Origin: Lachnospiraceae bacterium
GTDB taxonomy: Bacteria > Bacillota > Clostridia > Lachnospirales > Lachnospiraceae
Assembly (NCBI GenBank): GCA_017411305.1
Contig: JAFQQI010000005.1
Coordinates: forward strand, 1-57,096
DNA length: 57,096 nucleotides
Reading direction: 5' to 3'
Position 1 is the stretch's first letter; every line of letters starts with the position of its first letter. The translations under genes were made by a program, and so were the position numbers. This document shows, in pieces, positions 1 to 57,096 of this stretch. Under the pieces are notes generated by a model, which saw only the letters and a list, made by a program, of their open reading frames with translations, made no database searches and was not told the DNA's origin.

Positions 1-107
1 AGTTTGTCCTGAGAAATATTTGCCTGTTGGCGGTAGAGGAATAAATTGTTGGGCATAACACCGGCTTCCTTTTTGGTTTTACAGTAACCACATTCTTTCA
101 AATTCAT
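1..107 (-). CDS. Partial gene, N-terminus of a possible XRE-type HTH protein
   Basis: An ATG at 107-105 (minus strand) follows a good ribosome site (AAGGGGTGA, 112-120) and opens a frame that runs off the left window edge after 35 codons. The start carries a Cys-x-x-Cys pair (CGYC) and then a segment, LFLYRQQANISQDK, that resembles the first helices of a Cro/C1-type HTH. Function is unassigned; only the extreme N-terminus is visible. It sits inside the mobile element, where such regulators are common. Confidence 0.45.
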   Translation of the reverse strand, partial: MNLKECGYCKTKKEAGVMPNNLFLYRQQANISQDK

Positions 108-255
108 AAAATCACCCCTTAAAACAATACAAATACAATAACAATGACACCTGCTCTTACTTAAGATAGTATCGTAAATATTGTCCTATAATACGGACTT
201 TAATTCAGTACCTTCCCAAAAATACGGAAGGTGCTGATTTCATTTACCGGGATAG

Positions 256-402
256 GTGGATAGGCAGGATGAAGCCATATCATACATATTTGTTTTTTAT
301 GTGGTAAATCGGGAAAAGAAGACGGTCTCGGTATTAAGGGTCATGCAGGATGGCATGGGCTGGCAGTATGTATTAAAGAGATGGCTACAGGATTTTGAAT
401 AA
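256..402 (+). pseudogene. Decayed RelE/ParE-like toxin, C-terminal remnant
   Basis: The frame ending at the TAA at 400-402 encodes a stretch resembling the last strands of RelE/ParE toxins: an aromatic core (FVFYVVNREKKTV), then a VLRVMQDGMGWQ segment and a short helix. Upstream, the same kind of sequence (RWIGRMKPYHTYLFF, about 252-296) continues in a neighbouring frame, so one frameshift in the T run near 292-297 would join them. No start codon with ribosome site and no N-terminal half is visible. A terminator follows directly. The family call rests on pattern only and is tentative. Confidence 0.35.
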
Positions 403-414
403 AGATGGTATTTC

Positions 415-441
415 ACACCCCTAATTTTAGGGGTGTTTTTA
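415..441 (+). terminator. Intrinsic terminator after toxin remnant
   Basis: Stem ACACCCCTA pairs with TAGGGGTGT around an AATTTT loop region and is followed by TTTTT. It closes the unit holding the toxin remnant, which suggests that unit was once transcribed rightward. Confidence 0.75.
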
Positions 442-568
442 TCTGTAAAGGAATTATCAAAGCAATTTTCACATCCCCTTGGGAGTCGGGAAAGGGGAAT
501 TAGGGGATAGGAATGGTACCGGAAGAAATGGAATGGAATAGAAGAGTAGAGGTGAAAAGTATATTCCC

Positions 569-586
569 AATATACCAAGGTATATT
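569..586. promoter_or_regulatory. 18-bp palindrome, possible operator or recombinase subsite
   Basis: AATATACC-AA-GGTATATT is a perfect inverted repeat, extended on both sides by imperfect pairing of CCC (566-568) with GGG (591-593 region). It lies in the 290-bp non-coding stretch between the toxin remnant and the first small cargo gene. It could be a regulator operator; no binding partner is identified. Confidence 0.35.
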
Positions 587-640
587 CTTTGGGGAACGAC
601 AACCCATAAAAATGCCCGTAAAATAATACTTGTAAGAAAC

Positions 641-654
641 GCAAACCGGTTTGC
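641..654. promoter_or_regulatory. 14-bp perfect palindrome upstream of the small cargo gene
   Basis: GCAAACCGGTTTGC is self-complementary over its full length and sits 38 bp before the ATG at 693, where a regulator would overlap a promoter. The rest of 441-640 holds no convincing gene. Confidence 0.4.
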
Positions 655-692
655 TTTGCTTACGTCAATTTCAGCTTATAGGAGGAAAAACG

Positions 693-920
693 ATGGTAGC
701 AAAGACAAATGTATTACAAAGTTATAAAGAAGCAAATATCGCCGGAAAGGTAGAAATTATCTGCAAATATTACACGGATTTTATTGGTATTATAGAAGGC
801 TTCACAGAAGGACTTCGTTATATGATTGAAAATGAGAAGGCATATAATCAAAAGGTCAGAAGAGCAAAAGTAAAAATCAAAATACAGATGGCCTGCTTTA
901 TGGAAGGGGTAGCTGTATGA
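693..920 (+). CDS. Small uncharacterised mobile-element protein (75 aa)
   Basis: The ATG at 693 follows an AGGAGG site (680-685) at good spacing; an upstream in-frame ATG at 651 has no ribosome site, so 693 is chosen. The product is mostly helical by eye, with an aromatic central part (YYTDFIGIIEGF) and a lysine/arginine-rich C-terminus (KVRRAKVKIKIQ). I recognise no family. The stop overlaps an ATG (917) of a 30-codon frame ending at 1009, probably not a gene. Its place just ahead of the recombinase makes an accessory role in the element likely, for example in regulation; that is inference. Confidence 0.7.
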   Translation: MVAKTNVLQSYKEANIAGKVEIICKYYTDFIGIIEGFTEGLRYMIENEKAYNQKVRRAKVKIKIQMACFMEGVAV

Positions 921-980
921 GCATATTGGATAAGCCCTCTTTAATAGAATGTACTAAAATGGACAAAGGGGGAATGCCAG

Positions 981-1133
981 GTGAAGGAAAAACCTGTTTA
1001 TGCCATTGAACGTGAGTTTCTTGGTAATATTTCCACAACCAATTTACTTGTCCGTATGATACGCAAACATCTTGAAAATGCCAGGAAAAATGGGGAGATA
1101 ACTTATGGGGAAAAGATGGAAGAATGTATATAA
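981..1133 (+). CDS. Small uncharacterised protein (50 aa), GTG start
   Basis: A GTG at 981 is preceded by AAAGGGGG (965-972). The 50-codon frame reads like a conserved small mobile-element protein, with a core VYAIEREFLGNISTTNLLVR then a basic helix. Similar short proteins accompany TnpX-like recombinases in clostridial elements, but I cannot name the family. It lies 40 bp before the recombinase and is probably co-transcribed with it. Codon use matches the neighbouring recombinase, and there are no internal stops. Confidence 0.6.
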   Translation: MKEKPVYAIEREFLGNISTTNLLVRMIRKHLENARKNGEITYGEKMEECI

Positions 1134-1172
1134 AAATGGTATAATAAATACAAGGATAGTGGCTAATGGGTG

Positions 1173-2789
1173 ATGAAGATGAAGGTACAAAACCTATTTA
1201 GCGTAGCAGTTTATATTAGATTGTCAAGAGAAGACGGTGATAAGGCAGAAAGTGACAGTATCGGTAATCAGCGTAAATTGATAAGTGATTATCTTAAGAA
1301 TAAGGAAGACTTTATTCTGTATGATACTTATATTGATGATGGGTATACCGGCACCAATTTTAAGCGTCCTGCATTTCAGAGAATGATAGAGGATATTGAG
1401 GCAGGAGCAGTCAACTGTGTCATTGTAAAAGACCTTTCTCGTTTTGGCAGAGATTACATAGATACCGGAAAGTTTCTGGAGAGATATTTTCCGGATAACG
1501 ATGTAAGATTTATTGCTATCACAGATAATATCGATAGCATGAAACAAGCCTATGATATGCTTCTGCCAATCAAAAATATCTTTAATGAACAGTATGCCAG
1601 AGATATTTCTAAAAAGGTTCATTCAGCAATGCGGGCAAAGCAAAAAGCCGGTGAGTTTATTGGTGCATTTGCTTCCTATGGTTACCGGAAAAGTCCTGTG
1701 GATAAGAACAAATTAGTGGTAGATGAATATGCAGCCGGGATTGTTCGCAGGGTCTTTCAGTTGTATATCAGCGGATGCGGTAAAATACGGATTGCCGGGA
1801 TCTTAAATGATGAAGGGATTGTATGTCCGTCTGAATATAAAAGGCTGAATGGAGAGAATTATAGGAATTGTAACCGTTTAAGTAAAACAGCTTACTGGAC
1901 ATACAGTACCATTAATAATATCCTGAAGAATGAAATGTATTGCGGAAATATGGTACAGCACCGGACTTGTCAGCATATGCATGGCAAAGCCAGACCACAG
2001 GAGAAGGAAGACTGGATCGTTATTAAAGGTACACACGAAGCCATCATTGATGATGAAACATGGAATACTGCACAGAAACTGTTAAGGCGCCGAACCAGAG
2101 AACTTGATTTAAACTCTAATATGAGTATTTTTGCAGGCTTTTTGAAATGTGGTGACTGTGGAAGAGCCCTCTGTAAAAAGAATATGACATCACAGAGTAA
2201 AAAATATGTGATGTATCAGTGCGGTACCTATGTACGCTCCGGGAGACGGTTTTGTACGCCTCATGGAATTAACCATGATGTTTTGGAAGTAATTGTTCTG
2301 GATGACTTAAAGGTAATCATACAGAACATAAGTGACCTTAAGGAGATTGTAGAAGAGCAAATGGCGGAGATTCTTACTGTAAAAAAGGTCAGTGAGGATG
2401 AAGTACAGAAGCTTGAAAATGAACTGCAGAAACTAAAAAAAATGAAGAAAGCAGTTTACGAAGATTACAGGGAAGAGCTGATTACGAAAGAAGAATATAT
2501 CAGCTACCGCCAGGATTACCAGCAAAAAGAGGATTTATATTTAAAGCGATTGAGACAGTTACAGGAGCAGGAAGAAGAGCATGCGGATGCTAATGTGTTT
2601 GAAAGCCCGTGGCTGAAACGGTTGTTAGAGTTTAAAGAGATTGAAGCACTAGATCGTGACATTATCGTAGAAATGGTTCATGAAATCAAAATCTATGAAG
2701 ACCACAAGATTGTCATAACCTACAATTTCTCAAATGAGTTAGAAAATCTATTTAAAGCAACTTATACTATGAGTGAAAGCATCGGCTGA
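1173..2789 (+). CDS. Large serine recombinase (TnpX-like)
   Basis: This protein of about 538 residues catalyses site-specific excision and integration of the element through a serine-DNA intermediate. The N-terminal resolvase domain (about 1-150) has the catalytic serine in YIRLSRED (Ser18) and the conserved arginines in KDLSRFGRD. The recombinase domain spans about 165-290. A zinc ribbon follows, with the paired cysteines CGDCG and a later C/C pair (about 325-370). A long charged coiled coil covers about 395-480. This is the usual order for large serine recombinases. The start is uncertain: GTG 1170, ATG 1173 or ATG 1179. The stop lies inside a hairpin (2784-2807). It is intact and could still be active. 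Confidence 0.95.
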   Translation: MKMKVQNLFSVAVYIRLSREDGDKAESDSIGNQRKLISDYLKNKEDFILYDTYIDDGYTGTNFKRPAFQRMIEDIEAGAVNCVIVKDLSRFGRDYIDTGKFLERYFPDNDVRFIAITDNIDSMKQAYDMLLPIKNIFNEQYARDISKKVHSAMRAKQKAGEFIGAFASYGYRKSPVDKNKLVVDEYAAGIVRRVFQLYISGCGKIRIAGILNDEGIVCPSEYKRLNGENYRNCNRLSKTAYWTYSTINNILKNEMYCGNMVQHRTCQHMHGKARPQEKEDWIVIKGTHEAIIDDETWNTAQKLLRRRTRELDLNSNMSIFAGFLKCGDCGRALCKKNMTSQSKKYVMYQCGTYVRSGRRFCTPHGINHDVLEVIVLDDLKVIIQNISDLKEIVEEQMAEILTVKKVSEDEVQKLENELQKLKKMKKAVYEDYREELITKEEYISYRQDYQQKEDLYLKRLRQLQEQEEEHADANVFESPWLKRLLEFKEIEALDRDIIVEMVHEIKIYEDHKIVITYNFSNELENLFKATYTMSESIG

Positions 2790-2840
2790 TGTGTCTATGC
2801 ATCAGCCAATCAATCAACAATTCGAGTACCATTTCGGTAC
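2784..2840 (+). repeat. Two inverted repeats at the element's right end
   Basis: GGCTGATG (2784-2791) pairs with CATCAGCC (2800-2807), and GTACC (2826-2830) pairs with GGTAC (2836-2840). They lie between the recombinase stop and the element junction. They may be a weak terminator plus recombinase-binding subsites; the first lacks a U tract. Confidence 0.5.
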
Positions 2841-2857
2841 AAAAATACCACTATTAA

Positions 2858-2875
2858 CATGCCCCCTGGGGGAAT
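2858..2875. other. Probable attachment junction (attR) in a deacetylase gene
   Basis: From 2867 the sequence reads in frame as WGNEDTSQILDIL, the conserved start of the NodB domain, which is normally preceded by TFDAA. Those codons are missing here and replaced by element sequence, so crossover was at or just before CCCCTGGGGG (2862-2871). Confidence 0.6.
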
Positions 2876-3445
2876 GAAGATACATCCCAGATTCTTGATA
2901 TTTTGAAAAAGCATGACGTAAAGGTTACCTTTTTTATGACAGGCGGTTGGGTAGAAAAGTATCCGGACGATGTGAAAGCAATTCTGGCAGCAGGACACGA
3001 CCTTGGCAATCACAGTGAAAATCATAAAAATATGAGTCAGCTTTCTGATGAAGAAAAGACAGAAGAACTGATGAAAGTGCATGAAAAGGTGCGTACATTG
3101 ACGGGATATGAGATGTTCTTGTTCAGACCGCCTTATGGGGACTATAATAATGCAGTGGTCAAAAAGGCAAAAGAGTGCGGATATTATACAATACAGTGGG
3201 ATGTGGACTCTCTCGACTGGAAGGACTACGGCACCGACTCTATTATTAAAACCGTATGCGAGCACAAGCATCTTGGTAACGGTTCTATTATACTTTGCCA
3301 TAATGGAGCAAAATACACCGCACAGGCACTTGATACGTTGATTACCACATTAAAAGAAAAAGGATACACCTTTGTACCGGTGTCAGAGCTAATTTATAAA
3401 GAGAAATATCATTTGAATCATGAAGGACGGCAGATAAGAAATTAA
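2864..3445 (+). pseudogene. Polysaccharide deacetylase, 5' end lost to element insertion
   Basis: The remaining NodB-homology domain shows the second metal motif, HSENHKNM (H-x3-H), the RPPYGDYN motif, the WDVDSLDWKD motif and the late ILCHNG histidine motif. The first motif (TFDD/TFDA), which carries the catalytic base and a metal ligand, and any signal or membrane anchor are absent because the frame starts at the element junction. Family members remove acetyl groups from peptidoglycan or other glycans outside the cell. No start codon with ribosome site is visible at the new 5' end. The gene is therefore called disrupted. The missing part should lie beyond the element's left end. Confidence 0.85.
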
Positions 3446-3496
3446 TATGATATGGAAAACGTAAAAAGTGTAATAATTTTATAATTAATTAAAACG

Positions 3497-3541
3497 AAAA
3501 CTTTAATTTTAATTGATGCGGATTAAAATTAAAGTTTTTAT
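3497..3541 (+). terminator. Strong intrinsic terminator after the deacetylase
   Basis: A 17-bp AT-rich stem (3497-3513 with 3522-3538), loop TGATGCGG, is followed by a T run. The AT-rich arms on both strands allow bidirectional action. The stretch 3542-3734 holds only the leader of the next gene. Confidence 0.85.
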
Positions 3542-3734
3542 GATTTTCGGAAGTTTTTTTTGGGGCGGGATTGTGGTAATATTTAGTTTGTAGAGTTTAG
3601 GAAACTTTGAATTATACGGAGATTATAAGTGACTAGACAGGTGTGTCTATCCAATAAATATGACGTTTTCTCGCTTTATGTCGTGTTATTGGTGGATGGC
3701 AAGTCGTATTCTGCAGATGAAAGGAGGCGTTGTA

Positions 3735-4883
3735 ATGGACCAGAAAAAAATAGGTTTATTTCTAAAAGAGTTAAGAAAAGAAAAAGGCATTACACAAGAA
3801 GCATTTGCAGAAATGTTAAATATATCAGGAAGAACAGTTTCACGTTGGGAGACGGGAAATAATTTACCTGATATTTCATTGCTTGTATCAATTGCTGATT
3901 TCTATGAGGTTGATGTAAGAGAAATTATTGAAGGAGAAAGAAAAAGCGAGATGAATGAAGAGATTAAAGATGTAGCCAACAAGATGGCAGATTATGCAGA
4001 AAACGAAAAAAGTAAGATGATGAAATATATTCAAGCTATTGGATTTGTAGGGGTTTTTATAATGACGGTAGCAATTATTTTTCAATGTATATCATATGAT
4101 GCAACATTTTTTCATAAGGGTGCGTTGATTACGTCTTGTGTATCTTTGATTATTATGGTAATTATCACGCTGCATGTGATTGGTGTGCTTGAAAGAATTA
4201 GTAGGAAAAAAGGATTAATAATAATAAAAGTCGCAACGATTATTCTAACGGTGATTAGCTTGTTTTTTGTTGTTGAAGTATTATTGGTGTTTGGGATGGG
4301 CGTTGTTGATTATGCACTTCCGTTTAGAACAATGCAAGGAATTGAGAATTACGATAAAGCAAATATGCAGGAAAAATACGGAATGGATATGAATTCAGGA
4401 TTTTTGATTTTCCCGGAAACAGTTGATAATGCGATTTCAGTAAAATACGAGTCTAAATTGAAAACAGGTTTCTTTGATTCGGATGGTTTTTTTATTCTCG
4501 AAGCAAGGTATAATGAGGCGGATTTTGAAAATGAAATAAGAAGGCTATCTGACATCACTTGTGAAATTGCATACGCTGGAACATCCGTCACAAATCAAAT
4601 TGAATATGATGAAGAGATGTATATGTATCCGGCATATATTACAAGCGATGGATATGATTATGTTTATGAGTATGCACTGATTGATAAAGAGAATTATAGA
4701 ATTGTTTATGTGAATTTAAGCTATCCTGTATATAATAAATTGCAAGAATATAAGGATTTTCTTAAAAGAAATGCAGACGAGTATGACCTCGATAATAGTA
4801 CGGTGCTTGAAAACTTTACAATATATGCACACAAGTTTCCGGAATTAGATGGATGGATAGAGTACGCAGATATGAACCGGTAA
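3735..4883 (+). CDS. HTH regulator with membrane anchor and extracytoplasmic domain
   Basis: The ATG at 3735 follows AAAGGAGG; an in-frame ATG at 3660 lacks a ribosome site. The 382-residue product opens with a Cro/C1 HTH (about 6-60; ITQEAFAEMLNISGRTVSRW), then a short charged linker. Three hydrophobic segments follow (about 100-125, 133-155, 163-190), then a C-terminal domain of about 190 residues without family resemblance, predicted outside the membrane. A DNA-binding domain tied to the membrane suggests a one-component signal-responsive regulator. HTH plus integral membrane proteins are common in Firmicutes; the C-terminal domain is the distinctive part. Its target is unknown. Confidence 0.8.
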   Translation: MDQKKIGLFLKELRKEKGITQEAFAEMLNISGRTVSRWETGNNLPDISLLVSIADFYEVDVREIIEGERKSEMNEEIKDVANKMADYAENEKSKMMKYIQAIGFVGVFIMTVAIIFQCISYDATFFHKGALITSCVSLIIMVIITLHVIGVLERISRKKGLIIIKVATIILTVISLFFVVEVLLVFGMGVVDYALPFRTMQGIENYDKANMQEKYGMDMNSGFLIFPETVDNAISVKYESKLKTGFFDSDGFFILEARYNEADFENEIRRLSDITCEIAYAGTSVTNQIEYDEEMYMYPAYITSDGYDYVYEYALIDKENYRIVYVNLSYPVYNKLQEYKDFLKRNADEYDLDNSTVLENFTIYAHKFPELDGWIEYADMNR

Positions 4884-5020
4884 ATACACATATAAAAATC
4901 AGTTTAGTGAAGAAGTAATATCTAAATTTGTGGCATGATAATTGGGATGGGTTTTCTATTAAGTATAGCGACAAGGAAAAATCTTACTAGATTAATTTTC
5001 GACGTTATGGAGGGTTAGCA

Positions 5021-6541
5021 ATGGTATATGAATACATAGTGGTAGCACTTGCGGCAACGCTCGCCGGTATCGGGACCGGATTGGTAGGATTGAGTGCAGC
5101 AACAGCAATGGTACCTCTTTTGATAGTGCTGTGTCCGACGTTCAGTGGCGAACACGGCGCATATATGGCAACGGCTATAGCGCTTGCCAGTGATATACTC
5201 GGTTCGGCTGTTACAACCGGTGTTTATGCAAAAAACAAAAAAATAGATTTAAAGCACGGATGGTTGATTGCGACCTGCATTATAGGAATGTGTACGGTTG
5301 GTTCTGTTGCTGCATACTTTACGCATCAATCGGTGCTTGGAGGATTTTCACTATTTCTTTGTGTTGCCATCGGTATCCGCTTTTTGGTCAGTCCTGATTC
5401 AAAGGAACGTCCTGAAAAAGATGGTAAGGTAAAGCTGACATTCAAAGAAATTGCAGTATCACTGTTTTTTGGTCTCACCATTGGTTTTGGTACCGGATTT
5501 TTTGGTTCGGGCGGCGGTATGATGATGCTTATTGTGTTTACGGCTATGCTTGGTTACGAACGAAAAACAGCTGTGGGAACTTCCACCTTTATTATGACCT
5601 TTACGGCACTGATTGCTTCGGTCAGTCATATCCTTATTGAGCCGACTATTATATTTAAATGTTGGGACTTCCTGCTTCTTGCTATAGTGGTTGCTACCGC
5701 ATTTTCGCTTGTCAGTGCAAAGTTTGCCAATAAGGTCAAGGGAAGAATTGTGGGATATACAACAGGTGTGATTCTTCTCTTGCTGGGTCTTTCTATGATT
5801 ACGATTAATAACCTTAATAAAATCAGTATTCCTTACCTCATGGAATATTTAAAGGTGCTTAGTATTTATTTAGGATACATTGTTGTACTTGCAACCATCT
5901 TGATTGCAGTCCGCTTTACAACCAAGGTCAAGGACCATGTATTCAGAAAATTACTGCACTTTGTTGCATTTACTTCAATTATTCCGCTTGTGATGTCGAC
6001 TGATATTTGGTGGATTTCTGTGGCGGTAGAGGTATTGTTTTTGATTCTTGTCATAATTGGTCTGCATTTCTTCGAGAGATTTTCTTTTTACAAAGGATTA
6101 TTCGTAGAAAAAGCAAAGCATGAAGTTATCTTAAGTTTTGTATCGCTATTCGGACTTATGACGGTGTTGCTTATCATCTTTTGGGGTATCTTTGGGCGAG
6201 AACATTTATTTATTGCAGTTGGTGCTATTATGGCTTGGGGACCGGGTGATGCAGTTGCGGCTATTGTTGGAAAAGAATACGGCAAGCATAAGTTACAAGG
6301 ACGATTTATCGAAGGGACAAAGTCGGTGGAAGGTAGCATTGGTATGGCAATCACAGCATTTATGTGTTTGCTGTCTGTATTGTTTGCAATGTCTGAACTT
6401 CCCACGCACGTAGCTGTTATTATGTCCCTTGTGATTGCACCGATTGCATCCATAACAGAACTTTACACCAAAGGTGGCTGGGATACGGTTACAGTTCCGG
6501 CAGTTTCGGCGTTTCTGTTATCTGTTACATTGATTTGCTAG
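5021..6541 (+). CDS. Fusion: TSUP (TauE/SafE) transporter + phytol/dolichol-kinase-like domain
   Basis: The first about 250 residues are a TSUP-family anion transporter: paired membrane hairpins with the repeated glycine-rich signatures GIGTGLVGLSAA and GFGTGFFGSGGGMM. From about 270 the protein has further membrane helices with RKLLHFVAF (about 308) and GPGDAVAAIVGKEYGK then KSVEGSIGM (about 405-440). These are hallmarks of CTP-dependent polyprenol/phytol kinases and CDP-diglyceride-synthase relatives. TSUP proteins are usually about 250 residues, so this is a two-domain fusion in one uninterrupted frame. GGAGGG precedes the ATG. Substrates are unknown; a coupled export and lipid-phosphorylation role would be speculation. 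Confidence 0.85.
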   Translation: MVYEYIVVALAATLAGIGTGLVGLSAATAMVPLLIVLCPTFSGEHGAYMATAIALASDILGSAVTTGVYAKNKKIDLKHGWLIATCIIGMCTVGSVAAYFTHQSVLGGFSLFLCVAIGIRFLVSPDSKERPEKDGKVKLTFKEIAVSLFFGLTIGFGTGFFGSGGGMMMLIVFTAMLGYERKTAVGTSTFIMTFTALIASVSHILIEPTIIFKCWDFLLLAIVVATAFSLVSAKFANKVKGRIVGYTTGVILLLLGLSMITINNLNKISIPYLMEYLKVLSIYLGYIVVLATILIAVRFTTKVKDHVFRKLLHFVAFTSIIPLVMSTDIWWISVAVEVLFLILVIIGLHFFERFSFYKGLFVEKAKHEVILSFVSLFGLMTVLLIIFWGIFGREHLFIAVGAIMAWGPGDAVAAIVGKEYGKHKLQGRFIEGTKSVEGSIGMAITAFMCLLSVLFAMSELPTHVAVIMSLVIAPIASITELYTKGGWDTVTVPAVSAFLLSVTLIC

Positions 6542-6543
6542 TA

Positions 6544-6655
6544 ACTAAAACGCAATTTCTATATGCTTATGCCGGAGACTTTATAAAAGCACATGGAAAT
6601 CCAAACCAATGGGGACCAATTAATTAGCCACCTGAAGAGTTGATACACATGGTGA
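6544..6655 (+). pseudogene. GNAT acetyltransferase, N-terminal remnant
   Basis: In frame with folA, the DNA encodes YAGDFIKAHGNPNQWGPIN, a stop (TAG, about 6625), then PPEELIH. This matches the typical N-terminal pattern of small clostridial GNAT acetyltransferases (HGNxxQWG ... YPPEELI). The rest of the domain, including the acetyl-CoA loop, is missing. It is a decayed fragment, and the in-frame continuation explains the false long 5' extension of folA. Confidence 0.5.
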
Positions 6656-6723
6656 CAATATTGTTATGCAAAATATTGCAAAGAAACTTTAGGCTTGAAG
6701 TAGATGGAAAGGAAATACAAACG

Positions 6724-7236
6724 ATGATTGGATTGATTGTGGCACGTTCAAAAAATAATGTAATCGGAAAGAACGGAGAAATACCTTGGAAGATAAAAGG
6801 AGAACAAAAGCAATTTAGGGAGCTTACTACAGGAAATGTTGTGGTCATGGGAAGAAAATCTTATGAAGAGATAGGACATCCTCTTCCTAACCGGAAAAAC
6901 ATTATTGTTTCAAAAAGCAGGAATTTTACCGGTGAAAATCTGATTACTGTGGGCTCCTTACAGGAAGCAATTGCGATTTCAAGGGGAGAAAATATATATG
7001 TATCAGGTGGATATGGTTTGTTTAAAGAAGCGATACCGCTTGCAGATAAAATGTACATTACAGAAGTAGATATGGTAGTAGAGGACGGAGATGTATTTTT
7101 TCCGGAGTTTGACAGTAGTGAATTCGATTTAACAATTGGTGAAACAGAAGGAAACGATATTAAATATACGAGAACTGTTTATACCAGAAAAGTAAAAGGA
7201 GATAACTATGATAAAGATACTTGCGATAGGAAATAG
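6724..7236 (+). CDS. folA: Dihydrofolate reductase
   Basis: It reduces dihydrofolate to tetrahydrofolate with NADPH in the cytosol. The 170-residue protein has the family start MIGLIVARSKNNVIGKNGEIPW, the acidic active-site residue in KGEQKQF (Glu in place of Asp), VVMGRKSYEEIG for NADPH phosphate binding, and YVSGGYGLFKEAIP for the nucleotide. The ATG at 6724 follows GGAAAGGAAA and gives the usual family length; upstream in-frame ATGs belong to a GNAT remnant. No thymidylate synthase gene is adjacent, which is unusual but not rare. The 3' end overlaps the next gene by 29 bp in another frame. Confidence 0.9.
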   Translation: MIGLIVARSKNNVIGKNGEIPWKIKGEQKQFRELTTGNVVVMGRKSYEEIGHPLPNRKNIIVSKSRNFTGENLITVGSLQEAIAISRGENIYVSGGYGLFKEAIPLADKMYITEVDMVVEDGDVFFPEFDSSEFDLTIGETEGNDIKYTRTVYTRKVKGDNYDKDTCDRK

Positions 7237-7981
7237 CTTTTCACAAGATGCAACCCACTATTTACATCAGATTGCAGCAACAGATCAGGTAGATATGAAA
7301 GTAGTGAATCTTTATATCGGTGGTTGCAGCTTGGAGCGTCATTGGAATAACATTCAAAACAAGGCAGCGGAATACTTGCTTGAGGTAAATGGATATTCTG
7401 CTGAAAAGCAGGTATCGATTCAAGAGGCGCTTGACATGGAAGAATGGGACTATATTGTCACCCAACAGGTAAGCCATGAGAGCGGAATGATAGAAACATA
7501 TTATCCCTATATAACAAATATTGTGGAATACTTAAGAAAGCATGCTCCGCAAGCGGAAATATTGCTGCAGGAAACATGGGCGTATGAAACAGACAGCTTA
7601 CATTCCGGCTTTGCCGAATATCATCAAAATCAGAAAGAGATGTATCAAAAGCTGTCAGAAGCATACAGAAATGTAGCAAAACAATTTGATATACGATTGA
7701 TTCCTTGCGGAACTGTTATTCAGGAATTAAGGAAAAAAGAGCCTTTTCTATATGGATATGGTGGTATGTCTATTTGCCGTGACGGCTTTCATATGAATGT
7801 CATTTATGGAAGATATTTATTGGCAGCAGTATGGTACAAGACAATTACAGGAAACAATATTTGTAACAATTCCTATATTCCGAGCACGAAATTAGCACCG
7901 AATGCCATATGCGATGAAAATGTTTTAAAAGTGATTAAGGAGATTGTAGATACAATGACAATAAAAACCACGCTCCGTTGA
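7208..7981 (+). CDS. DUF4886 SGNH-hydrolase-like protein
   Basis: The ATG at 7208 follows AAAGGAGA inside the folA 3' end, so the two genes are translationally close. The 257-residue product starts ILAIGNSFSQDATHYLH, the SGNH nucleophile block (GNSFS), and has a later GFHMN block whose histidine fits the catalytic His. No signal peptide is visible, so it is probably cytosolic. DUF4886 proteins are common in gut anaerobes and thought to act as esterases on carbohydrate-linked groups; the substrate here is unknown. Confidence 0.8.
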   Translation: MIKILAIGNSFSQDATHYLHQIAATDQVDMKVVNLYIGGCSLERHWNNIQNKAAEYLLEVNGYSAEKQVSIQEALDMEEWDYIVTQQVSHESGMIETYYPYITNIVEYLRKHAPQAEILLQETWAYETDSLHSGFAEYHQNQKEMYQKLSEAYRNVAKQFDIRLIPCGTVIQELRKKEPFLYGYGGMSICRDGFHMNVIYGRYLLAAVWYKTITGNNICNNSYIPSTKLAPNAICDENVLKVIKEIVDTMTIKTTLR

Positions 7982-8064
7982 GTTTTGTTTGCTAATCAGG
8001 TGGTGTACGATAAATATCATCGCGCGTAAAAATGGCTGAAAGAGCAATGCGGAAATAAAAATAG

Positions 8065-8104
8065 AGAAAAAAGCAATCGCCGGATACGCGATTGCTTTTT
8101 CTTT
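8065..8104. terminator. Bidirectional terminator between converging genes
   Basis: AAAAAAGCAATCGC pairs with GCGATTGCTTTTTC around CGGATAC. It has A and T runs on both outer sides and so serves the DUF4886 gene on plus and the XRE gene on minus. Confidence 0.85.
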
Positions 8105-8120
8105 TCTAATAAGTGCAACG

Positions 8121-8423
8121 TCAAACAGACTGATTCATATTTTGAATTAGGTCTCGAAGAATTTTGATTTGTGTATCATTTAGGTGAGCTACATGAATAA
8201 TTTTAGAACTGTCATCGCTGTAGGTTCTTCCCAATAAATAGTCGGTAGATACATGATAAATATCAGCAAGCGCGACCAATTTATCCAGACTGGGTTTACG
8301 CTCTTGCTTTTCATAAGCACTAATTAGTGCGGGAGTAACACCAATTTGTCGGGCAACAAAACTTTGAGAATAATTATTTTTTTCACGTAATTTAATTAGG
8401 CGTTCCGAAATTGTATTATCCAT
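8121..8423 (-). CDS. XRE-family transcriptional repressor
   Basis: The 100-residue protein has a Cro/C1 HTH at about 5-60 (YSQSFVARQIGVTPALISAYEKQERKPS) with the DYLLG end, and a short helical tail probably for dimerisation. The ATG at 8423 is chosen over one at 8441 because AAAGGA sits 9 bp upstream. Divergent from a methyltransferase gene, it shares a 152-bp promoter region containing four TTCAAC half-sites, one forming a perfect palindrome over the methyltransferase -35 box. It most likely represses both itself and that gene. Confidence 0.85.
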   Translation of the reverse strand: MDNTISERLIKLREKNNYSQSFVARQIGVTPALISAYEKQERKPSLDKLVALADIYHVSTDYLLGRTYSDDSSKIIHVAHLNDTQIKILRDLIQNMNQSV

Positions 8424-8436
8424 TAGTATCATTCCT

Positions 8437-8501
8437 TTCAACTATAAGTATAAATTGTATATATATATTTATGGTTGAAATAGCTTCAACTATGAGTTGA
8501 A
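8437..8501. promoter_or_regulatory. Operator array of TTCAACTAT half-sites
   Basis: TTTCAACTATAA (from 8436), its reverse-strand variant TTTCAACCATAA (8471-8482), and the perfect palindrome TTCAACT-ATG-AGTTGAA (8485-8501) lie between the XRE gene and the divergent methyltransferase. GTTGAA (8474-8479) also pairs with TTCAAC (8485-8490). The layout suits cooperative dimer binding by the XRE protein. Confidence 0.65.
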
Positions 8502-8525
8502 ATTAAGGCGGTCTTATGCTAAAAT
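8497..8525 (+). promoter_or_regulatory. Sigma-A promoter of the methyltransferase gene
   Basis: TTGAAA (8497-8502), a 17-bp spacer and TAAAAT (8520-8525). The -35 box lies within the right arm of the operator palindrome, so repressor binding would block polymerase. Confidence 0.75.
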
Positions 8526-8575
8526 ATATAAACTGAAGAAGGGCATATAGATAAAGATACTAAGGAGAGCCGGAA

Positions 8576-9178
8576 ATGAATAGGTTTACGCGGAAAGTTA
8601 AAGAGGTCGGATGGAAAAATACATTGATTGGTTTTCTGAAAAGGCTATACTATAAATCCTTAAGAAAGAAGTACCAATTTGATCCCTGGCATGACAGCCC
8701 TTATGAATTACGCAAATATGCGCAAGCAACTGCTGAGTATATTAATAGACATGGTGCTGATACAGTAGTTGATATTGGATGCGGATTAGGAGAAGTTCTT
8801 CGAAATATTTCTGCTCCACAGAGAATTGGTTTGGATGAATGCGGGATTTGCATTGAGGTTGCTAAGAAGCTTGATAAAACAAAGAGGATTCAATATGTGC
8901 AAGGCTCCTTTAATGATTTGAAGGTGCAAGATACAATCGATTATGTAATAACTCTTGGATTTATGCATGGAAGTAGAGAAGATATATGGAAATCAGCATA
9001 TCATAGATGCGCAAGTGAAAACGATGCTAAAGCTTTTATTGTAGATGTTTTACCGGAAAGTGATTCTACATATTGTTTGGATTTTTCGCTGATTCTTCCT
9101 GAAAATTATGTGCTAAAAGAAAAAATGGGCCCTTTTTTATCAGGCAGATGGCTATATGTATATGAAAAAACCGAATAG
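8576..9178 (+). CDS. Class I SAM-dependent methyltransferase
   Basis: The 200-residue protein has the SAM-binding motif I VVDIGCGLGEVL (about 64-75), an acidic residue after the second strand (GLDEC) and a motif IV-like VITLGFMHG. The N-terminus is basic (RFTRKVKEVGWKN...KRLYYKSLRKKY), which could contact membrane or nucleic acid. Resemblance is to small O- or C-methyltransferases associated with glycan loci; the substrate is unknown. AAGGAG precedes the ATG. Transcription starts from a promoter overlapped by an XRE operator, so it is probably inducible. It is a single-gene unit closed by a terminator. Confidence 0.8.
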   Translation: MNRFTRKVKEVGWKNTLIGFLKRLYYKSLRKKYQFDPWHDSPYELRKYAQATAEYINRHGADTVVDIGCGLGEVLRNISAPQRIGLDECGICIEVAKKLDKTKRIQYVQGSFNDLKVQDTIDYVITLGFMHGSREDIWKSAYHRCASENDAKAFIVDVLPESDSTYCLDFSLILPENYVLKEKMGPFLSGRWLYVYEKTE

Positions 9179-9196
9179 TAAATAAATGATATCTTG

Positions 9197-9233
9197 AAAG
9201 GCAATCGTAAGAAAAATGACGATTGCTTTTTAA
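9197..9233 (+). terminator. Terminator after the methyltransferase
   Basis: AAAGGCAATCGT pairs with ACGATTGCTTTT, followed by T residues. The core GCAATCG is the same as in the terminator at 8065-8104, so the XRE-methyltransferase pair is flanked by similar hairpins. Confidence 0.8.
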
Positions 9234-9311
9234 TTTGCATATTATGTATTGATATTTTATAATTGTGTAGTATTACTTGCCGGGAAAAGATATTGTTTAT
9301 GGAGAATTTTT

Positions 9312-10193
9312 ATGAGTATATTAAAAATAGCCTTATTACAAATTGCACCAACAGGTTCCTTAGAAGGAAACCTGCAAAAAGGAATAGCAGCCTGCAGACA
9401 AGCGAAAGAGAAAGACGCTGACATCGCTCTGTTTCCGGAAATGTGGAGTAACGGATACCAGATTTATGACCGTGAAGTTTCAGAATGGAAATCAGAGGCG
9501 ATTCCTACAGATGACGATTTCGTAGAGGAATTCGGAAAGCTGGCAAAAGAGCTTGATATGGCAATCGGAGTCACACTGCTGGAGGAGTATGAGGGCGGTT
9601 CCAGAAATACCCTTGTACTTTTTGATAGATTTGGCAAGCGACAGTTTACGTATGCCAAGGTACATACCTGTGACTTTGATGTAGAAAGAAATCTTACCCC
9701 GGGGGAAGATTTTTATGTAACAACCTTGAATACAAAACAGGGAGAAATCAAGGTGGGAGCCATGATCTGCTATGACAGGGAGTTCCCTGAAAGTGCCAGG
9801 ATTCTGATGCTAAAGGGAGCAGAGCTGATTTTGGTCCCCAATGCCTGTCCGATGGAAATCAATCGTCTTTCCCAGCTTCGGGGAAGGGCGTATGAAAATA
9901 TGACTGCCATCGCTACTTGTAATTATCCGGATACAGTGCCGGACTGCAACGGTGGTTCCAATGTATTTGATGGTGTGGCTTACTTACCGGAATTGCCCGG
10001 TTCCCGGGATACCTGTATCTTACAGGCAGATGGAAAAGAAGGAGTTTATCTGGCAGAGCTTGATGTAGCACAGCTTCGCAAATACCGTGAAAGCGAAGTG
10101 CATGGTAATGCATACAGACGACCTCATAAATACGGTCTTTTATTAGAGGATGAAGTTGTGGCACCTTTTGTCAGAGAAGGCGGACGAAGATAA
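9312..10193 (+). CDS. Carbon-nitrogen hydrolase (nitrilase superfamily)
   Basis: The ATG at 9312 follows GGAG and gives a 293-residue protein; a longer in-frame start at 9249 lacks a ribosome site. The Glu-Lys-Cys catalytic triad is visible: Glu in LFPEMWSNGY (about 42), Lys in YAKVHTCDFD (about 117), and Cys in GAMICYDREFPES (about 155). Members cleave amides, carbamoyl compounds or nitriles in the cytosol. The motif after the lysine (KVHTCDF) resembles amidohydrolases of omega-amide or carbamoylputrescine type, but the substrate cannot be assigned. It is followed 29 bp later by azlCD; a functional link to amino-acid handling is possible. Confidence 0.85.
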   Translation: MSILKIALLQIAPTGSLEGNLQKGIAACRQAKEKDADIALFPEMWSNGYQIYDREVSEWKSEAIPTDDDFVEEFGKLAKELDMAIGVTLLEEYEGGSRNTLVLFDRFGKRQFTYAKVHTCDFDVERNLTPGEDFYVTTLNTKQGEIKVGAMICYDREFPESARILMLKGAELILVPNACPMEINRLSQLRGRAYENMTAIATCNYPDTVPDCNGGSNVFDGVAYLPELPGSRDTCILQADGKEGVYLAELDVAQLRKYRESEVHGNAYRRPHKYGLLLEDEVVAPFVREGGRR

Positions 10194-10222
10194 GAGTCTA
10201 AGATAGAAATAGAATTAAGGTA

Positions 10223-10921
10223 ATGAACGAAATGAAGGAAACACTGAAACAAGCCTTTCTTAAGTCGCTTCCCGTAATGGCAGGCTACGTTGTATTGGGC
10301 TTTGGATTTGGAATTATTGCACAGAAAAGCGGATATGGAATCGTGTGGGTCTTTGCCATGAGTGTATTTATATATGCAGGCTCCATGCAGTATGTGGCTG
10401 TAGATTTGCTTACCGGTGGAGCAACGCTGCTGGCGGCGGCTCTTACTACTTTAATGGTAAATGCCCGTCATTTATTCTACGGAATTTCTATGATAGAGCA
10501 TTATAAAGACGCAGATAAGAAGAAACCCTATCTGATATTTGCTCTGACAGATGAAACTTATTCTCTGGTTTGCAGCGGTAGGGCACCGGCAGGTCTTGAC
10601 TTTCACAGTTACTGCTTTTGGGTATCTTTATTTAATCAGTGTTATTGGATTTTGGGAAGCTTGCTGGGGGTTCTGGCAGGAACGGTGATTACCTTTAACA
10701 CAGCAGGGGTGGACTTTGCCATGACAGCATTGTTTATCACGGTTTTTGTGGAGCAGTGGAAAAGTACCGGAAATCATTTGCCGGCAATCATCGGTGTAAT
10801 TGCTTCTGTGATATGTCTGCTGATATTCGGCAGGGAAAGCTTTCTGATTCCGGCAATGCTGCTTATCGGTATTGCGCTGACGGTAGGAAGAAAAGCAATT
10901 GAACGAAAGGGGGATTTGTAG
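10223..10921 (+). CDS. azlC: AzlC-family branched-chain amino-acid exporter subunit
   Basis: The 232-residue membrane protein has the AzlC signature: an N-terminal KSLPVMAGYVVLGFGFG region, YAGSMQYVAVDLL and NARHLFYGISM. It has about seven hydrophobic segments. With AzlD it forms a two-subunit exporter of branched-chain amino acids or analogues in the cytoplasmic membrane. The start at 10223 has a weak AAGG site; an ATG at 10232 is possible. The stop is 2 bp before the azlD start, so the genes form an operon. Confidence 0.92.
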   Translation: MNEMKETLKQAFLKSLPVMAGYVVLGFGFGIIAQKSGYGIVWVFAMSVFIYAGSMQYVAVDLLTGGATLLAAALTTLMVNARHLFYGISMIEHYKDADKKKPYLIFALTDETYSLVCSGRAPAGLDFHSYCFWVSLFNQCYWILGSLLGVLAGTVITFNTAGVDFAMTALFITVFVEQWKSTGNHLPAIIGVIASVICLLIFGRESFLIPAMLLIGIALTVGRKAIERKGDL

Positions 10922-10923
10922 TC

Positions 10924-11256
10924 ATGAATGTGATGTATTCTGCTTCTATGATTGCGGTAATCGCTCTTGTTACGATTGCACTTCGGTTTTTACCCTTTTA
11001 CCTATTTGACGGAAAAAGAAAAACCCCAGAAATTGTAACCTATCTGGGACGGGTACTGCCTTATGCAATTATGGGTATGCTGGTAGTGTACTGTTATAAG
11101 GGCATATCGGTGTTGACAAAGCCCTATGGTTTGCCGGAACTGTTAGCTGGCGGGGTAGTGGTGCTGCTTCATTTATGGAAACGTAATACACTGCTTAGTA
11201 TTGTGACGGGAACTGTTACCTATATGCTGCTAATCCAGTTTGTATTTACACTTTAA
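10924..11256 (+). CDS. azlD: AzlD-family exporter subunit
   Basis: A 110-residue protein with four hydrophobic segments and the AzlD motif RFLPFYLF near residue 22 and VTYLGRVLPYAIMGMLVVY. AAGGGGG at the azlC 3' end acts as ribosome site. It is the small partner of AzlC. Its last 11 bp overlap the 3' end of the converging gene on the minus strand. Confidence 0.9.
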   Translation: MNVMYSASMIAVIALVTIALRFLPFYLFDGKRKTPEIVTYLGRVLPYAIMGMLVVYCYKGISVLTKPYGLPELLAGGVVVLLHLWKRNTLLSIVTGTVTYMLLIQFVFTL

Positions 11257-11548
11257 TGCCTTTATAGGTTACATACTTAAATCCAAGAAAAGATTTCAAA
11301 CCAAAAGTAATGACATCATCATATTTTAATTTAAACGGAGGAAGAAGTACCCGGCCGGCATCAGTTGCCGTGCTGCGGTATCTTTTTTTGCTTATGAATT
11401 CTTCCGCTCTTTTGTCATCTATGAGGTGAATATGTAGTTCTGTTATTTCAATATCGGAATTGTTGATGGTTACCTCTTCCACTACGATAGTGTTTTTACC
11501 CTTTTTTTGCATGTATTCAAGTAAAGCAGGTTCATATGTAAAAGTCAT
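11246..11548 (-). CDS. Small protein resembling the CC/Se-motif (HesB-like) family
   Basis: The 100-residue product starts at an ATG with AAAGGAG upstream. The C-terminus (ITFGLKSFLGFKYVTYKGIKV) resembles the end of CC/Se-motif (seleno)proteins, in which a Cys-Cys or Sec-Cys pair is the hallmark. Here there is no cysteine at all. If the relation holds, this is a divergent member that has lost the redox or metal-binding pair. Otherwise it is simply uncharacterised. It is a single-gene unit converging on azlD with overlapping ends and no dedicated hairpin, so read-through antisense RNA is likely. Confidence 0.6.
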   Translation of the reverse strand: MTFTYEPALLEYMQKKGKNTIVVEEVTINNSDIEITELHIHLIDDKRAEEFISKKRYRSTATDAGRVLLPPFKLKYDDVITFGLKSFLGFKYVTYKGIKV

Positions 11549-11709
11549 AAAAGTCTCCTTTGCGTATGAAACGGTTTCTATTTTGCGTCATTATTTAATA
11601 GTATAGCATAACGTGACGGAAAAAACAGTGGAAGAAATCTATTTTCATATAGTTTTTTGCAGCAATTTCGTGTATGATTAGGAGTGAGATTGTGAAAGGG
11701 ATTTTGAGC

Positions 11710-12762
11710 ATGGAAGAGAGAAACGGACAGCCTCACAAAAGGCGCGTCAGATATAAGGGGACACACCCCCGTAAATACAGTGAAAAGTACAAAGAACATA
11801 ATCCGGAAAAATACAAGGATACCATAGAAAAAGTAATTCGGAAAGGGAGCACACCTGCAGGAATGCATATCTCTATCTGTGTGAAGGAAATCCTTGATTT
11901 TTTGCAGATAAAGCCGGGAATGAAAGGCTTGGATGCCACGCTTGGATATGGCGGGCACAGTCGTAAAATGTTGGAGCAGCTTAAGGGGCAGGGACATTTG
12001 TACGGACTGGATGTAGATCCTATCGAAATCGTAAAAACAACAGAGCGGCTAAAAGAAGCCGGTTTTGATGAATCCGTATTTACTTCCATTCATCAAAACT
12101 TTGCCCATGTTGATGAGGTGGCAAAGAAGTATGGTCCCTTTAATTTCCTGCTGGCGGATTTGGGAGTATCGTCTATGCAGATTGATAATCCGGAGAGAGG
12201 TTTTTCTTTTAAAAATGAGGGTCCGCTTGATCTGCGGTTAAATCCTCAGACAGGAATTTCGGCAGCAGAGCGCCTAAAAGAAGTAAGGGCTGATGAACTG
12301 GAATGGATGCTGATTGACAATGCGGATGAACCCTATGCCGGAGAGATAGCAAGAACCATTATTTCAAAGCGTCGGAAGGGGCAGGCAGTGGAGACTACCA
12401 CGCAGCTGGCACAGATAATTGAAGAAGCCTTATCGAATGTGCCGGAGAAGGAACGTGGGGAAGCCGTTAAGAAGTCATGTGCAAGGGTATTTCAGGCGCT
12501 ACGTATTGATGTAAACAGTGAATTCGAAGTGCTGGATGCTTTTTTGCAAAAGCTTCCGGAGGTGATGGCACCCGGTGGACGGATTGCCATTTTGACATTC
12601 CACTCCGGGGAAGACAGATTGGTGAAGAAGGCGTTTAAGGAGATGCAAAGAGCAGGAATTTATAGTGAAGTGGCAACAGAGGTTATCAGACCTTCGGCTG
12701 AGGAGTGTGCCAGAAATCCGCGAGCCCGCTCTACCAAAATGCGCTGGGCAATCAAAGCCTAA
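11710..12762 (+). CDS. rsmH: RsmH-like methyltransferase, atypical N-terminus
   Basis: RsmH methylates N4 of C1402 in 16S rRNA. The motifs are clear: GLDATLGYGGHSRKML for SAM, LADLGVSSMQID, RGFSFKNEGPLDLRL, FQALRIDVN and ILTFHSGEDRLVKK. The usual opening H-x-PVLL is replaced by a 50-residue basic extension (KRRVRYKGTHPRKYSEKY...) and STPAGMHI. The gene stands alone, not in a division/cell-wall (mraZ-ftsL) cluster. It is therefore probably a second, divergent RsmH paralogue, and its target may differ. Starts at GTG 11692 (AGGAG 7 bp upstream) and ATG 11710 are both plausible. Confidence 0.8.
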   Translation: MEERNGQPHKRRVRYKGTHPRKYSEKYKEHNPEKYKDTIEKVIRKGSTPAGMHISICVKEILDFLQIKPGMKGLDATLGYGGHSRKMLEQLKGQGHLYGLDVDPIEIVKTTERLKEAGFDESVFTSIHQNFAHVDEVAKKYGPFNFLLADLGVSSMQIDNPERGFSFKNEGPLDLRLNPQTGISAAERLKEVRADELEWMLIDNADEPYAGEIARTIISKRRKGQAVETTTQLAQIIEEALSNVPEKERGEAVKKSCARVFQALRIDVNSEFEVLDAFLQKLPEVMAPGGRIAILTFHSGEDRLVKKAFKEMQRAGIYSEVATEVIRPSAEECARNPRARSTKMRWAIKA

Positions 12763-12845
12763 TCGCCTCGCCTGATAGTACGGTTAGAGAATTTGGCAGG
12801 ATACTGATTAAGATAAATAAAACAGAAGAAAGTGAAGGAACAAAA

Positions 12846-13349
12846 ATGGAACTTTGGGATATTTATGATAGTAATAAACAAAGAACAGGACGCACCATGA
12901 AGCGCAATGACTGGTGCTTAAAGGACGGCGAGTATCATTTGACTGTGCTGGGGGTCATTGTCAGACCGGACGGCAAGTTTTTGATTACACAGCGAGTGAT
13001 GAGCAAATCATGGGCGCCCGGCTGGTGGGAGGTATCCGGTGGCGCAGCTATGGCAGGCGAGGATTCTGCAGATGCAGTGAAACGTGAAATTTTGGAAGAG
13101 ACAGGACTTGACGTGACCGGCTGTGAGGGTGGCTACTTGTTTAGCTATCAAAGAGAAAATCCCGGTGAAGGGGATAATTATTTTGTAGATATTTATCGCT
13201 TTGTCATGGACTTTGATGAGAGCGATGTAAAGATTCAGCAGGAAGAAGCGGCAGGCTATCGATTGGCAACCGCAGAAGAAATTAAGGAGCTGGCGGCGCA
13301 GGGGATATTCCTGCATTATGACAGCATTAAGAAAGCGTTCGAACTATGA
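12846..13349 (+). CDS. NUDIX hydrolase
   Basis: The 167-residue cytosolic protein has a complete Nudix box, GGAAMAGEDSADAVKREILEETGL (G-x5-E-x7-REL-EETG), at about 68-91. The N-terminus MELWDIYDSNKQRTGRTM matches the isopentenyl-diphosphate-isomerase-like/YfcD group of NUDIX enzymes. The substrate is unknown, probably a nucleoside diphosphate derivative. GAAGGA lies before the ATG at 12846. The stop overlaps the next start (ATGA at 13346), so translation is coupled to the VanW gene. Confidence 0.9.
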   Translation: MELWDIYDSNKQRTGRTMKRNDWCLKDGEYHLTVLGVIVRPDGKFLITQRVMSKSWAPGWWEVSGGAAMAGEDSADAVKREILEETGLDVTGCEGGYLFSYQRENPGEGDNYFVDIYRFVMDFDESDVKIQQEEAAGYRLATAEEIKELAAQGIFLHYDSIKKAFEL

Positions 13350-14170
13350 GAAAGAGAAAGCTGTTTTGTGAATGGCATCCTGTTTGCTACAGGATATCAG
13401 TCGCTAAATGCCGTTTTGTGAGACACCTCAAAAACAGACTGTCCGGAAGTAAGCTTGCCAATGCAAAAACAAAAACCGGGCTTCCGGTGGTTTTGTATGA
13501 GCATAAATCCTTAATCCGCAGAAAGTTAGGGAATGTGGATTTGCAGTTGCAGGAGAATAAAGCAGTAAACTTAGGGATTGCAGCACCTAAGGTGACGGAA
13601 ATACTGATAAGACCGGGAGAAACCTTTTCTTTTTGGTACCTGGTCGGCAAGACAAGCAAAAGAAAAGGTTATAGGGAAGGATTGACAATCAGTAACGGGA
13701 AAACAACAGCAGGAATTGGCGGCGGATTATGCCAGTTTACCAATTTGCTTCATTTTATGGTCTTGCATTCGCCTTTGACAATTGTTGAGAGGCATCACCA
13801 TGACAGATATGATTTGTTTCCTGATTTTGGACGTCAGGTACCATTTGGGATCGGCACTTCAATCATGTATAACTATTTAGACTATCGGTTTCGCAACGAT
13901 ACCAACCAGATATTTCAGATTTTGGTGTGGGTAACGGATACCTATCTATGTGGTCAGCTGCGATGTGAAGAGGAACTGAAAAAGAGTTATCATATCATAT
14001 GTGAGGATGAACGCTTTGTCAGAGAAGCAGACGGTATTTACCGGACGGGTAAGGTGTACCGGACTGTTTATGACAAACAAAGCGGCAATCTCGAAAAAAA
14101 GGAATTGTTACAGCAGAATCATGCAAAGGTAATGTATGAATACAGCGGGGAGATTACAGAAAGCTGTTAA
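13346..14170 (+). CDS. VanW family protein
   Basis: The 274-residue protein carries the VanW core: IRPGETFSFWYLVGKTSKRKGY and GIGGGLCQFTNLLHFMVLHS followed by ERHHHDRY. VanW is found in vancomycin-resistance clusters and widely in Firmicutes outside them; its molecular role is unknown. No signal peptide is seen; the N-terminus is basic. There are no vanA/B/H/X genes here, so resistance is not implied. The start overlaps the NUDIX stop by 4 bp. Confidence 0.88.
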   Translation: MRKRKLFCEWHPVCYRISVAKCRFVRHLKNRLSGSKLANAKTKTGLPVVLYEHKSLIRRKLGNVDLQLQENKAVNLGIAAPKVTEILIRPGETFSFWYLVGKTSKRKGYREGLTISNGKTTAGIGGGLCQFTNLLHFMVLHSPLTIVERHHHDRYDLFPDFGRQVPFGIGTSIMYNYLDYRFRNDTNQIFQILVWVTDTYLCGQLRCEEELKKSYHIICEDERFVREADGIYRTGKVYRTVYDKQSGNLEKKELLQQNHAKVMYEYSGEITESC

Positions 14171-14202
14171 AATAAGAAAGTGAAACCGGAAAGGAGAATA
14201 TG

Positions 14203-16164
14203 ATGCGCAAGAAGGGCATCATAGTGAGAAAAGGTATGAAAATTCAAAAGCAAATCAGTCAAAAGGCATATCGGAGTACAGACGGATTCTTACGTCATTA
14301 TCAGCAGCTGGTAAAGGATGTTGTAATTCCTTATCAGTATACGGTATTACAAGACAAAGCAGAAGGTGTTGAAAAGAGTCATGTGATTCAGAATTTTATC
14401 AATGCGGGTAAGGCACTTGCGGGACAAGATGTAGGAGACGGCTTTTACGGCATGGTATTTCAGGACAGTGACCTTGCCAAATGGTTGGAGGCTGTAGCTT
14501 ATATATTAGAGCAATTCCCGGATGCAGAGCTTGAACAGACTGCAGATGAATTGATTGATTTAGTAGAAAAGGCACAGGACTCTGACGGATATTTAAATAC
14601 TTATTTTACCATTAAGGATAAAGAAAAGCGTTGGACCAATCTTTTAGAAGGACATGAGCTTTATTGCTCCGGTCATATGATGGAAGCGGCAGTTGCTTAT
14701 TATGAAACTACAGGAAAGGATAAGCTGCTTCGTGTCATGGAGCGCAATGCGGAACATATCTACAAACGGTTCGTAACAGAAAAGACTCCCGGCTATCCCG
14801 GACATCCGGAGGTAGAGCTTGCACTTTTGAAGATGTACCGTGCCTGCGGTAACAGACATTGCTTGGAACTGGCTAAGCATTTTATTGATGTGCGGGGCGT
14901 AGATGCGAATTACTATGAAAAAGAGATAGCAGCCAGAGATTGGGTTGTGTGGGGAAATGATGCTACGAATTATGAATATCAGCAATCCGGCAAGCCGGTA
15001 AGAGAACAGAAGGATGCAACCGGTCACAGTGTGCGTGCGGTTTATCTGTATACAGGAATGGCGGATCTTGCTTCGGAAACAGATGATGAGGAATTACTTC
15101 AGGCATGCCGTAATTTGTGGAAGAGCGTAGTGCACAGAAGAATGTATGTAACAGGGGGAATCGGCTCTTCCGTAGAAGGAGAAGCATTTACGGTAGATTA
15201 TGATTTGCCAAATGATACGGCTTATGCAGAAACCTGTGCGTCCATCGGACTTATGTTCTTTGCATCCCGTATGCTGGAAAACGAAGTGAAAAGAGAATAT
15301 GCGGATATTATGGAACTGGCATTTTATAATACGGTTTTGGCAGGAATGCAGTTGGACGGAAAGAGGTTCTTTTATGTGAATCCGTTGGAAGTATTACCCG
15401 GCACTTCAGGCGTGATTAAAACCCATCGCCATACGCTGCCTGCAAGACCTACCTGGTATGCCTGCGCATGTTGTCCTCCCAATGTGGCAAGATTACTGGC
15501 ATCCTTTGGCAAGTATGCATACGGCGAGAATGAAGATATGGTGTTCTGTCATATGTATGCAGCAGGAACCGTAGCTTTTGAGAACGGCATGGAAATGGAA
15601 TGTAAAACAGGCTATCCTTATGAGTATCAGGTGACCTATGAGATTAAGCATGGCGGTAAAGGCATAGCTGTCAGAGTTCCGGCTTACAGCAAGGAGTTTA
15701 CATTACTTAAAAACGGCAAAGAAGCCAAATATGAGATGAGAGACGGTTATGTATATCTGGAAGAGGTACAGGACGGAGATGTTATTGTCTTAAAGTTGGA
15801 CGGAACAGCACATTTTGTATATACTTCATCGAAGGTGGCAGCAAATACCGGTATGACTGCAATTAAACGCGGACCATTGGTGTATTGTTTTGAAGGTGTG
15901 GATAATGCAGAGGATGTTCTTTCCCTAAGATTAAAGAAAGACAGTAAAATAGAGATAAGAGACTTTGAAGCTGCATTACTTGGCGGCACTGAGAAAATCA
16001 CAGTAGAAGCTCTTCGCATGCAGGATGCTCACGACAGCGAAGAGGAAGGTTTATATATGATAAAGCCGCCGGTAGAAATTCCCTGCACGGCAACCGCAGT
16101 ACCTTACTATACTTGGGGCAACCGCGGAGAAAATCAAATGCGTGTGTGGATAAACTATATTTAA
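14203..16164 (+). CDS. GH127 beta-L-arabinofuranosidase-like glycoside hydrolase
   Basis: The 653-residue protein matches GH127: GDGFYGMVFQDSDLAKWLEA, HELYCSGHMMEAAVAYY, TGGIGSS, YAETCASIGLMFFASRM and CACCPPNVARLLASFGKYAY. The glutamate in AETCA and the cysteine in the CACCPP block correspond to the zinc-bound catalytic pair known from HypBA1. There is no signal peptide, so it acts on arabinose-containing oligosaccharides already imported. AAGGAG is 6 bp before the ATG at 14203; the ATG at 14200 is too close. No transporter is adjacent, unlike many arabinan loci. Confidence 0.9.
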   Translation: MRKKGIIVRKGMKIQKQISQKAYRSTDGFLRHYQQLVKDVVIPYQYTVLQDKAEGVEKSHVIQNFINAGKALAGQDVGDGFYGMVFQDSDLAKWLEAVAYILEQFPDAELEQTADELIDLVEKAQDSDGYLNTYFTIKDKEKRWTNLLEGHELYCSGHMMEAAVAYYETTGKDKLLRVMERNAEHIYKRFVTEKTPGYPGHPEVELALLKMYRACGNRHCLELAKHFIDVRGVDANYYEKEIAARDWVVWGNDATNYEYQQSGKPVREQKDATGHSVRAVYLYTGMADLASETDDEELLQACRNLWKSVVHRRMYVTGGIGSSVEGEAFTVDYDLPNDTAYAETCASIGLMFFASRMLENEVKREYADIMELAFYNTVLAGMQLDGKRFFYVNPLEVLPGTSGVIKTHRHTLPARPTWYACACCPPNVARLLASFGKYAYGENEDMVFCHMYAAGTVAFENGMEMECKTGYPYEYQVTYEIKHGGKGIAVRVPAYSKEFTLLKNGKEAKYEMRDGYVYLEEVQDGDVIVLKLDGTAHFVYTSSKVAANTGMTAIKRGPLVYCFEGVDNAEDVLSLRLKKDSKIEIRDFEAALLGGTEKITVEALRMQDAHDSEEEGLYMIKPPVEIPCTATAVPYYTWGNRGENQMRVWINYI

Positions 16165-16247
16165 GAAATAATTAAGTAGAAGGTAAGAAAACAATTTGCT
16201 ATAATCAGCTATAATAAATTATTTCTTAGTGAAAAGAGGAAAAGTCA

Positions 16248-17630
16248 GTGAAACATCGTAAAGGCATGAAAATTTTTATTGTGGGCGGAGGCAAAATCGG
16301 AGGTATGTTAGCCGGGCAGCTTGTACATGACGGTTATGAGATTACTGTGATTGATAGGGACGAAGAGATAGTAACAAGCCTCGGCAATTCTATGGATATT
16401 ATTTGCTTGCAGGGAAACGGAGCATCTTATGCGACTTTGCAGGATATGGATGTAAAAGAAGCCGACATATTTATAGCCGTGACAAACTCCGATGAGATGA
16501 ATATTTTGAGCTGTTTAACAGCACATATGTTAGGGGCAAAGCATACCATTGCCCGTATCAGAGATATTGACTATGCAAGGCAGTATAAGTTTTACAGAGA
16601 CAAGTTAGGACTTTCTATGATTATTAATCCGGAACTGGCTACTGCTATGGAGATTTATCGTTTGCTTCGCTTTCCGTTAGCAACCAGGGTAGAGGTATTT
16701 GCAAAGAACAGAGCAGAGTTGGTAGAGATGACAACACAGGAGAATAGTTCTCTTTGTGGGAAAACCTTAATTGAGATTAACCAAAATATGGGAATTGACT
16801 TATTGATATGTGCGATTGTCAGAGGCGAAGAGGTTTTTGTTCCTAAAGGAGATACCGTTATTCATGCAGGAGATATTTTGTACTTGACAGGGGCTGCTGA
16901 GGAATTCCGAAAGGCCTTCAAGAAATTAAAACTGCCGATTAAACCGTTACAATCGGTAATGATAGCCGGCGGTGGAAGAATATCCTATTATTTAGTGGAA
17001 CTGTTGCTTAAGCATGGCGCAAAAGTGACAATAGTAGAAAGAAATAAAGAGGAAGCTGTCCGCTTGGCAGAGGAACTTGCAGGTGTGAATGTTATTTGCG
17101 ATGATACACTGGCTTATTTCGATACCATGTCCCGGTCGGATATCGGAAATACAGATGCATTCATTGCATTGACTGAGGATGATGAGTACAACCTGGTGGC
17201 ATCCATGTTTGCAGAGTCACAGGAAATCGGCAAGGTAGTATCCCGTATTAAGATGAAGTCAAGATTAAAGGTTCTTCCAAGTGATAGTAAAATTTGTGTA
17301 ACCTCCAGAGAGGATGTTGCTGCAGACCGTATATTAGGTTATAGCCGTTCACTTTTGAATGCAGAAGATAATGAGGCAGTTGAATCATTATATCGTTTGA
17401 TGGACGGTAAAATTGAGTTTATAGAATTTAAAGTAGATGAAAAAGCAAAGAACCTTGATAAACCGCTTAAAAACCTGAAAATGAAAAGAAATATGTTGCT
17501 TGGTTGTATTATCAGAGATAACAAGACCATTATTCCGCGAGGCGATGACGTGATTCGTGCAGGAGATACGGTTCTTGTGGCAACCATTAACCGGCAGATT
17601 GCCAGATTAGAAGATATTTTTGCATCATAG
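16248..17630 (+). CDS. trkA: Trk potassium uptake regulatory subunit
   Basis: The 460-residue peripheral protein has two RCK modules, each with a Rossmann NAD-binding start: IFIVGGGKIGGMLAG (about 10) and VMIAGGGRISYYLVELL (about 240), each followed by a TrkA-C domain. It gates TrkH in response to NAD(H)/nucleotides. The GTG at 16248 is used because AGAGGA sits 7 bp upstream, whereas the ATG at 16266 has no properly spaced site. TATAAT sequences at about 16199 and 16210 suggest a promoter. It is followed 16 bp later by trkH. Confidence 0.93.
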   Translation: MKHRKGMKIFIVGGGKIGGMLAGQLVHDGYEITVIDRDEEIVTSLGNSMDIICLQGNGASYATLQDMDVKEADIFIAVTNSDEMNILSCLTAHMLGAKHTIARIRDIDYARQYKFYRDKLGLSMIINPELATAMEIYRLLRFPLATRVEVFAKNRAELVEMTTQENSSLCGKTLIEINQNMGIDLLICAIVRGEEVFVPKGDTVIHAGDILYLTGAAEEFRKAFKKLKLPIKPLQSVMIAGGGRISYYLVELLLKHGAKVTIVERNKEEAVRLAEELAGVNVICDDTLAYFDTMSRSDIGNTDAFIALTEDDEYNLVASMFAESQEIGKVVSRIKMKSRLKVLPSDSKICVTSREDVAADRILGYSRSLLNAEDNEAVESLYRLMDGKIEFIEFKVDEKAKNLDKPLKNLKMKRNMLLGCIIRDNKTIIPRGDDVIRAGDTVLVATINRQIARLEDIFAS

Positions 17631-17646
17631 CTTGTAGGTGAAAAGG

Positions 17647-19083
17647 ATGAATAAGCGGAAAATAATAAGTATTATCGGCAAAATTATTTTAATAGAGGCG
17701 GTTCTTATGATCCCCTCACTGATTATAGCTCTCGTTTACGGAGATGGTGATGCACCGGCATTTCTTTGCACAATCATTCCTTTTTTAGTGATAGGGTTGT
17801 TGCTCTCGAGAATTAAGCAATCTGAAAAGAGAATGAGTAGCCGTGACGGATATTTCATAGTAGCTGCGGCTTGGATTGTTGTATCAATTATCGGAGCACT
17901 ACCGCTTTATATTGCAGGAGGGTTTGACTCTTACATCGGAGCACTATTTGAAATTGTATCGGGATTTACTACGACAGGTGCATCCGTTCTTACAGAACCG
18001 GCAGAATTAGGACATGGTGTACTTTTTTGGAGGAGCTTTACTCATTGGGTAGGCGGAATGGGAGTGCTTGTATTTGTGCTGATGGTTATGCCGATGGAGA
18101 ATGATAATTCCATGCACTTGGTAAGAGCAGAGGTGCCTGGGCCCACGGCAGGTAAATTGGTGCCGAGAATGCGGACTACGTCTATGATTCTTTATGGTAT
18201 TTATGCAGTAATGACAGTAGTGTTGATTCTTTTACTGCTTTTGGGAAGAATGCCTTTGTTTGACAGCTTTTGCATTGCGTTCGGTACAGCAGGAACCGGT
18301 GGTTTTGCAACTACAGCAGCAGGCATTGGCGGGTATAACAGTGCTTATTTGGAAATTGTAATTGGTATCTTTATGCTGATGTTTGGTATTAATTTTAATC
18401 TATATCATTTGATTTTGCTTGGGAAAGTAAAAGATGTACTTAAGACGGAAGAAGTAAAGGTATATTTAGGAATTGTTGCAGTATCGGTGTTAGCCATTTC
18501 CTTGAATATTATGGGACAGGCGCAAAGCTTTACAAGGGCACTACGAGATGCGTTTTTTCAGGTATCCAGTATCATTACTACTACAGGATTTGCAACTGTT
18601 GATTATAATTTCTGGCCGGAGTTTTCTAAACATATGCTTGTTCTATTGATGGTTTTTGGAGCATGCGCCGGTTCTACGGGTGGCGGTATGAAGATATCCA
18701 GAGTGATTATTTTAGTAAAGTCATTATTTGCGGAGATTAAGCAGATTATTACACCTAAGGCGGTTGTTACGGTAAGACTGGACGGTAAAGCGGTAAACAA
18801 ACAGACACTAAATTCTACAAGAGTATATGCTGCGGCATATTTGATTTTGGTTTGTGTATTTACTTTGGTTTTATCATTAGATGGGCTTGATTTGACTACT
18901 AATTTTACGGCGGTTTTGGCTTGTTTTAATAACATAGGACCGGGACTTGGTCTTGTAGGACCTGCCGCTAATTTCAGTGTGTATTCTGATTGGGCGCAAT
19001 TATGGCTTTCGATTGCTATGCTGACGGGCCGACTTGAAATATTCCCAATGTTTCTGCTGTTTGCAAAGTCAGCACATGAATAA
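17647..19083 (+). CDS. trkH: Trk potassium transporter, channel subunit
   Basis: The integral membrane protein of about 478 residues has the four pore loops of the Trk/Ktr superfamily: GFTTTGAS, GTAGTGGFATT, ITTTGFATVD and FNNIGPGLG, each with the selectivity glycine. FTHWVGGMGVLVF is also conserved. It imports potassium across the cytoplasmic membrane with trkA just upstream. The ATG at 17647 has better ribosome-site spacing than the GTG at 17638. A strong terminator follows. Confidence 0.95.
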   Translation: MNKRKIISIIGKIILIEAVLMIPSLIIALVYGDGDAPAFLCTIIPFLVIGLLLSRIKQSEKRMSSRDGYFIVAAAWIVVSIIGALPLYIAGGFDSYIGALFEIVSGFTTTGASVLTEPAELGHGVLFWRSFTHWVGGMGVLVFVLMVMPMENDNSMHLVRAEVPGPTAGKLVPRMRTTSMILYGIYAVMTVVLILLLLLGRMPLFDSFCIAFGTAGTGGFATTAAGIGGYNSAYLEIVIGIFMLMFGINFNLYHLILLGKVKDVLKTEEVKVYLGIVAVSVLAISLNIMGQAQSFTRALRDAFFQVSSIITTTGFATVDYNFWPEFSKHMLVLLMVFGACAGSTGGGMKISRVIILVKSLFAEIKQIITPKAVVTVRLDGKAVNKQTLNSTRVYAAAYLILVCVFTLVLSLDGLDLTTNFTAVLACFNNIGPGLGLVGPAANFSVYSDWAQLWLSIAMLTGRLEIFPMFLLFAKSAHE

Positions 19084-19088
19084 AAATG

Positions 19089-19136
19089 AAACCACCGGAC
19101 AAAAGAGATTTACTTCATCTTTTGTTCGGTGGTTTT
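19089..19136. terminator. Terminator between trkH and the converging Rpn gene
   Basis: An 18-bp stem (19089-19106 with 19118-19135; ACCACCGGACAAAAGA core) is followed by TTTTT on plus and has A residues at its left end, so it may work in both directions. Confidence 0.88.
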
Positions 19137-19162
19137 TATCAAGTTAGCGAATGTGACATTTA

Positions 19163-20407
19163 CTAATTATTGAGAACGGAGAGAACATATTCTAAGGAAA
19201 GCTGCAATTCGTTGGAAATTTCCTCCGCACTTTTGTTTTGACAACGTAACTTGTAGATGTTACGCTCATTGATAGCATCATCTCTCTGAGCCACAGCATC
19301 ATCTCTCTGAGCCACAGCATCATCTCTCTGAGCCACGGCATCATCTCTCTGAGCCACGGCATCATCTCTCTGAGCCACGGCATCATCTCTCTGAGCCACT
19401 ACATTGTCCAGTGCGGCAACAGCTTCGTTCATGGCCGCCACGGCGTTATCTCTTCTGGCAATGGCTTCGCTAACTTCTTCCTGCAATTCTGCAACCATCA
19501 AGCGTTCCAAATTTTTGTCCATGATATACAATTCTTCAGACAACATATCAATCAACTCCTTTGGCGTGTTTACGAAATTGGTTATTTCCTGATAAATAGA
19601 AGCAAAGCTTGGAAAGCTATCAATCAACATATGAATAGAGGCAGGATCCGTAGCGCTTAAGAAGGTAAGCCATGCTTCTAAATCATTACTATTTTTAGTT
19701 ATATTATGTACAATTGAATGAAAACTGTCAAGGCAAAGAAAGATGTCTTCATGCAGTCCGGAATTTTGCGAGTATATTCCGGTATCAAAATAAGTTCTGC
19801 GCCTATGAACATATTTTCCATGAGCAGTGTGAAATTCCTTAGGGCTTTGCTCCATAAGGATAATGCTGTATACTTTGTGTAAATGATTAAAGGTAAACTT
19901 TTTGCCCAGAGCGGCCTTTCGGTCTGCATATTGCCGCATAATAATATCGGAAATGTAGCAGTCTGCGCGTGCGAGAGGAAAGTTATATCCGATTTTCTGC
20001 ATCTCTACATTGGCAAAAGACTGGTCATCTAACTGCACCAGAATGTCCATAACAACAAAAGCAGCACTTTCATTCATTTGTGTACCTGATCGCGGTATTA
20101 TCCGTATGATAGTTACATTGTGTCCTAAGATTGCGGATAACAGAGATTCCAATCGTTTGAGGCCCTGTTCTTTTTCGGGATTGAATACTTTACGGAATAC
20201 AGAATCATATGTAATTTTTAGCCCCTGCTTTCCTAAACAGAAATCCATCAGCTCCTGTTGCATGGACACCGGAAGTGATTTGTAATTTTCCCATGCGGTA
20301 GGTATGCTTTTGAAATGTGCTTCGATTGCCGCCTGTGATGAAAAAGCTGGAAGCGGCAGTGCGCGGACATATTGCTTGTCCGAAAAAGTAGATTTGTTTT
20401 GTGACAT
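19163..20407 (-). CDS. Rpn-family PD-(D/E)XK nuclease with heptad-repeat tail
   Basis: The 414-residue protein begins after AAAGGAGG. The nuclease core is in the first about 300 residues: ITYDSVFRKVFN, then VVMDILVQLDD and ANVEMQKIG, which supply the Asp and Glu-x-Gln active site. Rpn proteins are transposase-like nucleases that promote recombination and cut DNA. From about 330 it is a coiled coil of DDAVAQR heptads encoded by six 21-bp repeats. It ends with the SAEEISNELQLSLEYVLSVL HTH-like tail typical of the family. The tail length is probably variable between strains. A second family member starts at 56801. Confidence 0.88.
   Translation of the reverse strand: MSQNKSTFSDKQYVRALPLPAFSSQAAIEAHFKSIPTAWENYKSLPVSMQQELMDFCLGKQGLKITYDSVFRKVFNPEKEQGLKRLESLLSAILGHNVTIIRIIPRSGTQMNESAAFVVMDILVQLDDQSFANVEMQKIGYNFPLARADCYISDIIMRQYADRKAALGKKFTFNHLHKVYSIILMEQSPKEFHTAHGKYVHRRRTYFDTGIYSQNSGLHEDIFLCLDSFHSIVHNITKNSNDLEAWLTFLSATDPASIHMLIDSFPSFASIYQEITNFVNTPKELIDMLSEELYIMDKNLERLMVAELQEEVSEAIARRDNAVAAMNEAVAALDNVVAQRDDAVAQRDDAVAQRDDAVAQRDDAVAQRDDAVAQRDDAINERNIYKLRCQNKSAEEISNELQLSLEYVLSVLNN
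19274..19399 (-). repeat. Six tandem 21-bp units encoding DDAVAQR heptads
   Basis: Six exact-length units (ATCATCTCTCTGAGCCAC core) run without gaps. The three at 19274-19336 begin with A and the three at 19337-19399 begin with G; otherwise they are identical. The period keeps the frame and adds exactly one coiled-coil heptad per unit. The near-perfect identity implies recent expansion. Confidence 0.95.
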
Positions 20408-20574
20408 AGATAGTCCTCCTTTAGATATGATTTTGCTTTTTCAAGGGAAATGATTTGAAACAATAAGAGTTTTGAGATAAAATAGAATCAATCAAGAACC
20501 TTGGAAAAATATAAGAATGTTACAAAATTAAGTATAACAGAAATATGATATTTTGACAATGCCTTTTGTGAGAA

Positions 20575-20928
20575 ATGTTAAGACAGGCAGAGTGCCTTCG
20601 CAACGAAGCCATGGATAACGGCAATGCTAATTGGGATGATAACTTTGCATGGTTTTGCGATTTCCTTAAGGATACACTAACGCAAAGCGGTGTTTTTGAC
20701 GGTGAAAAAAATAAGAAGCTGGAAAAAACACTTGCTTATGTCAAAGCCAATGGTGAATACGCCAAAGCATACGGTGAGGGTAAAATTTCTGATGAAGAAG
20801 TAGATATTTTACGCCTTGCTTATACGGAAGACGACTTATATGATTACCTTGAGGATGCCATTGCTGAGTTTTATCTGGTACATAAAACTCCCATCCCATA
20901 TGAAAAGAAGGAGTTTATTTACAGATAA
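20575..20928 (+). CDS. Uncharacterised acidic protein, possibly 5'-truncated
   Basis: A frame of 117 codons with protein-like composition: WDDNFAWFCDFLKDTLTQSG, EKTLAYVKANGEYAKAYGEG and an acidic helix ending FYLVHKTPIPYEKKEF. A stop codon (TGA) lies two codons before the ATG at 20575 and no ribosome site is visible there or at the internal ATG 20611. It may be the 3' remainder of a longer gene or use an unusual start. I recognise no family. It converges on buk, sharing the intervening hairpin. Confidence 0.5.
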   Translation: MLRQAECLRNEAMDNGNANWDDNFAWFCDFLKDTLTQSGVFDGEKNKKLEKTLAYVKANGEYAKAYGEGKISDEEVDILRLAYTEDDLYDYLEDAIAEFYLVHKTPIPYEKKEFIYR

Positions 20929-20929
20929 A

Positions 20930-20966
20930 AAAATCCCCCGGATATTCAAACTTTCCGGGGGATTCA
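20930..20966 (-). terminator. Terminator of the ptb-buk operon
   Basis: AATCCCCCGGA pairs with TCCGGGGGATT. Read on the minus strand, the stem is followed by seven T residues, so it ends buk transcription. The plus-strand side has only a weak U tract. Confidence 0.88.
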
Positions 20967-20978
20967 TTATTTATCTAA

Positions 20979-22046
20979 TTAATATTTCATAGCCTCTTCT
21001 TCGCCATTCATAACACGAAGTGCACCCTGCACCAAAGCAAGAAGCTCGTCTTCACCGGGATATACGGTGAAAGGAGCGATAAAGCCTGCTCTTTCCTGCA
21101 TCTTATCTACAACAACCTTGTTGTAAGCAATACCGCCGGTTACGATGATTTGATCAACTTTTCCTTTCAGAACGCAAGCCATGGAACCGATGTCCTTGGT
21201 TACCTGAAGGATAAAAGCTTCACGGATTTCATTTGCTTTTTCATTGCCTTCATCTACCATCTTACCTACTTCACGCATATCGTTGGTGCCGAGATATGCA
21301 TTGAAACCGCCGCCGCCTACTAATTTCTTGTAAACTTCCTTTTCTGTATACTGACCGGAGAAGCACATTTTAATAAGTGCTCCTACAGGTACACCGCCGG
21401 CTCTTTCGGGGGAGAAAGCTCCGTCACCGTCAAGTGCGTTAAATACGTCAATAATACGTCCGTTTTCGTGGGCACCTACAGAAACACCGCCGCCCATGTG
21501 AACTACGATTAAGTTTAAGGATTCGTAAGGAACGCCCTGTTCCTTAGCATAACGCTTAGCAACCGCTTTCTGGTTCAGTGCATGGAATACACTGGTACGG
21601 GGCATTTCAGGAACACCGGAGTATCTTGCGATGGGCATCAGTTCATCAACAACAACGGGGTCAACAATGTAAGAGGGAACACCGATTGCATCACCGATTT
21701 CTCTTGCAAGGATACCGCCTAAGTTGGAAGCGTGCTGACCCTGCTTACCGATTTTTAAGTCTTCAAGCAAATCATCGGTTACTGCATAAGTACCACCGGG
21801 GATAGGCTTTAACATACCGCCGCGGCCTACGATTACCTGAAGGGATTTGATGTCAAAATCTTTTTTGGCAAGTAAGTCAAGAATAATCTGCTTACGGAAA
21901 TCCTTCTGGTCTACGATGGAAGCGTACTGTGCGATTTCTTCTGTAGAGTGACGAAGGGTTTCTTCGAATAATAAGGTTTCATCTTCAAATACACCGATTT
22001 TGGTGGAAGTGGAACCGGGATTGATAATCAAACTTTTGATAGACAT
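20979..22046 (-). CDS. buk: Butyrate kinase
   Basis: Converts butyryl phosphate and ADP to butyrate and ATP in the cytosol, the last energy-yielding step of this butyrate route. The 355-residue protein has the acetokinase-family phosphate loop [16 protein letters not shown] at the start, [16 protein letters not shown] in the middle and VTGGIA near the end. AGGAGG precedes the ATG. It lies 33 bp downstream of ptb in one operon ending at a strong terminator. A close relative is branched-chain acid kinase, but the ptb pairing favours butyrate. Confidence 0.93.
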
Positions 22047-22079
22047 TTTACTTTCCTCCTGTTTGATAAATAAATTGAT

Positions 22080-23006
22080 TTATGCGTTTGCTTTTTTCAT
22101 CTCTTCTGCAACAACAGCAGCAAGAGCAATAGAGTTTACTTTTGTTTCAAAGGTATCGGAACGGGAGGTAAGGATAACCGGAACTTTAGTTCCTGTTAAA
22201 ATACAGCCGTTCTTTACACCGGGAACTGTATGTACCAATGCTTTGTATACAAGATTACCTGCATGAATATCAGGGAAGAGAAGTACATCGGCATCACCCT
22301 GGATTTTGCGGTCTGTAGCACCTTTGTGAAGTGCAGCTTCAGGGTCGATGGAAAGGTCTAAGGAAAGAGGACCGTCAACGATACAATCGGTAATCAGACC
22401 TTCTGCATTCATCTTGGTAAGCTCTGCAGCTTCTACTGTTTCAGGCATTTTGGGATTTACCACTTCTACAGCAGCAAGAGGAGCCACCTTAGGGCAATCT
22501 ACGCCGCATGCCTTACATACGGGAACGGTATTTTTGATAATGCTTACTTTATCTTCTAAGGTAGGGTAAGTCATAAATGCAACATCGGTTAAGAATAAAA
22601 GCTGTTCAAGACCGGGAATGTCAAATACGGCTACGTGGGAAAGAGGGCTTCCGGTACGAAGACCTACTTCTTTATCAAGAACGCTCTTTAAGAAGTTCTT
22701 GGTATCAACAAGTCCCTTCATATACATATCTGCCTTGCCGTCATGTGCCAGTTTTACAGCGGTAAGGGATGCCTGAATCATATCGGGCTCGTTGATGATT
22801 TCAAAGCCGGATACATCAATGTTCAGGGAAGCAGCAATCTCTTTAATTTTTGCTTCATCACCTACTAAAATTGCGTTTGCAATGTTTCTTTCCTTGGCAG
22901 CCTGAACTGCTTCAAGGACAGCGGAGTCCTGAGCCACAGCTACGGCAACAGTTTTGGCTCCGCATTCGCTGATTTTGGAAATAATGTCATCAAATCCTTT
23001 GTTCAT
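22080..23006 (-). CDS. ptb: Phosphate butyryltransferase
   Basis: Exchanges CoA of butyryl-CoA for phosphate. The 308-residue protein belongs to the phosphotransacetylase/PTB family: TVAVAVAQDSAVLEAV, ANAILVGDE, LTDVAFMTYPTLEDKV and DADVLLFPDIHAGNL. AGAGG precedes the ATG. It is the first gene of the ptb-buk operon and is read from a consensus promoter at 23058-23086. The earlier butyryl-CoA pathway genes are not in the window. Confidence 0.93.
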   Translation of the reverse strand: MNKGFDDIISKISECGAKTVAVAVAQDSAVLEAVQAAKERNIANAILVGDEAKIKEIAASLNIDVSGFEIINEPDMIQASLTAVKLAHDGKADMYMKGLVDTKNFLKSVLDKEVGLRTGSPLSHVAVFDIPGLEQLLFLTDVAFMTYPTLEDKVSIIKNTVPVCKACGVDCPKVAPLAAVEVVNPKMPETVEAAELTKMNAEGLITDCIVDGPLSLDLSIDPEAALHKGATDRKIQGDADVLLFPDIHAGNLVYKALVHTVPGVKNGCILTGTKVPVILTSRSDTFETKVNSIALAAVVAEEMKKANA

Positions 23007-23057
23007 TTCATTTTACCTCTTACTGAATATATTTGTTAAATTTATAACACAATTATC

Positions 23058-23086
23058 ATCATAGCACATTTAACCATAAATATCAA
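23058..23086 (-). promoter_or_regulatory. Sigma-A promoter of ptb-buk
   Basis: On the minus strand TTGATA (23086-23081), a 17-bp spacer and TATGAT (23063-23058) lie about 50 bp before the ptb start. The close consensus match fits a strongly expressed fermentation operon. The remainder of 23087-23259 holds the leader of the divergent reductase gene and nothing else I can support. Confidence 0.78.
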
Positions 23087-23259
23087 TCCATTTCACAAAG
23101 ATAAAAACATACTTGAACTGACTGTTTTTTACTATTTATGGAGTATTTTGTTATAGTCAGGAAAAGGTGTCAGTGATATAATAAACTGGATTAGATGTAA
23201 AGGTGTAAGATGTCTGCGAGGCGTCATGTCAGAGTGAACAAATGGAGAGGTATGGGTAT

Positions 23260-24396
23260 ATGGAAAAAAGAGCATTAGAGAAGCTTGGAATTGAAACTTC
23301 ATTGTTGGGATTCGGTTGTATGCGTTTTCCCACAGATGCAGAAGGCAAAATTGATGAAGCAAAAGCAGAAGAAATGATTGATAAAGCAATAGCTGCCGGC
23401 GTAAATTATATTGATACGGCATATCCTTATCATGACGGAGCCAGCGAACCCTTTGTAGGGAAAGTAATGAAGAAATATCAAAGAGATTCTTTTTATCTGG
23501 CAACCAAGCTGCCGGTATGGCTGGTAGAAACAGCAGAGGATATTGACAGGATTTTTGAGGAGCAGCTTACCAGACTGCAGACAGATTATATTGATTTTTA
23601 TCTGTTACATGCCATGAACAAGGAACGTTTTGATAAGATGAAAGCAATCGGATGTCTGGATGTGCTGGAAGCGAAGCGGGCAGAAGGTAAGATTAAGTAT
23701 ATCGGTTTTTCCTTCCATGATGATTATGAAGTGTTTGAAGAAGCAATTAATGAAAGAGATTGGGATTTCTGTCAGATTCAGCTGAATTACATGGATGCCA
23801 ATGAACAGGCCGGATTAAAGGGATATGAACTGGCAGCAAGTAAAGGCATCCCTGTAGTAGTAATGGAGCCTGTAAAAGGCGGCTCGCTGGCAGTGTTTGC
23901 TGAGGATATTACAAACGAATTTAAAAAGCTGGATGCAGATGCTTCGGTTGCTTCCTTTGCTCTGCGCTGGGTAGGAAGCCTGCCCGGAATTAAGGTAATC
24001 TTAAGCGGTATGACTACCATGGAGCAGGTAGAAGATAATTTAAAGACCTTCGGTGAGTTTAAAGCCCTTTCAGAAGAAGAGGCAAAGGCAATTGATAAGA
24101 TTGTGGATACACTTAACAGCCGGATTCAGAACGGCTGTACCGGCTGCCGCTATTGTATGCCTTGTCCTGCGGGCGTAGATATTCCTGCATGCTTTCGTGC
24201 ATGGAACACCTATCATATGTATCAAAACTATCATGCGGTAAGCTGGAAATGGGAACAGGAAATCGGAGAAGAAAAACAGGCAAAGAACTGTGTGAAGTGC
24301 GGTAAGTGTGAGGCTGTTTGTCCTCAGAAGATTTCAATCAGAGAGGATTTGGCAAAGGCTCAGAAAGACTTAGACGAGAAAAAATATATTTTCTAA
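23260..24396 (+). CDS. Aldo/keto reductase with C-terminal ferredoxin-type domain
   Basis: The 378-residue protein has an AKR barrel with GFGCMRFP, the catalytic Asp-Tyr region NYIDTAYPYHDG, the lysine in ATKLPVWL and the HAMN segment. The C-terminus carries cysteines CTGCRYCMPCP and a full 4Fe-4S motif CVKCGKCEAVCPQ. This architecture is frequent in anaerobes and suggests electrons from ferredoxin-like clusters. The ATG at 23260 follows GGAGAGG; the ATG at 23242 has no ribosome site. A GH13 gene starts 12 bp after the stop, so the two are co-transcribed. Confidence 0.9.
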   Translation: MEKRALEKLGIETSLLGFGCMRFPTDAEGKIDEAKAEEMIDKAIAAGVNYIDTAYPYHDGASEPFVGKVMKKYQRDSFYLATKLPVWLVETAEDIDRIFEEQLTRLQTDYIDFYLLHAMNKERFDKMKAIGCLDVLEAKRAEGKIKYIGFSFHDDYEVFEEAINERDWDFCQIQLNYMDANEQAGLKGYELAASKGIPVVVMEPVKGGSLAVFAEDITNEFKKLDADASVASFALRWVGSLPGIKVILSGMTTMEQVEDNLKTFGEFKALSEEEAKAIDKIVDTLNSRIQNGCTGCRYCMPCPAGVDIPACFRAWNTYHMYQNYHAVSWKWEQEIGEEKQAKNCVKCGKCEAVCPQKISIREDLAKAQKDLDEKKYIF

Positions 24397-24408
24397 AGGA
24401 GACTGACT

Positions 24409-25947
24409 ATGGCAAAGTGGCTTGATGACGCAATTTTTTATGAGATTTATCCCCAGTCCTTTATGGATACCAATGCAGACGGCATCGGAGATTTCCAGGG
24501 AATTATTTCCAAACTGGATTATATTAAGGATTTAGGATGTAATGCTATTTGGATTAATCCCTGCTTCAAATCCCCTTTTGGAGATGCAGGCTATGATGTG
24601 GAGGACTATTATACCATAGCTCCCAGATACGGAACTAACGAAGATGCAAAACAGCTTTTTGAAGAAGTTCACAAACGGGGAATGCATATTTTGTTTGATT
24701 TGGTACCGGGACATACTTCCGTACAGCATCAGTGGTTTAAGGAATCCATGAAACCGGAGAGAAATGAATACAGTGACAGATATATTTGGACCGACAGTAT
24801 CTGGGAATCGCCTGAAGACTTGCCTTGTCTTCGCGGTATTTCTGACAGAGACGGTTCCTGCTCCGTAAACTTCTTTTCTACCCAGCCGGCATTAAATTAC
24901 GGATACTACAAGATTACCAGACCCTGGCAAATGTCTCCCGAAGACGAAGGACCTAAGGCTACCTTGGAAGCTATGAAGGATGTAATGCGTTTCTGGCTGA
25001 CCATGGGCTGTGACGGCTTCCGTGTGGATATGGCAGGCTCCTTGGTAAAGCAAGATGAGGAAGGAAAAGGCACCATTGCCCTTTGGAATAAGGTAAGAGC
25101 TTTCCTGGATGAGGAATTCCCGGAAGCAGCGCTGGTTTCCGAATGGGGTGAGCCGGATAAATCCTTACAGGGTGGCTTCCACATGGACTTTTTGTTGCAT
25201 TTCGGGCCTTCCCATTACAATGACTTGTTCCGCTGTGAACATCCTTATTTTAACAAAGAGGGCAAGGGTGATATTTCCGAGTTTGTAGCAAAGTATTTAG
25301 AAAATTATGAGAAGTCCGAGAAGAAAGGACTTATTTGCATCCCCTCCGGCAATCATGACATGGACAGAATGGCAAGAACCTTAGATCCGGAAGAGATGAA
25401 GATTGCCTTTGCATTCTTACTGTCAATGCCCGGTGCGCCGTTTATTTATTACGGCGATGAAATCGGCATGCGTTATGTGGAAGGACTTACTTCTGTAGAA
25501 GGTGGATTCAGCAGAACCGGTGCCCGCAGTCCCATGCAGTGGAACAGTGGTGTCAATGCCGGATTCAGTACTGCACCTAAGGAAAAGCTTTATATTAAGC
25601 AGGATGAGAGTGCTGACAGGCCTACCGTAGAAGGACAACAGGCTGATAAGGATTCTCTTTACCATGAAATCAAGAAGCTGATTGCAGTAAGACAAGCGCA
25701 TAAGGCGTTGCAAAGCAAAGGCGAAATTGAGTTTGTATATGCAGAGAAAGAAAGTTATCCTTTTGCATATGTAAGAAGCATGGAGGATGAAAAAATCCTT
25801 GTGGTAATTAATCCTTCTGATAAAGAAGTAAGCTTTAAGAGCGGCTTGCAGCTTGGAGAAGTGATTTATTCCTACAACGGGGAAGTGAAGTCAGAAGGCG
25901 GTATGATAGTTTTGCCGGCAGGTAGCGTCAGCTTTACAACCGTGTAA
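24409..25947 (+). CDS. GH13 alpha-glucosidase/amylase-family enzyme
   Basis: The 512-residue protein shows the GH13 barrel: AIFYEIYPQSFMDTNADGIGD, GYDVEDYY, LFDLVPGHTS, nucleophile Asp in GFRVDMAGS (about 210), acid Glu in LVSEWGEP (about 245), and the transition-state Asp in SGNHDMDR. There is no signal peptide, so it acts on imported alpha-glucosides. The PQSFMDTNADGIGD form is seen in oligo-1,6-glucosidase, trehalose-hydrolase and sucrose-hydrolase groups; the exact substrate is not decided. AAAGGAG precedes the ATG. Confidence 0.9.
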   Translation: MAKWLDDAIFYEIYPQSFMDTNADGIGDFQGIISKLDYIKDLGCNAIWINPCFKSPFGDAGYDVEDYYTIAPRYGTNEDAKQLFEEVHKRGMHILFDLVPGHTSVQHQWFKESMKPERNEYSDRYIWTDSIWESPEDLPCLRGISDRDGSCSVNFFSTQPALNYGYYKITRPWQMSPEDEGPKATLEAMKDVMRFWLTMGCDGFRVDMAGSLVKQDEEGKGTIALWNKVRAFLDEEFPEAALVSEWGEPDKSLQGGFHMDFLLHFGPSHYNDLFRCEHPYFNKEGKGDISEFVAKYLENYEKSEKKGLICIPSGNHDMDRMARTLDPEEMKIAFAFLLSMPGAPFIYYGDEIGMRYVEGLTSVEGGFSRTGARSPMQWNSGVNAGFSTAPKEKLYIKQDESADRPTVEGQQADKDSLYHEIKKLIAVRQAHKALQSKGEIEFVYAEKESYPFAYVRSMEDEKILVVINPSDKEVSFKSGLQLGEVIYSYNGEVKSEGGMIVLPAGSVSFTTV

Positions 25948-25972
25948 ATTAATAAGATATTATAAAGATAGG

Positions 25973-26006
25973 AGAGCATAGCCGCTGTCGCAGCTATGCT
26001 CTTTAT
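25973..26006. terminator. Terminator between GH13 and SOD genes
   Basis: AGAGCATAGC pairs with GCTATGCTCT around CGCTGTCGCA and is followed by a short T-rich tail. The converging genes probably share it. Confidence 0.7.
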
Positions 26007-26011
26007 CATAA

Positions 26012-26509
26012 TTAATAAGTTTTTTTGATTTCCCCGCAGGCAATTCGAGTGCCGGAATTACCGGCAGGCTGTGACTTAAAGTCATCAGAAGCAGAGTGTA
26101 TGATGACAGACTTGCCGATGATTTCTTCAATGGTAAACCGTTTGTCATAAAAGGACATCCAAGCATAACCTTGATTGGCAAGAAGAGGAAGCATATCACC
26201 GGCATGCATAGGATGAGGCATATTGCCGGGATTATAGTGTCCTCCGGCACTGTCAAAGTTACCGCGGCAACTGCCGAATTCATGAATATGCATTGCATAG
26301 AAATCGGAGGAGTTCGGTTCATCGATGCTTGGCAAACCGAAAAACTCGGCTTCCACCAGAACACCGCCGTAGGAGGTTTGGTAGAATTTTACCAGTCCGC
26401 TGATTTGTGGATTGTTTGTATTGCCTGTTATCCATGCGGTGGCTTCGGGACGTTCGTAGGTAAGGAGCCCGGTAAAGGCGATTCTGGGTGTTACTTCATA
26501 ATGAGCCAT
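26012..26509 (-). CDS. Cu/Zn superoxide dismutase family protein
   Basis: The 165-residue product aligns by motif to SodC: copper ligands in AMHIHEFGSC, the shared zinc region GGHYNPGNMPHPMHAGDML and the late SVIIHSASDDF with GNSGTRIACGEI. The Cys pair for the disulfide is present (GSC and IAC). It has no signal peptide, whereas most bacterial SodC proteins are exported, so a cytosolic place is predicted. The ATG at 26509 is used because AAGGA lies 9 bp upstream; a longer frame has none. The family normally dismutates superoxide, but metal loading in an anaerobe is uncertain. Confidence 0.85.
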   Translation of the reverse strand: MAHYEVTPRIAFTGLLTYERPEATAWITGNTNNPQISGLVKFYQTSYGGVLVEAEFFGLPSIDEPNSSDFYAMHIHEFGSCRGNFDSAGGHYNPGNMPHPMHAGDMLPLLANQGYAWMSFYDKRFTIEEIIGKSVIIHSASDDFKSQPAGNSGTRIACGEIKKTY

Positions 26510-26683
26510 AATAGTATCCTTAATTGAAGTTTTATTTATGATATGCAAAAAGAAGCAATTTGGCGAAAAGGGTGTCGGAGAATATCGAAATTGATTGAAA
26601 GCAGTTTGTTTGCCGAAAAAAAGACAGTGTGTTAAAATGATAAGCAAGCGCAATACAAGGAGAAGACAGGAAAGGGCAAAAGC

Positions 26684-28021
26684 ATGGCAACAGTCAGGAA
26701 TATGACAGAAGGAAGACCGGGAAAGTTAATATTTCAATTTGCATTGTCCTTAATGTTGGGAAATATATTTCAGCAGATGTATACCTTTATGGATACGCTG
26801 GTGGTAGGACGATGCCTGGGAGTTAGCGCGCTTGCCGCACTTGGTGCAACGGAATGGCTTGTATTTTTGATGTTTGGATGTGTACAGGGAATAACCCAGG
26901 GATTTTCTGTTTTTATTTCTCAATGTTTTGGAAGCGGAGAGAAGAATAAATTGAAAAAGGCAATTGCACATTCTGTGTATCTGAGCTTGCTACTTTCTGT
27001 TGTGTTAACGGTAATAGGTGTTTTGGGCTGTAAACCGATGCTGCAAATTATGGGAACACCCAAAGAGGTTCTTGGGTATGCCGCGGATTATTTACTGGTT
27101 TTGTACGGTGCAGTAAGTGTTTCCGTTTTTTATAATTTGTTTGCAGCAATTTTGCGGGGAGTAGGCGACAGTACCACGCCGCTGAAAGCGGTGACAATTG
27201 CATCTGTTTGCAATATTGTGTTGGATATTTTGTTTGTGGCTGGTTTTGGATGGGGAATCCGGGGAGCTGCTATTGCTACAGTGTTGGCACAAATGATATC
27301 GGTAGGATATTGTTTGTGGGTATTAAGAAATGAAGCGGTGCTATGGCCCGGAAAGGATGCTTTTGTGCCGGATACCGCATATATGCAAAAAATGCTGTTG
27401 TTGGGAATCCCGCTGGGGATGCAGAATATCATAACAGCATTGGGCGGCGTGATTGTACAATCGGTGATTAATGGCTTCGGAGTCATCTTTATTGCAGGAT
27501 TTACGGCTGCGAACAAGCTATATGGACTATTAGAGACAGCGGCTTCTTCTTATGGATATGGAGTGGCTTCCTTTACAGGGCAAAATAAAGGGGCGGGTCT
27601 TTATGACCGTATTAAGCAAGGATTCCGTGAAGCAAGTATTCTGGGAGTTGCAACAGCATATGTGATGTCGGCTGTCATGTTTCTTTTGGGAAAACCGATT
27701 ATGAAATGCTTTGTAACGGGAACTGCAGATGCGATAGCGGAGATGTTGACAATCGGATATGAGTTTTTAGTGATATTGGCGATTTTCTTTCCGCTACTCT
27801 ATTTACTTTACATATGGAGAGCCTGTATTCAGGGAATGGGAAATACGCTGATTCCTATGACTTCAAGTATGATACAGCTGGTAATGAGAGTGCTTTGTGC
27901 GGTGTTATTGACAAAGGTTATCGGACAAAGCGGGATTTTCTGGGGAGAGATTTTGGCATGGTTAGGGGCAGATGCGTTGCTGCTTTTGACGTATTATTAT
28001 ATGATGGTTGATAAGAAATGA
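26684..28021 (+). CDS. MATE-family efflux transporter
   Basis: The 445-residue membrane protein has about 12 hydrophobic segments in two related halves. It has MATE signatures: GRPGKLIFQFALSLMLGNIFQQMY, TLVVGRCLGVSALAALGATEW, AAILRGVGDSTTPL and VASFTGQNKGAG. It is a cation-coupled exporter of drugs or metabolites in the cytoplasmic membrane. The substrate cannot be predicted. A DUF6688 gene starts 16 bp downstream. Confidence 0.92.
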   Translation: MATVRNMTEGRPGKLIFQFALSLMLGNIFQQMYTFMDTLVVGRCLGVSALAALGATEWLVFLMFGCVQGITQGFSVFISQCFGSGEKNKLKKAIAHSVYLSLLLSVVLTVIGVLGCKPMLQIMGTPKEVLGYAADYLLVLYGAVSVSVFYNLFAAILRGVGDSTTPLKAVTIASVCNIVLDILFVAGFGWGIRGAAIATVLAQMISVGYCLWVLRNEAVLWPGKDAFVPDTAYMQKMLLLGIPLGMQNIITALGGVIVQSVINGFGVIFIAGFTAANKLYGLLETAASSYGYGVASFTGQNKGAGLYDRIKQGFREASILGVATAYVMSAVMFLLGKPIMKCFVTGTADAIAEMLTIGYEFLVILAIFFPLLYLLYIWRACIQGMGNTLIPMTSSMIQLVMRVLCAVLLTKVIGQSGIFWGEILAWLGADALLLLTYYYMMVDKK

Positions 28022-28037
28022 GCTGAAAGGAGCAGTC

Positions 28038-29180
28038 ATGGAAGAGATATTAGTGATGTTACTGCTTGTAGTGCTGGCACTTTTGCCGGTTCTGCTGATA
28101 GCGCTGGATATTGTATTTGCGGTAAAGAAGAAGGAAAGACCGATATTTGAGCTGTCAGCTTTTTTTGTGGGCGGCATTTATGTGATGTTTGCCTATATTC
28201 TTTGGGATGTGCCGGACTATACCACCTCTTTGAATGTTTATGGGACATCCAATATGCATGAGCCCTTTGCCATGATACATATGCCTGCAGTTATGGTGTT
28301 TGCGGTTTGGGGTTTCCTTAGCTATTTTGTTCTGAAGTTCGGACGAAAGAAGCTGCCGCCTTTGGCAGAGGTGTTTTTGTTGGCGGGACTATATGTGGGC
28401 TGTGGACTAAGCTGCGTATGGCTGTTTCAGCTGCTGTGCGGAGCAAGACCGTCGATGTCTGCAGAATTTCCGGGTTGGAAGGTAGGTCCGTACGGAAACA
28501 CGTTTGATATGTTTATGATGTTATGCCTGTGTGTGGTGCCTATCCTTTTTCTGATTCATGCCATTCATTTGCTTGTGCGCCTGATAAAAGAAAAGGCAGA
28601 AAAACAAGTCGGATTACAGTATCAGAATCCGCTGATTCAGAAAATGAATCAGTGGCTTTTGCAAAGCATCAATCTGTTTTGGGTGGCATTTCTCGCGTTG
28701 GTGCCGGTGCTGGGTATTTTGGTAATGTTGCTTTGTCTGTTTGGACAACAGCCTGACAGTTTTATTTTGGCATTTACCCAGACCAGTGATTGGGTTTTGT
28801 CAAAAGAAATCGCGCCACCGCCGGTGGCATATGATACCCATTATTTATGCACAGTGTCTTTGCGGGGACATAGAAAGCTGGTAAAGCCTATCCGCTTCGG
28901 TATGCGCCGGGGAGAAAAGATTGTGGTAAACAGGCAGCTTTGCGTGGCAAATGCTTTTGAACAGCTTATAGAAGAGCGTGCTCCGAAGTTTCATAGAGCA
29001 GTAAGACAGTTTTACGATACATACGGTTATCCGATTTCCAGACATATCAATCATGCCTGGAGCGCAGATATTGTGTATCTGATGATGAAGCCGCTAGAGT
29101 GGATTTTTGTTGCGGTGTTGTATTTATTCGATGAAAAGCCGGAGAATAGAATTTGCAGTCAGTATTTACCTAAAGAATAG
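28038..29180 (+). CDS. DUF6688-like membrane protein
   Basis: The ATG at 28038 follows AAAGGAG and gives 380 residues. Six or so hydrophobic segments (about 5-25, 40-60, 75-95, 115-135, 160-180, 220-245) precede a soluble C-terminal domain of about 130 residues with HYLCTVSLRGHRKLVKPIRFGMRRG and KFHRAVRQFYDTYGYPISRHI. The best family guess is DUF6688, of unknown function. A short degenerate copy of its C-terminal part lies at 31707-31844. It follows the MATE gene closely and may be co-transcribed. Confidence 0.7.
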   Translation: MEEILVMLLLVVLALLPVLLIALDIVFAVKKKERPIFELSAFFVGGIYVMFAYILWDVPDYTTSLNVYGTSNMHEPFAMIHMPAVMVFAVWGFLSYFVLKFGRKKLPPLAEVFLLAGLYVGCGLSCVWLFQLLCGARPSMSAEFPGWKVGPYGNTFDMFMMLCLCVVPILFLIHAIHLLVRLIKEKAEKQVGLQYQNPLIQKMNQWLLQSINLFWVAFLALVPVLGILVMLLCLFGQQPDSFILAFTQTSDWVLSKEIAPPPVAYDTHYLCTVSLRGHRKLVKPIRFGMRRGEKIVVNRQLCVANAFEQLIEERAPKFHRAVRQFYDTYGYPISRHINHAWSADIVYLMMKPLEWIFVAVLYLFDEKPENRICSQYLPKE

Positions 29181-29231
29181 GTGTGGCTAAGTAATTAAGA
29201 AATGTTTGGGAAAAGATACGGAGAAATAATT

Positions 29232-29552
29232 GTGAAAACGACAGTTCTTAGGTGGCTTACATTGATGGGTGCAGTTTTGACTTTAATAGTGACAGTGTTA
29301 ATGTGGGTAAGAATTAACCAGCAGAATGTAAGCTATGAAGAGGTTGAAGCATTTTCCGGATATGAGGTATACAAAGGAAGCTATGCTACGATGTATTTTG
29401 CAAATGGTAAAATGTATTCTAATATAGTCGGTATAAAGACAGATGGAATTGCATTTTATATTTATCTGGGAGCTTTGATGAGTACGGTTGTTTTTCTGAC
29501 GCTACACGTTGTATTTGTGAAGAAAAGCGATGAAAGGACACGATATGATTAA
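29232..29552 (+). CDS. Small membrane protein, unknown function
   Basis: A GTG at 29232 with GGAGA 7 bp upstream gives 106 residues; an ATG at 29202 has no ribosome site. Two hydrophobic helices (about 5-25 and 75-98) flank an external loop of about 50 residues rich in Tyr and Gly (SGYEVYKGSYATMYFANG). I recognise no family. Its 3' end overlaps the next start by 8 bp, so the genes are translationally linked. Confidence 0.65.
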   Translation: MKTTVLRWLTLMGAVLTLIVTVLMWVRINQQNVSYEEVEAFSGYEVYKGSYATMYFANGKMYSNIVGIKTDGIAFYIYLGALMSTVVFLTLHVVFVKKSDERTRYD

Positions 29553-30225
29553 TTCTTTTGATGAATTTTGTGATAAATTATTGGAATGCGGATTTTCTAT
29601 GGGTGGTGGTAATGCCAAAGGAATCTATGCAATTATTCCGTTTGACTGGAAAACTTCTATTCCGGGATGTCCCATAGTATGGCATACGGGAGATGCGGAA
29701 ACAGACCCTTGGGAGTGGAGAATGCGGGTGCTGGAGGAGCGGGATGATATTGCCTATGGAAAGGTTTTCTTTGGCAGCGGCGGATACATTACAAAGGAAT
29801 GGTATCCCTATTTTCTGGCAGTCCGCAGACAGGGACTTATTTTTGATGAGTGGTATCATGAAGGAAAAGCCGGTTTATTGGAGAAGAAGATATATGAAGC
29901 CATCGAGCAAAATGAGCATATGGCACTTCATGATTTGAAAAAAGAATGTGGTATTACCAAGGAAAGTTCCGGGCAATTTGATAGGGCACTTATCAATCTG
30001 CAAAGGAATCTGTTTATTACCATGTGCGGAAGAAAACAAAAGGTAAGCAGCTTGGGGAAACCATACGGCTGGAACAGCACGGTGTTTACTACCGTGGAGA
30101 ATTTCTGGGGTGAGGATTTGACACCGGATATCTCTGCAGACGAGGCGTATGATAAGATAAAAGAGCGCATTTTGTTTTTGAATCCAAAAGCAGTGGAAAA
30201 GGATATTAAGAAGTTTATTGGCTAA
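29545..30225 (+). CDS. AlkZ-related protein
   Basis: The ATG at 29545 lies 6 bp after AAAGGA and gives 226 residues. The protein resembles the short AlkZ-related group of Firmicutes: DPWEWRMRVLEERDDIAYGKVFFG and then a winged-helix-like segment with KKECGITKESSGQFDRALINLQRN. AlkZ proteins are DNA glycosylases that unhook crosslinks, but these shorter relatives lack proof of glycosylase activity. The gene overlaps the preceding membrane-protein gene. Assignment is from motif memory only. Confidence 0.7.
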   Translation: MINSFDEFCDKLLECGFSMGGGNAKGIYAIIPFDWKTSIPGCPIVWHTGDAETDPWEWRMRVLEERDDIAYGKVFFGSGGYITKEWYPYFLAVRRQGLIFDEWYHEGKAGLLEKKIYEAIEQNEHMALHDLKKECGITKESSGQFDRALINLQRNLFITMCGRKQKVSSLGKPYGWNSTVFTTVENFWGEDLTPDISADEAYDKIKERILFLNPKAVEKDIKKFIG

Positions 30226-30251
30226 GAGAAACGGAATTGTGAGGAGAGCAA

Positions 30252-30638
30252 ATGAAGAATTATACGCAGGTATATGTAAAAAACAGTTTTGAAGCGGCAG
30301 AAATGTACTGTAAAGCTTTTGGTGCAGAGATTACGCGTGAGTTTATAAATGAGGATAATACTTTTTATGAGCACTGTGAATTATCGGTAGGCGGAGAAGG
30401 GTTTTTGGCGTTGGCAGAAGCAAAAAATCCATGTGATATCGATGTGGTCCACAAGTACAAATGGGAAACCATGACTTTTAATGTATTTGAGATGGGAACC
30501 GAGGAAGCAGTCTATAAGGCGTTTGAGGTTTTGAGCGAAGGTGGCGTGGTCCTTGAACCGATTCATGAACTTCCGTGGAGTAAATGTAATGCCACAATTA
30601 TTGATAAATATGGAGTGTGCTGGTGGATTTCGATATAG
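30252..30638 (+). CDS. VOC-family (PhnB-like) protein
   Basis: The 128-residue protein has the glyoxalase/VOC fold pattern: YVKNSFEAAEMYCKAFGAEI at the start and a C-terminal half ending ELPWSKCNATIIDKYGVCWWISI, as in PhnB-like proteins. Members bind metal or small ligands; some confer fosfomycin or bleomycin tolerance, but that cannot be claimed here. GAGGAG precedes the ATG, and a terminator follows. Confidence 0.85.
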   Translation: MKNYTQVYVKNSFEAAEMYCKAFGAEITREFINEDNTFYEHCELSVGGEGFLALAEAKNPCDIDVVHKYKWETMTFNVFEMGTEEAVYKAFEVLSEGGVVLEPIHELPWSKCNATIIDKYGVCWWISI

Positions 30639-30655
30639 TAAAATAACTGGTGTGA

Positions 30656-30699
30656 GAAAAGGGTGTGAGAAAAGGTATCACACCTTTTCCATTTTTTTG
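30656..30699 (+). terminator. Terminator after the VOC gene
   Basis: GAAAAGGGTGTGA pairs with TCACACCTTTTC (one bulge), followed by seven T residues. Confidence 0.85.
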
Positions 30700-30727
30700 A
30701 TAGGTTTAGATAACTAAATATTAAATA

Positions 30728-30756
30728 TTTACTATCATAAACTTGTATGATATACT
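30728..30756 (+). promoter_or_regulatory. Promoter of the HTH-Fic gene
   Basis: TTTACT (30728-30733), a 17-bp spacer and TATACT (30751-30756). The spacer and its flanks are AT-rich with short inverted repeats (ATCATA/TATGAT), which may be the operator for the gene's own HTH domain. Confidence 0.65.
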
Positions 30757-30784
30757 ATAGATACTTTGAAAGGTGGTAGATGGC

Positions 30785-31708
30785 ATGATTTCGTACAAAA
30801 AGTTATTCTTGCTGATGGAAGAAAGAGAAATATCCAAAGAAAAACTGAAAAATGCAATCGGGATATCTTCGGCGACTATGGCAAAGTTGGCAAAGAATGA
30901 AGAGGTTGCAATGTCAACAATATATGCATTGTGCAATTACTTTGATTGTCAGCCCGGTGCCATTTTATCATACGAAAAAGAAATTGATGAAAATTCAATT
31001 TTATTTAAGCTCAGAGAAGAACAAAGCATGAAATTAAAAGGTGGTTTATATCATCAAACACAAATCAGGCTGGCATACAATTCAAATCACATGGAAGGCA
31101 GCAGATTGACAGAAGATCAAACGAGAAGCATATATGAAACACGAACAATAGGTGTTACCGACGGGTATGAAAATATTGATGATATTATTGAAACTGTAAA
31201 TCATTTCAGATGCTTTGATTATATTCTGAGGGTTGCAGACAAAGAAGTGTCAGAAGATATCATAAAGCATATCCATTTGGTGTTAAAAAGCGGAACAACA
31301 GATAGTGAGAAAGAGTGGTTTGCCGTCGGAGAATATAAAAAAAGACCTAATATGATCGGTGATATGGTTGATACAACACATCCGACTAAAGTGGCATATG
31401 AGATGAAGCAATTATTAAAAGAATATAGAGAGAACGATAATATAACATTTGAAGATATCATTGATTTTCATTATAGGTTTGAGAAGATACATCCTTTTCA
31501 GGACGGTAATGGCCGTGTCGGCCGATTGATAATGTTTAAGGAATGCTTAAAAAATAATATTCCGCCATTCATTGTCGAAGATGTATCAAAGGAATATTAC
31601 AGAAGAGGGTTAAAAGAATATTTAACAGAAAAAGGTTTTTTGCAGGAAACATGCAGAGCGGCTCAGGATGCATATAAAAAGTTATTAGAGTATTTTGAAT
31701 ATATTTGA
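30785..31708 (+). CDS. Fic-domain AMPylase-like protein with N-terminal HTH
   Basis: The 307-residue protein starts at an ATG after AAAGGTGG. Residues 1-65 are a Cro/C1 HTH of the short Firmicute type (YKKLFLLMEEREISKEKL ... CNYFDCQPGAIL). The Fic domain follows, with the complete active loop HPFQDGNGRVGRL (about 233-245). An S-x3-E-G inhibitory motif (SNHMEG, about 102-107) sits before the Fic core, the arrangement of class II Fic proteins. Fic enzymes transfer AMP or other phosphates to target proteins. The fused HTH points to self-regulated expression. Targets are unknown. Confidence 0.92.
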   Translation: MISYKKLFLLMEEREISKEKLKNAIGISSATMAKLAKNEEVAMSTIYALCNYFDCQPGAILSYEKEIDENSILFKLREEQSMKLKGGLYHQTQIRLAYNSNHMEGSRLTEDQTRSIYETRTIGVTDGYENIDDIIETVNHFRCFDYILRVADKEVSEDIIKHIHLVLKSGTTDSEKEWFAVGEYKKRPNMIGDMVDTTHPTKVAYEMKQLLKEYRENDNITFEDIIDFHYRFEKIHPFQDGNGRVGRLIMFKECLKNNIPPFIVEDVSKEYYRRGLKEYLTEKGFLQETCRAAQDAYKKLLEYFEYI

Positions 31709-31844
31709 GAATGGGAAAATAGAAGAATGCACGCCGAGGTTCCACAGAGCGGTGAGACGGTTTTATGATATTTATGGGTATCCGATATTGAGCTTTCGGA
31801 AAAAAGATTTGTCGCTTAATTCATACAATTCGGGGGATGTATAA
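31707..31844 (+). pseudogene. Degenerate DUF6688 C-terminal fragment
   Basis: In one frame this stretch encodes TPRFHRAVRRFYDIYGYPI, closely matching APKFHRAVRQFYDTYGYPI in the intact gene at 28038-29180, then diverges and stops at 31842. It has no start codon or ribosome site. It begins right at the Fic stop. It is best read as the scar of a second DUF6688 gene, possibly lost when the Fic gene arrived. Confidence 0.75.
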
Positions 31845-31859
31845 AAATGGCTGTCATTC

Positions 31860-31888
31860 TTGTAAAGTTACCCATAATATGCTACAAT
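31860..31888 (+). promoter_or_regulatory. Promoter of the 174-residue protein gene
   Basis: TTGTAA (31860-31865), a 17-bp spacer and TACAAT (31883-31888), 48 bp before the ATG. It also lies upstream of the RT-associated RNA and could feed that region by read-through. Confidence 0.7.
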
Positions 31889-31936
31889 TTCACATAAGAA
31901 TATTGGGGTGTCAAAGAGCTTTAAGGAGGGGTGTTT

Positions 31937-32461
31937 ATGGGATTTTTAGATAATTTATTAAAGAAGGAAGCCAGAAAAATTATTTCCGGAGTGGTAGACA
32001 GTGTAGTTGATAACGTGCTTGATGGTGCAAAAGAAGCTGTGAATCAGAGTGGCATCAGCGGCAATGTGCAAAAGAAGACACAGACGGCAATTAACCGTGC
32101 GAGTGAAGCAAGTGCGGTTTGTAACGAGGAAGAAAGTTGCTATGGGAAGGAATCTGTAGTGCGTGCGCGTATGGAACAGTGCCTTACAAGGGAATTTCCC
32201 GGTTATACACTGAGAAAGAATGTGAGCGCTTCTGAAATCGGAACGTATGACATTGCGTGGACATATACATACGGTATTTACCGTGACGGACAGGCAGTTG
32301 CCATGATTAACCTGCTTGCCGGAGCTAACGACTATAAGAGAAAGATTGTTTTGCAGTCTAAGACTGCCTGCAGAAATGCAGGAATAGGCTATGTTCATTT
32401 TATTTTACGTCTTCCCAACAGAAGCAGTTATGTTGCGCAGCAGCTTCGCAGTATTCTGTAA
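31937..32461 (+). CDS. Uncharacterised protein (174 aa)
   Basis: The ATG at 31937 follows AGGAGGGG. The N-terminal about 60 residues look amphipathic and helical (FLDNLLKKEARKIISGVVDSVVDNVLDGAKEAV), like a membrane-associating or self-assembling helix. The C-terminal part (about 70-174) is a compact mixed domain with SASEIGTYDIAWTYTYGIYRDGQAVAMINLLAGAND and NAGIGYVHFILRLPN. That order recalls PD-(D/E)XK-like or small nuclease folds, but no clear active site is seen, so no function is given. It lies directly before the RT-linked RNA, 30 bp away, and could belong to that system or just be a neighbour. Confidence 0.7.
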   Translation: MGFLDNLLKKEARKIISGVVDSVVDNVLDGAKEAVNQSGISGNVQKKTQTAINRASEASAVCNEEESCYGKESVVRARMEQCLTREFPGYTLRKNVSASEIGTYDIAWTYTYGIYRDGQAVAMINLLAGANDYKRKIVLQSKTACRNAGIGYVHFILRLPNRSSYVAQQLRSIL

Positions 32462-32490
32462 GAGAGACAGAACAGTTAAATAATTTCAGC

Positions 32491-32639
32491 AAAAAAGAGA
32501 GAAATGCAATGTAACATTGCGCCCGTTTAGGATGAAGCATATTTTTTACCGATAGGCGTTTTGCGGGCGACGGAAATATGTTAAGTCCGGTACCATAAGC
32601 ACGGCTTTATGGTTTCAAAGCTGTTTCTCTCTTTTTTTT
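32491..32639 (+). ncRNA. Structured RNA upstream of the reverse transcriptase
   Basis: A 149-nt stretch closed by an uninterrupted 14-bp stem: AAAAAAGAGAGAAA (32491-32504) pairs with TTTCTCTCTTTTTT (32624-32637), ending in eight T residues. Inside are a 6-bp hairpin GCAATG-TAA-CATTGC (32506-32520), a GCCCG/CGGGC helix (32521-32525 with 32564-32568), AGCATATTT with AAATATGTT (32536-32544 with 32574-32582), and ACCATAAGC with GCTTTATGGT (32592-32613). The second and third helices interleave, forming a pseudoknot. No coding frame fits. The RNA ends 56 bp before an RT gene, the place where template RNAs of retrons and DRT systems lie. A weak promoter (TTCTGT, 17 bp, TAAATA) would start transcription near 32490. 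Confidence 0.75.
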
Positions 32640-32695
32640 GTAGAAAAAAGTATCGATAGAGTAGGTCATGGGATGGCTAAGGAGAATGGTTTGGG

Positions 32696-33907
32696 ATGAA
32701 AATTGTGCAGAAAGCATCCCTTGCTCAATGCTGGTGGGATTTTTTAGATTATAAAATAGAAAAGCAGCACTTATCAAAGCGCGAGGAACAGGAAATCAGT
32801 GATTTTATTGAGGAGAAGCAGTATGCTCTCTTATGTTGTGATTTGGAGGAAGGGCTTTTTCCCGGAAGTCTTCCGGCCAAAAAGACCATCAATAAGATAG
32901 GGACAGGAAAAAAGAGAGTGGTTTATACATTTGAAGGTGCGGATGGTATTTTCTTAAAATTCATTGCATTTCAATTGTTTGCCTATGATGATGTGTTTGC
33001 ATCCAATTGTTATGCGTTTCGCCGTGGATTTGGTGTTAAGGAGGCACTTCGGCGTTTGCTTACGGATAAAAGAGTAGCAAACAGTTATTGCCTAAAGGTA
33101 GACATCAGTAACTATTTTAATTCTATTAATGTGGAATTGTTGATAGAGAAGCTTTTTTTTATAAAGCAGAGAGATGATGTACTTTATGAGATGTTCGTGC
33201 GGATTCTCCGAGAAAAAAGGGTGTGCGAGAACGGTAATATGAAAGAAGAGGCACACGGTGCTATGGCAGGCACACCGATAGCGCCATTTCTTGCTAATTT
33301 GTATATGGCAGATGTAGATGCTTATTTTGAAAAAGAAGATGTGCTGTATTTCAGATATTCTGATGATATTCTTTTGTTTGCAGAAAGCAGAGAACTTCTG
33401 GAGGTGCGAAAACAGCAGCTTTATGAGATGATAACTCAGTTGGGACTTACGATAAATCCGAAGAAAGAAGTAATTTATCGGCCGGAAGAGGCAATAGAAT
33501 TTCTGGGTTTTGCCTATCGGAAGGGACAGATTGATTTGTCTGATACGACGATTCGGAAGATAAAAGCCAAAATAAAAAGAAAGGCCCGGGCGCTTCGTAG
33601 GTGGCAGATAAAAAAAGGCCTTTCACCGGAAAAAGCGGCAATCGGGTTTGTACATGCCATGAACCGTAAGTTTTATGGCAGTAATTCCGTAGAGGAATGT
33701 GAAGATGAATTTTGCTGGAGCAGATGGTTTTTCCCTAATCTGACAACAGATATAGGACTTAAGGAAGTGGATGCGTATATGCAACAGTATATCAGGTATA
33801 CCGTTACGGGCAGACACTACAAGGGAAACTATCGTATTCGATATGAGACCTTAAAGGAATGGGGGTATCGCAGTCTGGTACATGAATACTACATGTGTAG
33901 AGATTGA
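32696..33907 (+). CDS. Stand-alone reverse transcriptase of unassigned lineage
   Basis: The 403-residue protein has all core RT blocks: CYAFRRGFGVKEAL (about 105-118), motif A CLKVDISNYFNSI with Asp136, block 4 GTPIAPFLANLYMADVD (192-208), the catalytic FRYSDDILLF (Asp223/224), LGLTINPKKEVIY, and EFLGFAYRKGQIDLS. A basic thumb follows (KIKAKIKRKARALRRWQIKKG), then a C-terminal extension of about 65 residues (VTGRHYKGNYRIRYETLKEW...). It has no maturase, endonuclease or protease domain. YSDD replaces the usual YADD. It lacks the clear signatures I know for retron, DGR or group II intron RTs, so an 'unknown group' or DRT-like type is likely. AAGGAG lies 11 bp before the ATG. The upstream structured RNA is its likely partner. 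Confidence 0.88.
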   Translation: MKIVQKASLAQCWWDFLDYKIEKQHLSKREEQEISDFIEEKQYALLCCDLEEGLFPGSLPAKKTINKIGTGKKRVVYTFEGADGIFLKFIAFQLFAYDDVFASNCYAFRRGFGVKEALRRLLTDKRVANSYCLKVDISNYFNSINVELLIEKLFFIKQRDDVLYEMFVRILREKRVCENGNMKEEAHGAMAGTPIAPFLANLYMADVDAYFEKEDVLYFRYSDDILLFAESRELLEVRKQQLYEMITQLGLTINPKKEVIYRPEEAIEFLGFAYRKGQIDLSDTTIRKIKAKIKRKARALRRWQIKKGLSPEKAAIGFVHAMNRKFYGSNSVEECEDEFCWSRWFFPNLTTDIGLKEVDAYMQQYIRYTVTGRHYKGNYRIRYETLKEWGYRSLVHEYYMCRD

Positions 33908-33959
33908 GACATTGTAGAATGTAATAATTATACATAGAAATTAAGAGAGGAAATTGTAC

Positions 33960-34655
33960 ATGAAAAAAAGAATAGTAGGATTGTTAGTATGTTCTTTGAT
34001 GATTTTTAGTGCCTGCGCAAGCAATACCGAAACGGAGGTACTAAGTAAGGAGGTAGAGAGCAAACAGGAAGAGGCTGAAGCAGTATCCGAAAAAGAGAAG
34101 GAAAATACGGAAGAAGCAGAATCTGAAACAGATAGTGAAGTTAGTAAAATACGTACAGAGGAAGCGGAAACTGTTGCGGGAATTGAGATTAAGACGGAAG
34201 ATATAGAGTATTATTCGTCTTCCACGGAAGAATTAAAAGTAATGCATACAACATGGGTTACAGGAAGTCATCATTATTCTATGCCATATGATAAAGAACG
34301 ATTTGTCTTTGAGTCACAAGATGGAATTGATTCGTTTGTTTCTATAGATAAAAATGCTAACGGAGATGCGCTTGTTAGTGTAAAGATATATAAAAATAAA
34401 GATAATGCTGATAAGTTGATTAAGCAAATAATACATATTGAAGATTCGGAAGTGACAAGAGAAGAAAAAGAAATGGCGAGCCATGAAATAACAGAACTTC
34501 TTTCTTTTGAGGAAGAAACAACATATAAAGATTATTATATTTATAAAAATGAAGATTATAATCTGGTTGTGGAAATGTGTTCGGACCAAGAAACATTTGG
34601 TGAAATTGGAATGAATATGTTGATGTGTGTTTATTCCTTGGAATTTGATGAATAA
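33960..34655 (+). CDS. Acidic lipoprotein, unknown function
   Basis: The 231-residue protein starts MKKRIVGLLVCSLMIFSACASN, a lipoprotein signal with the lipobox cysteine at about 19, so it is anchored outside the membrane. A Glu/Ser-rich spacer (about 22-70) follows, then a domain of about 150 residues with YEYYSSSTEELKVM-like beta segments and no known family. GAGAGG precedes the ATG. The gene starts 52 bp after the RT and may be transcribed with it, but composition suggests an unrelated surface protein. Confidence 0.75.
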   Translation: MKKRIVGLLVCSLMIFSACASNTETEVLSKEVESKQEEAEAVSEKEKENTEEAESETDSEVSKIRTEEAETVAGIEIKTEDIEYYSSSTEELKVMHTTWVTGSHHYSMPYDKERFVFESQDGIDSFVSIDKNANGDALVSVKIYKNKDNADKLIKQIIHIEDSEVTREEKEMASHEITELLSFEEETTYKDYYIYKNEDYNLVVEMCSDQETFGEIGMNMLMCVYSLEFDE

Positions 34656-34667
34656 GGAGAAGTGAGT

Positions 34668-35708
34668 ATGTTATCATTTGCATGTGATTATTTAGAAGGT
34701 GCCCATGAAAAGATATTGCAACGTCTTATAGAAACCAACTATGAAAAGGTACCCGGTTACAGTGCTGACAAATATTGTGAAAGTGCCAATGAAAGAATCA
34801 AACAGGCATGTGAATGCCCGGCGGCAGAGGTGTATTTTCTTGTGGGAGGCACTCAGACCAATGCCATTGTCATCGATACCATGCTTCAAAGATACGAAGG
34901 TGTCATTGCAGCAACTACAGGACATGTAAATGTGCATGAAGCAGGTGCCATTGAACATGCCGGGCATAAAGTGTTGACGGTACCCTCTTATCAGGGAAAA
35001 ATGAAGGCTGCAGATGTGCGTAGTCTTTTACAGGGATTTTGGCAAGACGGCAGTCATGAGCATATGGTATACCCGGGTATGGTTTATCTTTCCCATCCCA
35101 CAGAGTACGGGACATTGTACAGCAAGCAGGAGCTGACAGACATTGCAGAGGTTTGCCATGAGTATCAGATTCCCCTCTATTTGGACGGTGCCCGTTTGGG
35201 ATATGGACTTATGAGCAAAAGCACAGACCTGACCTTGGCGGATATTGCCCGGATTTGTGATGTGTTTTATATTGGTGGCACCAAGGTGGGAGCACTTTGC
35301 GGCGAGGCAGCGGTATTTACCAAGCAAAATATGCCTAAGCACTTTAATACCTTGGTAAAGCAGCACGGAGCCATGCTTGCCAAGGGACGGCTTTTGGGAA
35401 TTCAGTTTGATACCTTATTTACGGACAATTTATATTTTGAAATTGCAGCCCACGCCATCCGTATGGCAGAGAAGCTGAAAGCAGGCTTTAAGGAGAGAGG
35501 TTATTCTTTCCACCTTGATTCACCCACGAATCAGCAGTTTATCATTTTATCCAATGAGCAAATAGAAAAACTCAGCGGAAAAGTAACTTTTGAGTTTTGG
35601 GAACCGGTGGATGAGACTCATCAGGTGGTACGTTTTGCTACCAGTTGGGCTACCAGGGAAGAGGATGTTGATGCGCTGATGGCACTTCTTGATGAATTGG
35701 TAAATTGA
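34668..35708 (+). CDS. Low-specificity threonine aldolase (PLP-dependent)
   Basis: The 346-residue cytosolic enzyme belongs to the beta-eliminating lyase/threonine aldolase family: FLVGGTQTNAIVIDTML, the conserved GHVNVHEAGAIE, YLDGARLGYGL and the PLP lysine in FYIGGTKVGALCG. It splits threonine into glycine and acetaldehyde. The ATG at 34668 is 8 bp after AAGGAG; the in-frame GTG at 34662 is too close. It overlaps nothing and is followed 17 bp later by a GH5-like gene. Confidence 0.9.
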   Translation: MLSFACDYLEGAHEKILQRLIETNYEKVPGYSADKYCESANERIKQACECPAAEVYFLVGGTQTNAIVIDTMLQRYEGVIAATTGHVNVHEAGAIEHAGHKVLTVPSYQGKMKAADVRSLLQGFWQDGSHEHMVYPGMVYLSHPTEYGTLYSKQELTDIAEVCHEYQIPLYLDGARLGYGLMSKSTDLTLADIARICDVFYIGGTKVGALCGEAAVFTKQNMPKHFNTLVKQHGAMLAKGRLLGIQFDTLFTDNLYFEIAAHAIRMAEKLKAGFKERGYSFHLDSPTNQQFIILSNEQIEKLSGKVTFEFWEPVDETHQVVRFATSWATREEDVDALMALLDELVN

Positions 35709-35725
35709 GGAAGGAGAAATACAAG

Positions 35726-36835
35726 ATGAGCAAAGAAATTCAGAATACAGCAAAGAAGTTATTCAATATAGACAAGCCCCTTGCCATTACCATGTGGGAT
35801 TTTTCCTGGATAGAAAGAAGATGGCCGGGAGCAGGCTTTGAGGATTGGGATAAGGCTCTTTCAGAGCTGACACAGCGTGGTTATGATGCGGTGAGAATCG
35901 AAGCTTATCCCCAGCTGGTTGCGAAGGACATTTCAAAGGAATGGACCTTAAAACCGGTGTGGAATACCCAGGACTGGGGAAGTCCTTCCATTAACAAAAT
36001 CAAACTGAAGGATGATTTCAGGGAATTTCTGTCTGCCTGCCGCAGGCATGGGGTAAGAGTGGCACTTTCCAGCTGGTTCCGTGAGGATATGGACAACACC
36101 CGTATGGAAATTAAAACACCAAAGCAGCATGCGGAAATTTGGATAAAGACCCTTGACTATATCAAAGAATGGGGAGAGCTTGACAACATTCTGTATGTGG
36201 ACTTATGTAACGAATTTCCGCTTGGGCTGTGGATTCCGTTTTTGGGTGGAGAGGAAGAGGAACCAAGAACATCAGCCCTTGCAAGCAATTGGATGAAGGA
36301 AGCTGTTTCTGTATTTAAAGAAGCCTATCCACAGATTCCAGTTACTTTTTCTTATACAGTACCTTATCCTGATGTGAATGAGGACGTCAGCTTTCTGGAT
36401 TTTCTGGAGGTTCATATCTGGATGGCACAGGTTAGTGACTACTATGATAAGGTGGGCTATCATTACGAACGATTTGATGATATCGGTTATACTAATATGG
36501 CGCTGAAAGGCAAGCAGATATACATGGAAAATGAACAGCACTATATGCAGTGTCTGGTGGATGGAATTGTGAAGCTTGCACAGTGGTCCAAAAACAGTGG
36601 CAAGCCGTTGATTACAACGGAATGTTGGGCAGTTGTGGATTACAAAGACGGACCGCTTCTTGAATGGGAGTGGATTTTAGACCTGAATCGTCTTGGTGTG
36701 GAAACGGCTGCGGCCTTAGGATGCTGGGCAGGTATTGCCACCAGCAACTTCTGCGCACCTCAGTTTGTGGGAATGTGGAGAGAGGAAAAGTGGCACCATA
36801 AAATGACTGATACGATCCATCGCAGCTGGGAATAA
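35726..36835 (+). CDS. Cellulase-like (GH5-type clan A) protein
   Basis: The 369-residue protein has a TIM-barrel glycosidase pattern with the acid/base Glu in LYVDLCNEFPLGLW (about 168) and the nucleophile Glu in PLITTECWAVVDY (about 300), both at strand ends as in clan GH-A. No signal peptide is present, so it is intracellular. The substrate is unknown. Family members annotated as sugar-binding cellulase-like proteins are frequent in gut Firmicutes. GGAAGGAG precedes the ATG at 35726, which overlaps no other gene. Confidence 0.8.
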   Translation: MSKEIQNTAKKLFNIDKPLAITMWDFSWIERRWPGAGFEDWDKALSELTQRGYDAVRIEAYPQLVAKDISKEWTLKPVWNTQDWGSPSINKIKLKDDFREFLSACRRHGVRVALSSWFREDMDNTRMEIKTPKQHAEIWIKTLDYIKEWGELDNILYVDLCNEFPLGLWIPFLGGEEEEPRTSALASNWMKEAVSVFKEAYPQIPVTFSYTVPYPDVNEDVSFLDFLEVHIWMAQVSDYYDKVGYHYERFDDIGYTNMALKGKQIYMENEQHYMQCLVDGIVKLAQWSKNSGKPLITTECWAVVDYKDGPLLEWEWILDLNRLGVETAAALGCWAGIATSNFCAPQFVGMWREEKWHHKMTDTIHRSWE

Positions 36836-36903
36836 CATTCATAAAAATGTTTGGAAGATTTTAAAGAACTTTTAACAAACCGTTAATATTTGAATAGTTG
36901 AAT

Positions 36904-36943
36904 AAAAACCGTAAATCTGTTACAATAAGATTTGCGGTTTTTT
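36904..36943 (+). terminator. Terminator upstream of secA
   Basis: AAAACCGTAAATCT pairs with AGATTTGCGGTTTT around GTTACAATA and is followed by T residues. It separates secA from the preceding genes. The stretch 36944-37024 carries the secA leader. Confidence 0.88.
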
Positions 36944-37024
36944 GATTATTTTGCATAATTAAGACCGTGTAGAGCGTGGATGCTTTTACAGAAAGCAGCC
37001 AGCCTGACATAGTGAGGTGACCAT

Positions 37025-39589
37025 ATGGGTTTAGTTCAGAAATTATTTGGAACACACAGCGAAAGAGAATTAAAGAGAATAGAAAGTACAGTACAGGCCA
37101 TTGAAGACTTGCGTCCTGCTATGGCAGCTCTTTCTGATGAAGAGTTGAGAGGCAAGACCGAGGAATTCAAAAAGAGACTGTCTGAAGGGGAAACCTTAGA
37201 TGATATTCTTCCGGAGGCTTATGCGACTGTCAGAGAAGCGGCAAAGCGTGTACTGAACATGGAGCACTACCGGGTACAGTTAATCGGCGGTATCATTCTT
37301 CATCAGGGACGTATTGCAGAAATGAGAACCGGTGAAGGTAAGACGCTTGTATCTACATTACCTGCTTACTTGAATGCCTTGGAAGGCAAGGGTGTACATG
37401 TAGTAACCGTCAATGACTATCTGGCTAAGCGTGATGCGGAATGGATGGGTGAAGTACACAAGTTCTTAGGACTGACGGTAGGTGTTGTTTTAAACAGCAT
37501 GAAGTCAGAAGAAAGACGGGAAGCATATAATTGTGATATTACTTACGTCACCAATAACGAGTTGGGATTTGACTATCTGCGTGATAACATGGTCATTTAC
37601 AAAGCCCAGCTGGTACTGCGTGACTTGCATTTTGCTATCATCGATGAGGTGGACTCCGTATTGGTCGATGAAGCCAGAACACCCCTTATCATTTCCGGTC
37701 AGAGCGGTAAATCCACCAAGCTTTATGAGGTATGCGATATTCTTGCCAAGCAGATGAAGCGTGGTGAGGATATGGCTGACCTGAGCAAAATGGATATTAT
37801 CATGGGGGTAGAACAGGAAGAAACCGGTGATTTCATTGTTAACGAAAAGGACAAAATTGTTAATCTGACTGCCCAGGGTGTTGAAAGAGTGGAAAAGTTC
37901 TTCCAGATTGATAACCTGGCAGATCCCGAGAATATTGAAATTCAGCATAATATTATTTTAGCACTCCGTGCCCACAATTTGATGTTCCGTGACCAGGATT
38001 ATGTGGTGAAGGATGACCAGGTTTTGATTGTGGATGAATTTACCGGACGTATTATGCCGGGACGCCGTTATTCGGACGGTCTTCATCAAGCAATCGAAGC
38101 AAAGGAGCATGTAAAGGTTAAGAGAGAAAGCAAGACCCTTGCCACCATTACCTTCCAGAACTTCTTTAATAAATTTGAGAAAAAGGCGGGTATGACAGGT
38201 ACTGCCCTTACAGAAGAAAAAGAATTCCGTGATATTTACGGTATGGACGTTATCGAAATCCCTACCAACAGACCGGTAGCCAGAAAAGACTTGCAGGATG
38301 CCGTATATAAGACCAGAAAGGAAAAGCTGCATGCTATTGTAGAGTCTGTAAAAGAAGCCCATGCCAAGGGACAGCCTGTTTTGGTAGGTACCATTAATAT
38401 TGATGCTTCCGAAGAGCTAAGCCGGCTTCTTAGTAAGCAGGGAGTTCCCCATAAGGTGCTGAATGCGAAGTTCCATGAAATGGAGGCAGAGATAGTAGCA
38501 GATGCAGGTATCCATGGTGCGGTTACCATTGCTACCAACATGGCGGGCCGTGGTACGGATATTAAGCTGGATGATGAAGCAAAAGCGGCAGGCGGTCTTA
38601 AGATTATCGGTACAGAGCGTCATGAATCCAGACGTATTGATAACCAGCTGCGTGGTCGTGCAGGACGTCAGGGAGACCCCGGTGAATCCAAGTTTTACAT
38701 TTCACTGGAAGATGATTTGATGCGTCTGTTCGGTTCCGAGAGATTGATTGGTATGTTTAATGCGCTGGGAATTCCCGAAAATCAGGAAATTGAGCACAAG
38801 GCACTGACCAATGCCATTGAATCTGCCCAGAAAAAAATAGAAAGTAACAACTATGGTATCAGAAAGAACCTGCTTGAGTATGACCAGGTAATGAACGAGC
38901 AGAGAGAAATCATTTATGATGAGAGACTTCGCGTGTTAAACGGTGAAAGCATGCGTGATGTTATCTACAAGATGATCACTGATATTACCGAAAACAGTGT
39001 GGATATTGCAATTGGCGATGATAATGATTTTGATGAGTGGGATTTGGATGAGTTAAATACCCTTCTGCTTCCTACCGTGCCGTTAAAGCCGGTAAGCAGA
39101 GGACGTATCAACACACCTAAGAAGAATGCGTTAAAGCAGCAGCTGAAGGAAGAGGCAGTAAAGCTTTACGAAGCAAAGGAAGCGGAATTCCCCGAGCCGG
39201 AAGCAATCAGAGAATTAGAGCGTGTGATTCTGCTTAAGGTAATTGACCGTAAATGGATGGACCATATCGATGACATGGAACAGCTCCGTCAGGGAGCCAG
39301 CCTGCAGGCATACGGACAGAGAGATCCGCTTGTGGAATACAAGCTTAACGGTTACGACATGTTTGACGAAATGACCCAGAATATCAGAGAAGAAACTGTT
39401 CGTCTTTTATTCCATGTACGTGTAGAGCAGAAGGTGGAGAGAGAACAGGTCGCAAAGGTAACCGGTACCAATAAGGATGATACGTTGGCAAAGGCTCCCG
39501 TAAAGAGAGAAGTAGCTAAGGTATATCCCAATGACCCCTGCCCTTGCGGTTCCGGGAAAAAATATAAGCAGTGTTGCGGTAGAAAGTAG
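37025..39589 (+). CDS. secA: Preprotein translocase ATPase SecA
   Basis: The 854-residue motor drives preproteins through SecYEG. Visible blocks are Walker [11 protein letters not shown] (about 100), the [19 protein letters not shown] block (about 208), [10 protein letters not shown], the second nucleotide domain [11 protein letters not shown], and the C-terminal zinc motif [14 protein letters not shown]. Length and order are standard. GAGGTGA precedes the ATG. prfB follows 61 bp later, the secA-prfB order seen in many Firmicutes. Confidence 0.98.
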
Positions 39590-39650
39590 AATTAAGAAAC
39601 ATTTCTTAGTATGCTACACAAATATATTTATAGAAAGAGGTGAACGTTAA

Positions 39651-40773
39651 GTGGTAGAATTGGACCAGATGAAATCTGAACTCCTTGCTTATGAAACCCC
39701 TTTAGCGGAAGTGAGGGATTCACTTTGACTTAGACAGTAAGTCAAAGAAAATCGAGGAATTGGAAAGAGAAATGGAGGCACCCGGCTTTTGGGATGACCC
39801 TGATGTTTCCAATCAAAAAATGAAGGAATTAAAGAATTTAAAAGATACGGTAGATACCATGAACGGTCTGTGTACCCAATATGAAGATATTGAAACACTG
39901 ATTGAAATGGGCTACGAGGAAGAAGATGCAGAGCTTGCGGCTGACATCCGTGCAGAGCTGGATGAATTTATTTTCACCTTTGAGGAAATCAGAATCGGCA
40001 CCCTTCTTTCGGCAGAGTATGATAATAACAATGCCATCCTGAAACTGAATGCAGGTGCCGGCGGTACGGAGAGCTGTGACTGGTGCAGTATGCTTTACCG
40101 TATGTATACCAGATGGGCAGAGCGCAAAGGCTTTTCGGTAGAAGTGCTTGATTATCTGGATGGCGATGAAGCCGGAATTAAGTCTGTTACGTTCCAGGTA
40201 AACGGCGTAAATGCTTACGGGTACCTGAAGTCAGAGAAGGGAGTACACCGTTTGGTGCGTATTTCTCCTTTTAATGCCCAGGGTAAGCGTCAGACCTCTT
40301 TTGTATCATTGGATGTTATGCCGGATATTGAAGAGGATGTGGATATCGAAATCAACAATGATGATTTGCGTATTGATACCTATCGAAGCAGTGGTGCAGG
40401 CGGACAGCATATAAACAAGACATCTTCTGCAATCCGTATTACCCATCTTCCGACGGGAATCGTGGTACAGTGCCAAAATGAGCGTTCCCAGTTCCAGAAT
40501 AAGGATAAGGCAATGCAGATGTTAAAGGCGAAGCTGTACATGCTTCAAAAGGAAGCCAATGCAGAGAAGCTTTCCGATATCAGAGGTGAGGTAAAGGAAA
40601 TCGGCTGGGGAAACCAGATCCGTTCTTATGTTATGCAGCCTTATACCATGGTAAAGGACCACAGAACCGAGGCAGAAACAGGAAATGTGGACGCGGTAAT
40701 GGACGGTGCCTTAGACCAGTTTATCAATGCTTATCTGAAGTGGATTAATACCAAGCCGGAGAGTACAAATTAA
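39651..40773 (+). CDS. prfB: Peptide chain release factor 2, with programmed +1 frameshift
   Basis: RF2 ends translation at UGA and UAA. Translation starts at GTG 39651 after AGAGGTGA and reads 25 codons to an in-frame TGA at 39726; shifting +1 at CTT-TGA-C continues in the frame ending at 40773. The coding sequence is therefore 39651-39725 joined to 39727-40773. The domain 2 tripeptide SPF (RISPFN) recognises stop codons and GGQ (GAGGQHINKT) drives hydrolysis. The product has about 373 residues. Low RF2 raises frameshifting, which autoregulates the gene. Confidence 0.95.
39714..39731 (+). other. Programmed +1 frameshift site of prfB
   Basis: CTTTGAC (39723-39729) is the standard slippery sequence. 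A Shine-Dalgarno-like GAGGG (39713-39717) lies just upstream, though a little farther than the usual AGGGGG spacing. Confidence 0.93.
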
Positions 40774-40790
40774 TAGGAAGCATATTTGAA

Positions 40791-40828
40791 ATGAAAGCCT
40801 GCCATGTAAAGTGGCAGGCTTTTCATAT
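40791..40828. terminator. Terminator between prfB and the KilA-N gene
   Basis: ATGAAAGCCTGCCA pairs with TGGCAGGCTTTTCAT around a TGTAAAG loop, with T-rich sequence after it on plus. It can serve both converging genes. Confidence 0.85.
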
Positions 40829-40840
40829 TACTTGGATTGG

Positions 40841-41689
40841 CTATGAATTTTTGATTGATATGTTTTCAACCAAATTATCTTTTATTCGTTCAATGCTTTT
40901 ATTGCGAGTAAGAGATTGCATTTGATAATAAGCTACGCTACGTAATTTTTTAAGGCGTTCACTCATAGGAATACCCTCACGAATCATATCTGCATTCATG
41001 CTCTCAATATTTACTAATATGATTAATTGCTCTACACTTGCATAATCTCGCATGTTTTCTTTCTTATTTCCTGTTTCGTCACGCCATTGTTTGGCAGTTT
41101 TTCCAAAGAGAGCCATATTCAGCATGTCTGCTTCACTGGCATATTTGTAATTAATTTCTTGTGGAGTAAGCTCTGGTAAGATTAAAAATTCTTTAATGGC
41201 ATCGGTATGTATTCGATAATTAATTTTTGAAAGTTCACGCTTACTGTCCCATCCGGATGAAAGCTTTTCTGCTTCTTGAGTCTTAAGTCGTTGATAATCC
41301 TTTATGATATATAGTTTAAATTCAGGAGAAATCCATGAAGCAAACTCAAAAGCAATGTCAGAGTGAGCATAGGTTCCACCATAGCGACCTGCATGAGAGG
41401 TTATTCCAATAGCATTCATTCGCTCTATCCACTGTTTAGCAGTTAAAATCAATCGTCCCGGTTCGTTTCTAACCGTATGGAATTCCGTACGGTTAAAGTT
41501 AGGATTATATAATGTTTCCCATGCTGCGAGAAAATCAATGGTGGAATAAGAACTTAACCAATTTGAGATAACGATTCTTGGATAATCAGGATTTTTGTAT
41601 TTGGCAATATCTGTTAGGGAAATATAATCATTTTGTTGCTCAGATGAAAGTAATACTGAGATTTCAGCACCATTTGCTTTGATAATCAT
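40841..41689 (-). CDS. KilA-N domain protein under apparent LexA control
   Basis: The 282-residue protein begins after AGGAGG. The KilA-N domain covers about 20-140: YISLTDIAKYKN, VISNWLSSYSTIDFLAAWE, and GRYGGTYAHSDIAFEFASWIS with KLYIIKDYQRLK. KilA-N is a DNA-binding domain of phages and bacterial proteins, often anti-repressors. The C-terminal half is a helical part of unknown role (YASEADMLNMALFGKTAKQW). Upstream, a LexA-type box overlaps the promoter, so expression probably rises on DNA damage. There are no other phage genes beside it. Confidence 0.88.
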   Translation of the reverse strand: MIIKANGAEISVLLSSEQQNDYISLTDIAKYKNPDYPRIVISNWLSSYSTIDFLAAWETLYNPNFNRTEFHTVRNEPGRLILTAKQWIERMNAIGITSHAGRYGGTYAHSDIAFEFASWISPEFKLYIIKDYQRLKTQEAEKLSSGWDSKRELSKINYRIHTDAIKEFLILPELTPQEINYKYASEADMLNMALFGKTAKQWRDETGNKKENMRDYASVEQLIILVNIESMNADMIREGIPMSERLKKLRSVAYYQMQSLTRNKSIERIKDNLVENISIKNS

Positions 41690-41736
41690 AGTTGAATCCT
41701 CCTATAAGTTAGTATATTTCGTATTGGTACAATAAT

Positions 41737-41765
41737 ATTATATCACAAAAAGAACGTATGTTCTA
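41737..41765 (-). promoter_or_regulatory. Promoter with LexA (SOS) box of the KilA-N gene
   Basis: On the minus strand the -10 TATAAT (41742-41737) and a weak -35 TAGAAC (41765-41760) are 17 bp apart. AGAACGTATGTTCT (41751-41764) fits the Gram-positive LexA consensus GAAC-N4-GTTC and covers the spacer and -35. Confidence 0.75.
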
Positions 41766-42024
41766 TATTAATTTGCCATTACAAGTGTTGGAGAAATTTG
41801 TGGACAAAATTAGCAAGAAGTTGAGAAAAAAAGAAAAGAACATGAATACAAATGCTCACAAAGTATAGGACTGCGGAGGGAGAATTATCTTTAACGGATA
41901 TTGAATGGATGAATTAGTAACCAGAAAATCTTCCGGTGTAGTTCTTGTGGCTAGTATTACAGATATATTGGAATTGTGAGGTGAGAAGGGGAAAAGGTTG
42001 CTCGAGAGATTCTCAGATTAACAG
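41766..42024. other. Non-coding stretch with decayed coding scraps
   Basis: Between the KilA-N promoter and the hairpins before the DUF975 gene there is no supportable gene. Several short frames (for example EGELSLTDIEWMN and MDELVTRKSSGVVLVASITD, about 41875-41980) look like broken fragments, split by stops, without ribosome sites. Confidence 0.5.
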
Positions 42025-42068
42025 AATAGCTGATGAAATAGTCATAGTGCTATTTCATCAGCTATTTT
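42025..42068 (+). terminator. Long hairpin, probable terminator
   Basis: A 17-bp perfect stem AATAGCTGATGAAATAG (42025-42041) with its complement (42050-42066), loop TCATAGTG, then TT. It shares bases with the next hairpin (42065-42096). Confidence 0.65.
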
Positions 42069-42096
42069 ACTTCATTAGATATCTTATGAAGTAAAA
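42065..42096 (-). terminator. Terminator of the DUF975 gene
   Basis: TTTTACTTCAT pairs with ATGAAGTAAAA (11 bp) a few bases past the gene's stop on the minus strand. The T tract TTTT forms part of the stem base. Confidence 0.6.
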
Positions 42097-42104
42097 TATT
42101 GATA

Positions 42105-42818
42105 CTATTTTTTCTTTTTAATTAAATCCAAATAAAAATTAGCATGTACTGCCTGCAAATAAGGAAGTACCCACAAAAAACCGATGCAGCAGCTACAAAT
42201 ACTAAGCAGGAACAATGGTAAGAAGGAAAGGTTGATATAAAATAACCGTCCTTTGCTGCCTTTCATAATGCTGAAGCTTTTTTTAAATATTTCCGAAGGA
42301 GAATACTGCGGAAAATCCAGCATCAGGTAAAAACATTGGGAAGCATTCAGCGTAAAGAGAATGTTCACCGCGCTGCCTAAAATAAATAAAACAACATATG
42401 CAAGAAACAGATAAGAATTATCCGGCTGCTGCATCACATAGGGACTAAGAATCCCGTAAAACGAACAGAGCAGGGAAACCAAAGATATAACAGCCTGGAC
42501 TTTGATAATTCTATCCGGTGCATTTTTAAACCCGAAAAACAAATCGCTAACCATTATTTCCTGATTACAGGCAATTTTAAGAAAAATATAGGCCTGGCCG
42601 TAAAGAAAAATTCCCGTAATCAGACTAATAAGAAAAGTCGCAACATAGTAAATAATGAGCCCCATGAATGAAGAAATATCCATCATGGAGGTGCTGAAGG
42701 TTGTAAAGAAAATCCAGCCGCAATAAATGAGAAAGATACGAATTAATATGCCGAAATTCCCAAGCAATTGTCCTTTGGCCAGAGCTTTCAGGCTGGCTGA
42801 GGATAAATATTTATTCAT
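42105..42818 (-). CDS. DUF975 family membrane protein
   Basis: The 237-residue protein has the DUF975 layout: an N-terminal SASLKALAKGQLLGNFG, four to six hydrophobic segments, a central segment with YGQAYIFLKIA, and the PSEIFKKSFSIMKGSKGRLFYINLSFLPLFLL block. It ends in a lysine-rich tail. The function of the family is unknown; it resembles glycerophosphoryl-diesterase-type membrane domains. GGAG lies before the ATG. It is the last of three minus-strand genes that may form an operon. Confidence 0.8.
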   Translation of the reverse strand: MNKYLSSASLKALAKGQLLGNFGILIRIFLIYCGWIFFTTFSTSMMDISSFMGLIIYYVATFLISLITGIFLYGQAYIFLKIACNQEIMVSDLFFGFKNAPDRIIKVQAVISLVSLLCSFYGILSPYVMQQPDNSYLFLAYVVLFILGSAVNILFTLNASQCFYLMLDFPQYSPSEIFKKSFSIMKGSKGRLFYINLSFLPLFLLSICSCCIGFLWVLPYLQAVHANFYLDLIKKKK

Positions 42819-42857
42819 AAATAAAAACTCCTGTCGTTACATATTCGGGTATTAATA

Positions 42858-43340
42858 TCAGACAGCTACATCCAGATTCATCCCCACAACACCGGCAGCA
42901 TCAGCGGCCTTTTTATTCTTCTGATAGGGGTTAGATTCATCGCCGTACTGGATTTTGGTAGCAGTAGTACCTCCTGCCACATAACTACGTCCGCATTCAG
43001 GGCAAATAGCTGTTTTCAGGGTGACATTGGCAGCTAATACCTTACCGTCATTTTGGGCGGCTTTTTTGTAGGCATTACTTACATGCTCCTGCTCATGAGC
43101 CCGTACACGGGCAGCAGATGCTTCGGGGGAAATATGTGCTGCAGACTTAAAGGAAACCATTTCATCGGAGCCGTCCTGATATTTACGGTTATTGCAGGTT
43201 TCACATTCTGCAGGCGATGATTTGCGCCCGGGGGTTACTTCCGTAGGTGCGCCCGGATTTTTAACAACAGCATGGGAGGAGGGAATGATTCCTGCCTGAT
43301 ATGCGTATGGTGTGGCGTAAGCGCCGATTCCGTTTATCAT
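42858..43340 (-). CDS. SprA-like putative metalloprotease family protein
   Basis: The 160-residue protein has a zinc-protease-like HEQEH motif in ARVRAHEQEHVSNAYKKA (about 82-100) and two Cys pairs (CETCNNR and CPECGRSY) that could bind a second zinc. The ending GGTTATKIQYGDE... fits SprA-related proteins of unknown role. It lacks a signal peptide. AAAGGAG is present before the ATG at 43340. The residues around HEQEH suggest catalysis, but activity is not shown. Confidence 0.75.
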   Translation of the reverse strand: MINGIGAYATPYAYQAGIIPSSHAVVKNPGAPTEVTPGRKSSPAECETCNNRKYQDGSDEMVSFKSAAHISPEASAARVRAHEQEHVSNAYKKAAQNDGKVLAANVTLKTAICPECGRSYVAGGTTATKIQYGDESNPYQKNKKAADAAGVVGMNLDVAV

Positions 43341-43354
43341 AGGTTACTCCTTTC

Positions 43355-43759
43355 TTATCGTAATAAATCTGCATAATCGGTCATTGCGTCCTCGAAGGAA
43401 TAGCCAAACATATCTTCCGAAGACTGACCATACATGGATTCACAGGTGGCATCATACTGTTTGCCGAATTCTATCAGAATATCCGGTTCACTAAGTATGA
43501 GGGCAAAGCTTGCAAAAAACATAACAACGGTCAGACATATGCTTCCTACAGCACAGGCAAAACCGATTTTAGCTTGTGTAATCATTTTTTTACCGTAGCC
43601 CTTGGATAACAGGGCAAATATCATGGCAAGACTTCCGCAAATAAGGGGCGGGAATACGGCCATAGAGGTAAAAACAGCGGCCAATCCCAAAAGAAGTGAA
43701 GCTGATGCCATGCTAAGTCCCGGCGAGTGAAAGTTTTGTTGATGTTGATTAAAATCCAT
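43355..43759 (-). CDS. DUF4190-like small membrane protein
   Basis: The ATG at 43759 follows AAAGTGGG; a longer frame starting at 43804 lacks a site. The 134-residue product has a short polar N-terminus (MDFNQHQQNFHSPG), then two hydrophobic helices (ASASLLLGLAAVFTSMAVFPPLICGSLAMIFALLS split by proline) and a third (IGFACAVGSICLTVVMFFASFALI), and an acidic tail. The pattern is that of DUF4190-like membrane proteins. Function unknown. It sits 14 bp before the SprA-like gene. Confidence 0.65.
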   Translation of the reverse strand: MDFNQHQQNFHSPGLSMASASLLLGLAAVFTSMAVFPPLICGSLAMIFALLSKGYGKKMITQAKIGFACAVGSICLTVVMFFASFALILSEPDILIEFGKQYDATCESMYGQSSEDMFGYSFEDAMTDYADLLR

Positions 43760-43834
43760 AATATCCCACTTTCTAATCATTCTATGGTAATTATATAGTA
43801 ACATTTATTGTAAAAGAATACAAGTAAGCCAACC

Positions 43835-43863
43835 TTGAAAAAAAGGTTCAATTTCACTATAAT
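43835..43863 (+). promoter_or_regulatory. Sigma-A promoter of tex
   Basis: TTGAAA (43835-43840), a 17-bp spacer and perfect TATAAT (43858-43863), 54 bp before the start. An AACC-to-GGTT short repeat overlaps the -35. Confidence 0.8.
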
Positions 43864-43916
43864 ATTATGAGGGAGGTTCCCGTAAAAAGGAAAAAAGTGA
43901 GTAAAGGATAAAAACT

Positions 43917-46292
43917 ATGGACATTATACTGAAACTGAAAGAAGAACTGAAAGTAGAAAAATGGCAGGTAGAAGCTGCGGTAAAGCTGATTGATGAAGGA
44001 AATACCATTCCTTTTATCTCCCGTTACCGTAAGGAAGTAACAGGTTCCTTAAATGACGAACAGTTGCGTACTTTGCATGAGAGACTGACTTATCTGCGCA
44101 ATCTGGAAGAAAAGAAGGAGCAGGTAATCGGAAGCATCGAAGAACAGGGAAAGATGACCGATGAGCTGAAAGCTAAGATTCTTGCGGCTGAAACCTTGGT
44201 GGTAGTGGAGGACTTGTATCGTCCTTACAGACCGAAAAGAAAAACAAGAGCCAGTGTTGCCAAAGAAAAGGGCTTGGAGCCTCTTGCAGAGTATATCATG
44301 CAGCAGAATGCGGACAAGCCACTTTTAGAAGAAGCGGCTAATTACATAAATGAAGAAAAGGAAGTAAAGGACGCCAAGGAAGCCTTACAGGGAGCGGCAG
44401 ATATTATTGCTGAAAGTATTTCTGATGAGGCTGATTACCGTATTTATATCAGAGACATCACAACCCGGGAAGGAACCCTGACAAGTGCTGCCAAGGATGA
44501 AAAGGCGCAGAGCGTATACGAGATGTATTACGCTTATGAGGAGCCTATTAAGAAGGTGGCAGGTCACCGTGTGCTGGCACTGAACCGTGGGGAAACCGAG
44601 AAGTTTTTAACTGTTAAGGTAATTGCACCCAAGGAAAGAATTTTACAATATCTTGCCAAGAAAACATTAACCTCCGAAAACGAATATACTACACCTTTTT
44701 TGCAGGATGTAATTGAAGATGCTTATGACCGTCTGATTGCGCCTGCGATTGAGAGAGAAATCAGAAATGACTTAACCGAGAAGGCAGAGGACGGTGCTAT
44801 TTCCGTATTCGGAAAGAACTTAGAGCAGCTTCTGATGCAGCCCCCTATTGCAGGAAAGGTAGTGCTGGGATGGGACCCTGCGTTCCGTACCGGCTGTAAG
44901 CTTGCCGTAGTAGATGCTACCGGTAAGGTGTTAGATACCAAGGTGATTTATCCTACAGCACCGCAGAACAAGGTGGCGGAAGCAAAGGCGGAACTGAAAA
45001 AGATGATTGCCAAGTACGGCATCTCCTTAATCAGTGTAGGAAACGGAACTGCTTCCAGAGAATCCGAGCAGGTGATTGTAGAGCTGATTAAAGAGCTGAA
45101 TATGCCTGTTCAGTATGTCATCGTAAACGAAGCAGGTGCTTCCGTTTATTCCGCAAGTAAGCTGGCAACCGAAGAGTTCCCCAACTTTGATGTGGGACAA
45201 AGAAGTGCAGCTTCCATTGCAAGAAGATTACAAGACCCTCTTGCAGAGCTTGTAAAGATTGACCCTAAGTCTATCGGTGTAGGTCAGTATCAGCATGATA
45301 TGAACCAGAAGAAGTTAGGCGAAGCTTTAAGCGGCGTGGTAGAAGACTGCGTAAACAAAGTAGGCGTAGATTTAAATACTGCATCCGCACCGTTACTTGA
45401 ATATATTTCCGGTATTTCCAAAGTGATTGCTAAGAATATCGTAGACTACAGAGAACAGAACGGTAAATTCAAGAATCGTGCACAGCTATTAAAGGTACCC
45501 AAATTAGGACCGAAAGCCTATGAGCAGTGTGCCGGATTCCTTAGAATTGTAGATGGGGATAATCCTTTAGATGCTACCAGTGTACATCCCGAAAGCTATG
45601 AAGCAGCTATGGCACTGCTTGCTAAGATGGGACTGACTATGGATGATGTGAGAGCAGCTCAAAAGGAAGCAGCCAAGAAGAAGCCTGTAGCAGAAGCCAA
45701 GAAAGAAGCTCCTAAGAAAGAGAAGAAGCAGCAGAAGGTGGTTATCCGCAACACCAATACTGCTATGGGTAAAGCATTGGCAGCAGCAATGGGCGGCACC
45801 ACCATGGCTCTTGCCGGTGATGCTTCCGATCAGAAGAGCGGTTCAACTGCCGGTGTAGCTGATACTAAGAAAGAAGCAGCAATGGTAAGCTCCCTTGAAA
45901 AGAAAATTAAAGATAAGAAGCTGATGGCAGAAGAGCTTGGTATTGGTGAAATTACTTTGACGGATATCCTGAAAGAACTGGAAAAGCCTTCCCGTGACCC
46001 CAGAGAAAGTATGCCGGCGCCGATTCTTAGAAGCGATGTGCTTGACATGGAAGACTTAAAGCCGGGCATGATTTTAAAGGGAACTGTCCGCAACGTCATT
46101 GACTTCGGTGTGTTTGTGGATATCGGTGTGCATCAGGACGGACTTGTACACATTTCCCAGATTACGGACAAATTTATCAAACATCCTCTTGAAGCAGTCA
46201 GTGTAGGCGACATTGTTGAAGTACAGGTACTTTCTGTGGATGTGCCTAAGAAACGAATCGGACTGACCATGAGAATCAATCAAAATAAGTAA
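43917..46292 (+). CDS. tex: Tex-family S1 RNA-binding protein
   Basis: The 791-residue protein has the Tex architecture: N-terminal helical region with TIPFISRYRKEVTGSLNDEQLR and EDLYRPYRPKRKTRA, a YqgF-like domain (VLGWDPAFRTGCKLAVVD, about 320), HhH motifs (NIVDYREQNGKFKNRAQLL, about 505) and a C-terminal S1 domain (LKGTVRNVIDFGVFVDIGVHQDGLVHIS, about 720). It binds nucleic acid and influences transcription and RNA handling. Between HhH and S1 there is an Ala/Lys-rich insert (about 580-660), longer than in standard Tex proteins of about 720 residues. AAAGGA precedes the ATG. Confidence 0.95.
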   Translation: MDIILKLKEELKVEKWQVEAAVKLIDEGNTIPFISRYRKEVTGSLNDEQLRTLHERLTYLRNLEEKKEQVIGSIEEQGKMTDELKAKILAAETLVVVEDLYRPYRPKRKTRASVAKEKGLEPLAEYIMQQNADKPLLEEAANYINEEKEVKDAKEALQGAADIIAESISDEADYRIYIRDITTREGTLTSAAKDEKAQSVYEMYYAYEEPIKKVAGHRVLALNRGETEKFLTVKVIAPKERILQYLAKKTLTSENEYTTPFLQDVIEDAYDRLIAPAIEREIRNDLTEKAEDGAISVFGKNLEQLLMQPPIAGKVVLGWDPAFRTGCKLAVVDATGKVLDTKVIYPTAPQNKVAEAKAELKKMIAKYGISLISVGNGTASRESEQVIVELIKELNMPVQYVIVNEAGASVYSASKLATEEFPNFDVGQRSAASIARRLQDPLAELVKIDPKSIGVGQYQHDMNQKKLGEALSGVVEDCVNKVGVDLNTASAPLLEYISGISKVIAKNIVDYREQNGKFKNRAQLLKVPKLGPKAYEQCAGFLRIVDGDNPLDATSVHPESYEAAMALLAKMGLTMDDVRAAQKEAAKKKPVAEAKKEAPKKEKKQQKVVIRNTNTAMGKALAAAMGGTTMALAGDASDQKSGSTAGVADTKKEAAMVSSLEKKIKDKKLMAEELGIGEITLTDILKELEKPSRDPRESMPAPILRSDVLDMEDLKPGMILKGTVRNVIDFGVFVDIGVHQDGLVHISQITDKFIKHPLEAVSVGDIVEVQVLSVDVPKKRIGLTMRINQNK

Positions 46293-46386
46293 AACATTAG
46301 GCTTTTCAAAAGGAAAGTCCCATGGTATACTACTTTAGTGTGCTAATGTGATAAAAGAATAATATGCTGAAAGTTGAGACTATTTT

Positions 46387-47163
46387 ATGAAAAAGAAAAC
46401 CACAAGACTTTCCTATGGTTGTCTTTCCTTTATATCCTTTTGTGTGATTATTGCTGCCTGGTGCATTCTGACCTACGGCGGATTTATGAATAAAATATTT
46501 ATGCCTTCTCCTACTGCAGTGTGGAACAGTCTGGTGGGGATGGCAGGTGACGGTTCTTTATGGGAGCATTGCTGGCTCTCCACCAAAAGAGTTATGATTG
46601 GCTGGGTCTGGTCAGCAATTGCGGCACTTCCCATCGGTATGCTGATGGCCCGTTCCAAAGTCTTTAGTGCAGTCATTCAGCCCATTATCGAATTTGCAAG
46701 ATATTTACCGGTAGTGGCACTTGTGCCTCTTACCATTTTATATTTGGGAATTGATGAAAACCAGAAGTATGTGATTATTTTCCTGGGAACCTTTTTCCAG
46801 CTGGTGCTGATGGTATGTGACACCGTATCCTCCATTGAAAAGAATATGCTCAATGCAGCAAGCACTCTCGGTGCCAATAAGCTTCAGCTTTATGCGGAGG
46901 TTATTTTCCCTGCGGCATTACCGGGGCTTATGGATGACTTCAGAATGACCATCGGCTGGGCATGGACCTATTTGGTGGTTGCGGAAATGGTTGCAGCTTC
47001 CGCAGGACTTGGCTACATTATCTTAAAGTCCCAGAGATTCCTGGCAACGGATGTGATTTTTGCAGGTCTCATCATGATCGGTCTTATCGGCTTGGTAACA
47101 GACTTTATTCTTCGGATTCTGACCAAGATTATTGTGCCTTGGCATGAAAGATTGGGCGACTAG
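46387..47163 (+). CDS. NitT/TauT-type ABC transporter permease
   Basis: The 258-residue membrane protein has about six hydrophobic segments and the EAA loop EKNMLNAASTLGANKLQLYAEVIFPAALPGLMDDFR, typical of SsuC/TauC permeases. MPSPTAVWNSL is also a family sign. It forms an importer with the ATPase 24 bp downstream and the lipoprotein after it. The class transports nitrate, taurine, sulfonates or thiamine precursors; the solute here is not decidable. The ribosome site is weak, with AAAGTTG upstream. Confidence 0.9.
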   Translation: MKKKTTRLSYGCLSFISFCVIIAAWCILTYGGFMNKIFMPSPTAVWNSLVGMAGDGSLWEHCWLSTKRVMIGWVWSAIAALPIGMLMARSKVFSAVIQPIIEFARYLPVVALVPLTILYLGIDENQKYVIIFLGTFFQLVLMVCDTVSSIEKNMLNAASTLGANKLQLYAEVIFPAALPGLMDDFRMTIGWAWTYLVVAEMVAASAGLGYIILKSQRFLATDVIFAGLIMIGLIGLVTDFILRILTKIIVPWHERLGD

Positions 47164-47187
47164 GCAGGAAAGGAACCGGTACATAGT

Positions 47188-47982
47188 ATGGATAAGATAA
47201 AATTAAAAGTAACCAATTTGCAGAAGGTATTTCCCGCCAATGGACGGAAGGAAAAGGACCTGGATGCATTAAAGGATATTAATTTAGAAGTAAAAGAGTC
47301 AGAATTTGTAGTAATGGTTGGTCCCTCCGGCTGCGGTAAATCTACGCTGATTAACATTATTGGTGGTTTGGCAGATGCAACGGAAGGAAGTGTGGAAATT
47401 GACGGAAGGGAAGTATCCGGTCCCGGCGCAGACAGGGGCATGGTATTTCAGGGATACAGTTTATTTCCCTGGCTGACAGTACAGAAAAACATTGAGTTTG
47501 GTCTGAAAATGAAGAAGGTGCCTAAGGCAGAACGGGAAAAGATAGCACAGGAATATATTCAGCTGGTAGGGCTTTCCGGTTTTGAAAATGCACTTCCCAA
47601 GCAGCTATCAGGTGGTATGAAGCAGAGGGTAGCGATTGCAAGGACACTGGCAAATCAGCCGGAAATCCTGCTGATGGATGAGCCCTTTGGCGCGTTAGAT
47701 GCGCAGACCAGAGTAGTCATGCAGGAGCTTCTTGCCAAAATCAGCCGCGAAACCAAGAACACGATTTTGTTTATTACCCATGATATTGATGAAGCAATTC
47801 TTTTGGCAGACCGGATTTATGTGATGAGCAGACGTCCGGGAACCATCAGAGAGGTCATGGAGGTAAACATACCGGGAGAAAGAAATCATGAAATCCTGGT
47901 GACTCCCGAATTCCTTGCTATGAAACGGAAAATCATGGAGATGCTCTGGCAGGAAAGTCAGGATGCAGCTCTTGATAAATAA
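47188..47982 (+). CDS. NitT/TauT-type ABC transporter ATPase
   Basis: The 264-residue protein has Walker A VGPSGCGKSTLI (about 50), the Q-loop GMVFQGYSLFPWLTV, the ABC signature LSGGMKQRVAIARTLA (about 145) and Walker B ILLMDEPFGALDAQT. The end ITHDIDEAILLADRIYVMSRRPG is typical of SsuB/TauB. It energises the permease encoded upstream. The substrate-binding lipoprotein gene starts 16 bp after the stop. Confidence 0.95.
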   Translation: MDKIKLKVTNLQKVFPANGRKEKDLDALKDINLEVKESEFVVMVGPSGCGKSTLINIIGGLADATEGSVEIDGREVSGPGADRGMVFQGYSLFPWLTVQKNIEFGLKMKKVPKAEREKIAQEYIQLVGLSGFENALPKQLSGGMKQRVAIARTLANQPEILLMDEPFGALDAQTRVVMQELLAKISRETKNTILFITHDIDEAILLADRIYVMSRRPGTIREVMEVNIPGERNHEILVTPEFLAMKRKIMEMLWQESQDAALDK

Positions 47983-47998
47983 AAAAGGAGAAAAGATT

Positions 47999-48979
47999 AT
48001 GAAAAAATTATTGGCACTTATGTTAAGCGCGGTATTGGTATTTTCCTGCATCGGTTGCGGAAATGCCGCAGAGCAGACTAAGGCAGACGGAGAACTGATT
48101 CCCTGTAAGGTTGCATTCTGTACATGGGCAGGTTATGCACCTGTGTTTATCGGTATTGAAAAGGGATATTTCGAAGAGCTTGGTTATGACGTAGAAGTTG
48201 TTATCATGGAAGATGAATCTACCTATGGTTCCGCTTTTGTATCCGGAAGTATTCAGGCACTTGGTCAGGTACTTGACCGTGACATCATCCAGTATGATGC
48301 AGGCGCACCTGAACAGTATGTATGCACCATGGACTGCTCCACCGGAGGTGACGGTCTGGTAGCAAGCGCAGAAATCCAGAGCGTGGATGATTTAGCAGGT
48401 AAGACAGTTGCACTTGATAAATCAGCTACTTCCTATTTCTTCTTCCTTCAGGTACTTGCTGACAGCAACATTACCGAGGATCAGATTAATATCATAGAAA
48501 TGGGTAACGATGCAGCAGGTGAAGCATTTATTGCAGGTCAGGTTGATGCAGCGGTAACCTGGGAACCTGCACTTAGTAACTGCGGAGAAAGAGAAGGCGG
48601 ACACATTTTAGTATCCTCTGCTGATTATCCCAAGGCTATCATTGACGTTCTTACCATCAGCACTGATTTCCTGAAAGCAAATCCCGATGCAGCAGACGCC
48701 TTAAATGCAGGCTGGAACAAATCTGTAGCATACTTAAATGAAAACTTTGACGAAGGCTGCGAAATCATGGCAAAGGGACTTGACCTTTCTGTAGAAGATG
48801 TAAAAGCAGAATGTGCAGGTATCACCTTCTATGATGAAGCAATGAACAAAGAGTTTAATGATTTGAGTAAAGAAGGAAACGTTCTTGAAATCGCACAGAT
48901 GGCTGCTGATTTCTGGGTAGAAAAGGGCTATATGAAGTCCAATAATGTAGACGGATTCTTCGATTACATCATGAAATAA
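47999..48979 (+). CDS. ABC transporter substrate-binding lipoprotein
   Basis: The 326-residue protein starts at an ATG preceded by AAAAGGAG and has a lipoprotein signal, MKKLLALMLSAVLVFSCIGCGN, with the lipidated cysteine at about 20. The mature part is a NMT1/SsuA-type binding fold: VAFCTWAGYAPVFIGIEKGYFEELGYDVEVV then GKTVALDKSATSYFFF and GQVDAAVTWEPALS. It captures the solute for the adjoining permease/ATPase. Substrates of this family include nitrate, sulfonates, bicarbonate and pyrimidine precursors; the sequence alone does not choose. Confidence 0.92.
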   Translation: MKKLLALMLSAVLVFSCIGCGNAAEQTKADGELIPCKVAFCTWAGYAPVFIGIEKGYFEELGYDVEVVIMEDESTYGSAFVSGSIQALGQVLDRDIIQYDAGAPEQYVCTMDCSTGGDGLVASAEIQSVDDLAGKTVALDKSATSYFFFLQVLADSNITEDQINIIEMGNDAAGEAFIAGQVDAAVTWEPALSNCGEREGGHILVSSADYPKAIIDVLTISTDFLKANPDAADALNAGWNKSVAYLNENFDEGCEIMAKGLDLSVEDVKAECAGITFYDEAMNKEFNDLSKEGNVLEIAQMAADFWVEKGYMKSNNVDGFFDYIMK

Positions 48980-49019
48980 AAATTTTTAAAAAAATTTACA
49001 AAAAAACCCATAAAATAAT

Positions 49020-49068
49020 AATCCCTCCCACGTATCTGTAATATCAGGTACTACGGGAGGGATTTTTT
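49020..49068 (+). terminator. Terminator-like hairpin overlapping the next gene's ribosome site
   Basis: AATCCCTCCC (49020-49029) pairs with GGGAGGGATT (49055-49064), followed by TTTT and then the ATG at 49069. The right arm contains GGGAGGG, the only ribosome site of the next gene. The hairpin could end the ABC operon, block translation, or do both. Confidence 0.75.
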
Positions 49069-50859
49069 ATGAAAAAAAGATTAGTAGCATTATTACTTAC
49101 AATGACATTAATAGCAGGTGTGCTTACCGGCTGTGGCAGCAGTAAAACGCAAGAGGCTGATACAGGTGCGCCGGCAGCAGAAACAACTACGGAAGAAGCT
49201 GTAACAGGGGCTGACTATATTACGGAAGCAGCCACTGAGGAAGCTCCCATGTATGATAATACCATGAGAAGCGAATCGGTGGCAGAAGCACCGACCTCAG
49301 AAGCTCCGGAAGCAGAATATGCAGACCGGGAAGAAGCGAAAGGTACAGAGAACGAAAAGAGCTATCTGGACAGTTGTTACGATTTTGACACCGAAGTGCA
49401 AAATGGCGAGGAATACAGTGAGTGGGAAGAAAAAGGTTACAGCTCTGTAATGAAGGAGCCTCTTTCTACTTTCTCCGCAGATGTGGATACTGCATCCTAC
49501 AGTAACCTGCGCAGATTAATCCGTGACGGTTACTCTTTGGAGGAACTGCCCGAAAATGCAGTGAGAATCGAAGAAATGCTGAACTATTTTGATTATGATT
49601 ATGCAGAGCCTAAGGGAAACGAGCCCTTTGGCGTAACCACGCAAATCGGCAAGTGCCCTTGGAACGAAGAAGCAGAGCTTGTTATGATTGGACTGAAAAC
49701 GCAGGACGTGGAATATGAACAGACACCCCCATCCAATCTGGTATTTTTGCTGGATGTATCAGGCTCTATGCACAACGAAGATAAGCTGCCTCTCTTGCAG
49801 GAGTCCTTCTGCATGCTGGCAGAGAATCTGACAGAAAAAGACAGAGTATCCATTGTTACCTACGCAGGTGATGACACTATCGTTCTTGACGGTGTCAGCG
49901 GGGACAAAACCAAGAAAATCCAGAAAGCTTTGAATAAACTGGAAGCAGGCGGCGGAACCCACGGCAGTAAGGGGATTGAAACCGCATATGCCCTTGCGGA
50001 AGAGCATTTTATTGAAGGCGGTAATAACAGAGTGATTCTGGCTACCGATGGTGATTTGAATATCGGTCTTACCAGTGAGGAAGAACTGGAAGAGTTGATT
50101 TCCGAGAAAAAAGAAAGCGGTATCTTCTTATCTGTTCTGGGATTTGGTACAGGTAATATCAAGGACAGTAAAATGGAGACACTGGCGGATAAGGGCAACG
50201 GAAACTATGCCTATATCGATTGTATCAGAGAAGCAGACAAGGTTCTGGTAGAAGAAATGACAGCTACATTACTTACGATTTGCAAGGATGTAAAGTTCCA
50301 GGTGGAATTTAATCCTTCCGTTGTGTCAAGTTATCGGCTGATTGGTTATGAAAACCGCGCTCTGAACAAAGAAGATTTCAATGATGATACCAAGGATGCA
50401 GGGGAAATCGGTGCAGGACACAGTGTTACCGTATTATACGAAGTAGTTTTAAAGGAGCCCATAGGAGGCTTATCTGAAAAAGAGATTGAAGACTTAAAAT
50501 ATAGCGACAACTACAAAAAGGAATTAAAGGAACAGGGACAACAAGAAAAACAGGAAGGTCTTGGTGAAGATGGCAATGCCCTGACCGAAGAATGGTTTAC
50601 TTTAAGCGTACGTTACAAAAAGCCTGCGGAAGATGAAAGCAACCTGCTTCAGTATCCCATAGGATATGAATGCTACGAAGAGGAACCTTCCGATGATTTC
50701 CTCTTTGCAGCAGCAGTAGCAGAGTTTGGCCTTCTGGCATCCCATAGTGAATATCCGGAAGATGCTTCTGTGAAAAACGTAAAGAAGACGCTAAAGAGTA
50801 TTGATTTGGACGATGAATATAAAGAAGAATTTTTGGAACTGGTAAAGGAGTGTGATTAA
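49069..50859 (+). CDS. VWA-domain lipoprotein (YfbK-like)
   Basis: The 596-residue protein has a lipobox (LIAGVLTGCGS, Cys at about 22), a Glu/Ala/Thr-rich spacer, a von Willebrand N-terminal domain (EPLSTFSADVDTASYSNLRRLI), then a VWA domain with the MIDAS motif DVSGSMHNED (about 227), GGGTHGSKGIETAY and LATDGDLNIG. A C-terminal DUF3520-like part follows. YfbK relatives are surface adhesion or assembly proteins; the partner is unknown. Its ribosome site lies inside a hairpin (see 49020). It ends 9 bp from the converging kinase gene. Confidence 0.9.
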   Translation: MKKRLVALLLTMTLIAGVLTGCGSSKTQEADTGAPAAETTTEEAVTGADYITEAATEEAPMYDNTMRSESVAEAPTSEAPEAEYADREEAKGTENEKSYLDSCYDFDTEVQNGEEYSEWEEKGYSSVMKEPLSTFSADVDTASYSNLRRLIRDGYSLEELPENAVRIEEMLNYFDYDYAEPKGNEPFGVTTQIGKCPWNEEAELVMIGLKTQDVEYEQTPPSNLVFLLDVSGSMHNEDKLPLLQESFCMLAENLTEKDRVSIVTYAGDDTIVLDGVSGDKTKKIQKALNKLEAGGGTHGSKGIETAYALAEEHFIEGGNNRVILATDGDLNIGLTSEEELEELISEKKESGIFLSVLGFGTGNIKDSKMETLADKGNGNYAYIDCIREADKVLVEEMTATLLTICKDVKFQVEFNPSVVSSYRLIGYENRALNKEDFNDDTKDAGEIGAGHSVTVLYEVVLKEPIGGLSEKEIEDLKYSDNYKKELKEQGQQEKQEGLGEDGNALTEEWFTLSVRYKKPAEDESNLLQYPIGYECYEEEPSDDFLFAAAVAEFGLLASHSEYPEDASVKNVKKTLKSIDLDDEYKEEFLELVKECD

Positions 50860-50868
50860 GGCAGCAGA

Positions 50869-52809
50869 TTATTTTAGGGGGAGTGTAATTCCTACACGGA
50901 ATATTGTTTCTTTCGGATAAATATCCATACTACCGCCATATTTTTGGGTAATATCCTTCACAGATTCCAGACCGATTCCAAAACGCTTGGTATCGGTCTC
51001 TTTGCGTGACAGGAACCGGTTATGTTTTTGTATTACAATGCCGTCATAGGTATTTTCCACCATAATAAACCATTGCCCGTCTGTTTCATGGGAACTGATT
51101 GTAATAGACTTTTCAGCACCGGATTCCTTTGCGGCAGGCATCCGATTACAGGCATCTACTGCATTTTCCAAAAGATTTCCCAAAACCGAGCACAACTCCA
51201 CATCGGGCATCACTTGTTGCCGGGGCATACAGAAACGGATATCCATGTGAATGTCATGCTCTTTGGCACAGAAATAATAATATTGCAGCAAGACATCCAC
51301 GGCAGTATTTTCCGAAAATGCACCGGCAATCATATTGGAATGTGTGGTTGTATGGGTAGTAAGCGTATCAAGATAGCTCTGCAATTCTTTTATAGATGAA
51401 TCTGTTGCCGGAGTATGCTGTAATTGCTCTACAAAGCCGGATATGGTATACAGCTGCTGTCTGAAATCATGGGTCATCTTTCGGCGTTCTTCCAGTTGGC
51501 TGTTAAGCTCCCGATGATATATCTCCTGCATGGCAAGCTGCTTTTTAAATTGGTGATTTTCCTCCTCAAAGGCAAGCTTATTAATATAGGCGTTTACCAA
51601 ATCATGCCAAAGGGTATAGCCGATGGCACATATAATAATCAGACTGCCCCAGTCCATAAACCAGCCGAACAGAATCGGTTCGTATGTAGGAAGAATGCGG
51701 TCCCAGATAAAGATAGCTGCATATGCAATTGTTGCAAAAAACAAAGGTTTTGAAGCGTTGTTTAATCTCTTCAAAGAGGTACCTGCGGTCATCAGAAGAT
51801 AAGCAGCAAAGGCCAGCTTGTAGACAAACAGGCAACGGGAAAATAACTGCATGACCGGTACGGTCAAGTACTCGGAAAAGAATCCGTAGCAGCCTGCCAA
51901 AAGGCAAAAAACAGCGGATAATGCAGTGGAAATGCGACGGCAGTAATAGCCGGCATCACAAATCCTGTTATGTAAGATGATAACCAAAAACATCATCAGA
52001 TAAATGCAAAACAGCTCCAGCGCATACCATGGAAATATGGGTAATTCCCACAGACAGTGGATGACCGGAAACAACGGTGTTACAAACATCAGAAAACACA
52101 CAGCGGCAAATAGCAGCGGTTCTCTCTTTTTCATGCGTACGCCAAAGTAAACGTAAAAAACGGAAAACAGCAGTCCTACTGTACAAGAAATGAGTGTAAA
52201 TGCCAGCCGGATATGATGTAGGGATTCCACCTTGGAAAAAGTACCAAAAGCAGGCGGATATACCAGTCCGCTGTAAAAATGGGAATAGTCACTGACAGCC
52301 AAAAGGATGTTGGTCTGACCTTCGGCTTCAAAGGCTACCATCTTAGACCGGGTGGCGGGCCGATAGGCATCGGGCTGCGGATTGCCAACAGAGGCTGCCA
52401 GTCTGCCGTTAATGTACAGTTTGTATGCGGAATAAATTTCCGGTAATTCTAACCCATAGGCTTTGGTACCTTCCGGCAGATAGATATGGAGCGCATAACT
52501 GCCACAGCCATGAGGGGTGGTTCGAGTTCCAAGGCCGTCAAACCGGGTACGCTCGCCAATATCGTTATATACCATGTATTCGCCCGGATAGGTATCCGGT
52601 GTCAGCAGCACATCCGGGTAAAACTCCCAATCGTGAATGAGAAAGGTAGGCGCAGACAAATCAGCCTCCGTAACAAACAACTGTCCGCTTCTTGGCTGAA
52701 GGTCATTGTAGGTATATTTATTGTTCCATAAATACAAGCCGATGCAGAAAAAAGAAGCGGCCAGTAAGGTAAGCAGATAGGGAATGCTTTTTCTCAGATT
52801 AACAGCCAT
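50869..52809 (-). CDS. Sensor histidine kinase: 7TM-DISM sensor with GHKL ATPase
   Basis: The 646-residue protein has a first membrane helix, an extracytoplasmic beta domain (about 35-190; YALHIYLPEGTKAYGLELP, YKLYINGRLAASVGNP) of the 7TMR-DISMED2 type, and seven membrane helices (about 200-405). A helical stretch carries the probable phospho-His in KMTHDFRQQL, and the AgrC-type GHKL ATPase has LGNLLENAVDACNRM (N box) and RFGIGLESVKDI (G box). It senses an outside ligand and phosphorylates the LytTR regulator encoded in the same operon. Its start overlaps the surface-protein stop (TGATG). Confidence 0.92.
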   Translation of the reverse strand: MAVNLRKSIPYLLTLLAASFFCIGLYLWNNKYTYNDLQPRSGQLFVTEADLSAPTFLIHDWEFYPDVLLTPDTYPGEYMVYNDIGERTRFDGLGTRTTPHGCGSYALHIYLPEGTKAYGLELPEIYSAYKLYINGRLAASVGNPQPDAYRPATRSKMVAFEAEGQTNILLAVSDYSHFYSGLVYPPAFGTFSKVESLHHIRLAFTLISCTVGLLFSVFYVYFGVRMKKREPLLFAAVCFLMFVTPLFPVIHCLWELPIFPWYALELFCIYLMMFLVIILHNRICDAGYYCRRISTALSAVFCLLAGCYGFFSEYLTVPVMQLFSRCLFVYKLAFAAYLLMTAGTSLKRLNNASKPLFFATIAYAAIFIWDRILPTYEPILFGWFMDWGSLIIICAIGYTLWHDLVNAYINKLAFEEENHQFKKQLAMQEIYHRELNSQLEERRKMTHDFRQQLYTISGFVEQLQHTPATDSSIKELQSYLDTLTTHTTTHSNMIAGAFSENTAVDVLLQYYYFCAKEHDIHMDIRFCMPRQQVMPDVELCSVLGNLLENAVDACNRMPAAKESGAEKSITISSHETDGQWFIMVENTYDGIVIQKHNRFLSRKETDTKRFGIGLESVKDITQKYGGSMDIYPKETIFRVGITLPLK

Positions 52810-54833
52810 CAGCGTCTCCTTTTTTTGATGAAAATAAGTACTGCAACAGTGGCAGAACCGGTAAAGACTACTGCCAAGATGACAGCAATCAGCCTAAAAA
52901 CAAAATTACCGTTGGTATGGTCAGAGCCGGAAATTTCAGGTGCCGTAAGGGTTTTAACTGCATAGGAATCCTGTGAAGCAGCTTTTACCTCTTTGATATG
53001 AAAAGTGCCTGTTTCACTAATCGTAAAAGTAACAAGTCCCGTATCCGGTTTGTGATCTCCGGTTGCGACTTCCCTTCCAGCTTCATTGACTAATACAGGG
53101 GTGGCATTTTCTGCGGGCTCATAGGGCAGGGATATTTGCATGGAAGGGACTGTAGTAACGGCAACATCGTTTTTCAGTATTTCAATAGAAAAACGATTGT
53201 TTTCCAGGGGAAGGACAGTAACAAGTAATTGGTCGGTATCACTGATGCCAAGGGCCGTAATTGTATCCGCAGGGATATCCAGCATAATCGCTTCGGCAGA
53301 AAAACGGGCAGAACCCAGATTTTCCAGCATAAGGCTAATTTCGCTTCCCAGAAGATAGGGCTTGGTACGTTCCGCAGAAGTATCATCTTTGGCGGCTGTG
53401 GGGGCTTCAGCGATTTCTTTATTTTCAATACTGTTGCTTTCAGAAACTACCTCTTTTGAAACAACCGCTTCTGAAATAGCTGTTTCAGAAATGACATCTT
53501 CGGAAACAGTATTTTCAGGAATAACAGCATCAGGAGTAGGAGTGGTCTCCGCAGTTTCAGGGTTGCTCGAACTTTTGTTATCCGCTGAATCACTTGGCGG
53601 AGTATGGTCTGTGTTTTCGTCGTCTTCAGAATCCTCCGGCGGATTGCCGTCTGTGTCCCCACCATCCCGGTCGCCCTCTAGGTATCCTTTGTCAGTGAGA
53701 GCGTTCTCTCCATAAGTAAAAGAGGCGATGCCGGTTTGCCCGCCTTCATATTTCACCTGAATCCGATAGGAGTTACCTTCGGCCATCATATAAGGAACAA
53801 TTTGAAGAAGGCTAGTATGGATGTATACTTCATCATCAAGTTCCATTATTCTCCATTCACCCTCGTTTTCTGATACCCATACTTCCATAGTGCTGCACTT
53901 GCCGTCAGATGCTACCCATGGAAAGTGAATATAATTGAATGCGCCGATGTACGACACATCCAACCGTGGATATTCGGGAGCTTGCACGGATATGGGAATA
54001 GAATAGGTTGGAATGTTAAGCTCTTCGGAAAAATAGCAATTATCCGGTGCCTCAAAAGCAGCGGTAATGTAATAGATACCGAGTGCATCTGTCCTGACTG
54101 CATCTGTATGATAGACAATGGGACATGAATATACATTTTCGGCGGCATCTTTGCAGTCGCAAGCCTGTTGCAGGGGTGCCTCATCTAAAAACGCATCGAT
54201 ATCGGCCCCCTGTGCTAAAGAAAAAGCCTTATCAAAATCACTCTCTAAAGGAATTATTTCTACGATTTCAATCAGCTCCGGTTCGTAGACGATCACGGTA
54301 AAATTAAGCGTGTTTATAACACCTTCTCCCCAGTGGTAACTATCATCCGGAAGCTGAATGGTGCCGGTTTCTGTATATTCTCCGCAAACAGAGACATTAA
54401 CCCCCGAGGGACTATTGGTCGTACAATCCCAGATAACGTTTAGGGATTTGTCAAAGGTTTTTCCGCTGCTGTCCGTTATCGTGGCAGTAACTGTCAGCAA
54501 ATTATTATCTGAAATATAATTGTACAGCACTTCCGTATCCTGAGAAGAAGCCCGCCGTGCGATTTTAAAAGGCTCAAGATTAGCTAACTGCTCACTGCTA
54601 TCGATTTTTGTTACGGTATAGATTTTGTCAGATTGTGTATCAGAAGCAGTAATTTCTGTATCCGAAACAGGAGTCTCAGTATCGGACTCAAGGGATAAAT
54701 CGCTTTCACTTGCATATGCCGGAACGGATGTCCCGAATACCAAAAGAAGCACAATAGAGGCGAGCATAAGATATTTGCCGTATGCAGTTAAATAAAATGA
54801 CATCATCCTATATTTCATCATAAGTAAACTCAC
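52809..54833 (-). CDS. Exported, membrane-anchored surface protein of the kinase operon
   Basis: The product of about 674 residues has a signal peptide (YLMLASIVLLLVFGTSVPAYA), then beta-rich domains, a low-complexity Ser/Asp/Glu linker (about 400-480; five-residue SE-based repeats such as ISETAISEAVVSK), and a C-terminal membrane helix (FVFRLIAVILAVVFTGSATVAVLIF) with a KKRRR stop-transfer end. It is held on the cell surface. Start: GTG 54833, inside the regulator's stop overlap, or ATG 54821. Overlap with both signalling genes implies a joint role, perhaps as ligand-binding co-sensor; that is inference. Confidence 0.75.
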   Translation of the reverse strand: MSLLMMKYRMMSFYLTAYGKYLMLASIVLLLVFGTSVPAYASESDLSLESDTETPVSDTEITASDTQSDKIYTVTKIDSSEQLANLEPFKIARRASSQDTEVLYNYISDNNLLTVTATITDSSGKTFDKSLNVIWDCTTNSPSGVNVSVCGEYTETGTIQLPDDSYHWGEGVINTLNFTVIVYEPELIEIVEIIPLESDFDKAFSLAQGADIDAFLDEAPLQQACDCKDAAENVYSCPIVYHTDAVRTDALGIYYITAAFEAPDNCYFSEELNIPTYSIPISVQAPEYPRLDVSYIGAFNYIHFPWVASDGKCSTMEVWVSENEGEWRIMELDDEVYIHTSLLQIVPYMMAEGNSYRIQVKYEGGQTGIASFTYGENALTDKGYLEGDRDGGDTDGNPPEDSEDDENTDHTPPSDSADNKSSSNPETAETTPTPDAVIPENTVSEDVISETAISEAVVSKEVVSESNSIENKEIAEAPTAAKDDTSAERTKPYLLGSEISLMLENLGSARFSAEAIMLDIPADTITALGISDTDQLLVTVLPLENNRFSIEILKNDVAVTTVPSMQISLPYEPAENATPVLVNEAGREVATGDHKPDTGLVTFTISETGTFHIKEVKAASQDSYAVKTLTAPEISGSDHTNGNFVFRLIAVILAVVFTGSATVAVLIFIKKRRR

Positions 54834-55540
54834 ATGCTATCAAAAATGTAATCTCGGTAGTGTTGTAATATCCGGCGCTTGCTTCGTATGTTAATGGGAA
54901 GACGGTCTCCGTTTTTGACAATGAAAACCGTTTCCTCCTGACCGGTGATATAGTCCATATTTACCAGTACTCCCTGGATACAAAGTAAAAACCGTTTGTC
55001 TTTTTGAAGCGGCTTTATCAGCGTTTGAAACGGACCGCTGACAATAAGTGTTTGATTCAGTGTCTGAACCAGAATTTTGCGCTTTTGTATCTGTATGTAT
55101 AAAACCGATTCGGTATTCAGCCTAAGCTCTTTGCCATCGCATACCACATCCAAATAGGGAACATCATGCACCGGCTGCAAGCAGCAACGCTCCATGGCCT
55201 CTGCAAAGTCGTGGTCTGTAAAGGGCTTTATCAGGTAATGACAGGCATTGACACGAAAGCCTTCCAGACAATGCTCTGTAGATATGGTAAGAAAAATCAG
55301 CTTACAATCCCGGTTCCGGCGACGTAAACACACAGCTGCTTCCATTCCCGTCATCCCTTGCAGATAAATATCCATAAAGACAATCCGGAACGTCAGAGTA
55401 TTCAATGCTTCCACAAATTCCTCGGCATTTTCATAGGTATATAATTGATAAGTAAGTCCAAGCTTTGCCATGTACAGGCTTAGACAGGAAGAGATGCGCT
55501 CGCGGTCCTGCGCCAGGTCTTCTACAATTGCAATGTTCAT
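54830..55540 (-). CDS. LytTR response regulator
   Basis: The 236-residue protein has a receiver domain (IAIVEDLAQDRERI, phospho-acceptor Asp in IVFMDIYLQGMTGMEA at about 55, Lys in LIKPF) and a C-terminal LytTR DNA-binding domain (TESVLYIQIQKRKILVQT, FLLCIQGVLVNMDYITGQE). GGAGG precedes the ATG at 55540; the longer start at 55552 lacks one. It is the first gene of a three-gene overlapping operon with a surface protein and the kinase. The divergent gene at 55765 and the repeats between them are its likely targets. Confidence 0.92.
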   Translation of the reverse strand: MNIAIVEDLAQDRERISSCLSLYMAKLGLTYQLYTYENAEEFVEALNTLTFRIVFMDIYLQGMTGMEAAVCLRRRNRDCKLIFLTISTEHCLEGFRVNACHYLIKPFTDHDFAEAMERCCLQPVHDVPYLDVVCDGKELRLNTESVLYIQIQKRKILVQTLNQTLIVSGPFQTLIKPLQKDKRFLLCIQGVLVNMDYITGQEETVFIVKNGDRLPINIRSKRRILQHYRDYIFDSM

Positions 55541-55552
55541 GAAATCCTCCAT

Positions 55553-55634
55553 AAATAAGGTGCATATTGATTATTACATCTATTGTAACACAAAACACCT
55601 TATTTGCGGTCTATATTCTAAATTATTCTAAATT
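55553..55634 (-). promoter_or_regulatory. Regulator promoter with inverted and tandem repeats
   Basis: On the minus strand, TACAAT (55587-55582) is a good -10. No matching -35 is seen, which is typical of activated promoters. AAATAAGGTG (55553-55562) is repeated inverted as CACCTTATTT (55596-55605), and ATTCTAAATT occurs twice in tandem (55615-55634). Confidence 0.5.
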
Positions 55635-55656
55635 ATAAGGGGTAAAATTTCATATA

Positions 55657-55697
55657 AATTTGCGGATTGTGCAAAAAATCTGCGGATTGTGCAGAAA
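55657..55697. promoter_or_regulatory. Direct-repeat operator, probable LytTR binding site
   Basis: TGCGGATTGTGCA occurs at 55661-55673 and again at 55681-55693, exactly 20 bp apart, within longer near-identical units (AAT-Y-repeat-R-AAA). LytTR regulators bind paired direct repeats about two helical turns apart. A further TTTGCGG lies at 55603-55609. Confidence 0.65.
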
Positions 55698-55703
55698 AGG
55701 TTG

Positions 55704-55719
55704 TTTTTTTTGGGGGGGG
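55704..55719. repeat. T8G8 homopolymer tract in the promoter region
   Basis: Eight T (55704-55711) followed directly by eight G (55712-55719) lie between the operator repeats and the gene at 55765. Such runs change length by slippage and could alter promoter spacing. Confidence 0.6.
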
Positions 55720-55764
55720 TGGTAATCTGATACAAATATTTTTGATAAGCGGAGGGAATTCGAA

Positions 55765-56610
55765 ATGAAAAAATTGATGAAATTGGGAAGCCTGTTAATT
55801 ACACTGTCACTATTGCTTTCCACGATACCGGGAATGACAGTAAAAGCAGCAACGACGTATTACATATATTGCTCTAGTGGTGTAATAGGATATAATAGTG
55901 CTGAAGGCAAATATGAATATACGTTATGTACAGATGAGGAGTGTACGATACCTGCTAATATTACAACATTATCGGGTGGGGATGGCATAGAAATGATTAC
56001 CGGTTCTAAATCTGTTGAACTTCGTAAGGATGGTATTCAGATAGCTATTGGGAATGGTCTGCATGATATTCCTGCGGGCACATATACTTATGAAATAAGT
56101 GTACTGGTAAATAAACAAAACAAAGGGCGTATCGAGCTGACAACGTATAATCCACCGGCTTCAGCTTCAACCTCGGATAATCACACAAAGGAAGAAGACA
56201 AAGAAGACAAGCATGAACACAATTGGGAATGGATACAGATACAGGCGGCAACAGATGCGCAGGATGGTGTGGAAGCCATGTGCTGCACAGAGTGCGGACA
56301 ACAGGGAGAATCCAGAACAATTGTCAGCTCTGCCTATGGAGTATTTTGTGGTGAGACTAAAGACAAGATAACCGGTGCAGCAGAAAATGCAACAGTTGAA
56401 ATGGAAACCGAGATATGGAGTGCGCTTCCCAAATCAGTCATGGATGCCATAAAAGAAAGAAGAGATTTGACGGTAAATCTGACATTAACGTATCAGAACA
56501 AGAAATACCCTTTATCCATTCCTGCCGGATATGATATGTCTGTGCTGGAGGAAGCCGACTGGTACGGAGTATTGTATTTAAATCAGTTCTTTGGAGTTGC
56601 AAATCAGTAA
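55765..56610 (+). CDS. Secreted protein with Cys/His-rich repeat
   Basis: The 281-residue protein has a signal peptide (KLGSLLITLSLLLSTIPGMTVKA), a beta domain (about 30-125), an acidic linker, then HEHNWEWIQIQAATDAQDG-V-AMCCTECGQ (about 150-180). This H-x-W ... CxxCG module recurs in Lachnospiraceae surface proteins and may bind metal. A final domain of about 80 residues follows. It has no sorting signal or membrane helix at the C-terminus, so it is released or held by partners. GGAGGG precedes the ATG. It is divergent from the kinase operon and behind LytTR-like repeats, so probably regulated by it. Confidence 0.8.
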   Translation: MKKLMKLGSLLITLSLLLSTIPGMTVKAATTYYIYCSSGVIGYNSAEGKYEYTLCTDEECTIPANITTLSGGDGIEMITGSKSVELRKDGIQIAIGNGLHDIPAGTYTYEISVLVNKQNKGRIELTTYNPPASASTSDNHTKEEDKEDKHEHNWEWIQIQAATDAQDGVEAMCCTECGQQGESRTIVSSAYGVFCGETKDKITGAAENATVEMETEIWSALPKSVMDAIKERRDLTVNLTLTYQNKKYPLSIPAGYDMSVLEEADWYGVLYLNQFFGVANQ

Positions 56611-56680
56611 TCAGTAAGTATATCAGAATGTAATAGGGGATTTTGAATAAGATACCGTGAGATACTGCGGAAATACGAAG

Positions 56681-56713
56681 AAAGGGTGATGGCGTAAGCT
56701 GTTACCTTTTTTA
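56681..56713 (+). terminator. Terminator after the secreted protein
   Basis: AAAGGGTGA pairs with TTACCTTT (one G-U) around a 12-nt loop, with TTTTT following. The remainder of 56611-56800 holds the leader of the next gene. Confidence 0.6.
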
Positions 56714-56800
56714 GTGCTTTTGGTAAATGTGCCGATTGAAATGGTGATGAAATAGTGATAATATTTTCTTGAGAATTCCTCTGTCATGGAGGAAGTGACT

Positions 56801-57096
56801 ATGAGTAACAAGAGAAGATTTCAAGATTTAACAATCCGGGATAATTTTATCTTTGCAGCAGTGATGATGCAGGAAGATAACTGCAAGAGGCTTTTGGAGA
56901 TGCTGCTTGGGATAGAAATCCGGGAGGTAGTAATCAGCTACGAAAAAAGCCTGATTTATAATCCTGAGTGTAAGGGCGTTCGTCTGGATGTATATGCGAA
57001 TGATGAGAAGAATACCAGATATGACATTGAAATGCAGGTAGCGAAACAGAAACTGGGAAAGAGAGCCAGATACTATCACAGCCAGATGGACATGGA
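56801..57096 (+). CDS. Rpn-family PD-(D/E)XK nuclease, cut by window edge
   Basis: The frame starts at an ATG after GGAGGAAG and continues to the window end (98 codons visible). It opens MSNKRRFQDLTIRDNFIFAAVM and has the nuclease core VRLDVYANDEKN with YDIEMQVAK, giving the Asp and Glu-x-Gln catalytic set, then RARYYHSQMDM. It belongs to the same broad family as the gene at 19163-20407 but to a different subgroup. The C-terminus is unseen. Confidence 0.9.
   Translation, partial: MSNKRRFQDLTIRDNFIFAAVMMQEDNCKRLLEMLLGIEIREVVISYEKSLIYNPECKGVRLDVYANDEKNTRYDIEMQVAKQKLGKRARYYHSQMDM

Follow-up and report, generated by a model that had tools for sequence, protein, structure and literature searches.

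Judged by its sequence, the locus at positions 31931 to 33907 of the window (the whole stretch of 57,096 nucleotides analysed here, from a Lachnospiraceae contig) is a tripartite UG26 system comprising an accessory protein, an RT-5 noncoding RNA and a reverse transcriptase (RT), with the accessory gene present in most loci. The system probably acts as a class-2 DRT ribonucleoprotein that would copy the RNA loop at 32613-32627 repeatedly into tandem-repeat cDNA, with readout by the accessory protein and phage defence as its role. The original prediction had described the locus as an unfamiliar RT-RNA system with no accessory gene in sight, the RNA being template or cofactor of the RT. Its coordinates for the RNA, the stem, the pseudoknot, the spacing to the RT gene and the active site all proved correct on refolding, alignment and reading of the open reading frames (ORFs). 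Rfam RT-5 accounts for the RNA, however, and PADLOC UG26 for the RT; as public libraries already contained both parts, the pair is neither new nor unclassified, and these library matches (RT-5, RT_UG26) ruled out a novel RT or RNA family. The upstream ORF at 31931-32461 is a conserved partner that had been missed. A template or cofactor role for the RNA gained support from linkage to the RT (78 of 80 loci), covariation and likeness to class-2 systems, while the accompanying view of a new pair without a partner did not survive.

The features of the locus, all on the + strand, were:

31931..32461, +, accessory protein, 176 codons from GTG (ATG at 31937)
32491..32639, +, RT-5 noncoding RNA, 149 nt (RF03026 match at 32517-32626)
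32491..32504, +, closing stem P1, 5' strand
32506..32520, +, hairpin P2
32521..32526, +, pseudoknot 5' strand GCCCGU (alignment columns 41-46)
32530..32533, +, P3 5' strand, partner 32585-32588
32537..32544, +, P4 5' strand, partner 32574-32581
32557..32572, +, P5 hairpin, its loop containing the pseudoknot 3' strand
32563..32568, +, pseudoknot 3' strand GCGGGC (alignment columns 102-107)
32592..32613, +, hairpin P6, a candidate template boundary element immediately preceding the presumed template loop
32602..32608, +, P6 3' side CGGCUUU, complementary to loop 32617-32623
32613..32627, +, presumed template loop UUUC-AAAGCUG-UUUC, candidate A-B-A', placed on the sequence by analogy with DRT9, DRT10 and DRT3
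32624..32637, +, closing stem P1, 3' strand, leading into a U tract in the manner of a terminator
32696..33907, +, UG26 RT, 403 aa (PADLOC RT_UG26, E 2.3e-157; structure model pLDDT 92.9)
33356..33367, +, active-site YSDD, RT residues 221-224
33887..33892, +, RT C-terminal tail tyrosines Y398-Y399, candidate priming residues

Reverse transcriptase, accessory protein and neighbourhood

The PADLOC RT_UG26 model matched the window RT at 522 bits over residues 1-401 of 403. Runner-up models were UG27 (115 bits) and generic RT (110), followed by UG17 (109), UG4 (109), the CRISPR-type RT-Cas1 model (102) and Drt9 (90). Among the models of ncRNA-using UG RTs, UG17 and Drt9 were followed by Drt3a (80 bits) and Drt2 (73 bits). 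The remaining models included AbiA (31.5 bits), Drt5 (27.5) and Drt4 (24). By these profile comparisons the RT is an uncharacterised branch of the UG/DRT RTs, not an unknown RT type. Class 2 of UG/DRT is the most likely place of the UG26 locus; the model scores lean that way, but the generic and CRISPR RT models score as high as those of the ncRNA-using types. RVT_1 was the sole Pfam model above its cut-off, in keeping with the 403-residue YSDD enzyme lacking any visible maturase or endonuclease domain that had been predicted. A tail tyrosine was present in 102 of 106 RTs compared. A sequence profile reached TERT at E 2.2e-7, and TERT was absent among the 50 structure matches listed; neither result was counted on telomerase kinship. 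RTs matching UG17 or UG27 at E <= 1e-60 numbered 0 in 245 genomes of the same class each, a count made uninformative by controls that were silent too.

Counting the window, 66 of 81 loci have the accessory gene upstream of the RT in the same orientation. The protein has a predicted layout of amphipathic N-terminus, variable linker and C-terminal PD-(D/E)XK-like domain. Its structure model had a mean pLDDT of 80, rising above 90 from about residue 70 onward, and the fold matches of this predicted structure included the PD-(D/E)XK core fold. Across 52 accessory proteins, no conserved acids were found in the core strands (109-116 and 119-127), where every column held at most 27% D/E; the acids at 100 (67%) and 162 (58%) fall outside these strands, and K121 was present in 61%. 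The most conserved residues were N161, Y165, R169, F155 and G118. Since a nuclease-like fold is combined with core strands free of conserved acids, the protein more likely binds than cuts. PADLOC RTasCOG2852 matched the window accessory at E 2.6e-6 and 27 of the 52 members at E <= 0.01, a weak match for the family. No SLATT domain was found in Pfam scans of 14 window proteins or among the 52 accessory proteins.

The PADLOC scan of the surroundings covered 14 window proteins, RT and accessory included. Directly upstream of the operon lies a Fic-domain protein with an N-terminal HTH (30773-31708, +; PDC-S04 match at 5.4e-106), and about 7 kb downstream lies a KilA-N protein (40841-41689, -; Pfam 2.6e-20, PDC-S22 match at 2.2e-122). 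Most other scanned neighbours had no strong defence match, and Pfam annotated transport and metabolic genes. The neighbours are a mild hint of a defence context, with no island.

Structure, covariation and linkage of the RT-5 RNA

Rfam RT-5 (RF03026) matched the window at 56.4 bits (gathering score 45.7, E 2.4e-8) with the whole model covered, and no other Rfam match reached its gathering threshold in the window. Positions 32517-32626 are thus a family member; the model does not reach the closing stem, and the search output attaches no function to it. The 149-nt RNA, predicted with an unbroken 14-bp stem, folded at -46.8 kcal/mol (z = -3.8), and 0 of 200 shuffles were equally stable. The 14 bp of P1 join 32491-32504 with 32624-32637. 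Across 101 non-redundant RNAs, the longest unbroken closing helix averaged 13.4 pairs, versus 10.2 when 3' strands were swapped (60 swaps, highest 10.6).

Thirty RNAs were aligned by sequence, without fitting to structure. The 31 named pairs formed in 94.4% of cells, and both sides had changed in 28 of the 31 (matched by 0 of 500 shuffles), so the helices covary strongly. Sliding the partners lowered pairing to 38-46%, a test that favours the named structure because that structure was derived from the same alignment. The best helix was the 6-bp pseudoknot, likewise predicted, with 99.4% of cells paired and two-sided changes in 6 of 6 pairs; it is missing from the Rfam structure line and was not supplied by RNAalifold either. 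By this covariation, the RT-5 fold is under selection.

In three loci (L139, L109 and L130) the accessory stop codon lies about 8-10 nt upstream of the closing stem; given so short a distance, the RNA probably arises by cleavage of an operon transcript or by initiation within it. The idea that P1 is preceded at a constant spacing by the -10 box of its own promoter found no support: the best TATAAT matches are scattered, mostly from -6 to -20, even if individual loci show a good-looking match.

The family survey covered 299 genomes of Lachnospiraceae, the family of the window. A UG26-model match at E <= 0.001 occurred in 163 of the 299, and one of at least 260 bits in 33; the next lower place scored 141, so matches below 260 bits were taken as other RTs or fragments. 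RT-5 was found in 31 genomes at 33 places, each with a same-strand UG26 match 26-630 nt downstream (the match in G089 is a contig-edge fragment and that in G241 is in two pieces). UG26-scored RTs without RT-5 were found in G193 (382 bits) and G293 (367 bits). Within the aligned region they are 34% and 32% identical, respectively, to the window RT, and the two may form another subgroup. The G193 RT is the C-terminus of a 1271-aa protein (L173, 656-4471), and the G293 RT lies at 3232-4449 of L174. Reading of their flanks for ORFs showed both near similar ORFs that open with a KIPVxIQMQxGEN-like stretch and, by eye, possibly encode peptidase-containing transporters.

A wider search, in which each species was represented by a single genome and 27 aligned UG26 RTs served as query, returned at least 592 stretches, at least 535 of them encoding a relative. 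Of these, the top 80 were retained; they come from Lachnospiraceae and other Clostridia, Bacteroidales and Actinomycetota. A model built from 30 RT-5 RNAs found one RNA, upstream and on the RT strand, in 78 of these 80 best loci; the other two have just 136 and 69 bases ahead of the RT match. The predicted RNA is thus kept beside homologous RTs, a linkage that applies to the nearer relatives because the best 80 loci were those examined. None of the 1739 plasmid records and none of the 31 phage records with a match covered at least 80% of the RT, and viral contigs gave two weak loci and no UG26 with 80% coverage. Since plasmids, phages and viral contigs gave no covering match, the UG26 system appears chromosomal.

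The presumed template loop and hairpin P6

DRT2, DRT3a, DRT9 and DRT10 are studied class-2 members that use such RNAs, according to excerpts of PMC12632851, PMC13174585 and PMC12483538, and the stretch copied in DRT9, DRT10 and DRT3 is a similarly placed loop (PMC12483538, PMC13174585, PMC12632851, in the same excerpts). By this analogy, the template equivalent in RT-5 is presumed to be the loop flanked by P6 and the closing-stem 3' strand. The loop is conserved across three phyla. It contained UUC before AA in 79 of 101 RNAs and read UUCAAAGC in 41 and UUCAAAAU in 12. In the template-tract comparison, the window loop reads UUUCAAAGCUGUUUC. The reading AAACC occurred in four of the 101 RNAs (L041, L045, L046 and L054, from G294, G004, G041 and G079), and all four of these loci are without the accessory gene, as if loop and partner had changed together.

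A strict DRT10-like A-B-A' arrangement was appealing by eye and did not rise above permutation. The A-A' match averaged 3.37 within an RNA versus 3.36 between RNAs (p = 0.48, permutation, 101 RNAs); subsets gave p = 0.12 (30 more variable RNAs), 0.10 (22 non-UUC RNAs) and 0.82 (71 others), and 86 distinct pairs gave p = 0.71. The reach of this test is limited, because the loop is U-rich and A' overlaps the closing stem. Repeats of 5 nt with A = A' were seen in single divergent RNAs (L032, L034, L044, L055). A letter-shuffle control gave p = 0.006 (101 RNAs) and 0.03 (22 non-UUC RNAs), values that were not relied on because the control ignores the shared make-up of the loops.

The window loop segment AAAGCUG can also pair with the P6 3' side CGGCUUU, in competition with P6. 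Pairing of each loop with its own P6 versus swapped partners gave z 8.2, or z 9.9 over 101 RNAs with P6 called per RNA, and three subsets gave z = 5.0, 3.1 and 5.9. Swaps within RTs linked at 55% identity gave z 3.1 (69 RNAs), and within RTs linked at 65% identity the signal was gone (41 RNAs). At fixed-register positions, covariation was not significant (p = 0.08, 0.13 and 0.57; 43 RNAs). Given these two null results, the complementarity is taken to be kept between distant lineages, and a reading as proven base-by-base covariation was toned down. Resemblance between the loop and the P6 5' strand was raised as well (z 6.9), as expected if the pairing holds, since both would pair with the same strand; the same resemblance makes duplicated sequence an alternative source of the signal. 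Of the two controls, pairing of the P6 5' strand and the loop reached z 1.7 (p 0.049, borderline), and the other was flat (z 0.4). The segments compared in the A-A' and P6-loop tests were chosen after viewing the sequences, and both tests are exploratory.

Proposed mechanism, alternatives and related systems

In the probable mechanism, the RT would bind the RT-5 RNA as a stable particle, and a hydroxyl on its own C-terminal tail may prime DNA synthesis. The loop between P6 and the closing-stem 3' strand would be copied over and over, with P6 setting the 5' limit of the template, like SL5, which is thought to set that limit in DRT10 (excerpted in PMC12632851). The product would be a long single-stranded cDNA of tandem repeats, whose simplest unit in the window would be CAGCTTTGAAA. 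The accessory protein would read out this cDNA, or a change in it during phage infection, and the outcome would be abortive phage defence.

A bolder version, which is unlikely as a whole, makes UG26 a telomerase-like polymerase with a largely fixed repeat, a P6/P6' strand exchange and a dead-nuclease-fold sensor. P6 and the alternative hairpin P6' would compete for the P6 3' side; once P6 is opened, its 3' strand would displace nascent cDNA from the template. This exchange might reset the template for each repeat, or hide the template until infection, and the repeat DNA would be sensed by the catalytically dead nuclease-fold protein with its amphipathic N-terminus.

Other readings of the RNA and of the system's role were weighed against repeated loop copying in defence. 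A cis-acting leader for RT expression (an attenuator or autoregulatory site), which the RT may bind and not copy, agrees with an RNA that in almost every locus sits a short way ahead of the RT gene and with a closing stem that leads into a U tract, as in intrinsic terminators. It is nonetheless quite improbable: in G234 (L015/L057) the accessory gene separates the RNA from the RT, 630 nt away, the pseudoknotted fold with its conserved loop is more than an attenuator needs, and related class-2 RTs template on such RNAs (excerpts of PMC12632851, PMC12483538). A cDNA-making ribonucleoprotein with a cellular role other than phage defence, such as stress response, kept by gut anaerobes, is very doubtful given the patchy distribution (33 of 299 family genomes), the closeness of the RT to defence RTs by PADLOC scores, and the matches of the neighbours at 30773-31708 and 40841-41689 to the candidate defence models PDC-S04 and PDC-S22, respectively. 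Such a role would suit the apparently chromosomal location, with no plasmid or phage record covering 80% of the RT, and the fact that most scanned window neighbours are not defence-like.

Even less probable is a retron-like system, in which the closing stem would serve as a1/a2 and the product would be one branched RNA-linked cDNA without repeats. No retron model was among the 25 PADLOC families listed, and the NCBIfam retron St85 RT model gave 63.5 bits against a cut-off of 235 (the values for NF038233; NF038237, 23.9 against 450), set against the retron-like features of a compact, long-stem-closed RNA upstream of a small RT and an accessory gene in the operon. The original prediction had seen no fit to retrons, diversity-generating retroelements (DGRs) or group II introns, and this view held. 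TIGR04416, for group II introns (e.g., GsI-IIC, PDB 6ar1), scored 114.6 bits against a cut-off of 300, and no intron RNA reached the Rfam threshold in the window. No DGR template/variable pair was seen as a direct repeat of at least 24 in 29000-37000, a search that divergent or farther repeats would escape.

The closest comparison is DRT10, a UG17 RT with a 137-nt ncRNA and a SLATT protein that has been proposed as telomerase kin (excerpted in PMC12632851). The same excerpts describe features shared with the UG26 locus: three parts, a compact ncRNA with a central stem-loop bearing smaller hairpins, a template loop (presumed in RT-5) downstream of a hairpin, and, most likely, an ncRNA-using kind of UG RT. 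Unlike DRT10, the RT type is UG26 (522 bits) and not UG17 (109 bits), and the partner is a PD-(D/E)XK-like and not a SLATT protein. The loop sequence is conserved in UG26/RT-5 but variable in DRT10 (PMC12632851, excerpted text), and the A-B-A' pattern of DRT10 is visible in the window without statistical support in RT-5 RNAs. DRT9, a UG28 RT with an ncRNA, copies a poly-U tract into poly-dA (excerpts of PMC12483538 and PMC12489045). In contrast, the RT-5 loop typically reads UUCAAAGC and would give no homopolymer if copied whole; a DRT9-type poly-U template tract was not found, with UUCAAAGC or UUCAAAAU in 53 of 101 loops, and the Drt9 model reached just 90 bits on the window RT. PADLOC lists RT_UG26 and RTasCOG2852 as protein models under DRT, with no RNA included.

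In the excerpted text, a cold-seep virus paper merely lists UG26 among RT classes (PMC10504277), and a 2026 overview tabulates DRT1-9 with the UG26/RT-5 system absent from the table (PMC13213688). The DRT9 (Nature), DRT10, DRT3 and myRT papers made no mention of UG26, and RT-5 RNA and RTasCOG2852 were not mentioned in the literature searched. Within that literature no report joined RT-5, UG26 and the accessory protein, and other papers may do so. Taken singly these are catalogued families; together they apparently form an uncharacterised tripartite DRT whose predicted product is testable. Because probable RNA ends, a pseudoknot, a presumed template, candidate priming residues and a partner can be named, a single cDNA-sequencing experiment can test the system.

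The class-2 DRTs studied so far each write unusual DNA, and UG26 with RT-5 is an unstudied branch within the literature searched. The proposed system would assign a role to an Rfam motif whose function is unknown and would link three parts that were catalogued separately. Gut bacteria carry a cluster of an RT and an RNA, usually with a helper protein, that is inherited together and resembles telomerase-like anti-virus systems.
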